Part shown: piece after piece, positions 1 to 64,000 of the stretch
Numbering within the stretch: position 1 is the first letter of the stretch
How the letters are laid out: each line of letters begins with the position of its first letter
Origin: Zychaea mexicana
Lineage: Eukaryota > Mucoromycota > Mucoromycetes > Mucorales > Lichtheimiaceae
Reading direction: 5' to 3'
Assembly (NCBI RefSeq): GCF_025766255.1
Contig: NW_026516703.1
Span: 186,001 to 250,000, forward strand
DNA: 64,000 nt
Made by a program: the position numbers and the translations under genes
Notes under the pieces: model-generated
Databases searched by the model: none
What the model saw: only the letters and a program-made list of their open reading frames with translations
What the model was told of the DNA's origin: nothing

Positions 1-240
1 CGGTCGTTTTGCGTCCCGTGGGATAACCCTGCTCTTGGGTACATAGTTCATTCTCTACCATTTTGCTGCAATGGACTGTGTATCAGATGGCCTCGCCGGT
101 CACTTTGCATCCCACGGGATAACCCTGCTCTTAGGTACACAGTTCAGCATCTTTACTTCGAACATTGATGTGCATCAGATGGCCTCGCCGGTTGCTTTGT
201 GTCCCGCGGGATAACCCTGCTCTTGGGTGCCTCAATTGCT
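1..240. repeat. Tandem ~92-96 bp subterminal repeats (2.5 copies)
   Basis: Three successive units start with CGGTYRYTTTG at 1, 97 and 189. Each includes GGATAACCCTGCTCTTRGGT, and units 1 and 2 end in CAGATGGCCTCGC. Unit lengths are 96, 92 and a partial ~50. Mirror copies occur at 14990-15240. They could be terminal repeats of the DIRS-like fragment that follows, or an independent subterminal array. An (ATT)n tract follows at 248-292 and is shorter in the right arm. Confidence 0.85.
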
Positions 241-246
241 CGTTGA

Positions 247-280
<34 letters not shown>

Positions 281-837
281 CATTATTATTGTTAATTATC
301 TTACTTCCACAAGGTGGTTTTTAAACGATACGGGTCTTCAGGTCAAAGTTAATCGATTTATCTTTTTTTAATATTTCAGTTCATTTTTTATGGATTGTTA
401 TTTGCCGGGGGTCAAGTTCTTTATTAACAAACAGCTAAATTTAAGAGCTTCGTGATCTAATAAAAGAAATAGTGTATTGAATAGCGTTATTTCCAGGTAA
501 AAAAAAGTGAAGAGTGATTATGGGTTGTATATTAAGGTGATGTAGAATGACTTGTGTTGTTAATTTGCTACTTGTTACTGATATAGATGATCAAGAAACT
601 ATGTCAGTCCAAGCGATATCCAACAAGTTTGGTAACCCTATGAGTCTAGCCAAAGCAAGAATGAACAATGTCAATGATTGATTGCTGGTCGTTCCTACAG
701 CAATTGTTGGTGCTTCCGGTTCAGTCTCCATAGTAGTGGTTATTGGCTCTTTCAGCTGCACTTTTATTTTTTTTTCGTCTATTTAATTCATTGCTGTTAT
801 AATTTTCAAGTTTTTTCTAAGCCGCGCACCGTGGTTC

Positions 838-1890
838 ATGGATTCAAATCAAACAGTAAATGACGATCTCACCCAGCGAATTTAAGAGTTGGAAGTCTTG
901 GCAGTCCAGCTTAAGAACAAACTCGAAATCAGAGACCGAGCTGATCGACAACAGCATGAAAGACCAGAACTACCCCAAGAGATTAAGCAAGATTTGGAAG
1001 CCTATTCGATCGCAGAACTGGAAAATAGTTTCAAGGTCTTCAGATACGAGATCTCACAAAATATGACGGAGACGCGTGGACAAGGTCCGGAGGCATCCAT
1101 AAAATCTACGTTGGAGAATTCAAGAAGGCAACCTTGGAAGCCTATGGCGCTATATCCACAAAATACAAAAAAGCTGACAGAATGTAAAACGCTGCAAGCG
1201 GAGCAACCGAGATTTATGAAGACCTACAGTACATCATTGAAAGAGAAGACACGAGTATCGACCCTCAAGAACTCAAGACGACTATGGAAAAAGCTAGACG
1301 ACTCGCCGTTTATGGAAACGCAACAGGCAAACAACAGGAGCGAGAAGCACGAACCAGTATTGCAAAGGCATTCAGGTTACCAGCAAGTATCCGAGCCTAT
1401 GAAGATGAAGAATATGCTAACAAGGACATGGCATTCGATGCCGAGATGGTCCAACGAATCGAGAAGGCTCGACAAGAACAACAACTTATCAGAGCAGCTA
1501 TCAACAATAGAGGAGGATACGGTCATGGAGGAGGTCGAGGCCGAGCTTGTTTCGACAGGGCCAGCGGATAGAATAGCACCAGGGGGCCGTTTACTGGTAT
1601 TGGCAACAGAGAATCAAACATCCGTGGGCGGTTTCAGTAGTGAAGGAAGGATACCGATTGCCTTTCGATAGGGTACCACAACCGTGGCACAAGGGGCCTG
1701 TGTGCCGTTCTTTAGTGGAACAAACACAAGTGGACCAAGCAGTACAACAGTTTTTGGCAACCAAGGTGATCGAACGCTCACCCACTCAGGACAGGAGGTT
1801 TCATTCTACATTTTTTACGATCCAAGAAGCTGCGAAAATTCGGCCGACACCCACTCCCCTTTTGTTTGTATGTTCCCCAGTCGCTTGTAT
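838..1890 (+). pseudogene. Decayed DIRS-like retrotransposon fragment, gag and start of RT (left copy)
   Basis: A gag-like reading frame starts at ATG 838 and meets a TAA at 886-888. Its remains run on through shifted frames to about 1620. They include a stretch with GNATGKQQEREARTSIAKAF and a glycine/arginine-rich end (RGGYGHGGGRGR). Around 1640-1860 the frame reads GYRLPFDRVPQPW, then VDQAVQQFLATKVIERSPTQ and STFFTIQEAAKIRPT. This resembles the entry into the reverse transcriptase of DIRS-type elements, and it then stops. No tyrosine recombinase or RNase H part is present, so this is a 5' fragment. The same TAA is in the right-arm copy, so it was already dead before the palindrome formed. 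The DIRS assignment rests on motif resemblance, not a search. Confidence 0.65.
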
Positions 1891-2021
1891 ATGATACAGC
1901 TATAGCATATATGCTTCACGTATTTTGGACTTTCGACCTAATAAAGAAAAAATGGTAACACAATCTGAATCACTGCTTATGCCTCGAATAATAATAGTAA
2001 GCTGTCGGTCTTCGACCTCGC

Positions 2022-2284
2022 GCACGACAATTTTTTTGGCAATTGTCGTGTGCACCGTCTCATGCACAGTTTGAAAGACCCTGCGCACGACAGAACTATG
2101 ATGATATATACCGAGTAACTTGAATGATATTTTTAAACAATTATTTATATATAATTATTAAAACCTTTTTTTATTTATTGTTAATGATTAATACCCATTG
2201 TCGTACGCACCGTCTCATGCATAGTTTGAAAGACCCTGCGCATGACAGAACTATGATGATATATACCGAGTAACTTGAATGTTA
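2022..2284. repeat. Duplicated ~85-bp block with palindromic GCGCACGACA motifs
   Basis: The block ATTGTCGTGTGCACCGTCTC... to ...GAGTAACTTGAATG at about 2042-2126 recurs at 2199-2283 with 72 AT-rich bases between. The right arm has one copy, so the duplication happened after the arms separated. Within it the motif GCGCACGACA appears in alternating orientations (about 2022, 2046, 2083), which could fold into nested hairpins. No function is evident. Confidence 0.75.
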
Positions 2285-3600
2285 GCATACCATGTATCCA
2301 AATAGCAAGTAAGCAACTTTGTGCCAACATAAGTGCTATAATATAGTGAAGCACAAGCGAGAAGATTTATTAGTCAGCACAAAAAGACCTAGCTAAGACT
2401 ATAGAAAAGTGGGTAGACAGTGCACCATATGTTTTCACCATTTTAATATCAATGACGTTGGTATTGGCTGCAAAGACATATCCTGTGTTTCGTGTTCTAA
2501 AACTTGCAAAAGCTAGGGCTGTCATGTAATTCTATTCAATTAAAATTTTGACGGTCAATGTAATATTCGACGTATATATAATGAAAGATGATAATATTGT
2601 GTCAGCCAAATAGTTGAATATTTCAAGGGCGAAGACCAAAACATGAAGTAAGAAATAAGGGATCATGAAAATAGGTGTTTAAATGATTGTAAAGAACAAT
2701 TAAATCCGGAGACAAGGCCCAAGAGCTTGAACATGAGACAAAAAGAGCATAAATTTTCGAGTACGATGAGGTAAACACAGCGGAAAATCTTATGATAGTA
2801 TCCTTTGATACATAGTATAATAAACCTTGAAATTTAGGGTAGACTAATTATAGAAAAATGCATTTTCTATCCTTATTCTTGTTTTAATTTTATTGGATTA
2901 TTAAAGAGTAGAAACTATAATCAAATGATAACTTTTATTCTCTGGAAGATGCTGTAATTTAAGGGTAATGGTTATTCTTTTTTGGAAGCGATGATTCACG
3001 AGTAATTTTTGCTATCTCCATGAGCCAAGAATCCTACTTAGATTTCGATAATAATTCATGCATCAATCCTTCAATTATAGTATCGGCTATTATGAGATTA
3101 TTGCTGTGCGAATCCAATATTGAGAGGTATTTGTTTTATTGCAATGAGGAACTGAACAAAAGACTACACATATTCAGATATAACAAAGTGAGAGACACAT
3201 ACATGTATGTGTCAAGATATACAGTAAAAGAAATATACATAGATAAAGAAGAAACGTGATTAAAAAGACGTAGCAGGAAGTTATGTAAAGTTAGACATGT
3301 TGGGAAAAAAGAAAAAATGGATTGCAAGGGAAGAAGGGTCCAAAGAGTACCTATATGTAAACAGTATACGGTATATCATGTTAGTGAAAACGGCGGCGGC
3401 GGCGACATGTAGGCCGGTCTTGGTCTTGATAATTTTCGCTTCCAGGTCCCATGAAGAAAGGCTTTATCAGTACGTCATGCGCTAAGCTATCAAATTATTT
3501 GATGTCACGATTGGCCTACCTATTTGATGAGACAGTAGAATGTACTGAAGACGACGTTGTCGCATCGTCTGAATGCTGATGGCTGTCCGGATCCTGCGCG

Positions 3601-4350
3601 TTATTGAATGACGTTATAAAAGAAATAATGGTCAATGACATACACACGTAGACATAAAGATACTGTACATGCTGCGCATTGCCTTACTTGTCTTGACGCC
3701 GCAGCACGCTCTAAACTGACCCTTCGTTTACGATATTGGAATAAATAACCCCATTTGTACGCCATCAAAAAGGATGCAGCCCATGAGTTTTTACATCGAT
3801 CAAGTCCTATACTCAAAGGCAACAAGCTATCTTCCAGGTCCTTGATGGCTTGAAGCTGCAAAGTGCGATCAATCTCACTCCAAGGAATACTGTAATCATT
3901 GACGCCGAGTGAATTGCGAAGGTTGTTAACGGATTCCATCAAAGCAGTATGCATATTGATGATGGCATTCTCAGCACCAACTTGGTCTGCGTGGAAAAAC
4001 TCGCGGTGTATCATCCGTTCAATCACCCTTACGTCCAATTCAGCCGCACGCCTTCTTCCGTTTACGATCTGAAACGGGCGGTCAATATCTCTTCTCCTTG
4101 TAGAGCCTAGAAGTATCCCATCTTGAGTATCTTCTCGAAGCGGTGCTGGGCTTTCTTGGTCGCTGATGAGAGTGTCAATGGTTTGACGCATATTTTCTTG
4201 ATTTTCTTGGATATTTGTTAAGCTGTTGATAAGTTCTCTTTGAGTTTCTTGAACTTGGTTAACGCTGTCAGTAAGTGATTCAAAGCGCTGGGAAAGAGAT
4301 TGTATATTTTCAAGCAAAGCTTGAATAGTTGCTCGGGGAAGTGGTGCCAT
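3601..4350 (-). CDS. CACTA accessory protein, coiled-coil, 249 aa
   Basis: The frame is open from ATG at 4350 (MAPLPRATIQ) to the stop at 3601. An upstream ATG at 4476 would add 42 residues, but it lies inside the repeated promoter block, so the inner start is preferred. The N-terminal ~90 residues are rich in Q, N, E and L in a heptad-like pattern, which suggests a coiled coil. The middle is charged and the C-terminus ends in a basic stretch (QYRKRRVSLERAAASRQ). It is divergent from the transposase inside one element. CACTA elements often encode a second DNA-binding protein, and that role is inferred here from position. I do not recognise the family. Confidence 0.6.
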   Translation of the reverse strand: MAPLPRATIQALLENIQSLSQRFESLTDSVNQVQETQRELINSLTNIQENQENMRQTIDTLISDQESPAPLREDTQDGILLGSTRRRDIDRPFQIVNGRRRAAELDVRVIERMIHREFFHADQVGAENAIINMHTALMESVNNLRNSLGVNDYSIPWSEIDRTLQLQAIKDLEDSLLPLSIGLDRCKNSWAASFLMAYKWGYLFQYRKRRVSLERAAASRQVRQCAACTVSLCLRVYVIDHYFFYNVIQ

Positions 4351-4437
4351 GTGAGAGAGAAAAGAGGAAGAAGAGCGGAAAGCGCACAGTTCAAAACGGC
4401 TGAACAATCTTTTTTTTATGTTTGCGCGTCGCCAACA

Positions 4438-4545
4438 CGCGTTCCGCAGCTGTACCACCATCACTCCACTGTTCATTGCGATCTACGCGTTCCGCAGCTG
4501 TACCACCACCACTCCACTTTTCATTGCAATCTATATAAAAGAGCT
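4438..4545. promoter_or_regulatory. Divergent promoter region with 48-bp direct repeats
   Basis: Two 48-bp near-identical units start with CGCGTTCCGCAGCTGTACCA at 4438 and 4486. They are followed by a TATA-like CTATATAAAAG at 4531-4541, about 50 bases upstream of the transposase ATG (4589). They lie between the two divergent genes, so they may be binding sites for an element-encoded protein. That is inference from position. Confidence 0.5.
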
Positions 4546-4588
4546 CCGTTACAATACAACTTTTTCTCTGTTACTAAACAAATATATA

Positions 4589-7500
4589 ATGACTTCTGGG
4601 CTGCCAAACAAGTATCGTAAACGCCAAAAGCGATCATTGAACCCTGGAGAAACCATAGCATGCGGTTGGTGTCGCCAAGCTGTTAATAAAGACTATTTCC
4701 GCACGCATGCAGCGCTTTGTCTTCGTGAATATCAGAGAAAAAAGAGAAGAACCGATGATTGCGCCGATTCTAGCTTTGTTTCGAGGTAATGCAGCTAGCA
4801 CTTCGACATGGTTAATTAATTAACTGAACGTGTCTTTTTGCATCAGCCCATTACAGAGACAGCATCTCGAACAAGTACTTTCATCGCCCGATCAACCGGA
4901 AGTTTCTATTGAACGTGAGAGTGATGCGGCGATCGTTAACGGGCATAGGATAGATGCTAGTTATTTGCAACAAAGTTACAGTACTACATTGCATGCATCA
5001 ACAAGTTACTGTCACCCAAATGAATTACCCAACACCATTCAAATCGAGGAACAACAAGAACAGCCAAAGCAGATACCGAGAGGAGATGGTACGTATTCGT
5101 AATATAGCAAAACACAAGATTAGAGCAGCTATCAAAGTTTCATTTTTGACTTCGCAGAAAGGGACAGAAGTGAAACCAGCAATAGCGGCAAGCTACTGAG
5201 GTTCGAATTTTCAGATGCCATCATTCCAAGACCGATGGAAATTATCAGCATGAAAGCACAGCGGATCTTTGAAAATTTTCCGGTTTCCAGAGCAGCACAC
5301 ATGGAATACCTTGGTCTTATGAATGAGATCATTTCAAGCATTGATCCTGGTATGTCAATCACTGTCAGCATACTGGATTGCGAGATAGATTATATTGACA
5401 ACCCATATAATAGCCCATGAACATGTACATTCACAATACCGATCGAAAAGTGTGATGGAAGATATCTATCCAGTCCAGCCAACAATTTATCACATCTGCG
5501 AAAAAAGTTGCAAGATGTACACTGAAGCTGATTTCAGCAACGTATGCGATTACTGTTCCACACCGAGATACATTGCTGACTCAAACACGTTGCCACGAGC
5601 AACAATTGAGCAGCTTTCACTTGCTTCTCAACTTGCATATTTATTACACAATCCCGAAACACGCGATCTTCTACTTTACCGACATAATTACGTACACTCT
5701 GAAGGAAAGCTTTGTGATGTCCTGGATGGATCAGTGTACCAAAAGATGCGGGCCTCCTTATTCAGTGGGAAGTACGACATTGCCATAGCTCTTTATGCCG
5801 ATGCATTTCAGCCATTCAAAAATAATGCTGGATGCAAAATGACTATTATCCACTGCACTGTTCTGAACTTTGACCCTTCCATCAGGTATAAACTACTGTT
5901 TGAAACCCAATCCTCAACAAATATAAAAGGCCATTGACAAGTTACATATATTATAATAGATATGAGAAAAAGAATATGTTGCAAATATGCCTTATACCAG
6001 GTCCGCGAAAACCGAATCACATTTGGAGTTTCTTGGAGCCAACGATGAGGGAGCTCACTATATTGCAAAATGAAGGAATGGAAGTGCAGATCAATGACGG
6101 TAGCATTGTCCATGCTCGTGTACACCTCCTTTTGGCTACAGGGGATATACCTGGTGTAGCAGCTTTGGCATGTCACACTGGGCATATGTCGTTCGATGGT
6201 TGTCGGATGTGCTTAGTAAAAGGGGAACACCCAGAAGGTAACAACAGAGGAGGGATATATTTTCCCAACGTATCAGCACCTTGGCGCTCAAAGGAGGGTT
6301 ATAAAAACGCGAATGAGGTACACATGTATTGTTCAAACTTGCTCTACTTACTCTTATAGCTGTATTTGCTCTTAGTAACAATCTTCTCTTATTGCTTTTA
6401 GCCTGGTGTTCATTCGCCATCCGCTATGGCTGGATTGGATAGCTTTACAGGCCCTGAATTCTTTGGAATGGACGAAATGCACTTACTCGGTCATGGTATT
6501 GCGGAACAACTACTTCAACTGTTTCGTGGTACATACACTGTTGTCATCAATAGTGTACCCAAAAATAGTCCATTTGACATACCAGAGAGCATCATACAAA
6601 AGATCATGCACGATTTAGAGCAATCACGAGCAGAAGTTCCGACCGCATTTCAAGGGAGTTATCGTAGTTTGACCGGGTCATCAAGGGTTAGGGCAGTGGA
6701 TTGGCTTGATTTCATGCTTTATGTTGTACCAACGATTGTTGCACCGCATATCGCCAACGATACTGCAAGAGCAAGACTCTTGGGCTTAATTCGTTCTTGT
6801 CAGCTGTCATTGCAGTACTCCTTATATGAACAAGATGTCAAAACGATTCGCATGTAAGTAAATATTGACAGTAGTTAGAAAGCTAATCCTGAATTAATCG
6901 TTATATTCAATATGTTATTAGCGGTATACTACAATGGCACGCCTATTTGACCAAGCTTATCCGAGTTGACAAGGTTCTCAAAGTGGCCATATTCACACCG
7001 AACCAGCATTACTTAGCACATATTCCGGACATGATCGCGAAGATGGGGCCACTACGATACTATAGTGCACGATGCTTGGAGCGAATGATTGGATGGTACA
7101 GCCAACATATCAGTTCCACTGCCAGCCCAGGAACAAATGCATCGAATATCATGTTATCGCTTGCTCGAGCGCGCTATATAGACGCAGCTATTCAAAGTAA
7201 TGCCTTACAAAATGACGATAACCCACATGAACACCAGCAACAATTAGAAAAAGCATGGTCATACGGAGACAAGGAAGATTCATCTGCACCTGAACTTTGG
7301 GGTAATTTGAACAGGATGGAATTGGCTGCATTTCAAGAAAGCATTGCAGGCATAAGCAAGTGCGTCTTTTACGAAGCGCTTGAAAGCTACCGTACACGCA
7401 TAAACGATGTCGATCCCCTTCCATATGCTACGACCGAAATCTATATCAGTGGGCGGCTTTGGCTCAACCACAGCATCTATTCTAGCAAGCTACATCACCA

Positions 7501-7945
7501 TTCAAAGCATCGAATGGCATACATGGTGCGCCTTGAGATGGAAATCGACAGGTACTTTGGTAAAAGCATCATCAAGTGAGAAGAATTTTCAATACATAAC
7601 TTTTTGTGTGAATGTAGGAGGGCCAGGCGTGGTATAAATTCAGATGTCGTCTTTGCGGAGAAGGCATATTTTGGCAAAATCTATTTTTATTTCACATATG
7701 TCAAATCTGGTACCATAATAAGCGCTGGCAATACGAAAAAGCTGGCGTTAATCGGAATTTATCAGCCCAACCTCGAGAAAACGACAGGCTCTCTGTATTT
7801 GACGGGATCGAGTACTGAGAAACTATATGTCGTTGAAGCAGAATCCATCACTGATTTTGTTGGACTTTTGTCAGAAACTAGAGCGAGAAACCAGGTCAGG
7901 CAGCACATTATCTGGCCTGGCATGGTTAATGGAAAGCACCAATAG
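4589..7945 (+). CDS. Tnp2-type (Transposase_21) CACTA transposase, 964 aa, 8 exons
   Basis: The proposed exons are 4589-4785, 4847-5088, 5158-5349, 5414-5885, 5960-6317, 6402-6853, 6922-7575 and 7618-7945. All introns are GT-AG and the summed length is 2895 nt (965 codons), fully in frame. The N-terminus has a Cys2-His-Cys pattern (ACGWCRQAVNKDYFRTHAALC region, residues ~25-46). The central part reads CLIPGPRKPNHIWSFLEPTM, LLLATGDIPGVAAL and a CxxC (DGCRMC). It is followed by SAMAGLDSFTGPEFFGMDEM, all typical of fungal Tnp2/Plavaka-like transposases. The C-terminal third is less conserved. The enzyme would cut and paste the surrounding element by binding the CACAG ends. No disabling mutation is visible. 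The start is set by the in-frame ATG just after the TATA-like box. Confidence 0.88.
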
Positions 7946-8327
7946 GAGATTTTAGGAGACAGAAACCATCTTTAATTACAAAGTAATTTAAACCACCTTG
8001 AATAAACATAATTCGATATGAAAGATTCTTCTTTTAATACTTGTTGATACTTATGAGCAAACAAGGAACAACACTAGGATTCTTCTGATTTTCCATGTTT
8101 ATATGCAAAAGTAGAATTCCATTATAAACTCTGGAATTCATTAAAGAAGGATACTTGAATTATTCAATGTTTCAGACAATAAATTCTTAATCTTAAATTA
8201 AAGCTTCTATCCAACTTTTCCCCTTGAATACCTGTGTAATTCTTATATTGATGCTTTATTAAGTATAGTGAAACTGTGATTCCTTGCAGTATCCTGTAAT
8301 CTTAGGCTAATATTTTCCGCTGTGAAA

Positions 8328-9364
8328 CGACATTTGACACAAAAAAGTGCAGAACTGCTTAAGGGGTTATGATTCGTGTTGGTTTTTATACTCATTCATC
8401 ACTGCTTTCGCTTTCATCCGAATCCATGGTGGGGTTGACGGCACTGCCGAATTTAGCACTCTTTCTCATGATATCCGATGCTTCGTCGTAAGAAACATTC
8501 TTATCTTCTTGAATAAGTCGTGCGGCCGTCTCCGGAATAAGAATCTGCTGGACAAACTGAACTGGTGGCATCGGGGCTGTATTTGCTGCTGTCAGGTGGT
8601 TCGATTTCGATAGTTCTTTCGTCAAACAATCCATGATGATTTGCATTCCACGGGGTCCATAATAACCAGGCTGTTTTAAACAATAATTTAGTGACTTATT
8701 TTATGAGTGATAGCTTTTGTACTTACCAAAGTTTTTTCAGCCCTTGCCATTCGTGCGAATACGGATCGTGCAACGCTTCGGCTATGTTGGCTGTAGAATT
8801 CGGTTTCCATCGATTTGAATCTGCTTTCGGTTTTGCCGACTACGATATCTCGCATAACTGGTACATGATTCATTACACGCAAAGACAAGGTCGCAAAATC
8901 GATATGACCTGGGTAACCTTGGGCGATCCCTTCTGGTCTGGTCAACATTTCTTTCCTATGAATGCTGCAGGTTTGGGTTTAATCTGTGCTTCATCGAAGC
9001 GGTGGTGACGAGACGTTGAGAGTTCTTTCATGCGGCGTTCTTCTTGTTTCTTATGCTTCTCTTCTTTTTGTATATATTCATCGTACTGCTTCTGTACAGC
9101 AGGAGGTAACGGTAATGGCAGGCGCGTTTGACAATGGGGACATGCTATTGCACCATGATACAGATAGTATAACAAATGTGTTCAGAATTACTAGAATACA
9201 AAGATACAAAGCGGCATGTTATTTAGGTTTTAGGTACCATGATGATCGCCTCCGATATCACTATCGCAGTCAGACTCATCCAAATCAGAATGGGCGACGC
9301 TTGTCTTCTTTTTTCTAGGCTACTTGCTGTTGATTCATGATCCACTGTTTTTTTGATATGCAGG
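8328..9364. repeat. Left inner arm of the palindrome
   Basis: This continues the left arm after the CACTA insertion and is inverted relative to 11603-12633. The boundary with the unpaired centre is at about 9364/11603, where TACCTGCATATC is shared. It carries RTC4-like gene copy 1. A 10-bp indel near 9225-9235 distinguishes the arms. The CACTA TSD copy occupies 8325-8327. Confidence 0.88.
8392..9240 (-). pseudogene. RTC4-like domain gene, copy 1
   Basis: The last exons are clear: about 8960-8727 (frame SIHRKEMLTRPEGIAQGYPG, then HIDFATLSLRV) and 8670-8392 after a GT-AG intron. They join as ...AEKTL then PGYYGPRGMQIIMDCLTKEL, followed by VQFVQQILIPETAARLIQED and an acidic tail. This pattern (FC/H..E, GYP..IDF, YYGPRG, LIPE..ARLIQED) resembles the RTC4-like domain. 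The upstream exon with CPHCQTRLPLPLPP lies at about 9175-8965, with a frame break or unresolved intron before SIHRKE. The 5' end merges with the OTU tail, so a separate start is not certain. I call it degraded or partial. RTC4 was named for a telomere-capping phenotype in yeast, and its role in mobile elements is unknown to me. Confidence 0.6.
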
Positions 9365-9910
9365 TACCTCCAAAACGTTTTGTGATCGTGACCTGGGTTG
9401 ATCTCGTTCCAATGCTGCTTATGGCGCTGTGATATCGGGGGCCATTGCATTTTAACAGATGATCGCAGCAAGACCGGTTCCCAGTGGTTCCCATTCACGA
9501 AATGCATAACGAACGGCAGGAGACTATATCGTTTGCCGAATGTACAGAGTGTGGCAATGTCAGCGATGGCGGATGATATTTCGCCCATGGACCAGACGTA
9601 TAGCAAGCAATCGGCCGCTCCAACGCATTGGCTGCCAACTGAATATCCACGCTTCCGTCAAACCAATACTCATTGGGACAATCGGCCCCAGGATCACTAA
9701 AGGCGACACCATAAGACATCCTTTTGACCAGTTTTTCATATTCCGTCTGGCTGCCACCACAGATGTAAGTCAAACAAATGCTATTTCCCTTAGTCACCAC
9801 GTATTCATGCATTCTTTTTTTATGTCCGCGTATTTATCTTGATTGCTTTTATATTCGAGATACGACAAAGTTCTGAACCCACATCATTCGTCCGGCTTTA
9901 TCTCGACCGA
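9300..9910 (-). pseudogene. OTU-like cysteine protease domain of a MULE, broken
   Basis: Reading leftward, CGFRTLSYLEY (about 9890-9855) matches the OTU nucleophile region (D-G-x-C-G-F-R), but a TGA stands just before CGFR. It continues through KRMHEYVVTKGN, VDIQLAANALERPIACYTS and, after a frame break, LLPFVMHFVNGNHWEPVLLR, which holds the catalytic His-Trp. OTU domains are commonly fused or linked to MULE transposases in fungi. It lies directly downstream of the SWIM/AT-hook part on the same strand, consistent with one original fusion gene. It is disabled by the stop and frame break. Confidence 0.6.
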
Positions 9911-10135
9911 GTCTGTAATGTACTACAATGGTAGAATATCTGGATGTCTATTGTCGAGCTACACAGCAAACGATGTAAGTTCATATATATGAAACCACTA
10001 CTATGCAAATATATGCCTATACCTTTGATCCCCTAGAGCCTGTGTATTACGCTTTTTGTTTGGCCAAAGCTCTTCAGAACCGTTCTCAATCAAGTAAGTT
10101 TTCTTTTTTTGACCGTTGGGTTGGATTCGTTAATT

Positions 10136-10840
10136 TCAGTAGCAGCTTTTTTTCTTCTTTTGATTTTTCTTTTTCTTTCGCATCTTGTTAGATAATCTCA
10201 AATAAGATGGTAGGCTCGACCCAATAGCACCCTTCGGCCGTCCTTTGGTTTTGACAGCGGTAGGCAACTCTAGATCTTCGATGAGTAATGGTTTGTACTG
10301 ATCTAAAGCCGTACGTATACATGATATCAAGTCTTGCTTTTAATGACCCGTCTGCGCATCGATAAATAAGTTGTCAATTCGATTTTTAAGCTCTTGATAG
10401 TCTAGCTTCAACGCATTTTCTTCAACATCGTTGGTGTCGGTACCAAGTTCTTAGATGACAGGTTGTTCAGATACCCTTGCTATGTGACATATGAACTGTT
10501 AATTCCATAACAGAATATTGACTTTAGCTGCGACATTATAAGTTACATACTTGTACTTGACACTAATTTCCATCTTTTGTCAAATATATCGGGATGCAAG
10601 ATTTCTTGATCATTACACTCGTAAAAATAGTGTCTGCACGGCAAACGATAATTGACAAAGACTTCACAGCTATTACATTGCGACGATTCCGGCGTCAAAC
10701 GGCGAGCGGCAATCAATTCAGATATAACGACGTTGATCGCAAATTGCGAAATGATACCAAAAAGAGCTGATACTCTTTTTGTTATTGCTGCATCTTTATC
10801 CTTGACAACCCACTTGTTCGATAACACGTCTTTTTCATGT
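10136..10840 (-). pseudogene. MULE transposase C-terminal part: SWIM zinc finger and AT-hook linker
   Basis: The frame 10827-10543 contains CNSCEVFVNYRLPCRHYF, a CxxC...CxH SWIM-type zinc finger typical of the C-terminus of MULE transposases. It is preceded by a helical region (AITKRVSALFGIISQFAINV). Further down, after an in-frame TAA near 10342, comes a GRPKG AT-hook (TKGRPKGAIGS, ~10250) and a Lys-rich tail. The DDE core that should precede the SWIM finger is missing: the sequence stops matching near 10840, where the opposite-strand half begins. Together with the OTU fragment it forms the 3' half of one MULE copy. Confidence 0.65.
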
Positions 10841-11079
10841 TGCGTATAAGCCAGAGAATCCTTTATACAATCGCATCATTAGCATAATTTTCTATATCCG
10901 AGCCTTTAAACCGCATCGAGCAGCACAAGTGGATAAGATGACAGCAGATAGTTGTCAGGTATGGTTCTTACACCCAAATATAATATATAGTATGAGAATA
11001 ATTAGAGCTATATTCTGTTACAGGAGAAAGAATATGAAGATAGTACCGAAGAGACAAGAACCAGGTCTGATATACCGAA

Positions 11080-11602
11080 TTGTGTATACCAAGAACATAC
11101 ACTTGCGCGAATGGTGTGGAAAAGAGGTATCCTAAGCGACGATCCACCAAGACGCAGTGCTCGTGGTCAATATATGCCAGCTGTTGCAAGAAGCCAAATT
11201 ATAATGGGAAGGTGCAGACAGCGGTAGCCGACATACCGCCACATAATCATCAACTTACACGAGATAACAAGATATACGCGTCGTACCGGGCAATGACAGG
11301 CCATGAACAAGTCGATATTGCCACTGAACTAGACTCAAGGATACCGCTCGTCAGATTTTACAGTTGCGGTTGAATAACCGTTTCACTGCAAAAGATATCT
11401 ACAACTTAAAATCTCGACTGGAAAGCAATGATGCTCAACATGATGAGCTGCCCACTATCATGGAGTATTTCAAGTCATATAATTCCATTGCACGTTACCA
11501 TGCCGAAAATGCAACAAAAAAAGTCAAGTCTATTTTTGTCACGCACCCACGAAGCATCGAGCGCGCAAGAATGTTTCCAGAGGTGGTAGTTATTGATGCT
11601 AC
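11080..11602 (+). pseudogene. MULE transposase N-terminal part: FAR1-like domain to first catalytic Asp
   Basis: The frame from about 11080 gives a Cys/His-containing FAR1-type DNA-binding segment (TKTQCSWSIYASCC ... IPPHNHQLT). A one-base frame break near 11355 follows, then LNNRFTAKDIYNLKSRLESN and PEVVVIDATY. IDATY is the usual context of the first DDE aspartate in MULE transposases. Directly after DATY (11602/11603) the sequence switches to the OTU tail shared with 9364. This copy has therefore lost everything between the first Asp and the OTU end. It points away from the SWIM half, so the two are remains of two inverted copies. Confidence 0.65.
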
Positions 11603-11729
11603 ATACCTGCATATCAAAAAAACAGTGGATCATGAATCAACAGCAAGTAGCCTAGAAAAAAGAAGACAAGCGTCGCCCATTCTGATTTGGATGAGTCTGA
11701 CTGCAATAGTGATATCGGAGGCGATCATC

Positions 11730-12569
11730 ATGGTACCTATAACATGCCGCTTTGTATCTTTGTATTCTAGTAATTCTGAACACATTTGTTATACTATCTG
11801 GATCATGGTGCAATAGCATGTCCCCATTGTCAAACGCGCCTGCCATTACCGTTACCTCCTGCTGTACAGAAGCAGTACGATGAATATATACAAAAAGAAG
11901 AGAAGCATGAGAAACAAGAAGAACGCCGCATGAAAGAACTCTCAACGTCTCGTCACCACCGCTTCGATGAAGCACAGATTAAACCCAAACCTGCAGCATT
12001 CATAGGAAAGAAATGTTGACCAGACCAGAAGGGATCGCCCAAGGTTACCCAGGTCATATCGATTTTGCGACCTTGTCTTTGCGTGTAATGAATCATGTAC
12101 CAGTTATGCAAGATATCGTAGTCGGCAAAACCGAAAGCAGATTCAAATCGATAGAAACCGAATTCTACAGCCAACATAGCCGAAGCGTTGCACGATCCGT
12201 ATTCGCACGAATGGCAAGGGCTGAAAAATCTTTGGTAAGTACAAAAGCTATCACTCATAAAATAAGTCACTAAATTATTGTTTAAAACAGCCTGGTTATT
12301 ATGGACCCCGTGGAATGCAAATCATCATGGATTGTTTGACGAAAGAACTATCGAAATCGAACCACCTGACAGCAGCAAATACAGCCCCAATGCCACCAGT
12401 TCAGTTTGTCCAGCAGATTCTTATTCCGGAGACGGCCGCACGACTTATTCAAGAAGATAAGAATGTTTCTTACGACGAAGCATCGGATATCATGAGAAAG
12501 AGTGCTAAATTCGGCAGTGCCGTCAACCCCACCATGGATTCGGATGAAAGCGAAAGCAGTAATGAATGA
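11730..12569 (+). pseudogene. RTC4-like domain gene, copy 2
   Basis: This is the inverted copy of the gene at 8392-9240 with the same exon structure. One exon runs to 12234 (...AEKSL), an intron occupies 12235-12290 (GTAAGT...ACAG) and the last exon is 12291-12569 (PGYYGPRGMQIIMDCL ... SESSNE). Differences from copy 1 are few and mostly conservative (KTL/KSL, SSDE/SSNE, KHKK/KHEK). The upstream acidic region around 11690-11720 reads DLDESDC in one frame. It has no promoter of its own that I can see. It follows the truncated MULE N-terminus, so any transcript would be chimeric. Confidence 0.6.
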
Positions 12570-13359
12570 GTATAAAAACCAACACGAATCATAACCCCTT
12601 AAGCAGTTCTGCACTTTTTTGTGTCAAATGTCGTTTACCTCATCGTACTCGAAAATTTATGCTCTTTTTGTCTCATGTTCAAGCTCTTGTGCCTTGTCTC
12701 CAGATTTAATTATTCTTTACAATCATTTAAACACCTATTTTCATGATCCCTTATTTCTTACTTCATGTTTTGGTCTTCGCCCTCGAAATATTCAACTATT
12801 TGGCTGACACAATATTATCATCTTTCATTATATATACGTCGAATATTACATTGACCGTCAAAATTTTAATTGAATAGAATTACATGACAGCCCTAGCTTT
12901 TGCAAGTTTTAGAACACGAAACACAGGATATGTCTTTGCAGCCAATACCAACGTCATTGATATTAAAATGGTGAAAACATATGGTGCACTGTCTACCCAC
13001 TTTTCTATAGTCTTAGCTACGTCTTTTTGTGCTGACTAATAAATCTTCTCGCTTGTGCTTCACTATATTATAGCACTTATGTTGGCACAAAGTTGCTTAC
13101 TTGCCATTTGGATACATGGTATGCTAACATTCAAGTTACTCGGTATATATCATCATAGTTCTGTCGTGCGCAGGGTCTTTCAAACTGTGCATGAGACGGT
13201 GCACACGACAATTGCTAAAAAAATTGTCGTGCGCGAGGTCGAAGACCGACAGCTTACTATTATTATTCGAGGCGTAAGCACTGATTCAGATTGTGTTGCC
13301 ATTTTTTCTTTATTGGGTCGAAAGTCCAAAATACGTGAAACATATATGCTATAGCTGTA

Positions 13360-14397
13360 TCATATACAAGCGACTGGGGAACATACAAACAAAAGGGGAG
13401 TGGGTGTCGGCCGAATTTTCGCAGCTTCTTGGATCGTAAAAAATGTAGAAAGAAACCTCCTGTCCTGAGTGGGTGAGCGTTCGATCACCTTGGTTGCCAA
13501 AAACTGTTGTACTGCTTGGTCCACTTGTGTTTGTTCCACCAAAGAACGGCACACAGGCCCCTTGTGCCACGGTTGTGGTACCCTATCGAAAGGCAATCGG
13601 TACCCTTCCTTCACTACTGAAACCGCCCACGGATGTTTGATTCTCTGTTGCCAATACCAGTAAACGGCCCCCTGGTGCTATTCCATCCGCTGGCCCTGTC
13701 GAAACAAGCTCGGCCTCGACCTCCTCCATGACCGTATCCTCCTCTATTGTTGATAGCTGCTCTGATAAGTTGTTGTTCTTGTCGAGCCTTCTCGATTCGT
13801 TGGACCATCTCGGCATCGAATGCCATGTCCTTGTTAGCATATTCTTCGTCTTCATAGGCTCGGATACTTGCTAGTAACCTGAATGCCTTTGCAATACTGG
13901 TTCGTGCTTCTCGCTCCTGTTGTTTGCCTGTTGCGTTTTCATAAACGGCGAGTCGTCTTGAGTTCTTGAGGGTCGATACTCGTGTCTTCTCTTTCAATGA
14001 TGTACTGTAGGTCTTCATAAATCTCGGTTGCTCCGCTTGCAGCGTTTTACATTCTGTCAGCTTTTTTGTATTTTGTGGATATAGCGCCATAGGCTTCCAA
14101 GGTTGCCTTCTTGAATTCTCCAACGTAGATTTTATGGATGCCTCCGGACCTTGTCCACGCGTCTCCGTCATATTTTGTGAGATCTCGTATCTGAAGACCT
14201 TAAAACTATTTTCCAGTTCTGCGATCGAATAGGCTTCCAAATCTTGCTTAATCTCTTGGGGTAGTTCTGGTCTTTCATGCTGTTGTCGATCAGCTCGGTC
14301 TCTGATTTCGAGTTTGTTCTTAAGCTGGACTGCCAAGACTTCCAACTCTTAAATTCGCTGGGTGAGATCGTCATTTACTGTTTGATTTGAATCCATG
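13360..14397 (-). pseudogene. Decayed DIRS-like gag/RT fragment (right copy)
   Basis: This is the inverted counterpart of 838-1890, with the gag ATG at 14397 and the same early TAA. Relative to the left copy it has lost 20 bases around 13948-13952, between two AGACGACT repeats, which shifts the gag frame. The RT entry (GYRLPFDRVPQPWHKGP, VIERSPTQDRRFLSTFFTIQ) is at 13614-13380. It is non-functional. Confidence 0.65.
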
Positions 14398-14989
14398 AAC
14401 CACGGTGCGCGGCTTAGAAAAAACTTGAAAATTATAACAGCAATGAATTAAATAGACGAAAAAAAAATAAAAGTGCAGCTGAAAGAGCCAATAACCACTA
14501 CTATGGAGACTGAACCGGAAGCACCAACAATTGCTGTAGGAACGACCAGCAATCAATCATTGACATTGTTCATTCTTGCTTTGGCTAGACTCATAGGGTT
14601 ACCAAACTTGTTGGATATCGCTTGGACTGACATAGTTTCTTGATCATCTATATCAGTAACAAGTAGCAAATTAACAACACAAGTCATTCTACATCACCTT
14701 AATATACAACCCATAATCACTCTTCACTTTTTTTTACCTGGAAATAACGCTATTCAATACACTATTTCTTTTATTAGATCACGAAGCTCTTAAATCTAGC
14801 TGTTTGTTAATAAAGAACTTGACCCCCGGCAAATAACAATCCATAAAAAATGAACTGAAATATTAAAAAAAGATTAATCGATTAACTTTGACCTGAAGAC
14901 CCATATCGTTTAAAAACCACCTTGTGGAAGTAAGATAATTAACAATAATAATGATAATAATAATAATAAAAATCAACGAGCAATTGAGG

Positions 14990-15240
14990 CACCCAAGAGC
15001 AGGGTTATCCCGCGGGACACAAAGCAACCGGCGAGGCCATCTGATGCACATCAATGTTCGAAGTAAAGATGCTGAACTGTGTACCCAAGAGCAGGGTTAT
15101 CCTGCGGGACGCAAAGCGACCGGCGAGGCCATCTGATACACAGTCCATCGCAGCAAAATGGTAGAGAATGAACTATGTACCCAAGAGCAGGGTTATCCTA
15201 CGGGACGCAAAGCGACCGGTGAGGCCATCTGATACACAAT
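14990..15240. repeat. Tandem ~93-bp repeats at the right palindrome end
   Basis: Three units carry ACCCAAGAGCAGGGTTATCC at 14992, 15085 and 15180. They are the mirror of the repeats at 1-240. Between 15241 and 15440 I see no gene. Confidence 0.8.
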
Positions 15241-15481
15241 CCATTCAAAACCTTGATGCCACTGATAGTAAAAAAAGAACAAAGTGGAAAAAGTACTTTG
15301 CTTTTTGGTTGCCAAGACCTAAATTGCTTGCCTCTATACACCTCAATTTTCATTGGTTGCTGGGAAAGCAAATATGACTTCACTTTTCTGAGTCACATGT
15401 CAGGCCCAAATATGTCCTTCATTTTGGCATTAGAAATTTTGGCACGGATAGCATGTATGAGGCAAAGAGAATTAATTTTTT

Positions 15482-15533
15482 CGTTTTTGGTAAGTTCCCC
15501 GGAGCACAGCGGAGGGGAACTTTCCCAAAAACG
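15482..15533. repeat. Subterminal hairpin
   Basis: CGTTTTTGG-AAGTTCCCC at 15482-15500 is mirrored by GGGGAACTT-CCAAAAACG at 15514-15533, around a 13-base loop. It lies about 20 bases inside the left TIR and downstream of the transposase stop codon (15653). It could be a transposase site or a transcript-end structure. Neither can be shown here. Confidence 0.6.
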
Positions 15534-18500
15534 AAAAAGAAAAGTTTCAAAATGATACTGTAATAATATGAAAGTAGAGTTTATTGCTGTGTAAAAATAC
15601 TATAAATGTTAATAGCGATATAGGATAACTGATGGTTTATATTGGTAGGCGATTAAATGCTGTTGTCTGGATTGCATTTTGTTTTGTTATTTTTGTTGGT
15701 ACAATCGACTTTACCACAGAAGCTACATTTCGCTGTGCATTTTGTCCTATTGTTTTTGCCTTTACATTTAATGTTGCCACAAACACTACATTTTTTTTGG
15801 TTCTTTTTACGAAGGCCATCAAGTATGCTGTTGCTGGTACCGTTGTTAATGCCACCACTACTGTTGCTACTTGTAGATGTTTGTGGCATCGTGGTAAAAT
15901 TTGGGTTTGTTGAACTGGATGCAGGTGCTAAATATATTTACAATGTCAATATATGCAGATATTTTGATCGACAAATTATTTTTCTTACCCAAAAGTTGTA
16001 ATGGCTGAAGTCTGACAGGAGGATATTCATATTGTGAATGATTTGACGGTGTTGGAGGCATGGAAGGTAATTGCTGTGGAATGTTTGCTAGTAATTGATG
16101 GAACATAAAGGTGGCTAGATTTTGCGTATCGATAAGTGCTGGAGCTGGACAAATTGTAACAGGAGAATCAAGGCGATTTGTAGATGACGAGGCACTTGAG
16201 GTATTATCGTTTTGAATTATGCTTTCAGTACGTGGTGTTTTTGATGGAGATGGGTGTTGTGCAGGTGGTGCTGTTCGTTTACGGGTCGTCGAGTTCAAAT
16301 CGTTGCTCATGTTATCGATGGATTCTTTGTTGTTGTTTTTGGTGCGTATGATATTATCGATTTCTTTCCATTTTGTGTAATGAATAGAAAGCTGCTCTGG
16401 TGTTTTATAAAATATATCTGTGCCGTTAACCTTTTGCGACCAAAGTTTGGTGAATCGAAGAAAGTCTGTGGTTTTGAATCTATGGTTTGGGAACTGGTGA
16501 CGAAGAATTGAATCGAATGTGCTTTTCTCCTTGTCTGTGTGAACTGGTATAATCGCGTGTACTGCTCTTTGACATTCGGCAATATACTTGTATTGAGCTC
16601 CAGTAGCTTGTGCAGTTGAACGATTGATCATGATTAACGTGGCAATATCTAATGACGATGAATTGGTGTGTGAAGTGCTTTGGACTGGTGTTGCTTTGTC
16701 AATGTCGTACAATTCCATTAATGTTGGATCCAAGGGAGATATACCAAATAATTCGCCTGAAGACTTGAGGTAAAGAGAGTGTGTATGTATACCAGGCCCT
16801 CTGTAGCTGCATGGAAGGTTAAGTTTTGTTTCCAAGTTATTGATATGTTGTGATATCCACGGATCGTAATGACCGTCGTGAATACGTCCAAACCTATTTA
16901 ATGTCCCAACCTACAACCAAACATACATGTCAATCCAAACTTTAAATTTTCCGAATGTAAAATGAAATAATAAATTTAAAACTATTACTCACATCGATGT
17001 TGTGCCTAAGTCTATAATCTGCAAGTAGAGCATCAACATATTCAACACTGGCACCAAAAGCTCCAATCGTACGAATCAGGTTCTGGTGTATTCCACCTTC
17101 CAACGAATTTGTACCACGGCTACAGCGATATAGTGTAAGACCATCTTTATCTTGGCCACGGACAAAATAAAAGGGGATACCAGGTGGGTCAGATACGTGG
17201 CCCAGATGAATGGCGGTGAGCACATTTTTTGCTTGCTTCCAATTTTCAAAATCAAATAATGGTCGTCCGGTTCGAGCACAGCGCAATGGTCCATAAGTTT
17301 CAAACAGTTTTTTCACCACAGGGTAGAGATCTTTAGGAGGCGGCACAACACCTAATATAATAATGAAAAATTAGCGTTATTTTAGTGTACATATCTTGTT
17401 AATCTAGTTATTATACATTCAATTTGAAGGTTTAACTTACGCTTTACTCTTTTGAATATCCAATCAGGATCTTCAGCAAGTTTTTTCTCCCATGTTGTTT
17501 CTTTCTTCTCCTCTAGGACCGCTGTTACCAGTCTTTTATCAATTTCATCATATACAAACAATGCATCATGGAATGCCCGTGAGAAAACCTTGGATAATCC
17601 ATGTTTGCGTGAGACCTTTATCATATCCATTAGATGAAAAACATCTTTTAGAATACGAGAGTGTATTGGAGCTGTTTGATTGATAGTGGCCGAGGTACTG
17701 CTGCTGCTTTGATTATCGTTTTGTTGTTGTTGTCGAAATAGTTGCTGGCCGTAGTCTCGGCTTGACACGTCAATATCTCGGTTGATTTCAAGCAAATTTC
17801 CTTCTTCATCAATGATTGGTAAACTTTCATTTTCTTGGTCCAAATCATCATCTTCGTCATCCGATTCCATGGGTGGATTACTTGTGCCTTTATACAAGAA
17901 GTATAATATGTATTAGTAATGTATTAAACATGTATTGTTACAATCCGTTCATTATCTAATATTACCATCTTCTAAATATGTCTGTTGGTTAATCAATTGT
18001 TGAGTCGGTGTAGATATAGCTGAAGTAGCTGGTGATATGGTTGTTGCAGATGGTGATTCTTGTACTGAAACAGTCTTGTAAGTACGAAGCTCAGACACCT
18101 TGACAACTATTTCGAATGGAGGACTCGCAAAATCTCGAAGGCACTTGTCATGTGCATTCACCGTAGCACCGGGCACCAAAGTTCTTTTTATAGTAATGAT
18201 AACGCGGCCTTTTTTAACTTCAACTCCATATAGTCTTTTTTGTTGCTTGGAAATTACACCATATGCGACAGGCTCGTTAAACGACCCAGGATGATACGAT
18301 ACAGGATTACCTAAGAAATATATACAAGCTTTAGTTCCAGCGTTATAAAACTGCTGTTGAATTTCATCTATCCAGTACATTACCCTCATTGTCAGGAGTA
18401 GGATTAGATATACGTATACCGATTACACCATGCCTCTTGACTTCTTCAAAAATTTTTAAAGATGCCCATGCATCGAGAGCGGCATATTCAATTTGGTCTT

Positions 18501-19720
18501 GTGTCAGTTGCGTTGCATCCCAATTACCCAGTCGAATAGAGTCGTCCTTGTTCAATGTATGTTCCAATACAGCTTCACAAATTCCAGCAAGTCCTATACG
18601 TCCATCGGTAATTGCACCTTGACCTTTGCAAAACGCACCTAATTCGAACCCTCCTTTGCAAACAACCTTGAAATCACGTTCGATTTTTTTCAAATCACCA
18701 TTGACATTTCGTCCAAGTTTCATAATCGATTCGCTCTCTAACAACTTGCATAACGAACTCGGTAATTCGTCTAGGTCAGACACACACATTATAAGTGCCG
18801 AGTCGTTGTCTGAAATCTGGATCGTTGCTACCTTTCCTTGTTGGCGGGTCGTAGTGTTGAATGTCCATTCGCAATCAAATCCAATAGCTTGTGAGCTGCC
18901 TTTGTTGATGATGCTATTGGCACTAGTTTCGATATCTTGAGCACCACGGATAGCCTTGATTTCAACGTTGCTTGGAATAGTAAGCAGTGGGTAGGAACGA
19001 GCATTTAACGGCCCCTCGTTTTCTTGTTCAACAACGGGTACCACGTCTTGCAAAAGTGATGGTATAGCTTCTTTAAGAAAACTTTGATCCCCAGTTACGT
19101 TGTTCGTAAAAAATACTTGTGGCTGTGTATATCCGTACAAATCATATGCATGTCGCATGGCGTCAAATGCATATTTGAGATTGGATAGTGCTTTTGTTGG
19201 AACAAGAAACTGAAGTCGGACTTCTGCATATTCGTTCAGGACCGTATATAAAGCAGCAAATACTGGTCGACCGTTAATCTTGTTTATCAGCTTGATTATC
19301 TTAAAGGTATGGTCACCTTTAAGATACACTCCGTCAAGCACTTCCATTTCCTTGTCGATGAGATGTCGTATATCTCGAATAAACGCAGTATAAAATGAAC
19401 GAAAATATTGAGGGGATGGAACGTGACCGGCATACTTGGATCGATCGTCAAATGAAGAGAATGGTGTTATAGTCTCTTGGTTATCAAACATATCATGAAT
19501 TGACTGTTGATCAAAGCGTCGATATACGATATACTGAATATATTGTAAATGTAGCCGTGCGTGTTTTAATCGATGTACTTCACGAATTATCTTGCGGAAT
19601 CTCTTCGAGCCAACGGAATTTTGAACACATGGTCTATAGAGGTCACCAACAACTTTTGATAACCCACTTCGATGAGTCATGTATCCAGGGTATTCGCATT
19701 GCAAGATTTCTGGTAGTTGA

Positions 19721-20040
19721 TGTGGTATGAAAAGTGTTAGGTGAGATATTAGGAGACTGTCGAAGCACTTGAGAATCTTGGTAGGGTCTTTATTCAGGGT
19801 GAATTTGCGATCAAGGGATGTTACTAATGACTTTTGATACCACTATTTGTACTGTTTGAAAGGATTACGTGATGGGTGATTACTAGACGTTTTCCCATGG
19901 GTTAACTTTGTTAAGGAGAATAAGTGGTTATTTTACGATGTCGGGCAATATGGAGAATATTATGCGTGTGAGTCTTGATCCATGAAATTGGTGTAACAAT
20001 GTAATGAGAGGATCGTTATAGCAGTGCTTAGAATACGACA
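19721..20040 (-). repeat. 3' LTR of the gypsy element
   Basis: It is 320 bp, opening TGTGGTATGAAAAGTG and closing GAATACGACA on the plus strand. On the coding strand it follows the polypurine tract. Confidence 0.95.
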
Positions 20041-20053
20041 TCACCCCCCTCCA
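20041..20053 (-). other. Polypurine tract of the gypsy element
   Basis: On the coding strand the bases immediately before the 3' LTR are CTGGAGGGGGGTGA, a purine run of the kind that primes plus-strand DNA synthesis. A near copy (CTGGAGGGGGGGT) occurs at 21670-21682 at the pol frame junction. Confidence 0.7.
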
Positions 20054-20080
20054 GGTAGGAACTACCGGTTGAAGCAGTAT

Positions 20081-21700
20081 TCATTGAGCGCGCTGTTTTT
20101 TGCTTCGACGGTGTTGTTCAGGGTTGGTGGTGGGAGTAGATCTTTTCTTACGCTGTCTTAAATAAGCGGAGGTAGTGTCAGGGACTGAACCAGTGGATCT
20201 GGTGCGATATGCAGAGTTGGTGTTGCCTGTACCGTTAGATCGATTTCCTGTTTTTGTATTCTGTGATTTTAACTGGTGATCGTTTTTTTCTTTGGGACCA
20301 AGTCTTTTCCAATATGTTTCGATTGGCTTTGGAGTAGTGAATTTATCGGGGGTTAGCCATTCATCATGGGTTTCATCATAGTTTTTCCAGCGAACAAGGT
20401 ATTCTCTGTTGCCGGGTGTGCCTTTATGTTTGATTACTTCTAGTACTTCTTTTAGTTCATCTTCAGGGATGACTTCGTCTTGTGATATGAGTTTTAGATC
20501 GGATGGTGGGTAGTTTCTGTCTTCAAGAGTTCCTGTTTCATCCAAGAGGATGTAGGAGCCACCTTTTGTTTTGCGTACTACAGTGTAAGGGCCACGATAT
20601 GCAGGCGATAGTTTAGCAGTGCGTGTCGGGATTCGTACCATGACGTGACTACCCTTGGGAAATTCGACTATGCGATGCGTTTTGTCAAAGTTTTCTTTTT
20701 GCTTTTCTCCTGCTTCTTTGCTTTTTTCGTTAATGGCTGGGAAAACCACTTCCGTCATATGCTTTATTCTTTTGAGCATGTCTTCTTCTGTCAATGGTTG
20801 AGGTGTTTCATTTCGGTAGTCTTTGAATGCGTTCATTTGACGAGCAAACATGAGCGAGAATGGTGTGGAGTTTAACCGTTTTGACACTTTGTTATTTATA
20901 GCGAGTTGAGTGCATGGAACATAGTAGTCCCAGTCTTTGCCTGTTCCTTCTACCATTTTGCGTATGTTGTTCATTGCGACTTGTACATAGCGTTCGGCTA
21001 AGCCATTACCACGAGGATGATACGGTGTGGTGAGACGATGATCGAAGCCAAGGTTTTTTGCGAGTTCTTCCATCGGAAGGTTTTTGAATTCACCTCCGTT
21101 GTCACTGCCTAGTACGCGAGGTACACCGAATACTTTGAAAGTATCGATCAGGGCTTTTACTATAGTGTTTGATTGTTTGTTGGGAAGGCATACCAAGTGG
21201 CAGTACCTGGAGCATACATCGACCATTACCAAAAGGTAATTCATTTGGCTGTCAGTAGTGTGCATGGGTTGACCAAGGTCAATGACCCAGTGGTCTCCAG
21301 GCAGGTAAGCGTAGAGAGGTCTTAATGGATTGAAGCCTTTTTTTATGATGTTATGTTTTTGACAAGCGGGACAAGTTTTTACGTATTCTACTGCGTCATG
21401 TAGCATGTTTGACCAGAATAGTCCATCACGCTGTATGTTCTTTACCATATTTTCACCACCTAGATGTCCAAATAAATGTGCTTTTTGCAATATTTCTTTA
21501 CGATCCTGTTCTGGTGGGATGGTCAGTTCATTTGTTTCTATTTGTTCGCGGGATACACGCATGATGCGTTTTGTTTTCGTTGAGTAGGCAGGATTGTTGA
21601 ATTTGGGTTTGCTTAGAGTGGTTTTATATTGTTCTGATGGTTTGCGAGCTGACTTTTGGTATACTGATGTACCCCCCCTCCAGCTCTTTGGGTTCCTCAA
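20081..21700 (-). CDS. Gypsy integrase with chromodomain, 539 codons
   Basis: The frame opens in the G-run junction and reads the HHCC zinc finger (HLFGHLGGENMVKN ... CPACQ, ~residues 70-118). The integrase core follows, with HWVIDLGQPM, VLGSDNGGEFKN and NGLAERYVQ giving the D, D and E of the DDE triad. A C-terminal chromodomain reads YLVRWKNYDETHDEWLTPDKF region (~415-460), then a basic tail. It lies +1 relative to the upstream gag-pol frame and overlaps it at 21624-21700. Its listed ATG at 21700 falls in the RNase H tail of the upstream frame. It is more likely made as part of a Pol polyprotein through frameshifting, unless a single extra G broke a continuous frame. Confidence 0.9.
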   Translation of the reverse strand: MRNPKSWRGGTSVYQKSARKPSEQYKTTLSKPKFNNPAYSTKTKRIMRVSREQIETNELTIPPEQDRKEILQKAHLFGHLGGENMVKNIQRDGLFWSNMLHDAVEYVKTCPACQKHNIIKKGFNPLRPLYAYLPGDHWVIDLGQPMHTTDSQMNYLLVMVDVCSRYCHLVCLPNKQSNTIVKALIDTFKVFGVPRVLGSDNGGEFKNLPMEELAKNLGFDHRLTTPYHPRGNGLAERYVQVAMNNIRKMVEGTGKDWDYYVPCTQLAINNKVSKRLNSTPFSLMFARQMNAFKDYRNETPQPLTEEDMLKRIKHMTEVVFPAINEKSKEAGEKQKENFDKTHRIVEFPKGSHVMVRIPTRTAKLSPAYRGPYTVVRKTKGGSYILLDETGTLEDRNYPPSDLKLISQDEVIPEDELKEVLEVIKHKGTPGNREYLVRWKNYDETHDEWLTPDKFTTPKPIETYWKRLGPKEKNDHQLKSQNTKTGNRSNGTGNTNSAYRTRSTGSVPDTTSAYLRQRKKRSTPTTNPEQHRRSKKQRAQ

Positions 21701-24700
21701 AAAAGCGGCTAAGAAGATCAGCGAGTACGTTGGCTTCGCCAGGCACGTGAACTATGCGCATGTTGTATTCGAGAAGGAAATCGAGCCAGGAGACTAGCAT
21801 GGGGTTATGATGAATATTCTTCTGTGTGTGAATATACGTGAGAGCTTTGTGATCGACGTATAGTGTAAAGGGATTGTGCCATAAGAATTGGGAAAATTTG
21901 CGGATGCCATATATACAGCTGAGTAACTCACGACGATTAGTAGAGTATGATCTTTCGGATTTGGTGAGCGAGCGAGCCATGAAGCCAGTATAGCGTTTTT
22001 TGCCATCGATTTCTTTGAACAATGCCGCTGCAATGCCCGTGCCACTAGCATCGACGATCAAGTTCATTGGTTTATCGAGCTGAGGGTAATGTAAGAGAGC
22101 GTTGTGCAGTAAGGCTTTTTTGCATGCATTGAAGTGGCGTGTATGTCGTTCTGTCCAGCGGTCGCCAATGATGCCAACATGGCGTAGTTCATCCAGCGGT
22201 GCTAAAAGAGTACCTGCGTAGACGAGATGATCGCGGAAGAAGTTGATGAGGCCACAGAATTTTTGTACTTCATGACCTGTTTTGGGTATAGGCCAGCTGT
22301 TGATGTTTGATAGTTTTCGGGTATCAAGAGATACGCCTTTACTAGAGATGCAGAAACCTAGCAAGTAGACGCTTGTTTGGGCAAATGAGCATTTGTGGCT
22401 GCTTAGAATTAATTTTGCGTCTGTAAGTTTTTTAATTACGTCGATCACCGTTTGCTGGTGTGTGGCAAGATCAGGTCCATGTATGACGATATCGTCAATA
22501 AAAAATTGGACGTGCTTCATATTATATAAGAGTGTGGCAATGGTTTTCTGTGCTACCGCACTAAGATGTTTGACACCGAACGGTGCTTTTTGAAAAGAAT
22601 ATTGCATGCCTTTGTGCGTGAATGTCAGTTTGTGCTGATCGGGTTCATGTACCGGAAAGCGGTGAAACATTTGGCGAATGTCCAATGTGGTAAAGACAAC
22701 GGAACCAGACAGGGAGTTGAAAATGTCTTCTTTGATTAAAGGAAGAGGAAATTTCTCATCAGGCAGCATACTGTTTAGGTGACGGGGGTCAAGGCAGACG
22801 CGTTTGCCTGTTTTATTGCCATGCTCGTCTTTTTTGTCAGCCAGCAATAGAGGGAAATTCCATGCACAATTCGTGGGCGCTCTTTTGATAATTTTTTCAT
22901 CGAGCCAGCCTTGTACTGTTTCATCGACAATGTGTTGGTCAGCGTAAGGAATGCGGTATTGTCTTTGGTTGACAGCCGCGCCTTCTGGTGTTTTTAAATA
23001 TACGATGGATTCAGGAACAGTACAGGCTGATGTTTTGGAAATGTTCTGGTTTTCATCGAGAAAGGGCTGTATGGCTTGAAGGAATTTGTTGCGTTCTTCA
23101 GGTGTGCCATATGGAGAGTTGTTTGGTGTTGGTACATCTTTACCGCTCTCCAGGTCAATTTTCTTTTCGGTGGAATTATCTATTTCATCCCATTTATGGG
23201 CAACGCCCTGTAGGAAGATTCCGAGTTTAGGCAAAAGGTCTGAGCCAATGTATAGTTCGATATTGTCTTCCAGTTCCATTACTTCAAACGCGTGTGATGT
23301 GTGTAACCCATTATATTTTATTTGTTTGGTTTCGGTGATTCCGATGCGGTCAATATACATGTTTTTTGCAGCTAAGTGTAGTTTGCCCTTTGCAGGCGAA
23401 TACGACCATGAATGTTTATTGATGAGTTTGATACTTATAGCAGACGCTTCACAACCAGTATCTATATAGCCCATGAATTTCTTGTTTTCTATTAAGATAG
23501 GTGTATATAGAGAATATGGTTTGTCTGTGAGTAGCTCGTTTGGAGGGTCACGTTTGGAGGATCTGATAGTTTTGTTTGTGTTTTGCTTACAGTGTTCGTT
23601 TTCTTTTGCGAATTCGAGGTCGACCATGTCTTCGACAAGGTCGTCAAGCTCGGAATCGCTGGCGTTTCCGCCGTTGTTTGATTGTTCTGTGCGCGTGACT
23701 GCGCGAATTCTTGGACCTGAGGAGGCGCCGGTGTTGCTGTTGTTATTGCTGCTGCTTTCTTTCGCCTTGTGTTCGTAGAATTCTGGGCATTTGTGTCCAA
23801 CTGACCATGGCTTCTTGCACCATTTACAATTGTTGGTGGCAGTCATTTTGCCCAATTTTTTGCACTCGGCGGACGAATGATGAGCGCTGGGCCCATGGTA
23901 TGAACAACCAACAGGACAGTGACTTTGCGAGCCTGCGGGTGTGTTTGATGAGTTTGTGTGTGTGCGGCGACGTGAGTGTGCGCGCGAGGAGGAATCCTCT
24001 GCAGCGTACGACTGCTGGTGAGTGCGCTTGTACACGGACACGGCTTGGGCGATCTCTAGGGCGGCAGAGACGGACTTCGGCAACTTCTTTCCTTTGCGGC
24101 CGTGCCAGGCGACCAACGTGTTTTCGCGAATGTGCGGCAGTAGCGAGGCCAGGAAGCGCAGGGCTAATTGTTGGCTATCCGTTATTTCTGCCTCGCGGGC
24201 AGCGGCGAGGAACCTCGTACCATAGTCGAGCGTACTTTCGTTGCTGCGCATGGTCATCGTGAACACCTCGGTGGCCTTGGCAATGATTTGATCAGATGAC
24301 TCGAAGTGATGAAGGAATGTTTTCTTGGCCTTTTTCCATGACAGTCCCTTGCCCTTGAGCTCTCTTTCAACCCAGGCGTCATGGTCGTGGTGAATGGCGA
24401 GGGGGAGCCACTTTTCCCAGTCGCGGTCCAGATCACCTTCCATGGCGGACAATGCGAGCTCGAAGGTACGAGCGAAATGGCTTGGTGAGCTAAATACTTC
24501 CTTGTTGTGGCGCCAAATATGCGCACCGGAGAGCTGGAATACGGGTAAGTCCTTGTATGTCATTCGGCACGTGGGTTTCTTCTGCGTTGGTGCCTGTTCT
24601 GTTTCCTTGCCAGGTCGGTTATCCGCAGTCAGGTCCTTCAGGAGGTCTTGGAAGCGGTGGAGGTTTGCTTGAGCTTTTTTGATCCGAGAAGTCAGGGTCT

Positions 24701-24980
24701 TGCGCTCTTCATCGGCATCGTTCTTGGTGAGGGCGTGTGCGAGGCTGATGCCGAGTTCGCCAATGCGTTTCTTGTAGAAGTTGATGGACTTCTCGAAGAC
24801 CACTTGGGGGTCGGCGTGCTCGGACTCCAGCGAACCTTGAAGATCGAGCTCTTGGTACTCGACGCCTTCCATTTCCGAGTTAGCTTGGGCCGGCGAGGAT
24901 GTTTGTTCTTGGTTGATTTGGGGTTCATCGTCGGCACGGGGAGAAGAGGGGGTGGAGGTTTGTTGGTTGCTGTTGTTCAT
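21624..24980 (-). CDS. Gypsy gag-protease-reverse transcriptase-RNase H polyprotein, 1118 aa
   Basis: It starts at ATG 24980, 26 bases after the 5' LTR, and stops at 21624. The Gag-like part (~1-480) has a Cys/His region near 360-410 (CKWCKKPWSVGHKCPEF). The aspartic protease active site is at ~507 (YIDTGCEAS, with DTG). RT contains VFTTLDIRQMFHRF and, at ~827, the catalytic FFIDDIVIHG (an F-x-DD variant of YxDD). RNase H begins near 975 (LIVDASGTGIAAAL) and ends before GEANVLADLLSRF. The final residues past the G-run (EGGYISIPK...) are out of frame with the integrase. Everything needed up to RNase H is intact. Confidence 0.93.
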   Translation of the reverse strand: MNNSNQQTSTPSSPRADDEPQINQEQTSSPAQANSEMEGVEYQELDLQGSLESEHADPQVVFEKSINFYKKRIGELGISLAHALTKNDADEERKTLTSRIKKAQANLHRFQDLLKDLTADNRPGKETEQAPTQKKPTCRMTYKDLPVFQLSGAHIWRHNKEVFSSPSHFARTFELALSAMEGDLDRDWEKWLPLAIHHDHDAWVERELKGKGLSWKKAKKTFLHHFESSDQIIAKATEVFTMTMRSNESTLDYGTRFLAAAREAEITDSQQLALRFLASLLPHIRENTLVAWHGRKGKKLPKSVSAALEIAQAVSVYKRTHQQSYAAEDSSSRAHSRRRTHTNSSNTPAGSQSHCPVGCSYHGPSAHHSSAECKKLGKMTATNNCKWCKKPWSVGHKCPEFYEHKAKESSSNNNSNTGASSGPRIRAVTRTEQSNNGGNASDSELDDLVEDMVDLEFAKENEHCKQNTNKTIRSSKRDPPNELLTDKPYSLYTPILIENKKFMGYIDTGCEASAISIKLINKHSWSYSPAKGKLHLAAKNMYIDRIGITETKQIKYNGLHTSHAFEVMELEDNIELYIGSDLLPKLGIFLQGVAHKWDEIDNSTEKKIDLESGKDVPTPNNSPYGTPEERNKFLQAIQPFLDENQNISKTSACTVPESIVYLKTPEGAAVNQRQYRIPYADQHIVDETVQGWLDEKIIKRAPTNCAWNFPLLLADKKDEHGNKTGKRVCLDPRHLNSMLPDEKFPLPLIKEDIFNSLSGSVVFTTLDIRQMFHRFPVHEPDQHKLTFTHKGMQYSFQKAPFGVKHLSAVAQKTIATLLYNMKHVQFFIDDIVIHGPDLATHQQTVIDVIKKLTDAKLILSSHKCSFAQTSVYLLGFCISSKGVSLDTRKLSNINSWPIPKTGHEVQKFCGLINFFRDHLVYAGTLLAPLDELRHVGIIGDRWTERHTRHFNACKKALLHNALLHYPQLDKPMNLIVDASGTGIAAALFKEIDGKKRYTGFMARSLTKSERSYSTNRRELLSCIYGIRKFSQFLWHNPFTLYVDHKALTYIHTQKNIHHNPMLVSWLDFLLEYNMRIVHVPGEANVLADLLSRFFEEPKELEGGYISIPKVSSQTIRTI
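21670..21682 (-). promoter_or_regulatory. G7 frame junction and candidate central polypurine tract
   Basis: On the coding strand CTGGAGGGGGGGT sits where the RNase H frame must shift +1 into the integrase frame. It differs from the 3' polypurine tract by one extra G. It may be a slippery site, a central plus-strand primer, or both. Confidence 0.4.
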
Positions 24981-25006
24981 GGTAGATAATTCAAGTGAAA
25001 AAAAAA

Positions 25007-25327
25007 TGTGGTATGAAAAGTGTTAGGTGAGATATTAGGAGACTGTCGAAGCACTTGAGAATCTTGGTAGGGTCTTTATTCAGGGTGAATTTGCGATCAA
25101 GGGATGTTACTAATGACTTTTGATACCACTATTTGTACTGTTTGAAAGGATTACGTGATGGGTGATTACTAGACGTTTTCCCATGGGTTAACTTTGTTAA
25201 GGAGAATAAGTGGTTATTTTACGATGTCGGGCAATATGGAGAATATTATGCGTGTGAGTCTTGATCCATGAAATTGGTGTAACAATGTATATGAGAGGAT
25301 CGTTATAGCAGTGCTTAGAATACGACA
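25007..25327 (-). repeat. 5' LTR of the gypsy element
   Basis: It is 321 bp and identical to the 3' LTR apart from a one-base indel in GTATATGAG. On the coding strand it ends CATACCACA, directly followed by a T-run and CACTTGAATTATCTACC, then the gag ATG. Confidence 0.95.
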
Positions 25328-26487
25328 GTTGACGGATTATTTCTGGGTCGTTACTGATATAACTCTTTTTGCAACTCGGTGTGTGGCACTGGTAACGATA
25401 CCCCATAATATAAAAGCAGCTAAACAATTTAACTTAGGACAGAACTCTTTGATAACTAAGCATATCACATATATGGTGCCAAAATAATCGCTATTCAATC
25501 GTTACCTATCAATGTCTATTACTCTGCGCGCAAAAGGAGTCTTTGTATAACCGTTGTTTCCGAGAGTTACTTTGCAACCTGGGCACTTTAGTTTATTCTT
25601 AAAAAACTTTTGGAGCAGAAGATGAGGGAACCATAGAAACACACGTGGAAGATACAAGCTGCTTGGATCGATTTTTTTTCCATCCATCAATGCAAAGAAA
25701 GGAGACTTTGGGTGAACCCAAAATGTGCCGTTGTGATATTCTTGAGGCATATTATCCTGTTTATCGTTGTTCATGTCATCTCGTATGCGATCTTGAAGGC
25801 CAAAAAATTACTTTTCAAGTATACTGTCTTGATCTTCGCCTTCACGTTCGTCTTCCTCTGGAATCGGTGTATCTGCCTCTTCAGTCTCATCATCATCATC
25901 ATCTCCAGTAGTGTCGATGTTGTTGCTTGTATTCGAGTCAACTTCTAGTAGCCCACGAATACTTGCTAATTCATCGACTTCAGCTGGTTCTTCCAAAGGC
26001 GTTCTGGGTAGCTCGGCAGACGTGCGTTCGTCGTTGCTGTTGCTGGTGTCGTTCCTGAAATCACTTGTTGCTGAATCAGTGAAATCTTGTGCGAAACAAA
26101 GCACAGACTGCCCTTGAGGTAAAGATTGCGAGTTTTTGGGTTTTCTTCCAGCATTAGGATTTTTTCCTCCTTTCTTTCTTCCAGGTTTTTTAAAATTGAA
26201 CATTTTGACACTGTTGACACGGCCTTTGACAGTAGTAGTATTAGAAGAGATGAAACACTCTCGCCATGCACATGCAGATTGTTTATTTAGATCCCAGCAA
26301 CAGTGTCATAGTCAAAATTTATTGGCCAGCCCAAAACGTCATGGTTGATTTTTATTGGACAGTGCTGCCTCATCCACACTACCCGTGCCGAAATTTTTAT
26401 GATTTCGCAAGAGGGGTGATTGTAGGAGAAAATTTATATGAAAAGAATATTGGTATATACAATAGAAGACGACAAATGTAAATCAAA

Positions 26488-28389
26488 TTATTGAGACACC
26501 TTGATTCGCTTTGATGGTGATGGTACAATAAAGTTTGGGGGAAGACACCAGTGAGTACCATTTTTTGACGATGTTATTCCTTGAGAAACATCATCCAACA
26601 AATCAGTGGTTCTATCTAAGATCTTTTTTCCATTGTATGCCAGGGTCATCAAGGGGAGTAATCGAGAAACCAAATTTGAGTCCCTATGTGGGAATCTCAA
26701 TGGTTCTGTTTTCCTAACTCTAGTTATAAACCCAGCAGGAATGTTGACATCTAGAAGTGATGTGGTGCCACCTAAATGAATACATCAAAATATTCCCAAG
26801 TTAGTGGATGGCTCGTATATAGGCTGACATCTTTATCCATGAAATTGATACAAAAATCATACATACCTGTAATACTATAACCAATAACATGAGCTGTATG
26901 AAGAAGGCTCGAATCATAAGTAACCGAAAGCAACATGTCCCTCAAAACTAGCGGCATCTTCATTGAACAGTCACAGAATGCTTTAGTTTGGTCTCGCGCA
27001 GCACCTACGTCAGAACATCCAAGTTCTTCTGACCCATACTTGAACATCGTGTCTCCACGACGACCCATTTTTCGATTTGATATTGCTGTGACTGATGACA
27101 GTTGGCGAGATGAGTTTACCGCATTCGCATTTGCTTCACTAGAGACTTCGGTACTGTAGAATGAAAAATAAATATTAAGTTAGATCAATTTTAAATTCCA
27201 TTTTGCTCCATTATCATAAACCCATTTATCTAATACTTTTACCCTTTTGCTACGATACCAGATCCATGAAATGCAGTACCAAAGAAACCAAATGGCAAAT
27301 ACTGTTGATCTGTTTCAGGTATACTCAGAATATCAAAAGAATGTGTTTTTAAGAAGAGGCGCGCAACATTCATCAACTCGGATGAAAACCAAACTTTCAA
27401 ATGTTCAGCTGATGGATCATTGATTTCGATACTTCGTGCATATTTAAACACTTCAGCGCTTGTTTTCTATAAAGAAATCATTTAGTACTGTTGTTAGCGT
27501 TGTGTTGCTCTTGTTTATATAACTTTTATCATTCTTATTTTATTTTAGTGTTATATATACATACCAGCCCTTTCAAGTCCAAATAATATCGTTGAAGTTC
27601 TTCGGGATCATTGCATTCAAGTGGCCCCCCTTTGGTTTCTATCTCGTGTAACTCTGCCTCTGTGAAAACTTTCTTCCAGTTTTGATCAGTAATATCCAAG
27701 ATAAGCGATTGAGAGGGACTAGAACAAAAAGAAATTCAGCAAGAATATTTATCAACTGATAATGGATGATTGTCTAACTCGAATTAAAGATGATGATTAT
27801 TACTTACTGATAATAATGGCAGGTCAATGCAAAGTTCATTACTTTTTCTTCAACTGAAACTGGATCGGTTTCATCTTCCGTTGCTTGTGCTATTGTTGAT
27901 TCCAAATACCAAAAATCTTCTTTATGTTCTTCTGTAAACTTCTTAAAACGTTCATATAACACCTCCTTTTGTTGTTCTGTGATTCTTGTCTTAAGGCTAG
28001 GTAAAGAAGATGGCGATGAATACGATAGTATATCTTGTAATGACACTTCATCAGTAGGTGTAGAAGCTGTAGTGGTTGTAATTGCTAAACGACGATCCAC
28101 AGCTTTCCAAGATGCTCGGCCAAACTTTTAATACAAATAAGATTGATGAAATTAGTTCTCTTTTATAAATATCAGAGCTTTAAAACGAAGTGGTGATGCT
28201 TACCAAATCAATATTGTTTGCTGCTGCAATTTTCTTTACGCGTTTGATAAAAAAGCCTTTTGCTCCTCATATATTATCTTCTGCTTTAAGACTAGCGACA
28301 AGATGATCTTCGAAATGATCTAAGATTACAACTAATTCAATTTGTTCTAATTCATCTTTTTTTTCAAGTATGACATCCAAGATATCCAT
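26488..28389 (-). pseudogene. Six-exon gene of unknown function, 483 codons with one in-frame TGA
   Basis: Exons are 28389-28204, 28124-27808, 27718-27565, 27466-27243, 27153-26867 and 26771-26488. The sum is 1452 nt, in frame across all GT-AG introns. Recognisable blocks are FIKRVKKIAAANNID, FGRASWKAVDRRLA, a long middle (EEHKEDFWYLESTIAQATED, DLKGLKTSAEVFKYA), MGRRGDTMFKYGSEELGCSD, KMPLVLRDMLLSV and a C-terminus ending PSPSKRIKVSQ. The GRRGDtxF...E.G...K.P spacing faintly recalls PD-(D/E)XK nuclease folds, but I would not assign that without structure prediction. A TGA at 28267-28269 (codon 41) breaks exon 1. The AT-rich transposon TSD lies 31 bases upstream of the ATG, so its promoter has been displaced. 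Bases 26398-26487 separate it from the exonuclease transposon. Confidence 0.7.
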
Positions 28390-28764
28390 TATTTGATACA
28401 GAGGGTTGTTAATATATATGTATAGGACACTGTTCATGATCATTATAAAAATTACATAATCTATAAATTTTAAATAATCTATAAAAAATTATTATAAATA
28501 TTATAATTTAATTTTTATCTTCTGGAATAACAACTGCTACAACTTTTTTTAATTTTTTATGTTTTAGTTGTACTTCTTCCATTATAGTATCCTCTTCATT
28601 ATCACTAATTTCTACTTCATTATTTTCATTTATATTTGAACTTAAATTTAATTTTAAAATTTCTTTTTGTAATAATAACATTTCATTAAAATTTTTATCT
28701 ATAGTTATTTTATCTGTAACTACAGGATTTTTCATCTCCTAGCGGACGTTTGAACTTTTATTTA

Positions 28765-29215
28765 GGCAGAGTGGACATAAATGTTAATCTGAGTGGACAT
28801 GAATGAAAATCGAACTAGACATGAATGAAAATTGATCTAGACATGAATGAAAATCGATCTGGACATGAATGAAAATCGAACTGGACATGAATGAAAATCG
28901 AGCTGGACATGAATGAAAATCGAGCTGGACATGAATGAAAATCGATCTAGACATGAATAAAAATCGAGCTGGACATGAATGAAAATCGAGCTGGACATGA
29001 ATAAAGATTGATCTGGACATGAATAAAGATTGATCCGGACATGAATAAAGATCGATCTGGACATGAATAAAGATTGATCTAGACATGAATAAGGATCGAC
29101 CTGGACATGAATTAAAATCAATCTGGACTTGAGTAAAATCAATCTGGACAAGATAATAAACAATCTGTACGTGAATGAAAATCAATCTGGACAAGAATAA
29201 TAATCAATCCAAATA
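28765..29215. repeat. 22-bp tandem repeat array, left arm
   Basis: About 20 degenerate copies of a unit like GAATGAAAATCGATCTGGAC plus AT, becoming more diverged toward 29215. The apparent ORFs (repeated FIHVQIDLYSCP-like peptides) arise from the 66-base periodicity and are not genes. Confidence 0.9.
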
Positions 29216-30298
29216 CAAATAATAGACAACCTGGACATAATAACAGTCAGCCTGGACATAGTTTTAGTCAACTAAGACTTCAAAAAAGTTGAAGAAGTAG
29301 ATAATATATTAAGTGTAGCAGAGCAGATCAGCAGAATTTGTAAGAACTTAAGATATTCAATTCAAGTCAAGACATAATAAAAGTTAAGCAGTACAAAGCC
29401 AAAGTCAAGTAAGATATAGTATGGCTGTTTCACTCGTGATAGGAAGCTTTCAGGCTAACGTACAGGAAATGGCAAGAGTGCGTTAGAGACTCACTGTGTG
29501 CACAAGCCTACTATTTTGCTGTGGGAACAGGGTCTGAACGTTAAATTGGAGGGTGGTGGCTGAGGTAGGTGGAAAGTGTGGGGTTTGTTAGCGGAAGCAG
29601 GGAGGAAAAAACAACAACAACCAAAGATCCGTTTTTTTTTTCTCATTACCATTCGCCTTGCAAATCAACAGCTGCGACACACACTTGTAAATGGCTCCTA
29701 CTCTCTTCACGATGAATAGAAGAAAAAAGAAAACAAAACGGCACAATCCACGGATTTCTTGAAAAACGAAATGAAGGTAATTGTTTTCTAATAAAAAAAG
29801 CGCTTGCTCAAGATTTGTAAGGAGTAGACCGCCGTTACTGCTTAAAAAACGCCGGGTAAGTGAACAAGGGAAGGAAAAGGTTATCGGTTGTGCTTGGGGT
29901 ATAGCTTTAGTGAACATATGCTCATTCAGAATTACTGTTTCTTTCTCTTTTTCTCTGTATATACTTGATGCACCATCTTGCACCATTCCAACTTCAAACT
30001 TACGTGCGTAATACAACATCGTCTTCGACTTGCATAATCGATTCGTACTCACAACAACAACGACGCAACAATCTTCTTCTCCATTACTCAAACACAATCA
30101 TATACAACATGACGCTGATCCGCCATTGGCTTGCAAAACATACAACCTGACGCGATTACTTTGCTCCTTTTGCATATACCAACATTAACATCGCCGGTCT
30201 TGATGGATAAATGAGCTGTAGATAGCTGGAAGGATAACTGACGGGTTTCTTTCCTTTTGAGTTGATGTGGATTGGATGAAAATAAAGTATGATGACCG

Positions 30299-30607
30299 TT
30301 ATATAAGAAAGATAACAAAGAAGGTTTTACAAGAGTTATACAAGTGCGAAGGATGTTGTTTCGTGGATACGGATGGTTTTTGTAATTTTTGACATTGCGT
30401 GGCAGAGAGTCTGGTGCCATTCACAGTCTCGCGTTTGTGAGCCCATTTGTATCCACACAATTCCGAGATGCGATCCTTGAAGATCTGCCATTGAGCAGCA
30501 GGAACGCACACGATTTCATCAGGAATGAGTGCAAGAACGCCAGGTACAGTCGAGTGAGAGAGAGCGTTGCGAATGTTGTCAAGGGTAGTAACTTGTCGGT
30601 TGTTCAT
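30299..30607 (-). pseudogene. Fragment of a possible MULE-type DNA-binding domain
   Basis: From ATG 30607 the frame reads MNNRQVTTLDNIRNALSHST, then QWQIFKDRISELCGYKWAHK and RETVNGTRLSATQ. The YKW.(Y/H)KR...NGT pattern resembles N-terminal zinc/FLYWCH-like segments of fungal MULE transposases. It then degenerates. There is no catalytic part. It lies in the unpaired spacer of the foldback element and may be a leftover of the parent autonomous element. Confidence 0.35.
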
Positions 30608-32149
30608 AGTTGTTGTTATTAACAACAAATAAAGTTGCTGTTGTAATAGCAAAAAAACTTCCTCCTTCATAACAACAAACGCCTTTTCTTTTTTGTCCCT
30701 GCCATATTATCATCACCGCCCAGAGCTATATCTATAGTTTTTATAGAAGCACTTGTAATAATATGCAATCCCATCCCACACCCGTTTATGCAGACAACTA
30801 AAACATAATGACTACATAATGTATGATCTTTTACTTTTATTTTTTTATCCCAACCATAACATCTACAGTAACAATAATAAAACCCTACATTCCACCCATC
30901 AGCATATATAACTACCTTATCCATCAAGACCGGCAATTTTCGTGTTGGCATATGCAAAAAGAAAAAGGTAATCGTCGTTGCCATCGTGTGTGTGCGAGTA
31001 CAGTGGATTGCAGAGGAGGATTATAGCTGTGGTAGTGTGTATGCATCATAGGAATATAATTATCATCACATTGATGTGTATACAAACAGCAAAGAAAGAG
31101 ATGGCCGTCATTACGATGATGATGTGCTTGAGCGTAAAGTATCAAAACAAAAGACCGGCGTCATAGTCGTCATCGTGTAATATGGGCGTACATGATAGTG
31201 AAAGGCAAATGCGTCAGGCTGTATATTTTGCAAGTCAATGGCGGATCAGCGTCATGTTGTATATGATTGTGTTTGAGTAATGGAGAAAAAATTGTTGCGT
31301 CGTTGTTGTTGTGAGTACGAATCGATTATGCAAGTCGAAGACGATGTTGTATTACGCACGTAAGTTTGACGTTGGAATGGTACAAGATGGTGCATAAGTA
31401 TATACATAGAAAAAGAGAAAGAAGCAGTAATTCTGAATGGGCATATCTCCACTAAAGCTATACCTCAAGCACACCCGATAACCTTTTCCTTCCTTTGTTC
31501 ACTTACCCAGCGTTTTTTTAAGCAGCAGTAACGGCGGTCTACTCCTTACAAATCTTGAGCAAGCGCTTTTTTTTTTTAGAAAACAATTACCTTCATTTCG
31601 TTTTTCAAGAAATCCGTGGATTGTGCCGTTTTGTTTTCTTTTTTCTTCTATTCATTGTGAAGAGAGTAGGAGCCATTTACAAGTGTGCGTCGCAGCTGTT
31701 GATTTGCAAGGCGAATGGTAATGAGAAAAAAAAAACGGATCTTTGGTTGTTGTTGTTTTTTCCTCCCTGCTTCCGCTAACAACCCCACACTTTCCACCTA
31801 CCTCAGCCACCACCCTCCAATTTAACGTTCAGACCCTGTTCCCACAGCAAAATAGTAGGCTTGTGCACACAGTGAGTCTCTAACGCACTCTTGCCATTTC
31901 CTGTACGTTAGCCTGAAAGCTTCCTATCACGAGTGAAACAGCCATACTATATCTTACTTGACTTTGGCTTTGTACTGCTTAACTTTTATCATGTCTTGAC
32001 TTGAATTGAAAATCTTAAGTACTTGCAAATTCTGCTGATCTGCACTACTATACTTAATATATTATCTACTTCTTCAACTTTTTTGAAGTCTTAGTTGACT
32101 AAAACTATGTCCAGGCTGACTGTTATTATGTCCAGGTTGTCTATTATTT

Positions 32150-32625
32150 GTATTTGGATTGATTATTATTCTTGTCCAGATTGATTTTCATTCACGTACA
32201 GATTGTTTATTATCTTGTCCAGATTGATTTTACTCATGTCCAGATTGATTTTAATTCATGTCCAGGTCGATCCTTATTCATGTCCAGATCAATCTTTATT
32301 CATATCCAGATCGATCTTTATTCATGTCCGGATCAATCTTTATTCATGTCCAGATCAATCTTTATTCATGTCCAGATCAATCTTTATTCATGTCCAGCTC
32401 GATTTTCATTCATGTCCAGCTCGATTTTTATTCATGTCTAGATCGATTTTCATTCATGTCCAGCTCGATTTTCATTCATGTCTAGCTCGATTTTCATTCA
32501 TGTCCAGTTCGATTTTCATTCATGTCCAGATCGATTTTCATTCATGTCTAGATCAATTTTCATTCATGTCCAGTTCGATTTTCATTCATGTCCACTCAGA
32601 TTAACATTCATGTCCACTCTGCCTA
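32150..32625. repeat. 22-bp tandem repeat array, right arm
   Basis: Inverted counterpart of 28765-29215, with units such as ATTCATGTCCAGATCGATTT. Copy order and point differences largely mirror the left array, with a few unit-level changes. Confidence 0.9.
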
Positions 32626-33443
32626 AATAAAAGTTCAAACGTCCGCTAGGAGATGAAAAATCCTGTACTATATCTATTTTACGATCAATTGTAGGAAACT
32701 CAAAATTATCTGTATACCACAATTTATGATGTGGTTGTGATGGAATTTATATTTATCTACCATTTTCCAAATATTCTTTAATAAACAAGCTAATTTAAAT
32801 TGGAAATTATAATATTTAATATCTGTTATTTGCATTGCTGATGTATTATTATTAAATCGATTAAATTTTGATGCTAATACAGAAAATTGATCTTCAATTT
32901 CAGAACGAAAACTACCAAATCTTTTATTATATTGTAATTCTATTGCTGTTAAATTCTTATTATTTTCTTTTCTTATAGGATAAACAAAATTTTTATTTGA
33001 AAAATCTTTTCCTTTATTTAGACTTTCTTCTTTAAATTTATTATTATATATATTATAACCACCATCCATTGCTAAACAATCTCCTATATGCATCTTATTA
33101 TATAATTTCATTTCAAGAAACATTGTTCCATCACTGCCTTTACCACATTTATCACTTTTAGATATATATATAATCATTTGGTTACTATCAACAACTATTT
33201 GGGTTCTTAATCCAGGACCATCTAATTTATATGATTTTATATCTTTTGTTTTTGTATCAGGATCATAATATTTTATTTTGCCATCATGACCATCAATATA
33301 TAATGTCACATTTTTAAATGATGATGGATTATTTAATAAAGATGATATAATTCTAATTTTTATATTTGAAAACATTTTATTTAAATCTGTATCAATTTTT
33401 TTTATTAATCTTCTATAATTAGAATGCCAAAATTTTTTATATA

Positions 33444-33908
33444 GATGAATAATCATAAATTTTAAATTATTAATTATATATAATTTAAGGAAAGTTTTTA
33501 TTATTGAAAACACGTAATGGGCTTGGACACCCTCACCAACCCATTACCTCTAAATCTCATTGTCAAGTTAGGCTGCGTCCAGGTGTTCCTTGCCTAAAGG
33601 AGGGGGTGCTCATTACCATTCCGCTACTTTCAATTATTAAAATTATTTATGTTTTATTTTACAAATTTTTATTTATTATGAATAATATGTTTTAGTTTCT
33701 TTTTTTTACAATGGTAAAAATTATTAATATTCTTTTTAATAAATAAATAATGATAAATAATTTTAAATTTTATATATTTTTAAATTATTTTTTTAATATC
33801 TTAAATTTATAAATATAAACTAACAAAATATTTATATTAAATATCAAATTGTACTTTATTTATTATATATAAATCAATAATACATTTTATTGTTATAATT
33901 TATTCATC
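33444..33908. repeat. 465-bp direct repeat, copy 1
   Basis: It holds a GC-richer core (~33513-33640), with a CGTAATGGGCTTGG/CCAACCCATTA hairpin and, on the complement, an A-box-like TAGCGGAATGG, inside AT-rich flanks. No matching B box (GGTTCRANYCC) was found. Confidence 0.9.
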
Positions 33909-34572
33909 TCATTTGATATCCATATTCCTCTTTTAACCATTTAACATTTTCATCTACCTTTTCCACCATTTTTTTTATATTTTTTGTTAAATATGATGGA
34001 TCATAACTAATAATATCAACAATTGACCATTCTTTTGTAATATATTTATACCATATTTCTTTTGCTTTTAATTTACCATATTTATCCTGATTTATATCAA
34101 ACCCATATGTTAAACATTGTTTATCTAATTTTAATAAATCATTATATAAATTTTCTTTTTTTCTTTTACCAATGGTTTCAATATATACTTTATGATCATC
34201 ATAATTAAGATAATTTTCATTTTTTATATCTTTTTTACCAACAAATTCTATATATATTTCCATATTCTTTTTATTTTTTTTAATATATTCAGAAACAGCT
34301 ATTTTATATAAACTATATTTTTCTTTATAATAATTTAAAATAGTTTCTTTTTTATCTTTAATATCATATATTTTTAAATAAAATTTTTTAGCACACCATC
34401 TTTTTTCTTTTATTTTATTATCTAATACACTATTTATTTTTTTTATTTCTTTTTTTATTTTATTTTTATCTTCATCATTTTTCATACTCATAACAATACA
34501 ATTTCCAAACATTTCCATAAAAACTTTCATATACTCAGTAATATCAACATTAATACTATTTAATTTATACAT
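33904..34572 (-). CDS. Unknown 222-aa lysine-rich protein carried by the composite unit
   Basis: The frame is open from ATG 34572 to a TGA in 33904-33906, ending within the last bases of repeat copy 1. The protein is very rich in K, I, N and Y (MKNDEDKNKIKKEIKKIN, EKRWCAKKFYLKIYDI, KAKEIWYKYITKEWSIVDII), in line with the AT-rich DNA. It has no signal peptide or membrane segment and no motif I recognise. It has no obvious catalytic triad. As the only ORF between the repeats it could be a mobility protein or cargo. An uninterrupted 222-codon frame in such AT-rich DNA (where TAA/TAG are frequent) suggests selection until recently. Confidence 0.5.
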   Translation of the reverse strand: MYKLNSINVDITEYMKVFMEMFGNCIVMSMKNDEDKNKIKKEIKKINSVLDNKIKEKRWCAKKFYLKIYDIKDKKETILNYYKEKYSLYKIAVSEYIKKNKKNMEIYIEFVGKKDIKNENYLNYDDHKVYIETIGKRKKENLYNDLLKLDKQCLTYGFDINQDKYGKLKAKEIWYKYITKEWSIVDIISYDPSYLTKNIKKMVEKVDENVKWLKEEYGYQMR

Positions 34573-34628
34573 ATTTAATATGATTATTTTTTTTAAATAA
34601 TAAAATTCAATTGTTTTCTATTATATGC

Positions 34629-35093
34629 GATGAATAATCATTAATTTTAAATTATTAATTATATATAATTTAAGGAAAGTTTTTATTATTGAAAACACGT
34701 AATGGGCTTGGACACCCTCACCAACCCATTACCTCTAAATCTCATTGTCAAGTTAGGCTGCGTCCAGGTGTTCCTTGCCTAAAGGAGGGGGTGCTCATTA
34801 CCATTCCGCTACTTTCAATTATTAAAATTATTTATGTTTTATTTTACAAATTTTTATTTATTATGAATAATATGTTTTAGTTTCTTTTTTTTACAATGGT
34901 AAAAATTATTAATATTCTTTTTAATAAATAAATAATGATAAATAATTTTAAATTTTATATATTTTTAAATTATTTTTTTAATATCTTAAATTTATAAATA
35001 TAAACTAACAAAATATTTATATTAAATATCAAATTGTACTTTATTTATTATATATAAATCAATAATACATTTTATTGTTATAATTTATTCATC
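34629..35093. repeat. 465-bp direct repeat, copy 2
   Basis: Same orientation and length as copy 1; the only difference I noticed is at the start (AATCATTAAT versus AATCATAAAT). Confidence 0.9.
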
Positions 35094-35554
35094 ATAGTGA
35101 GTAATATGTAGTATATGACATAAATTCATGCATATCCCTACCTGATTTACCACTTACCATATGATATAAGATTAATAAACCTTTATCAATTTCCTTATAT
35201 GGACCAGGGTATTCAGAAGTACTATAAATACAGTTTAAAAAATAAAAAACAGGAATATATCCTAATTGATTTAATAAAACATCCTTTACTATTTTAATAT
35301 TATTATTTTTTATATCTTTGATTTCTGTACAATGGTTATATTTGTTATTTAAGATATTCCAATTTTTATCTAAAAATATCCATTGTTCTGCAATTAATTT
35401 ATTTATTTATTTCATTATTTAATATATCATTTAAATTATTATCATTATCCATATTTTATTTTTTTATTATATAATAATTCAATTTTATTTTAATTAAAAA
35501 TCTTATTTTTTATAGGAATAATATTATCAGTATCTTAGTAAACAGTCTGCTATA

Positions 35555-36131
35555 GAAACAATTAATTTTTTTCAATTGTATTATTGCTAGTGATTACCTT
35601 TGTCTGAAGGTTTCTTCTCTAGCGCCGCAGTAGTGGTTTGAGGGCCTGTAGATGTGCCTTCAGTTTCCATAGTAGCAGGTTGGGAGTCTTGAGTTTCCAT
35701 GGTAATGAGACAAATAAGTAACTGTAGAAAATGCTTCTCCAATTTCGTAGCGACAGATTTAAAACTCCTCCAATACACCAATATTTTTCCCAACATGCAA
35801 CGGGAGCTAAAAAGAAATTTATCCCGTTCCTTGTTCCCATTCAAAAATAGTGCAGCGAAGATAACATCGTCAGCACCAAACACCACGAATTTATCCACAA
35901 TATCATATATAGAATCTTTATTATACTAACGTCTATCAATAATAGATAATGATGGGCAACACTTAGCACAAGCTATACATCGCCAAAGGAACTATTAGTT
36001 GGCAGCACACAAGCATAACGCCAAAATGAAAAAAAATGTTGCGCCAAGTAAAAACATCTTTTCGCCAATGGAATACTCACCCTAGCGCAAAACTGAAAAA
36101 AATCAAGGCGCCAAATCGAAGGAGAAATCCT
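35555..36131. other. Spacer with a weak 103-codon ORF
   Basis: A minus-strand ORF (35898-35587) starts MDKFVVFGADDVIFAALFLN and ends in a Thr/Gln-rich tail (METEGTSTGPQTTTAALEKK). I do not recognise it and cannot tell whether it is a gene. Bases 35995-36120 contain several GCGCCAA motifs. Confidence 0.3.
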
Positions 36132-36146
36132 GTATACATTTGGTAG

Positions 36147-38506
36147 GCATCAGTAACGAAACACATCAATTCCTTGCATCTGCACGAGCATCTCCTCTAC
36201 TACCGGGCCTCATTGAGAACATTACTGGTCGTATTTACGACACCATCTAATCAGTATTGGATAATATCCTCGGTTCTACAGTTGGGTGCCAGCAACGACG
36301 CAACGACTACTGGACAGCCGAGCTCCAACGCCTAGTAGAGCGATGTGAATACTGCTACAAAAAGTGGCGACGCGCAATTGGTATGAACAAACATGAGCCG
36401 AGCCAACACATATGAAAAAGATCGACGAGGAATGGTGCTAGTTCTGATCTACAAAAAAGGGGAACCCAATAACCCCGCGAACTACCAGCTGATCAGTTTT
36501 GCGTCCGTCCTCTGGAAAACACTCGAATACTGCCTCCATGCGCCTCTCCAGTCATCAAGCCCGCCTTTGGATCTGGCGCAAGGTGGTTTTCGACCTGCCC
36601 GCAGCGCACTCGACCAAGCTTTCTGCCTACAAGAACTCTGCTGCATACACAAACTCGATCATGGCCACGTCCCAACATTGGCGTTTTTGGATATCAAATC
36701 TGCATACGATACAGTTGACCGCGAAGTTATTTGGACCCTGCTCCGCCCCCATTCACCACCTCTTCTCTTCGCCTTGCCCAAGCACTTATTTGATGATGTC
36801 TTCATAGAAATTTTACTTTCGAACGCTGTGTCTCACCGGTTCTCTCCTGCAACGGGGGTCCTACAACAAGGCTCCATCCTCTCCCCTTTTCTGTACTCAC
36901 TCTATATAAATAGTCTACCCGCACTTATCAGGAATGGAGGATCATCCTAGTTGCTCCGCCACGACATAACGCTCGACGCCGATTTTCAACCACCAGCAGC
37001 TGTACCGCGTTTGCAATGCCTCCTGTATGCTGATGATGTTGCCCTCCTCAGCACGCCTGCAGAGCTCCAACAGCTTCTCGATCTTTGCGAGCAACATAGC
37101 TATCGATTGGGATACAGGTGGAGTTCTGAGATATGTGTCATTGTTCAGCACACCCGGTCAACAGCCACTTACCAGCTTTATGGCATCGACATCCCCACCG
37201 CGACATCATTCACGTACCTTCGAGTTCCCATCACAGCCAAAGGCCGGTTGGACGGCAAAAAGCTTGTCGCCTGCAACACAACATCCGCCATCACTAGTAT
37301 GCACACCCTCAATGGTATTGGCCTCAACCCATCTGGGCTCTCTCAAATGCTGGCCAGCAGACTCTATGCCCAATTTATCCGCCCAAAACTTGAGTATGGT
37401 CTTGCAGTTACCTCCTTCCCCAAAACACAGCTCAAAGCCCTTGAGCAAGCACAGAGTACATGCATACGAATGGTTTATGGCGCCCACTCACATTCTGAAA
37501 CAAAAGTAATGCACCACCTAGCGAAATTGCCAAGCATGCACGAAAGAACTGCAATTCTGCAAGCCAAGTTCCTACGACGTGCCCATTTCCTACCCGATGA
37601 TGCTCTACTCACATGTCTTCTGCCCACCATTACTACACAACCAGGCAGTCATTGGAAAGCACTCACTAACTCGCCACTTTGACAAACCATTCCTACTACA
37701 CCCCGTGACGAACACTCTGCGCCCGACTTTGAGGCCTTCATCCGCCAGTATCTTCGAGTTGGCCTAGCAGCAACCTGCACTGCCCCTGAAGGAGCCACAA
37801 ACCTTGCAGCTTGCCGTGCCACCCTGGGGGGTTTATCCCAATCTATGGTTGCCATTGTCGAACAAGGACCGTAGTCGCTGCATTCGCTGGCGTCTTGGCT
37901 GGTTGCCTGGTGGAAAACGCAAATGCTGTGCAACATGCCGCCACCCCGACTTCAACGAACAACACGCAACTCAGTGTCTGCGCATGCATACTCGCCTTTG
38001 CTTCAGCCATAACTGCACTGCAGACCCACTGTCCTATGTCTTAAACCAACCGCCCCACTCCCAGCCGCAATCACCTCGACGCATACAGCACTTACGCACC
38101 ACATGGCCTATCATCTGCAAAATACTTGCTGAAATTGATGCGCACCAACACCCTGGCACAGTATTTTGATGCGGAACCTGGCGCCGACCTTCTCAAGTGG
38201 ATTGATCCTCTACCTCCTGTCCCTGTATAGTATATATATTAGTATAAAATAAAACAAATGCAAAATCACAAAAAAATGCCATCCTGCACCCTGTCCTCTA
38301 GCTTGATATCCCTTTTCTAATCATTACTCCATGTCTTTATCCATGCTCTCCCTCCCTTAGATTTCTTTTTCCTTCCCCCTTTCGACCTTTTCCCTGTTTC
38401 CTCTGATCAGGGTTTTTTTATTCTCCCACTTTTGAGACCAGACTAAAGCGGACATACTTTCACGAGCGCAGCGTTCATTGAGTCATTTAAAAATCGAATT
38501 TCAATC
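36147..38506 (+). mobile_element. Decayed LINE (non-LTR retrotransposon), 5'-truncated
   Basis: The 15-base sequence GTATACATTTGGTAG occurs at 36132-36146 and 38507-38521 on either side, consistent with a target-site duplication. Inside are the end of an endonuclease-RT linker, an RT and a Cys/His C-terminus, but no endonuclease domain. A 3' untranslated part (38230-38506) has an A-rich stretch at 38245-38275 but no terminal poly(A). Confidence 0.7.
36393..38169 (+). pseudogene. LINE reverse transcriptase with nonsense and frameshift mutations
   Basis: RT blocks are readable: LIYKKGEPNNPANYQLISFA, TLAFLDIKSAYDTVDREVIW, GVLQQGSILSPFLYSLYINS, then after a TAG at 36948-36950, LQCLLYADDVALLS with the catalytic YADD. 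A TGA at 37680-37682 and a frame shift near 37830 follow. The C-terminus then reads SRCIRWRLGWLPGGKRKCCA with a CxxC...H...C cluster. Sequence upstream of the first ATG (about 36190-36392) also encodes a decayed linker. It cannot make a full protein. Confidence 0.8.
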
Positions 38507-38521
38507 GTATACATTTGGTAG

Positions 38522-39926
38522 TTTACATCCTTCTTACCATACTTGTAAGTTTCGCAAAATTGGCCAGAAAAAAATCAGGTCTTGGCGGATTGCGACGCTT
38601 TATGTGACACAATGCCTCGGCCCTCCACAATTGCGCTCAGTAATGGCATCATCTATTTGGGCTACATGTATTCAAAGATTCAAGAAAGTGCATCTTCGGC
38701 TAAGAATTAGAGTATAAAGGAGAGCATAAGCTAGCAGCACGTACGGCTTACTCGACACAGCTTACATTTCATAAGGCATTCCAGCTGCATGGAAGGGGTA
38801 TTTTCAGTTGTTTCTTTTCGGCTGCCGAATATTTTTTTAACCGGCTAGCTGCTATAGATGTATTATTTTACTCTTCAATATACAAAGTGATGCATCATAA
38901 GGGGAAACTATGTCGCGAGGAGCACTACCAGAGAAGACTATAATTATAACAACAAGTGCAAACGACAAGTAGAACACAAAAGGTCAATCAGTTCATTTCA
39001 AAGAAGAGTAAAAGTGCCCTTGCAAACATCAGCGAAGTAATCATAAATTGGAAATTATGTTGAGGGTGCATGCTGTTGTTTGGCTCGCTGCATGCAAAAA
39101 AAACATACGACTTTGTCCTTTCTCAACACGATTCAGCTGTATTACGCGGGCGTTCACACTGCTTGCTTGCATTTCCAACAGCTGCTGGGACTGATATCAT
39201 AAGTGTCACACTTGAAAGCACGACGACCGCAGCATTAGTCTCGTCTTTAGAAAGGATAAAGGTGCGACCCTGTTTTACGGGAAATCGGGAAAAGGTGGCT
39301 GGCTGGCTGGCTGAGATTCGTGCCACATGGTACAACGTCGAACAGTTGCTTTATTTTTGCCTGTTTTGGCCTTTTAGGGACGAAGGATTAACCATCCTTG
39401 TAGAAATTTGTCAAACTTTGTGTACGAGAGCCACTGTAAAAAAGAAAACAATCGATCGGAAGGGAGAGAGGGAGCTTTTTTTTTTCTAATTTGAGGAGGA
39501 GATACTATTCCCCATCTTGCATATGATTTTTCTAAACCGACGAGGATGCGTAAAAGAATAGCAACGCAGGTGTTGCCAAGGATACTAGATATACCACTTC
39601 CGACCCGAGTTATTGACGATCTTTGTAGCCTTGGACGGGCGCGTCCTCCCACCCTTTTTTCTTTCCATTGTCGAGGGGCTCCGCACAGCAACAAGACCGC
39701 CATGACGACGGGTGCATGAATTTTTGGACTGACAGACTAATGTTTGTGCCGCGTAGGCTGGAAAAGCACTATAGCATGACGGATGCTCTTGCTGGTTGCT
39801 ACGTTACACTGCACAAACTGTTTATATAGACCTGCGTCGTCGCACTTCAACACCTCCTATTTTTTTCCTCTTCCTTCCTTCCTTCCTTCCTTGCCTCTTT
39901 CAACTTTTTTTTAAGAAAGGGAAAAA
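38522..39926. other. Intergenic region upstream of the phospholipase D gene
   Basis: I see no convincing gene. An open frame at 39070-39489 has no recognisable features. Near the next gene are a TATA-like TTTATATAG at 39820 and a (CTTC)n pyrimidine tract at 39870-39895, both common in fungal promoters. Confidence 0.5.
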
Positions 39927-42900
39927 ATGGCGTGTACTTCAGGTATTACCACGTTCTTCAACAGCTTCACTCATAAAGTAGAGCGCAAGGTCAAGAACAT
40001 CTTCCACAAGGAGACAGAAGAAGAGCGCGAGCACAAGTATCAGTCCACCACACATCGTTATGGGTCGTTCGCTCCTGTACGTCATGACGCCAGTGTAAAG
40101 TACTTTGTTGATGGCCATGACTACTGCTGGTAAAACATACTGTTTTTTCACTTTACTACCTTTATAGTCCATGTTTTGGAGAGAGAGAGAGAGAGAGAGA
40201 ACGGTCGATTCTAATATCGCCCTAAAAAACTCAGGGCCGTCTCTGAAGCATTAGAAAACGCAAAACATGTTATTTTCATCGAGGATTGGTGGCTGGTAAG
40301 AGAAAAAAGAGCATAAGGTGGGGTGTGGAGCTTCATTTGAACATTAGATGACTGACCGATGGTGCTGACTGCTGTAATCTGGATTAGACACCTGAGCTGG
40401 TAAGTCCTAAATATTCTATTTATTACTGTTCATCGGTGTTCATCAGCAATTGAACACTCACGCATTTCTCCTTCGGTCACATTTAAAACACAGTACCTTC
40501 GCCGACCTGCATCCAAGTATCCCGAGTATCGCATCGATGCGTTGCTGAAGCGTAAGGCTGAAGAAGGTGTCAAGATCTACATTGTCGTGTACAAGGTATG
40601 GAGGATGGAACAAGAAAAGAAGGTACTTGGGAATAAGGTATCGTAACGCCGTGTTCTTCTTCTTTTGTGACATTATAGGAGGTGAACGTTGCCATGACGC
40701 TGGATAGTAGACACACCAAGGACTGGCTGCAAAATCTGCATGAAAACATTGTCGGTGCGTAATCTTTTTATTTGATTTTACAAAACAGCTGCAGCATCTT
40801 TGTTGCTGACTCTCCTTTGATACATCTAGTTCAAAGACACCCCGACCATGCTATCGGAGGAACGTTCTTCTGGAGTCATCATGAAAAATTCGTTGTTGTT
40901 GATCAAAGAATTGCGTTCTTGGGTGGTATTGACTTGTGCTTCGGGTACGCTTAATACTTTCTTTGTATGCCATCGTCGTGTGCTTAGTATATATTAGGTG
41001 TTATTTGCTGATCCTTATTTATGTTGCATTTGGGGCGCTAATTTTTTCTAGTCGATGGGACACCCACGACCATCAGCTTGCTGATTTCCAAGGTCCGGAA
41101 GCAGGCTTAAATATGTTCCCAGGTGAGTAAAGAAAGGCTGAAGAGTAAGCGATGTTACTGATGCATCCAAATTTGCAATGAACAACAGGCCAGGACTATA
41201 GTGATGCAAGAGTCTGCGATTTCAAGGATGGTAGGTCTGACACATGGCAAAGAAAATTTAACATGGGTAACTAATCGACTCTATAGTTCAAAACCATGAT
41301 ATGATGCTTATCGATAAAACAATCATGCCTCGTATGCCATGGCACGACATATCGCTTTGTATGGTGAGTCTCCTTTCTTTTTATTTTGCTTTAAAGCCTT
41401 AGCAAGCACAGGAAATAGAAGAAAAGTACTAAAGCAGATATACTTTAGCTGGGTGGCCCTGTCTTGGATGTCTGCCGTCATTTCTGTGAGCGATGGAACT
41501 ATGTCAAGCACGAGAAGGCTGAAGATAAGGAAAAGGTGCCTTTCATCCAACCTCCACTTGGTGGATTGAGTCAGCGCCAGCACTTTAGAATTGGCGATGA
41601 CAATCAGCCCAACCGTCATCTTCATCGCTTCGAGCCAGGAACGCGTGGCATTCATGGCACATGTCGAGCTCAAGTTCTTCGAAGCATTGGTGAATGGAGT
41701 CTAGGTCTTGACACTGAGGTACAGAAACAATTCTGCAATAGATAAAAGTGAAAAGAGAAAGCTGATTGGGAAGTTATTATTAGCACTCGATCCAAAACGC
41801 ATACATGAGCACAATCTATGAGGCCAAACACTACGTTTATATCGAAAACCAATTCTTTAGTAAGTACTTCTAGAACATTGCAAGCATATACCAAACACGA
41901 AAAAAAAAGGATGAGAGCTGATACCATTATTTCTGCGTAGTCACTGCTACTGAAGAAGATCCTGAGAGCATTCTAAAGAACCAGATTGGCCAGGCTATCT
42001 TTAAGCGAATCGTCCGTGCCCATGAAGAGCGCGACGAGGATTTCAAAATCTTTGTATTGATGCCCCTCATGCCTGCTTTCCCAGCCGATCTGGCGACTAA
42101 AGAAGCTGCTAATGCACGGTAAGATGTGGGGAATGAACAGGATGATCGGCTCAATGATACTCATTTTTCTTCTTTTTTTTTTTACTGCCACGCGCAAACA
42201 GCTTGATTATGTATTACCAATACATTTCCATCTGCCGCGACAGCAAGAGCATTGTGCAAAAACTCAAGGCAGCAGGCATTGATCCTGACAAGTACATCCG
42301 TTTCTTCAGTCTTCGCAGTTATGACCGTATCAACCGTCGCAAGGTAAGTAAGCAGCACAAGGGATACTGGTGTTGGTGTGCTGACGGGCCCCCGCGGGGG
42401 TTGGGTTTGTTGTTGTATGATGATAATAGATGGAGGAAATGCTCGTCCGAGCTGCCGGTTATACCTCGGACGTTGTGGTCCCACTGGAAGAACAAGTCGA
42501 ACAAACCGCCGTTTCAGGTGGCAATGCCAAGATCAAGTGGTCTGCTGAAGTATATGATGCCGATGCTTGTATTGCCCGCGATTCGATTGCTAGCTATGCT
42601 ATGAAGGATGGCGGTAACCTTGCAGACGAGCCGTGGGTGACAGATACCAAAGACTCGCAGCCACGCGACGCTGCTGCTGAGCAAGAGGAGCGTGATAGCT
42701 ACGTTTCCGAGGAATCATATATCCATGCGAAATTGTTGATCGCCGACGGTAAGGAAAGAGAAATAATACCCGGCAAAGTGTAATCCACCAAGCTGTAGCA
42801 CTCATGATGCTCGTTTTTAGACCGTGTGGTTATCATGGGTTCTGCCAATCTCAACGACCGCTCGCAATGCGGTGATCGAGACTCTGAGATTGCATTGCTG

Positions 42901-43622
42901 GTGGAAGATCAAGAAACTATTCCGTCGCGTATGAATGGTCGCTACGTAGGTTATTTCTTTTTTTTTTTTGCTATAGTTCAAACGGTGTAGCACACTCCCC
43001 TGGAATATTGTGACAAACATATCTCTCGAATAGTATGAAGCCTCCAAGTTTGCTGCTACGTTGCGTCGTCAATTGTGGAGAGAACACTTGGGCTTGCTGC
43101 CATCACAGGCTCTGGATCAGGTGAGCGACGCCATGCTCCCGTTGCCAACTCCACAGTTAGATATGACGGGTACCGAGGAGGATAATCTGGTCATGGACCC
43201 GTGCCACCCCGACACGGTCAATCTATGGTGCAACACAGCTGCCACGAATACTGCCGCATTCCGAAACGTGTTCCATTGTGTGCCTGACGATAACGGTACG
43301 CAACAACAACAACAACCCCAGCTCGCGTGGAACCATGTAGCCCGATCGTCGTATCACGCCCCAAACTCATGCTTCCCTTTACTTTATTTCTGTGTTTTTA
43401 GTGACCAACTGGGAACAATACCACAGCTTCTACCCGGATCAAGGCAAGATTAATATTGGCCATGTGTATGACAACAACATGCCGGTGTCGGTGATTCGCG
43501 AGGAGCTGAGCAAGGTCCGCGGCCATCTGGTGGAGTTCCCCTACAAGTTCCTTGAGGACATTGACATGAAGGGCGAATCGATCCCATTTGTTACCGATGC
43601 GGTGCAAGAGCTGTACACTTAA
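39927..43622 (+). CDS. Phospholipase D with two HKD motifs, 783 aa, 17 exons
   Basis: Exons: 39927-40129, 40235-40295, 40388-40399, 40494-40595, 40679-40754, 40830-40944, 41052-41122, 41189-41230, 41287-41363, 41449-41718, 41784-41859, 41941-42118, 42202-42343, 42430-42748, 42821-42945, 43034-43295 and 43402-43622. The sum is 2352 nt (784 codons). PLD hydrolyses phosphatidylcholine to phosphatidic acid and choline at membranes. HKD motif 1 is near residues 169-186 ([17 protein letters not shown]) and HKD motif 2 near 574-591 ([20 protein letters not shown]). IENQFF, which commonly precedes the second catalytic half, is present. There is no PX or PH domain N-terminal to the catalytic part, so it is shorter than yeast Spo14-type enzymes. 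Exon 3 is only 12 nt (four codons, TPEL) between two normal introns. Confidence 0.92.
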
Positions 43623-44009
43623 AGAAGGAAGGGAGGAGGAGCTGCTTATATAAGTTGCCGTGGTGAAGGACTAGAAGTACAGGAGAGAGAGTAAAAAAAG
43701 ATTAAAAATAACACAAAGGGAAAATGACGACAGCGTGCGTTGCATTTCCATTCCGGGATTCCGAACGTTTTGACTCACACCGGGAAGTCTGCAAAATCTT
43801 TTTCCGATTTTCCCGGAATTGCAAAATATAATGGCATTGAGCCCTGAGCGGGGGGGCTCCTTTCTTTCAATCCAAGCGGCTTCTTTTTATATTTCTTTCT
43901 CGTACTAGAAAGACAACAACAACACGCAACTTTTTTTTTTCTTTCACTGCCTGTCAATTCATCATCCCACTCCTTTCTTCCAGCTTTTCTCTTTACGTAA
44001 ACAAACAGT
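43623..44009. other. Intergenic, PLD 3' region and upstream region of the next gene
   Basis: No gene is seen. A pyrimidine-rich stretch (TTTTTTTTTTCTTTCACTGCC) lies about 80 bases before the next ATG. Confidence 0.4.
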
Positions 44010-44342
44010 ATGGTGATCCTAGCCACAGGTAGACACTTATCGTCCGTCGCCACTGCTGCAGCCTTCAGCGTCCGAAGCCAAAGCAGCCGGCAACACAACA
44101 AAAACACACCTTCAAACATCTCGACAACGCTTGGCAAGATCCGCCAGCAGCAACAGTCTACGTCGTTCTCAAGTACTGCATCGCCTCGGGCATCCCATTA
44201 TCAAGAACCTCCGAAAGCGTCCTCCGCAGGTCCGCGCTACTACGACAATCCAAGCCCTCGTAGCGACACCAGCAGCAGCAGCTCAAGCAGCAGCCAGAAC
44301 AGTTACAATTATTACAGCAATGCATCATCTGAAGGTGGTGCT

Positions 44343-44377
<35 letters not shown>

Positions 44378-44567
44378 TAGTAGTAATGGTGGACCTACGA
44401 TCACAGAGCAGTCGATTCTTGGCGCATTTCCTCGGCCCAACCTAAGCCCCACGTTGCATTTTTCCATTTTCACCAACCACTTTGATAGCAATTCATCTTC
44501 CCGCAAGGACAGCAACAAGTGTGCCAACTGCGCTGGTCCTCATTCCACCGACTTTTGCCCTTGCTAA
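44010..44567 (+). CDS. Small serine-rich protein with C-terminal Cys cluster, 185 aa
   Basis: This is a single-exon frame starting MVILATGRHLSSVATAAAFS. That N-terminus is rich in A, S, R and lacks acids, so mitochondrial targeting is possible. The middle is low-complexity, with long Ser runs encoded by AGC/AGT repeats (44270-44390). The C-terminus is more ordered (SILGAFPRPNLSPTLHFSIF) and ends KCANCAGPHSTDFCPC, a possible small zinc-binding cluster. I do not recognise the family. It is probably real because both ends are non-repetitive and a pyrimidine-rich leader precedes the ATG, but the Ser tract alone would inflate an ORF. Confidence 0.55.
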
Positions 44568-47499
44568 GCATTATTTTCCCTTCCTACACTCATCTTCTCT
44601 ACCGTCACATTTATCCACCAAACGTCCCTTTGAACAATCGTCATAACCACCCTCGCCTCCGTTCTCTCTCGTCTCCAACTTTCGCCGCCAACGCCATATA
44701 TAATTATAGCTCACTTTCTCTCTTCTATAGATATATACTACTTTCTATATATAACATTATTCATACACTCGCACAATCTTCAATTTAAACACATGTCATA
44801 CATAACCACAAACACACACACACACAGACACACACACACCGTATATAGACCTTTCTCGCTCTCGCTCTTTGCTTTCTTGTAGTTGCTCTTTTATTGTTCT
44901 TTGCTCTATATCATAAATGCTATCTTACTTTTTTCTTTGCACGCTCTACTTGATGTCTTGGCAAAGTTTCACTTGGGTTCTTCAATTTGGAGTAAAGGGA
45001 AAAGCAACTTTTTTGCATGATGAATTAACATCCCTATGGTTGCACTCATATTGACTTTGTGTCACCCTCATTAGTGGTCTTGGCCTGTTATTATACCTCA
45101 TGCGGATTGTATAGTGTATCCTGACTATGTCATTTTCTGCGCGTGGAATCAATGCTTGCGCCTGTAACTCGCGAAACTTTGCTATTGCAGTAGATGGTCC
45201 ACATGCTAGAGGAGTGATATAGCCCCCATACGCAGCATTGTCAATCATTATAAAATAAAAACGATACTAAAACCAGCTCAAGTCAAAGCGATCTTGTTAC
45301 GCCTACGCCATGTGCTAATCTACAATACACGCTGTTTACGTAGGATGTGGTTATCCACGTTACGTTTCGAACCATCAAATGTACTTCGTTGTTGTGCCTG
45401 TAGATATTGAAGTATATATTGTTCCCCAAATTACTCCAACCCGAGCTTAAACCCCATTATCTCAACAACAACCCATCACAATCTATCATCATATGCATCG
45501 TCATATTCCTGAAAGTATGGAACCATCGGTGAAATTATACTTCTTTTTTGAAAAGTAAAGGTACTTGATTAAGAGCTAAATGAGCTTTGAATGATAAATA
45601 ATTCATTGAACCAGCAGTTTAAAAACAAAGCAAGCATTTGTTATAAAAAGAGAAAAAGGGTATTCGCCTTGTTGATGGTTGCTTGCTTAATAACGCAAAG
45701 TATCCTTCTCTGCTTAATACAGATCGAGAACGTTTTATTCTAGGCTTCTTCATTGTCTCCACCAAAAAAGCAACTCCAATCTTAGCTTGCTCTATGCGGA
45801 TTCTCTGTAAATTGGCCGTCGTCTTCTTCCTCTTATCACTGTGGCAAAAATATACAATTTCTATTTTTATCTTCCAAGGGCACCATTTTAATACATATAT
45901 TCTCAAGGCTACTTTAACCATCACCAATGGTCTTGAGGGCTACAAGACTAGGCACTGTATCTTGGGAAATGCTCCAAACAAACGTACATCAATGACCGTA
46001 AGCTGTAAATGTATCTAGACTTGTTCTTCGTCATAATCGAGATCGACTCTGACATCAAATCTAAACTACGGCGCATTTTCGGATAGAAAACTAGAGCAAC
46101 ATTACATAATCAAAGCATTACCTCTGTCTATAAGTGCTCTCTGAAATCTATAATAATTATAGGCACAGTGTTGTTATGACAAGAAAGAATAATCAAAACT
46201 ACACAGACAGAATCATCTTTGTAGCATTATACCTGTGTATTAACTTTGCGCAAAAGGTACTTTGTCGCTGCTTCAAGCTTGGTTTAGTGTTCATCAGGTT
46301 GATCTTGATCGATAAATTTGTTCAAAGAACAAAAAACGTAGTGAATCAATGAATTCAACACATGGTGAGACTATAGTCATTTACCTTGTTGATAACCGGG
46401 TTCCGTTCTCTTTTCTTGTTCCCATGACGAGTCTCCATTTGCCTCAGTTGAAAGGGCATTTTTTGTATCAAGAATCTTTCGTCAAAACTTGCTTTTGATA
46501 GTCTTTAGATATTACGATGTTGATACAGTGAGAACTTGCAAGCATTTACAAAAACAATGCCTATGGTCGGAAAGGAAGAAAGCTTAAGCCAGGATACAAA
46601 AGAAAACGAGTAGCTATTATCACGAAGATAAACCACGAAGAGAAACCACAAAGAAGTAAAGCCACAAAGGTGATAACACAGAGATAATAGAACAGTTGTA
46701 ATATGCGTTGCTGCTGCGCCATTTTATATCTTTTTTGCAATGTCAAAAATACTCATATTGTATAATATATCACAAAAAATGATGAGCGGCGACATGATGA
46801 TATGATAAAATGCGATGGTAGAGATGATAGACTGCTGCGGTTGTTGGCTAGCAAGATGAAGTATGCTACTGCACACTACATTAAGACTAATATGCGTAAC
46901 AATAAAAACAGAAGAAGAATATGTCAAGTCTTTTTGACGGATCAATACCGTAGCCAATGGAAAGAAAGATAAATAAAGAAATACTAGGAGAATCTGATGA
47001 AGTGGATACTTTTATGCTTTCTAAATGCTGCTAAGTATAATATGATGGCTACGTGCTGTGGTGAGAAGTTGCTAACGTGTTCATACAATGAACAACTATG
47101 TGCCTTAACAATCGTGTGTTAACCAGAAGCGACTACATGTTCGAATGGTTGTTAAGCTGTGACAAAGGCAAATGTAAAGTCCTGCCAAGTCTGGCTAACG
47201 ACAAATGTGATTATTAGAATAACCGAACATTGCTTACAATAACTGTTCATGTGACTAAAAAGAAAGTGCTGTCAGATAATGGCCCGAGTATCGACACGTA
47301 GAAGTTCCGATGTCCCTATCTATCTACTATCTTTTTGGAAGCCATCTCATCATTTTACGTTTTCTTTAGCAATGCGGTGTATTTCAGTGACACTGATTAC
47401 GCGGGTTCTACTCCACGCTTTTCGTGCCGACACGCGTCTTACATGATAATTTCGTTCTACGCAGTAGTCTGAACCGACGTCTGTGTAACATGTCTCTGT

Positions 47500-47605
47500 T
47501 CAACACCACCACCACCACCACCAAGCAGCGCCACCACCACCACCATGCCATGCCACACACCAGCCATCCATGCCATGGCCACCACCGCCATGGCCATCAT
47601 CACCG
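47500..47605. repeat. (CCA)n microsatellite
   Basis: Two runs of CCA/CAC triplets (47503-47545) lead into CATGCCATGC-like repeats. The apparent His-rich or Trp-rich ORFs come from this tract. Confidence 0.8.
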
Positions 47606-47670
47606 ATTTTGCGGCATAACAGTATAATTTGATCGCCTGTCGTTTTGTATAAAGCTGTTCCGTAACTCGA

Positions 47671-47770
47671 GAGGACCCTTTGGGAAGTTAGCACAGAGCT
47701 CTATGATAACTAGGATAGAGGTCCTTGTGGGAAGTTATCATAGAGCTCTATGGTATCTAAGAATAGACTA
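47671..47770. repeat. Imperfect ~50-bp tandem duplication
   Basis: GGGAAGTTAGCACAGAGCTC and GGGAAGTTATCATAGAGCTC begin two successive units that each continue CTATG.T...CTA.GA.TAG. They are followed by TACTAC/TACGTA repeats to 47810. Confidence 0.7.
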
Positions 47771-48059
47771 TCTACTACGTATACTACTACTACTACGTAT
47801 ACTACACAACATCACCCGCCGCCGCCGGCCGCCGCCCTCCTCCTTGGCAACCGAATTTCTTTTAATCCTTTAGGCACCTGCCTTGTAAATTTCCTCCAAC
47901 CTCAGCGGAGTGAGCTTTAACGTATCTCCACCCCAATTTATCGCGGCCGTCAACCATTTTACCCAGGTTGTTCTTGCATAGATATATGTCAATGGATAAA
48001 ATGTCCATACTTTGTTGTTGTGCGCTGTAACACACTTTCTATTTATATATGTAAAACCC

Positions 48060-48340
48060 CATTTGACCGAAAATTCCAGTCTACCGAATCCAAAAATCTG
48101 ATTGCATTTATCAAATCGATAATCGGCAGGCAAGATGTGTGGTTTTTCACTGATTTACAATTACTGCAGTGGATGAAAAATCCGGTCAAAGCTTCTGAGC
48201 TGAAGAATCAGGGTTTTTGAAGTACCAGCAGCCCGTTATTAGCAAGGAAACATGGTAACGAACTAGACGATAATTGCAATGGTCAGATTGTTGAAGAGTT
48301 GTTCACTGTTTGTAACTTTGGGACAAACACGTTGTTCAAG
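48060..48340 (+). pseudogene. Chitin/polysaccharide deacetylase-like C-terminal remnant
   Basis: A frame near 48062-48220 reads TPFDRKFQSTESKNLIAFIK then DVWFFTDLQLLQWMKNPVKA, which resembles the C-terminal end of fungal chitin deacetylases (dVwfvT..qllqWmqnP). After a stop and frame changes, 48265-48343 reads NELDDNCNGQIVEELFTVCN. That resembles the Cys-containing tail found after the catalytic domain in Mucorales-type enzymes. The catalytic NodB motifs are absent upstream. It is a broken 3' remnant. Confidence 0.5.
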
Positions 48341-49633
48341 ACATGATTCAGTTGTCCAAACACTGCACCCACGCTAGATAAACCGACGCTGAAACCATCA
48401 GTTCAGAACGGAACGGTTGGGTATTGTCGTTATCCATTGCCGGATAACTGCGAATAATTCGTTGATAAAGACGGATAAGGCAATTGATCTATCTTGTCCT
48501 TTATAGTACGAAATGGTGGAATCCTATCAGAAACGCGTGCCAATGCACGTCGTCAAATTGCCAGTACAAAGCCATTGCGGTACCAGTCAGTGATTCTTAT
48601 TTAAACGGCAATGGATGATGAAGGAAGCTCGGCCAGCGGCGCAGTTTCAGCCCATGGACAATCGTCAGCTTATCTCATCTTTGCCATCTCCATCTGTTCT
48701 TGGTTTTAATAGTAGGATTGCTACAGCGTTGGGAGTCGAATTAGACGAACCATGCTATGGGTTTAAATGGGCCACAATGTCAGAATAGACTATACGAAAA
48801 AAAGTGTGCCAAGAAAGCATAAGATCAGCCAATTAAGTAGCTCACACCTTTCAAGTACAATATGATGAAACAAACATATCGTATAATGTACTATTTCACT
48901 ATGAATATGATCTATATTTGTACATTAGCTGGCGACTTGTAATCGACGTCTTTTTTTGTTTTATGTATGAGCGAGCAATGGGTTGCAATGAGGTGACGAA
49001 ATGCTGTGAAGCTTTTAGTTTAAATATCTCATCCCTAATTCACAATCTCTCGCCTTGCTTTTAGCTGTGCGAATATATAATCTGCCCTAACTAATGTAAT
49101 GTACTGTAATATATGGCTATATATGAGCATTCTGGGTTCAAATGAACTTCAAAAACAATGGCTTATACGCAGCTGCTTGTTCGAAGCATGTACGTTTTCC
49201 CCCTATGATTGTTGCTATAAGTATTTACTCAGCCATGGCGTCCGATTAAGGGTCAAATCCGTTAAGCGATAATATACTCTCTTACCTCCGGGAACAAAAA
49301 GGACAAAGTCATTTGCTTTACGTCATATTTGTAAGATGTAACAGACAGAGACAGTCCATTAGCTTGTCAAACAAAAAGAAATATCATTCACATTTAGTAG
49401 CAAACGGTAAGCTTTTACAGAATAAGCAAAATCTTCCGTTCTGATGATCCTCGCTTTTTCGTTGTTGAGTGTTGTCATTGCGTTTTGTACATAATCTTCG
49501 AAAAAAGATGCAGCATTGGTATGCATAATAAAAGAAGGAAGGGGTAATGAGTACTATATATATGTAGAAAGATGGGTAGGTAGGTTGTTGTCTATGTATA
49601 ACTTCTTTCCCACTGTTTTTTTTGTAAATTTGT
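48341..49633. other. Intergenic region
   Basis: No convincing gene is seen. It ends at the 3' side of the NIPA gene. Confidence 0.4.
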
Positions 49634-51286
49634 TCACCGGGGCGATCGTGGCGATCGTGGTGATGATGGTGTATGACGGCCACTATTTGAGCGAGGAGTT
49701 CCAGGTTCGTTCAAATCCGTTAATCCAAGGGCATCTTCATTATCCATCAATGTCGCTTCGCTCAATAATAATCGTTCATCCTCGTCGTAGATCTCTTCGT
49801 CGTGTCGACGTCCTGATCGATCATGCGATCCAGAGGCATTCCCACGAGCAATTGAATCGAGCAAATAAACGCCAGCAAAAATAATGACAAAACCACAGAT
49901 CAGAGAAACCGTGTTGACTGGATTATCAGTGTTGAAACCTTGAAACAGGATAGCTGATGCAGTGATTGTTGCAGTCGAGAAACAGACAAAGTAAATTGGA
50001 TTAACGCTATAACAAACAGCAATTCTATGGTGTTAGCTTGTTCTTCTTCAAGCAAATCGAAATCAACCACAAAGCCATCCACACATAGCACAAAGTAGAT
50101 ATAGAACGTACACGTTAGTCGAGAAGGTTTCCAAAGCCTTGTTAAAGTAATTCATTTGGGTAATGATGCAGACTACCACGACAATACCGAATGCATACGT
50201 CGAAGGATGAGTGAACTGGTTGTTACCGGCAAATGTAAGCTTCAAGGCAATACCAAAGGCCTTGATTGCCATAACCGAGACCGAACCAACCAACGAACAG
50301 ATCGAAATGTATACGAGTGGATTTCGTGTGCCATATCGAGGTACCATTTTGTAAATCATGAAGAACGTGACAACCACCACAAATACACAGTACATTAAAA
50401 ATGCTGTCAACAATAGGTATTATCATTAGAGTAAGTATGTGTCTTTCACAAATCCTCATGCCGTATTAATTCGTTACCTGGTTGCAAGGCATAAAACAGT
50501 AATTCGTCGATGTTTTTCACTTCTGGATCCTGAGGAGCATGGAGCACAATGACCACGGCGCCCACAACTGATAGTAAACATCCAATCTTGCCAATGGCAT
50601 CCAACTTTTCGTTCAAAAATAAGGAGGCAAAGATAGCACTATACGAGAGAATAATAAGAGAGGGACATGTCTCTTCGTTAAAGAGATCATACAGACGCAG
50701 AGGGTGTCCCTATCCCAAAATCATCATCGTCCAAGCCGAAAACGACCAATCCCCTTGCCCCTTTCCTCCTTACCCCAGAATAACGCTCAAGGATCCAAGT
50801 GGCGTAACCAGAATTGCAGGTGCAAATGAATATGCCGAGAAATTCAATACTTCACCCACAGCCACTGTTTAAACGTAGAAAAGAGAGAGAGAGAGAGATA
50901 GAGAAAGAGGTGCGGGTGTGAACCTTCAATCAAATTATAATTACCCTCCGTATCACCCTTATGCAAGAAACCAGTGCATATGTATCAGATCTCACACTTA
51001 CTTGTTCCCATCCCTGCCCACCACGTCCAATTGCGTAGGTAGTGGTGTTGTCCATCAGTAGCCGAGGAACCTACAGAGTGGTTCCGATATCTTAGAGGAA
51101 TTTGTGGTTTATTTTATCACTCTTTCCAATTCTTTTTTGTGCACCCCAAAAATGAATTGCTCCAACGTATATACCATGGCGTCGTTTAGCGTTCATAAGA
51201 CCCTTTTTCGTTATAATGAATGAAAGTCCAATAAATAAACTGGAACTCATGGCCAGAATGAGGCCAATGTACTTGTCCGGCAACAT
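49634..51286 (-). CDS. NIPA-type magnesium transporter, 365 aa, 6 exons
   Basis: Exons (high to low) are 51286-51175, 51070-51002, 50864-50774, 50638-50478, 50403-50112 and 50006-49634. The sum is 1098 nt, in frame at all GT-AG junctions. The protein begins MLPDKYIGLILAMSSSLFIG (membrane segment) and FIITKKGLM. It continues YLRNWTWWAGM, GEVLNFSAYSFAPAILVTPL and GSLSVILG. It has about nine hydrophobic segments and ends in a polar Ser/Arg/Pro tail (TPSSPRSPRSPR). These blocks are characteristic of the NIPA (Mg2+ transporter) family, which belongs to the drug/metabolite transporter fold. It probably acts at the plasma or an endosomal membrane. Exon 5 could end at either of two overlapping GT sites; the frame favours 50112. 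Confidence 0.9.
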
Positions 51287-53122
51287 TGGCTATATATTAT
51301 ATATTATGGAAAAAGCGGGATAAAGTGCCGACGACAAGTGGCCGTTACGTGGAGAGCAAATAAAGATTACGGGTTTTACTGAGAATTAAGGTTTGCTTTT
51401 TGTAACTTTGCACCAAGCTTGGATTTTATGCTGTGTTTCATTTAACGTCACGGTATCAACTTCACGAGGTTGGTATGCCAACTGGACACAAGAAGAAGGA
51501 GCACAATTACGAGAACGGCTAATGTTTGCTACTGATTTCAAGAATTCGCTTGTGGAGGACATTGTCCTACGACAGGAATTGATCGCTACATTTCTTAACC
51601 AGATGACATACTGCTTACACCGCTTCCATTACGATGATTCAAATATGATATGTATGGGTATAGAAGAAACAGGAGACGGTTTTAAACGTAATCTGAGAGC
51701 TGAAGAGGTTATCATGCAAAGTGGGTCAAAGGCCTTTTTTTCAGCAGTCTGATAGATCATGGTTAGATATGACGATGACCTGATGATGAAACAATGTATA
51801 CAGTGGGGTGTTGTTGGTTGTAAACTGCAACCCAAAGTCTTTCCTATCCATTTACCATCCAGTAATAGGGCTTTCTGGTGCGTAGATGCATGGGTACGTC
51901 CTTGAAAAAAGTTGATAGCTAGTGGATTGAAGTAAACTTTATACGGGGTACAGCCGGTACTATGCTCACGTGAAAGTTGTATATCGTTATGTACCTCACA
52001 TCAGTCCTTCAAGTCCTACATCCTTATTTTACACGTGTAACAATGCACACTGTTCTAAGATATCGCGCTCCAACCTTCCCGTGTATAGATATACTGAGAA
52101 AGCTCTTTACCGTAGCTGGTTTTTTATATCCCATTGACGTCGGGCATATACCATAGGATGCTGGACCCTCCATCAACACAGAAGCTCCTCAGTATTACAT
52201 AGACTAACGTCTCTTATGCGATGTTATAGATTGGGTACATCAGTCATGACTGGCAGCTGAATTTGCATGCGAGGATCACTAGCGAGTTTTGGGAAACGTT
52301 AATTTTCTTCGCCAGCAAAGAAATGTTTTGCCATAAACAAAAAGTGAATTAAAGAAGGTGTAATTAACAAGGGACTACTGTAGGTCATGAGCGGATAGCT
52401 CAAAGAACAGACAATTTGATATCGCACGCTAGAACTGTTAAGTAAACTCAAGTGGAAAGAAAGAGTCAGGAAACAAAGACAAGTCTATGAGCAGTAGTAG
52501 CGATCGAGAGACCAAAGCAGCAACAACAAGGATACTTTCATCGAGATCTATGGTAGTGTTAATACTTTTCATGCCTACTTTTAGGTGTGCTTGTACCTGG
52601 AGTCGTGAAATGCTCAGTCGAAATGTATCAGAGTCCTGCTTCTAGTATGATGTCCATGATGACTAGTGCAATCTGGCAGCTCATTTGCATAGCCAAACAT
52701 CAATATGATATCTGTCATATGACACGTCTTGTTTAAAAGGGCACTATGCCCTGGCTTTTCGGTGTGGTGGAGTGTTATAACGCATGGAATTCATGTTTTC
52801 CGTACCATGCCTATAAGTGTATACATCATCGCTCATGCGTGAGGGTGGCTGAAGATTACCTGCTATTACTTTTACTACATAGTAGCTATTTTGACACCAT
52901 TTCTTGAGACATTTCAGCATATATAAGGCGTAACAATAATTAGGGGCCCAGGTACGGATGTTTCATAGCACATGACGCTGCTTGCTGTCATCGCTCATTT
53001 TTTAACAACAAAAATCAGCTGATGGCAGTAAACACTTGACAAGATTATTCCTCTTTTGCAGAGGGTATGTAAAAGAAAGAAGCTGTACATTTATTATTAT
53101 AGGCAACCGTAAAGATCTATTA
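51287..53122. other. 1.8-kb intergenic region
   Basis: An open frame at 51393-51752 (GWYANWTQEEGAQLRERLMF ... CLHRFHYDDSNMICMGIEET) has plausible amino-acid composition but no recognised relatives, and could be a remnant. Otherwise nothing is seen. Confidence 0.35.
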
Positions 53123-54776
53123 TTAGTTTGTACCGAACAACTGTCGGAAATAATCGCCAAGCGCCACCATGCAGAGCGTTTGCCATGCTCCCAGACCAAT
53201 ACGGGGTAATACACCACGATAGAATCCCTTAACGCCATTGTTCTTGTAAATCCATTTACTTGCAGTAGCGATTGACATCTTGTCAGGACGACCCTCAGCC
53301 TTGACTTGTGATTGCTATCATTACAGAGATTATTAGCGTGTGAATCCATCATAGAAAAAAAACAACCAGAAATTGCCTGTTTCCGCCGTTATCCTCCGCT
53401 GTTGACGATAGATCATCTGCTCCCATCTCATTACACGCAGGCACACATATAGCACCACCGCCCCCCCCCCCACCTCAACTAGTAGATACATACCATCTCA
53501 ACACGAATAACCTCGATGGGCTGGTTCCAGCACGACAAGGCACCACCAGTAATAGAAGCCATGGCTTTATCGAGGGAGGAGGCGCGGGATACATCGGCAT
53601 CCTTTCCGTGTCGCATACGAACGATGGATTCTTGTGTGAAACGGGTTATTCCAAAGCGCGAGGCCCAGCTACAATAACCATCGTTGATATCGTAAGCAAA
53701 CAAGCATGCTCTTTTTTGCGTGTCAATAGGGGATGTAAACCAGACACTTACTTTGTGCATTGTCGGACGGCGACGGCATTGACGCCCTTGTTGATACCAG
53801 CAATACCTTCGCGTTTGAAAATATCGGCAGCGATCTTGAATGTTGATTCCTGTGCGCCTGTGGATGTAGATAAATCACATGTTTGTGTACGCGTACCGCG
53901 CGTGTGTGTGTGAGAAAAAGAGTAAAGGAGAATTGTAATCCACGCTCACCGAAGCCCACGTACGCACACACGGGTCCAGTTACGCGAACAAGAAATCATC
54001 CTTACCTGACTTGTGTCTGGTTACTTCGACCGTCTTCATGAACGTACAGAAGCCCATGGTACTGTAAGCTTGAGCGATACCACCAGTCATACCACCAATT
54101 ATACCGGCCTATCATTGATCGAAAAAGAAACATGAAACACGGCGATAAGCATCTTCTTTACGCTCATAAACACAAAGAGAGGAGTTGATGGAAGGTTCTT
54201 CTCCTTGCCGCTGCTGCCGCTGCTGCTGTTGTTGTTGTTGCCAACACAGAAACGCCCACCCACACACGCGCATACACGTAACCAGCAAAACACCACCACC
54301 TTGTGTGCTTACCAGAAAGGGAGAAGCACCCGCTGCCCGCGAACGATACTCAAACTCGGACGCAGTAAAGAGAAGGACCGCCCCCTTGGTTGCGCCCTCG
54401 ATCCATGCCCACGGAATCAGCCCCTGATAAAAGCCGAGAACGCCGCCTCGGCTATAGATCGTTTTCAGTGCTTCCGCCATCGACTGGCCACGGTTTGCAG
54501 CAAGCTGTGTTTTGACGACCTCGAAAGGCTGGCCGAGTGTGGATACTTCGAACAGGTTCAGAGCTGGTAAAAAGAATAGAAACCAAGCAATAATGAGTAC
54601 ACCCCTTCTTCAACCCTTGTTACACGTCTTCCTCTCGTATTCCGTTCCCGCAGTTGAAAAACCCCGTTCCTCTCATCATCAGACATACCTGCACCAAGTG
54701 CCAAGTTCTTGTATGATACGGGCTTCTTCTTCAAAGGAGCATTTGGATCAATGGGAGCCGAGTCGATAGGAGCCAT
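53123..54776 (-). CDS. YHM2: Mitochondrial carrier, Yhm2-type citrate/2-oxoglutarate exchanger, 304 aa, 6 exons
   Basis: Exons (high to low) are 54776-54689, 54563-54313, 54108-54006, 53857-53752, 53668-53494 and 53314-53123. The sum is 915 nt, all in frame. Mitochondrial-carrier signatures are visible: [20 protein letters not shown] near the start, then [66 protein letters not shown] and [20 protein letters not shown]. The IPWAWIE and [10 protein letters not shown] blocks point to the Yhm2 subgroup, first described as a mitochondrial DNA-associated protein and later as a citrate/oxoglutarate carrier of the inner membrane. Introns are short and GT-AG. The name is by resemblance. Confidence 0.9.
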
Positions 54777-56553
54777 GGCGAGTTATGTGAGGATGTGTGT
54801 GGTATAAAGAGAGAGGTGGTTATGTGTGTGTGTGTGTAGGTTTTGCGTAAAAGCAAAAGGGTAAAGTAGCAGCAGTAAGAGAAAGGGGGAAGAGTAACAC
54901 TATCATCGCCATGCGCGGGGTTCGTTTTTATTGCATGTGTGACGCGGTCCGGCCAACCAGAGCACTCCTCGGGCGGCTTTCCTCCTAAGGCAACAGCCGG
55001 TCGCACCGTTTCGGTCAAACGCCACAACCGTTGGGTCAACCCCAAAACCATCGACACACACACACACACACCATCCTCTTCATTCAAGCTTGAGCTTCTG
55101 TTTTGAGTAACGTACGGCTAATGGAGCAGTGTGCGATACATGTTGCAAGGATAACAGATCCCGACAGAAGCCGAGCAGTGGAGAGTGTGCAATTGATTGA
55201 AATAACTGTGTGCCTGACATTAGATCAAGCTTATTGATGGGACAAGGGGGGCGTGCCTAACGAGATCAACTCGAGTGAGAAGATCTTGCATGCCCGTATG
55301 CCATATGGGAAGACCGGGTTACCTGCCGTCTAAAATAGGGTGTGCATCCCAAACGCCAAAAAATGCTGCACCGAAAATGCCGCACGCCCCTTGTGCCTTA
55401 TATGGTAGCCGAACCGATCATCTTCTTTGATCGCCGGAATAGAAAGAAGAAAGATGCTGACAATTATGTTGGCAGGGCTTGGATGTCCGATAGGCCTCTA
55501 TCCTGTCATTGCTGAGGTATGCTTTTTATGCCAGTGGGTCCGTTCTCACTCTCGTGTTTGGAAAGTAAGTTCAGCGATCAGCATCTCACGACGGCGGACT
55601 TTTTTTCCATTAATATTAAGGTTAAAGAACAACATGCCATGATTTGCCAAAAAACCCCCCAAAAAAAAGACTGAATACGTGGGGAACCTATATTGTATGC
55701 GCTGCGCAGACTGGATGAATATACACCATCGAGCTAAATATGCACCTTTATTATCCAACCATGCCTAATTGGCAACAAGAATGAATCTAACGAGCATGCT
55801 CGCATTAGCATATTCACAGATAAGATCTTTCTGTTGTTTGGCAAGAACGTACCGTATAAAAGGTCATTTCCTTCAACACCAATTCTGAGCAGTAGTATAG
55901 ATATGTACAAAAGCTGCTTATACCTGATTTTTCGAGCACATAGTACCGATCAACATCCACAGCAAAAACAATGCAGTAAGCCGGCTCCGTAGCAATTTCT
56001 TCCACCTAATCTTTGGGCACAAGGTGGCAATGACACCGAGTGGTACCAAGATGTTGTATGCTTTTTAAGAAAGCCTGCTGCCTGTCACCTTGTGTCCTTT
56101 GATGGCTCCAACGGAACTTTAATACATTTTATGTGTTCTTTCATGGTTGTTTCCGGCGAAAGTATCATTCGAGATGTGATGTGATACGGTGCAGGACGTA
56201 CATCCACTCTTCAGCCTAACAGAGACGATGAATTATGGCATGTTATACGTATGCTAGCTTGTACGTTCTCACCTTGAGTGCAGTCCATATGTCCATAGCA
56301 AAATTCCGTTTGCACTTTCTCATTGGATCCTGATATTCCATTATTGAGAGCTGCATTCTCACAATATGCCGATAATCGCTGCCTCAGCTTACTGGAAATG
56401 ATTATGTATATCAAGCTGGTTTACACGTCTTGTACTTACTCGCTAGGCAACAGGCTTGTATCAAGGGAATAAACGCATACGATGTATATGTACATATGTA
56501 GCATATTATTTATTAGACGATAATGAATACAACATAAAAGAAACACATCTAAT
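54777..56553. other. Intergenic region
   Basis: No certain gene is seen. A (TG)n tract occurs at 54815-54840 and (CA)n at 55055-55072. At 56475-56215 on the minus strand a two-exon frame could encode a ~57-residue Cys-containing peptide (AYCENAALNNGISGSNEKVQ ... FCYGHMDCTQG). It is speculative. Confidence 0.35.
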
Positions 56554-57729
56554 TTATTTGTTAGGGTATTCAATAGAGCCAGAGCAAGATGAGCCGCTAA
56601 AAGCATCGGTTGGCACATATTCACCGTTGCCTTCAACATAAAAGTACAACCAGATTTCTTCCAAAGCACCGCTGCTGCAAGTAACTCTGGGAGTGGCTCC
56701 CGTGGAGTTTTCAATTGCGCTTTCAAACTCTGCGACAGTGTACTCTCCTCCTGGTGTGATGCCAGCATCGCTCAAAATTGCATAGAGGTTGTATTCGGTA
56801 CGGAGATCCAGGGTCTTTTGGAAGTATCCGACGACATCTTCGTTTTCTTGATAGTCATCACCGAAGCATTCGGGATCCAAAGTGGTAACACACGTGCCTG
56901 TTAAGCATAAAAAAAGAATTCTAATTTTTGAATATTATGACATTTCATATATAGTTTAGCGCATTTGTTCGTATATGCAGCTCATACATACCATGCTTAT
57001 TCCATTCGTGCGTCCAGAACGAAGGGTTATCGCCTTTATTTTTGTGAGATTTAGTAAGCAACAGGTTAGCATTTGAACAGAAAACATCGTACCCCATTCA
57101 CATTATTCTGTGATCTATGTGTAATTAGCTCATAGATTTGCATTACCTGTGTAAGAAGGCCAGTACGTGTTCATCTGATTGTAAAGAGACGAATCAAGTC
57201 CTTGGATGATTTCACCAACATCATCAAAGTTACGAGAGGCATCACATCCAGAGTTACCGTCGCCCGGGATACCGCCGCTACAGGTGTCGGGCCACAAGCC
57301 GTGCATCGTGAAGGCGTCCGATGGTCCATAGCCTTCAATCCACTTTAGGTATTCAATTAAAGTTAATTGGTATGGAGCCTTTTGTTTAAGAGCAATTAGA
57401 TTATCAGATTACAACTCGCATTACCTGCTGCACATGAACCATCAAGCCATAGGCTGGGACACAACAAGAATCAGCGTTGGAGGTGCTGCACGAGATGGCA
57501 TCGGCTACATTTATAATTTATACACCTGTCATTGTTAGTACTTTAAATAGTTATAGTAGTTGTTGCTTTATAAACAGTGTTTCAATTATCGCTATGTATT
57601 ATTATTACCAGAGCAGCTATCGGCTTGTCTTGACAGAAGAGTAGGTGCAGCGGATACCTGAGAAAGCAAAGTGCTGCCAATGGCGACCAACCCAGCAAAG
57701 CGGGCATTCAAGAAAAAAGAGAACTTCAT
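56554..57729 (-). CDS. Secreted RNase T2, 272 aa, 5 exons
   Basis: Exons (high to low) are 57729-57609, 57504-57425, 57378-57147, 57033-56992 and 56897-56554. The sum is 819 nt, in frame. The N-terminus MKFSFFLNARFAGLVAIGST followed by LLSQVSAAP looks like a signal peptide. The two active-site blocks are complete: CAS I with FTMHGLWPDTC (His93) and CAS II with FWTHEWNKHGTC (His153, Glu154, His158). Many cysteines (CSTSNADSCCVPAYG) fit disulphide-bonded fungal RNase T2 enzymes such as RNase Rh of Rhizopus. It cleaves single-stranded RNA with little base preference and acts outside the cell or in vacuoles. Confidence 0.95.
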
Positions 57730-60700
57730 GGTATGTAATACTTGACTGTTACTAACGGCAGCAGGCGGTAAATAGATAATATGTTCTGTGGCGAGTCAAA
57801 AGAAAACATCGCAGCGTTTATATAAACGTTTTCACGGCAAAACCAGACGTTCTGCATAAATCTTAACGATAATGATGGTACCCAAACAGGCAACAATTCC
57901 TGAAAAAAGGCAGCAAGAAAATTGAGTATGCTATCTGGTGCCTTTCGCTTGCCACACGTGGACAAGATTAATTACCATAATGCAGAATTGCGGAGGGTAT
58001 ATTCAGGTAACTTTCGTCCAATGTATCACTCAAATGGCAATAAAGGCTAGTGCGATTTTTCGTGTAAGCAGTGTACACTGTATCTTTACCATCTTTTATC
58101 CAGATTGTGTATGTTGAGAGATATCTGAGGCAATATGACATGCATATACGACATCATTGGCCTGTGTCTGTTAAGACCAGTGTTGGACGAATTCTGCACC
58201 ACCAGTTTTCGCGGAGCTCGCGAAAACTCGCTGCTCACATGATTATTGTGCAATCGCACGCTCTTTGATCTTTGCATAATCATACAGTAATCCATGTAGC
58301 TCCAAAGTCAAACTCTCTATGTCTGGACAGTCAGTGCTGGTGCCAGTTTTAACAGTAATCTGGTATGTGTACAATCAACGAGAAGCACACGTAAAAGAGG
58401 ACAAGATATACACTGACGACGGGTCAAATTGTTTGGCTTGCATCGACAGATTGAATGAGGAAAACATCACCAAAAGACTACCAAAAAGAATCACTCGACA
58501 CACTTTGTTTTATTACAGGGAGAATTCGCCATGGCCTCCTGAATAAGTGTACTGATTGTTAACATTCAGTTTTGGGTATTCCCAAACCTATCCACTGCAT
58601 AAATCTCGTTATCGTAATCTTATCAGCCAAAATTCTCTGTTTCAAAGGCAATGGTCGAACATACGACCTAGAGGGTTCCGTCAATCAAATTAATACAACA
58701 GCTCCCCTCTAGTAACGAGTCTTGCCAGCAGCGATCTAACATTAAATGACTCAAACGCATCAACGGGACCACCTGGGCATGATCAGCGAATGGTTTACAA
58801 TGTGTCATAACTTGCTCTCTTTTGGCTACGGTTATGCAAACTCATATACAGCAGCAGCAAGTACTAGCCGTCTGCAACAAGAGCACCATATACCGTTTCT
58901 TTGCCGTGCTTCCGCTCACCGAGTAAATCTTTGTGTTGCTCATACTTGCGAACCGTTGCTACCGGTGTGGAGCGACGTATTCAATAAGCAATCAGAGTTG
59001 TGGGAGGCATATAATCGCACGTCATTACTCCTCTATCATTTGATGGTTTGTCATAGATTCAAATGAATTCAATGCAAAAGCAAAAGTAATTGATTTAAAA
59101 CTACCTTGCTCTATTCGCTGGAACAACCATTTCAACGTGATCATCAAAGCTTAATAAATGCGAACGGCAGTTGAATACTTCAATACACTTACTTTTCTGG
59201 TGTTTGCAGCAACTGATTATAACTGCGCATAAACGATGACACGCTCAGAGAAAAGCTGACTGAACAACGACTGCAAACTATAGTGGTTTGGTGATCTTGC
59301 ATCTGCGGACGATATCGACGCTCATACCATGCCGATACCATCATCACCACAAGTGCACATCCAGCCAGCAGACGACAGAATGTAGGAGTATAAGATACCA
59401 GACCCTCCCACAATTGTACTTCCAATTGCTTTTCGTAACATTTTCGTGCAATTTTCTAGGATTCCGTTACACGATCGCTTTTTTCCGCGCCGCGAATATT
59501 TAAGCCTGCTTATATGTCATTTGGCGATCTGTGGTGCACTTTTTTTTCCAGGGGCTGGATTGTGGCTATCTGTTATAAGTCTCTTTTGTTGTGTGTGCTA
59601 GTGCCATGATCGTTACACGAACACCAATTTGGATCTTTCGACCGGAAGCGTTACTTGTCAATGAGCATTTCTTATTTCAGCACATGGTAGTGCAGTTTAA
59701 AATCATCGGAAGGGCGCTTTAATCATGACTGCATAATAGATCCATGGAACAGCGAATAATAACTCGTGAATCCGGGCAACGTGAACTCCTCGGACTGAGG
59801 TGACAGAAGAGTTTGAATAAAGTAGGTTGGTTGCAAAACATAAAATCATAAAGATAAGGCGTGCGTTTTCTTCTTTGCACGCATAGCAACTCATTTCTTG
59901 CTAAACATGCTTCCATTATCATATCGTCTACTCAGCTTAGTTGTTTCTAATGAATGGCGGTACTAATCATTGTTTCTTAAAGAATAGGCCGTTAGCTATT
60001 TTTTCCAAACGTCAAAAAATAGTGTCCTTCGTTCTCTTGCTAGGTCATTCTTTTTATTGTGAAAAACCAAACCAGGGGTTATACTGTGCAACCTTTACAC
60101 GGTTCACTTATAATGCATGTTGCGGTCAATAACCGGTAACTGTAAACAGTCTCTTATCACATTTGTCCAACCCTGGCTTAAAATACTAGGTACAATCACG
60201 ACCACTTAGTTATCATTGGTGTTCTATACAGTATGACTAGATTCGATCGATCGCTGTTATATAAATGCAGAACCAACATGGTAGCACAGATTGCGTTGAC
60301 AGAGAGAAGCAGCATTTCTCCTCTTTCCAAGGCAAGAAAGCAGAACTTCGCTTGAACCCTTAGAGCGATCTTTGCAGAAAACAAGTCTTATAAATCACGT
60401 TGCTTCATACAGCTTTCGTACTTGTATAAATTTTCTACTCGCCTCCAATAACAGCCTTAATTGTTTATTTAAACATACTTCTTGATACTATACTCTTGAA
60501 TTTTTTATTCATGCTTTGCAATATTGAAAAAGGGTGGTGGATCAATAACGAATCAAGTACACGTTTCATTTTTGAAGCTGTTCACTTCAGTCATTTGTGA
60601 TACTGTAGGTATATCACTCAACCAAGCAAAAACATAAAGCATCCACTATCGTCAACGCAGTGGTGACGTACTTATAGTAACGATAATAAAAGTAATGTCG

Positions 60701-61111
60701 TCATGGCACCCAACAATTGCATCAGGAATGGTTAGGACGTCGCCATGGCTGCCAATTTTTTCATCCTAGAGTGCTGTTGGAAAGACATGGAAATATAGTA
60801 AGAAGACTGCAGTCGGTTTGGAACAATTTTATCAATTACACATACTCCGCTGGAACCAAAAGTTTTGGACCTTTCATTTCAGTGCTACAAAAACCTAGTT
60901 ACGACTATATATCCCTTTCAGCGTACGCTTGCTGCAAAAAAAAGAAGACCATATATCCTTCACTTTCGCAAAGCAGCCTTTTCGTTTCCCCTTTTTGTCA
61001 TTGTCGTTTATCTTTGGGAAAAAATTTCCCGTTCTTCTATTCGGATCTGATCTCCCTCTAATTATATATAACGAGAACGTGTTCAATCGTAGTCAATTGG
61101 GGTTTTAGAAC
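57730..61111. other. 3.4-kb intergenic region
   Basis: Several open frames up to 114 codons (58319-58546, 58746-59066, minus 59425-59189, 60717-61061) have no recognised domains or supported introns, and I do not call them. The last ~200 bases before 61112 are pyrimidine-rich, as expected of a promoter. Confidence 0.4.
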
Positions 61112-64000
61112 ATGGCTACGGAAAACATGGAACAGATCGTCGATATGCTACGAAACAATATCGAATTTGCTTCCGTCGCCCAGTTCTTCCACACGTTCCA
61201 ATCAGCATTTCATCCATGGCCAGCAGCATATAACCCAGCATCTTTCCTTGCCCACCAATCCAACATTAACGCACGTGTCAGCAAGCGATCCGATGATGGT
61301 TATGTTTTCGCGACAGAGGTTAGCTTTATTTTATGTTATTTCTGTATTTGCTTGATGTTTGTGCAACAAAAAGCTGTGCTTGGCTGCATAATTTGTGGGG
61401 AAGCCTCTAGAGAACAAGCAGTTTTTTCGTTTGGGCCCTTGTTATATCTGTTATCCATTGGAATGTTGTATAAGCGATTGATCAGACTTTCCTTCCCTTT
61501 TCTTTGTTCTCTAATTGTGATATGTAAAACTCCATGTATAGGATCTTGAAGCCATGCTTCTCAAGAGCGAGGAGGGATACAGACTTCAGGAACTGGTGAT
61601 TCGCATGTTGCGATTGCTGACGCGTAACCGGTTTATAAAGTGAGTCAGGATCAACGTGTTGCTAGCTTTCAATAAGAAAATTTATCGTCATGTCTCTATC
61701 TCATAGTAACGACACATGGCAAACGTACTTTTCGAAAGAAATCAACCGACGTGGAGGTATTGAACCAAACCCATTCCTTCCTGAGAAACAAGAAGATGAT
61801 GAACAGCAAACCGCAGATGAGCAAGCAAAAGAAGACGAATCATCCAACGATGAAAAGCCTTTACCTACTCCTAAGAGAGCTTTAAAGAACTTTTTCGAGA
61901 TGCCGCTCTCGACAAAAGTTCACTTACTATATATTTTGTGCGAGGTGAGTTATCTGACGAATGCTTATATCTTGTGTATACAACGTGAGATTATCATTGT
62001 TAATCACTGTTCAATTACAGTGGCAACTAGACGATGCGCACAGCTTTAGAGAACACTTAGATAGCGAAGAAGATGCTGTCCACTGGGTAAGTGACATTTA
62101 TCATCATGGGTATATCTCTTTCTTCTTCATATTACTTGTTCTTATCCGCATTTGAACTATATCCAGCGTGTAGAACCAATTGGTTATGATGCTAAAGGAA
62201 GCTCGTTTTGGCTTTTTGATGGTAAGTGAATGGTATTATGTGATGCACGCAATGTACTATTTGATCTGTTTTCACTGACAACAACAAAAAACTACATACA
62301 CATTAGACAATCGATTATATAAAGAAACCCCCGAACCAAAACGTAAAAAGTCCCAAAAGAAGAACGCACGGAAACCGCGTCCTAGACCTAAAGGCACTCG
62401 ACGCAGTTCACGACATAGCTCCGCTAAAGCTGATGAGGCAGAAGAGGAAGAAGAGGAAATAGAAAACTGGGTACCATGGAAGCTGGTAAGTTTTGTATAT
62501 AAGCTACTAGTGCAATTGATAAAAAGGCATGAATTCGCAAGTTTTGCTCAATGGGAATTGTGATAGGTTTGTCTGACCAAACATGATTGGAACAAATTCC
62601 CCCAAAAATACGAAAATAGCAACAATCTTGACGAACAACGCTTTTATGACTTGCTCGTCAACGACGTACTACCTAAAGTGGTACCCGTCATGCGGGAACA
62701 CGAAGATGAACTGAAGAAGAAGGAGGCTCTTGCCAATAGAAAGCGCAGTTCTCGGATCATGTACAAGGAGTTGGCAGCTTTAGAGCAGGAACAGCAAGTA
62801 GCGAAAGTACTACAGGGAGAAGCCTCTCGAAAGTCGTCCAGACGTGAAGAGATGGCACGTAAGCGGGAAGAAGAACTGAAAGTTAAAGAAGCAAAGGCTA
62901 GAGAAGACCGAGTCAAGGACCGAGAGCGGCGTCTGGAACAGCGTGAACATGCTCAAGAGGAAGCTGAGCGACGCAAAGCACTGGCAGAAAGCAAGGCTGC
63001 GGCAAAGAAAGCTCCTGGTGGAAAGAAGCGTGGTCGCAAACCAAAGAATAAGAAGGTCGAGGAAGAAGATGCTTGGTCATTTGACTGTGTATGTGGTGTA
63101 TCTGGCCATAATATCGTAAGTGCAGTCCACTATCATGTCTGCTTTCATCAGATCCACTCCTGTTCATGGCTCACTAAGTTGTGCATTGGCAAAATACAAT
63201 ATTTAGGATGACGGAAGCCCAATGATTGCGTGTGAACGCTGTGGCACTTGGCAGCATATTGAATGTCTGCAGAAGGCTAGACAGATTCCGGAGGATGAAG
63301 AGGCGCTCAACAAAGCTGTCTTCTTTTGCCGGCCTTGTCAAGAAAAGGAATCGCAAGAAGTGAATGTTGATGGGTTTGAGGATGACGGAGCACCACAGAA
63401 CGTGGAGCTCAAAAGAACAAAGATCGAGCACGTACCCACATCAAGTGTTCCTGTATCTTCACGGCCACCTGCTACAACAAACTTCAACGGCCACATCCTG
63501 CCGCTCCAAGCAGCTCCATCGCCAGCGATGCAACCCTGGACGCAACGGCCACCACCCCCTCCAACAGCCACAGCAGCTTCAACTAATTCCGAGCGGCGTC
63601 CATCGCCCGTGTTTCCTATATTGAAACCCATGTTGCCTTCAAATTTTGCGAATGGTAACGGACGTCCTCCAGTGCTCCCACCTCTACTGCCTCAAGTATC
63701 CCATAGTATGTACCCGCAAAGCATTCGTCCGGCACCGCCGCCTCAGGTGCATCAGCCGCAGCCACCATCTCAGCCACGACCCCTTCCGCAGATACAGCCA
63801 CACCCACAGAACCAGCATCAATATCCACAGTCGCAGCATTCACATCAGCAGCACTCTCAGCCACAGCAGTCGCAGCACCCATCAGCGCAACAGCAACAAC
63901 GACAGTATACACATTTACCATCACCACAGCAGCAGCAGCAGCAACCACAACCTCAACCACAACCTCAAACAGGTGCTAATGGCTATCATGGTGCAAACCC
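61112..64000 (+). CDS. DDT/WHIM-type chromatin protein with PHD finger, 5' part (runs off the window)
   Basis: Exons: 61112-61318, 61542-61639, 61707-61944, 62021-62086, 62167-62221, 62307-62485, 62567-63115 and 63207 to beyond 64000, phase-consistent. The N-terminal ~110 residues resemble a DDT-like region (FASVAQFFHTFQSAFHPWP ... LEAMLLKSEEGYRLQELVIR). Residues ~170-240 read LSTKVHLLYILCEWQLDD and IGYDAKGSSFWLFDDNRLY, matching WHIM-type motifs. A basic linker and long charged coiled coil (~330-430) precede an AT-hook-like GKKRGRKPKNKK. The PHD finger starts near residue 455 (CVCG ... ACERCGTWQHIECL ... FFCRPCQ), with the C4HC3 pattern. The rest is Pro/Gln/Ser-rich, with CAG-type Gln runs at the window end. 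It is likely a nuclear remodelling or histone-reading factor. The 3' end is missing. Confidence 0.85.

Follow-up and report, generated by a model that had tools for sequence, protein, structure and literature searches.

A stretch of 64,000 nucleotides of the Zychaea mexicana genome (the window) carries a DNA transposon whose one gene encodes, as the initial annotation had proposed, a DDE transposase combined with a WRN-like DEDDy 3'-5' exonuclease; the PF01612 match, the family alignment, the predicted fold and the empty insertion sites all support this reading. Kinship of the transposon with Dada appears nearly certain, and the whole of the evidence is best explained by a probable variant within the Dada clade, with an 8-bp stagger and an exonuclease in the catalytic core.

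Transposon ends, empty sites and decay of the window copy

The left terminal inverted repeat, GGCACGGATAGCATGTATGAGGCA, agrees with the reverse complement of the right end, GGCACGGGTAGTGTGGATGAGGCA, at 20 of 24 positions, and an exact 8-bp target-site duplication, GAAATTTT, flanks the transposon, which spans 15441-26389 with a nested retrotransposon included (Table 1). When the end pattern was searched in the 50.3-Mb genome with up to three mismatches, 12 matches were returned, and the reversed control pattern gave none. The joined flanks (300 bp, with the 8 bp kept once) align ungapped over 275 bp to two further loci of the same contig, with identities of 99.3% and 98.9% and GAAATTTT present once, showing the target as it was, intact, before insertion. 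The inverted ends and duplication described in the initial annotation were thereby confirmed, and further copies with matching ends and duplication size, the check it had set beforehand, were found, which favours a transposon. That a host exonuclease gene lies by chance between matching ends is a negligible prospect; PF01612 matches outside the transposase matches would be in its favour, but it is rejected because empty sites and further copies exist, the latter forming a multi-copy family with related ends and duplications.

The same annotation placed one 8-exon gene between these ends. A Ty3/gypsy-type LTR element is nested within, with LTRs identical at 321 of 322 positions, a 5-bp duplication (GTTGA), and frames of 1132 and 556 amino acids read as gag-pol by eye. 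Since this is a later insertion, the transposon proper measures 5,337 bp. The gene motifs named earlier are likewise present, but the reading frame is not whole: exon 1 contains an in-frame TAA where the C19, C291 and C16 copies have Tyr, and the second catalytic position reads TNN, an Asp-to-Asn change, against TD in 10 of 10 other copies compared. The window copy is therefore dead, its gene being split by the gypsy element, stopped in exon 1 and altered at the second Asp. A very short intron replacing the stop was ruled out by the Tyr in the same three copies; other stops or frame breaks lie near this Tyr in C19 and C291, and none within that match in C16.

Table 1. Positions in the window of the transposon, its gene and the nested retrotransposon
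Feature	Position	Strand	Basis
Target-site duplication GAAATTTT, left	15433..15440	.	sequence; single in empty site
Left terminal inverted repeat	15441..15464	+	end comparison, genome pattern search
C-terminal double Cys cluster (CxxC-x4-C-x-G-...-C, twice)	15674..15793	-	motif in sequence
Exon region after catalytic core (GTLNRFGR...), open frame, provisional exon edges	15867..16910	-	frames
Exon region with third catalytic residue, E of RGTNSLEGG (17092-17118)	16942..17370	-	motif, alignment
Exon region with DxxH motif (ILKDVFH, 17634-17660)	17385..17912	-	motif, alignment
Exon region after exonuclease	17955..18422	-	order matches beta-rich domain, residues 482-557 of related copy's model
DEDDy 3'-5' exonuclease domain (PF01612), all five catalytic residues: FDCEW (18865-18882), NVNGD (18694-18714), YAALDAW (18466-18486)	18439..18930	-	profile match, motifs
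DDE core, first part	19096..19716	-	first Asp in GDHTFK (19300-19317); TNN (19096-19113)
GTTGA duplication of nested retrotransposon, left	19716..19720	.	sequence comparison
Nested Ty3/gypsy-type LTR retrotransposon, outside transposon proper	19721..25327	-	LTRs 19721-20040 and 25007-25327
GTTGA duplication of nested retrotransposon, right	25328..25332	.	sequence comparison
N-terminal CCCC zinc motif, second half (YRYQCHTPSC)	25371..25400	-	motif in sequence
First exon: start Met (26203), CPGC (first half of CCCC motif)	25505..26203	-	frames, motif
In-frame stop codon in exon 1, window copy	25808..25810	-	comparison with C19, C291 and C16
Right terminal inverted repeat	26366..26389	-	end comparison, genome pattern search
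Target-site duplication GAAATTTT, right	26390..26397	.	sequence

Transposase and nested exonuclease

The predicted gene product would be a single polypeptide some 1,300 residues long, whose N-terminal part is a CCCC zinc region (Pfam DUF6729) and whose RNase H-like core contains D, D, DxxH and E; the exonuclease interrupts the sequence of this core after the second D and before DxxH. In the first exon DUF6729 (PF20499) scores 22.1 bits, under its cut-off of 27, and the exon region after the core has no Pfam match above its cut-off. The RGTNSLEGG block and the C-terminal double Cys cluster of the initial annotation are both in place, the cluster recurring in the C19 copy and partially in C291 and C102. 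Alignment A3 has 54 rows, whose identity to its first row ranges over 28-66%, and its non-gap rows keep the catalytic residues almost throughout (D 48/49, D 51/52, E 39/41; in DxxH, D 45/47 and H 47/48).

The annotated exonuclease proved complete, with all three DEDDy motifs located and a PF01612 match of 73.8 bits (cut-off 23.6). Its five catalytic residues are all kept in 42 of the 54 rows, and retention across such a range of identity speaks for selection on activity. Three relatives (P0009, P0031, P0047) have lost all five while retaining D, D, DxxH and E, and two Apophysomyces proteins (P0010, P0061) have no exonuclease domain between TDN and DxxH, for which a gene-model error may be responsible. 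In the predicted structure of a related copy the exonuclease is shown as an insertion within the transposase fold, and WRN exonuclease is the closest solved relative of the domain; the Foldseek and VIA lists consist mostly of exonucleases and are hardly a test of alternative folds in the remainder of the model. The structural match to ISCth4 (6xgx), of the IS256 group, has an rmsd of 8.0 at 11% identity, and this group differs in being bacterial and lacking the exonuclease insertion. Single-sequence prediction (pLDDT 33.1) was of no use. PF01612 also matches places in the genome outside the transposase matches, for instance C255:218545 and C24:220717.

Relationship to Dada and other superfamilies

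The initial annotation knew of no named superfamily with this layout; however, Kojima and Jurka 2013 (PMC3706591) report that Dada transposases of Laccaria bicolor and Ectocarpus siliculosus carry a DEDDy exonuclease after the second Asp and before DxxH, and already propose that the Dada exonuclease processes cleaved 3' ends. A literature search with most subscription journals outside its scope gave no other description of the layout among the listed matches that were examined (passages of PMC12730594, PMC4482050, PMC9587614 and PMC8869645). By description, Dada-1_LB, Dada-2_LB and Dada-1_ES share with the window family the DDE core with DxxH, the position of the exonuclease, the CCCC motif and introns, and the length of the window transposon falls within the 4.7-11 kb given for Dada in the same text. 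The names of these three families give no target, and all Dada with clearly definable ends are stated there to sit in small RNA genes. Against this description, the window family has inverted ends, 8-bp duplications and varied sites.

Profile comparison (hhalign) with 16 animal Dada-type proteins, which count as Dada by some published spacings and not by others, gave an E-value of 1.2e-33 over the catalytic core and the zinc region, with the exonuclease opposite a gap. Of the spacings of Dada-U6_DR, the N-terminal C-x4-C-x34-C-x2-C is exact in only 12 of 120 animal proteins and the second-Asp-to-Glu distance of 176 occurs in two of the 78 measurable ones, and both counts argue against calling these animal proteins Dada. 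With the exonuclease cut out, a profile search returned 67 proteins, none bearing an animal name. The N-terminal CCCC motif, a Dada feature, is present in the window (CPGC...CHTPSC); a loose CCCC pattern is found in 14 of 103 family proteins, many being fragments or starting downstream of the motif, and DUF6729 in 40 of 54 family members and all five animal proteins scanned. The C-terminal CCHC of Dada (C-x2-C-x9-H-x8-C) occurs in none of the 103, many of them fragments, and in its place a CxxC-x4-C...C cluster is seen in six by one pattern. Fish Dada (Dada-U6, U1, tRNA) have the homologous core and DUF6729 zinc region in common with the window family, but a scan of five animal proteins found no exonuclease, and the published description (PMC3706591) gives fish Dada a C-terminal CCHC and insertion in snRNA and tRNA genes with 6-7-bp duplications, the U6 and U1 families lacking terminal inverted repeats.

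A separate superfamily sharing an ancestor with Dada, with GGC ends, 8-bp duplications, scattered targets and the exonuclease within the core, is conceivable but somewhat doubtful. Four features depart from the published Dada description, namely the inverted ends, the 8-bp duplications in place of 6-7-bp ones, the absence of recognised small-RNA-gene targets and the lack of an exact C-terminal CCHC, and a catalytic-core tree separates nine fish rows (of 16 offered, seven being left uncut by the pattern) from 31 family rows (30 of the 54 in A3 plus C231, the others being too short) with a branch support of 100/100. However, the exonuclease sits where that description puts it in Laccaria and Ectocarpus, and the profile match to animal Dada-type proteins is strong over both core and zinc region. 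Several rows of the tree are on long branches and it includes no further Dada; the split is not necessarily a superfamily border. The fuller version, in which such a superfamily chooses sites freely and a WRN-type exonuclease trims the donor break and removes the excision footprint, seems unlikely. If the separation were true, sister lineages without the exonuclease would serve as natural controls.

The 8-bp duplication could also suggest a KDZ (Zisupton), hAT, P or Mutator element, since Zisupton likewise makes 8-bp duplications, and PMC3706591 gives about 8 bp for P and hAT and lists C/DxxH as common to hAT, P, Mutator and Kolobok. Such an origin is very improbable: a Pfam scan of 54 members at E 0.001 found only PF01612 (48), PF20499 (40), PF02902 (1) and PF20020 (1), with no family of those groups and no KDZ or CxC domain, so that, of the profiles the initial annotation had named, MULE, hAT and KDZ were all absent and the exonuclease matched. 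KolobokD is likewise described as encoding a 3'-5' exonuclease, which differs in being DEDDh (TREX-like), and Kolobok duplications are TTAA (PMC9587614).

Possible role of the exonuclease

In the Dada variant favoured here, the transposase would pair the GGC... ends, cut, and join the transposon to its target at positions staggered by 8 bp, and the exonuclease of the same protein might trim the 3' ends that the break leaves on the donor flanks, any element-derived 3' tail included, tidying the gap for end joining; it would have to spare the element's own 3' ends because joining needs them. We infer this trimming role tentatively, several relatives being without the exonuclease. That the domain has no action on DNA ends in transposition, being a structural spacer or a domain once acquired and now tolerated, is quite unlikely: the transposase residues are indeed kept in relatives whose exonuclease is dead or missing, but the retention of all five residues in most A3 rows and the closeness to WRN exonuclease argue against it.

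The nesting of an exonuclease in a transposase was published in 2013, for families whose targets PMC3706591 leaves unnamed. In the present lineage it occurs together with well-defined ends, duplications of 8 bp, empty sites and copies identical over 5 kb, which makes both excision and the contribution of the exonuclease testable, with the relatives that have a dead or missing exonuclease as natural comparisons. The findings also suggest that small RNA genes are not a necessary target of Dada-type transposases, and that DUF6729, an uncharacterised Pfam domain, is the zinc region of such proteins.

The family in the Z. mexicana genome

A literature search for Zychaea and transposable elements found no paper. 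The genome holds at least four subfamilies of the transposon. Of the 15 copies in which both ends were located, 12 are flanked by exact 8-bp duplications, a count that leaves out C226 (which runs off its contig), C43, C73, C87, C179, C295 and the second C267 copy; the duplication is inexact in C102 (7/8) and C240 (6/8) and absent in C267. In the sequence examined, no second end was found for C241 (a 48-kb copy), C291, C212, C234 and C293. Terminal inverted repeats match at 17 of 24 positions in C16 and subfamily B, at 17 of 25 in subfamily C, and weakly (12-13 of 24) in subfamily D. The insertion sites examined are varied, several being AT-rich, and no small RNA gene was recognised among them: neither tRNAs nor Rfam matches were found near 11 of the 12 copies with exact duplications (all but C16) or in six empty-site loci of three insertions, and the same genome gave 55 tRNA matches (63 of 1904 candidates scored). 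Two copies of one sister subfamily are identical over 5,039 bp, and close relatives of the window copy thus show signs of recent movement.

Insertion and decay of the window copy

Within the 50.3-Mb, 305-contig assembly, the transposon in the window (the window copy) has inverted ends identical at 20 of 24 positions and an exact GAAATTTT duplication on both sides of them, in agreement with the initial annotation. Its flanks, when joined with a single GAAATTTT (300 bp), align ungapped over 275 bp at two further positions of this contig, with 99.3% and 98.9% identity, and these empty sites are the strongest evidence for the insertion. The end pattern, with up to three mismatches allowed, has 12 matches genome-wide versus 0 for a reversed control pattern. 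The flank is part of a repeat that occurs several times, in both orientations, along this contig (C241); one of its copies ends 73 bases before the window start.

The window copy is dead, with at least three separate defects: a retrotransposon interrupts it; exon 1 carries an in-frame stop at a position held by Tyr in the copies on contigs C19, C291 and C16; and the second catalytic residue is Asn, versus Asp in 10 of 10 other copies compared. The nested Ty3/gypsy-type LTR retrotransposon is young and has nearly identical LTRs; after its subtraction the transposon measures 5,337 bp.

Transposon copies (named by contig), their 8-bp target duplications, and other features
Feature	Location	Duplication	Remark
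Subfamily A	window copy, 15441-26389	GAAATTTT
Subfamily A	C19	GGCAAAAT
Subfamily A	C16	GAAATCTT
Subfamily A	C102		7/8
Subfamily B	C76	AAGAAGTG
Subfamily B	C223	GTTTTTTT
Subfamily B	C33	CCATTTGG
Subfamily B	C240		6/8
Subfamily C	C231	AAAATTTT
Subfamily C	C190	CCAGTATG
Subfamily C	C223, second copy	AGGCTTCT
Subfamily C	C242	AATATAGG
Subfamily D	C58	GAAATTTC
Subfamily D	C35	GAATTTAC
Subfamily D	C267, at 121 kb		end altered, no duplication
Nested Ty3/gypsy-type LTR element	19721-25327	GTTGA	LTRs identical in 321/322 columns
Flank repeat	C241:169809-170083		contig coordinates, outside window
Flank repeat	C241:185654-185928		contig coordinates, outside window
Flank repeat	C241:154692-154815		contig coordinates, outside window

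Subfamilies and target sites

A protein search with the core yielded at least 118 stretches in 63 clusters on 50 contigs (split at gaps above 2.5 kb; 98 of 137 candidate matches scored), many clusters being fragments. Ends could be defined for four subfamilies and start with GGC in each, and exact 8-bp duplications flank 12 of the 15 copies with both ends located, an outcome in favour of a transposon under the initial annotation's own refutation test. Inverted-end similarity is 17/24 in C16 and subfamily B, 17/25 in subfamily C and just 12-13/24 in subfamily D. Subfamily B copies are 97-99% identical across 5.2 kb, and C231 and C190 show zero differences over 5,039 bp. One family protein, P0013 (BDB00DRAFT_877589), is listed for Zychaea mexicana (Mucorales).

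For the C33 copy, an ungapped empty site was located on C266 (300 bp, 96.3%; 7 of 8 duplicated bases agree), with two further empty sites at 71%. The C223 copy sits in a repeat, and its junction is spanned by 40 of the 46 matches listed, three of them checked by alignment. This repeat (L073, L074, L075) has at least 40 copies, of about 225 bp in the matches listed. No long shared motif was seen at insertion sites. Scans for tRNA and Rfam families gave no match around 11 of the 12 copies with exact duplications (all except C16), nor at six empty-site loci of three insertions, which are the better test for RNA genes because an inserted copy would itself split such a gene; the Rfam model recovered tRNA genes of this genome (at least 55 matches).

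Relation to Dada

The initial annotation knew of no named superfamily with this layout; however, PMC3706591 describes it for Dada families of Laccaria and Ectocarpus, in which a DEDDy exonuclease lies between second Asp and DxxH and is proposed to process cleaved 3' ends. The same source gives Dada transposases as DDE proteins with DxxH, an N-terminal CCCC and a C-terminal CCHC motif, 6-7-bp duplications, and U6 and U1 families lacking terminal inverted repeats; wherever the ends of a family can be clearly defined, its insertions are in snRNA and tRNA genes. The word "exonuclease" is absent from the accessible portion of a later Dada paper (PMC8869645).

A query with fish-type sequence found 692 proteins, and the 120 listed are mostly from fish, with some from lancelet. 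Among these 120, the spacing of Dada-U6_DR from first to second Asp (68 residues) recurs in 57 of 75 measurable proteins and its C-x2-C-x9-H-x8-C motif in 67, while its exact N-terminal zinc spacing is found in just 12 and its second-Asp-to-Glu distance of 176 residues in 2 of the 78 measurable. An alignment of sixteen of these proteins (14 fish, 2 lancelet) matched a 19-sequence family alignment at E 1.2e-33, the exonuclease lying opposite a gap between second Asp and DxxH, and kinship to Dada, as judged against these fish and lancelet proteins, is therefore well supported. The family nevertheless departs from published Dada in four tested features, namely the length of its duplications, its inverted ends, its choice of targets and the exact C-terminal motif, and is therefore called a Dada-clade variant rather than plain Dada. 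In the parts available, 8-bp duplications are also reported for Zisupton (PMC12730594), and KolobokD carries an exonuclease too, but of a different kind (PMC9587614).

The exonuclease-in-transposase layout is already known and the Dada kinship is clear; defined ends, 8-bp duplications at free sites, empty sites, difference-free copies, the predicted nested fold and repeated exonuclease loss were not found in the portions available of PMC3706591, PMC12730594, PMC4482050, PMC9587614 and PMC8869645.

Protein layout and the exonuclease

Among 54 aligned family members, Pfam searches confirmed the exonuclease of the initial annotation (PF01612 in 48) and found PF20499 (DUF6729) in 40, with no hAT, MULE, KDZ or P domain in any. 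PF20499 seems to correspond to the zinc region in transposases of the Dada type; its profile matches nearly full-length in five animal proteins. The protein runs from a CCCC zinc motif through first Asp (GDHTF), second Asp (TDN), exonuclease, beta-rich domain, disordered linker, DxxH (KDxFH) and Glu (RGTNSLEGG) to a Cys-rich tail. The predicted beta-rich domain (residues 482-557 of model mf229a8539475, a related copy) is modelled confidently between exonuclease and linker.

All five exonuclease residues are present in 42 of the 54 rows; two rows lack the domain, two are truncated and eight deviate, including P0009, P0031 and P0047, which retain none of the five and keep the transposase residues. 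Individual sequences inspected were those of these three and of P0010, P0011, P0054 and P0061; the Apophysomyces proteins P0010 and P0061 have no exonuclease between TDN and DxxH. The tree of the catalytic core joins P0009 to P0047 (100/100) and P0010 to P0017 (98/90), and places P0031 elsewhere (85/79). The separate positions of P0009/P0047, P0010 and P0031 therefore suggest at least three losses, though the deletions could be gene-model errors, and such relatives suggest that the exonuclease is dispensable in some lineages.

The DDE core, given its residues and kinship, is expected to cleave the element ends and join them to the target with an 8-bp stagger. Left unrestrained, a 3'-5' exonuclease would degrade the 3' ends of the element itself, so that its likely substrate would be the 3' terminus of the flanking donor DNA, including any element-derived tail; such trimming would ease end joining, and we infer it in agreement with the 2013 suggestion on Dada.

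P0070, annotated in Plasmodiophora brassicae, outside Fungi, is a relative with exonuclease and DUF6729. Peptidase_C48 matched one of the 54 members. By eye, the C-terminus of P0038 (EukProt entry Partr_v1, which we take to be Paraphelidium) resembles an Ulp1-type protease.
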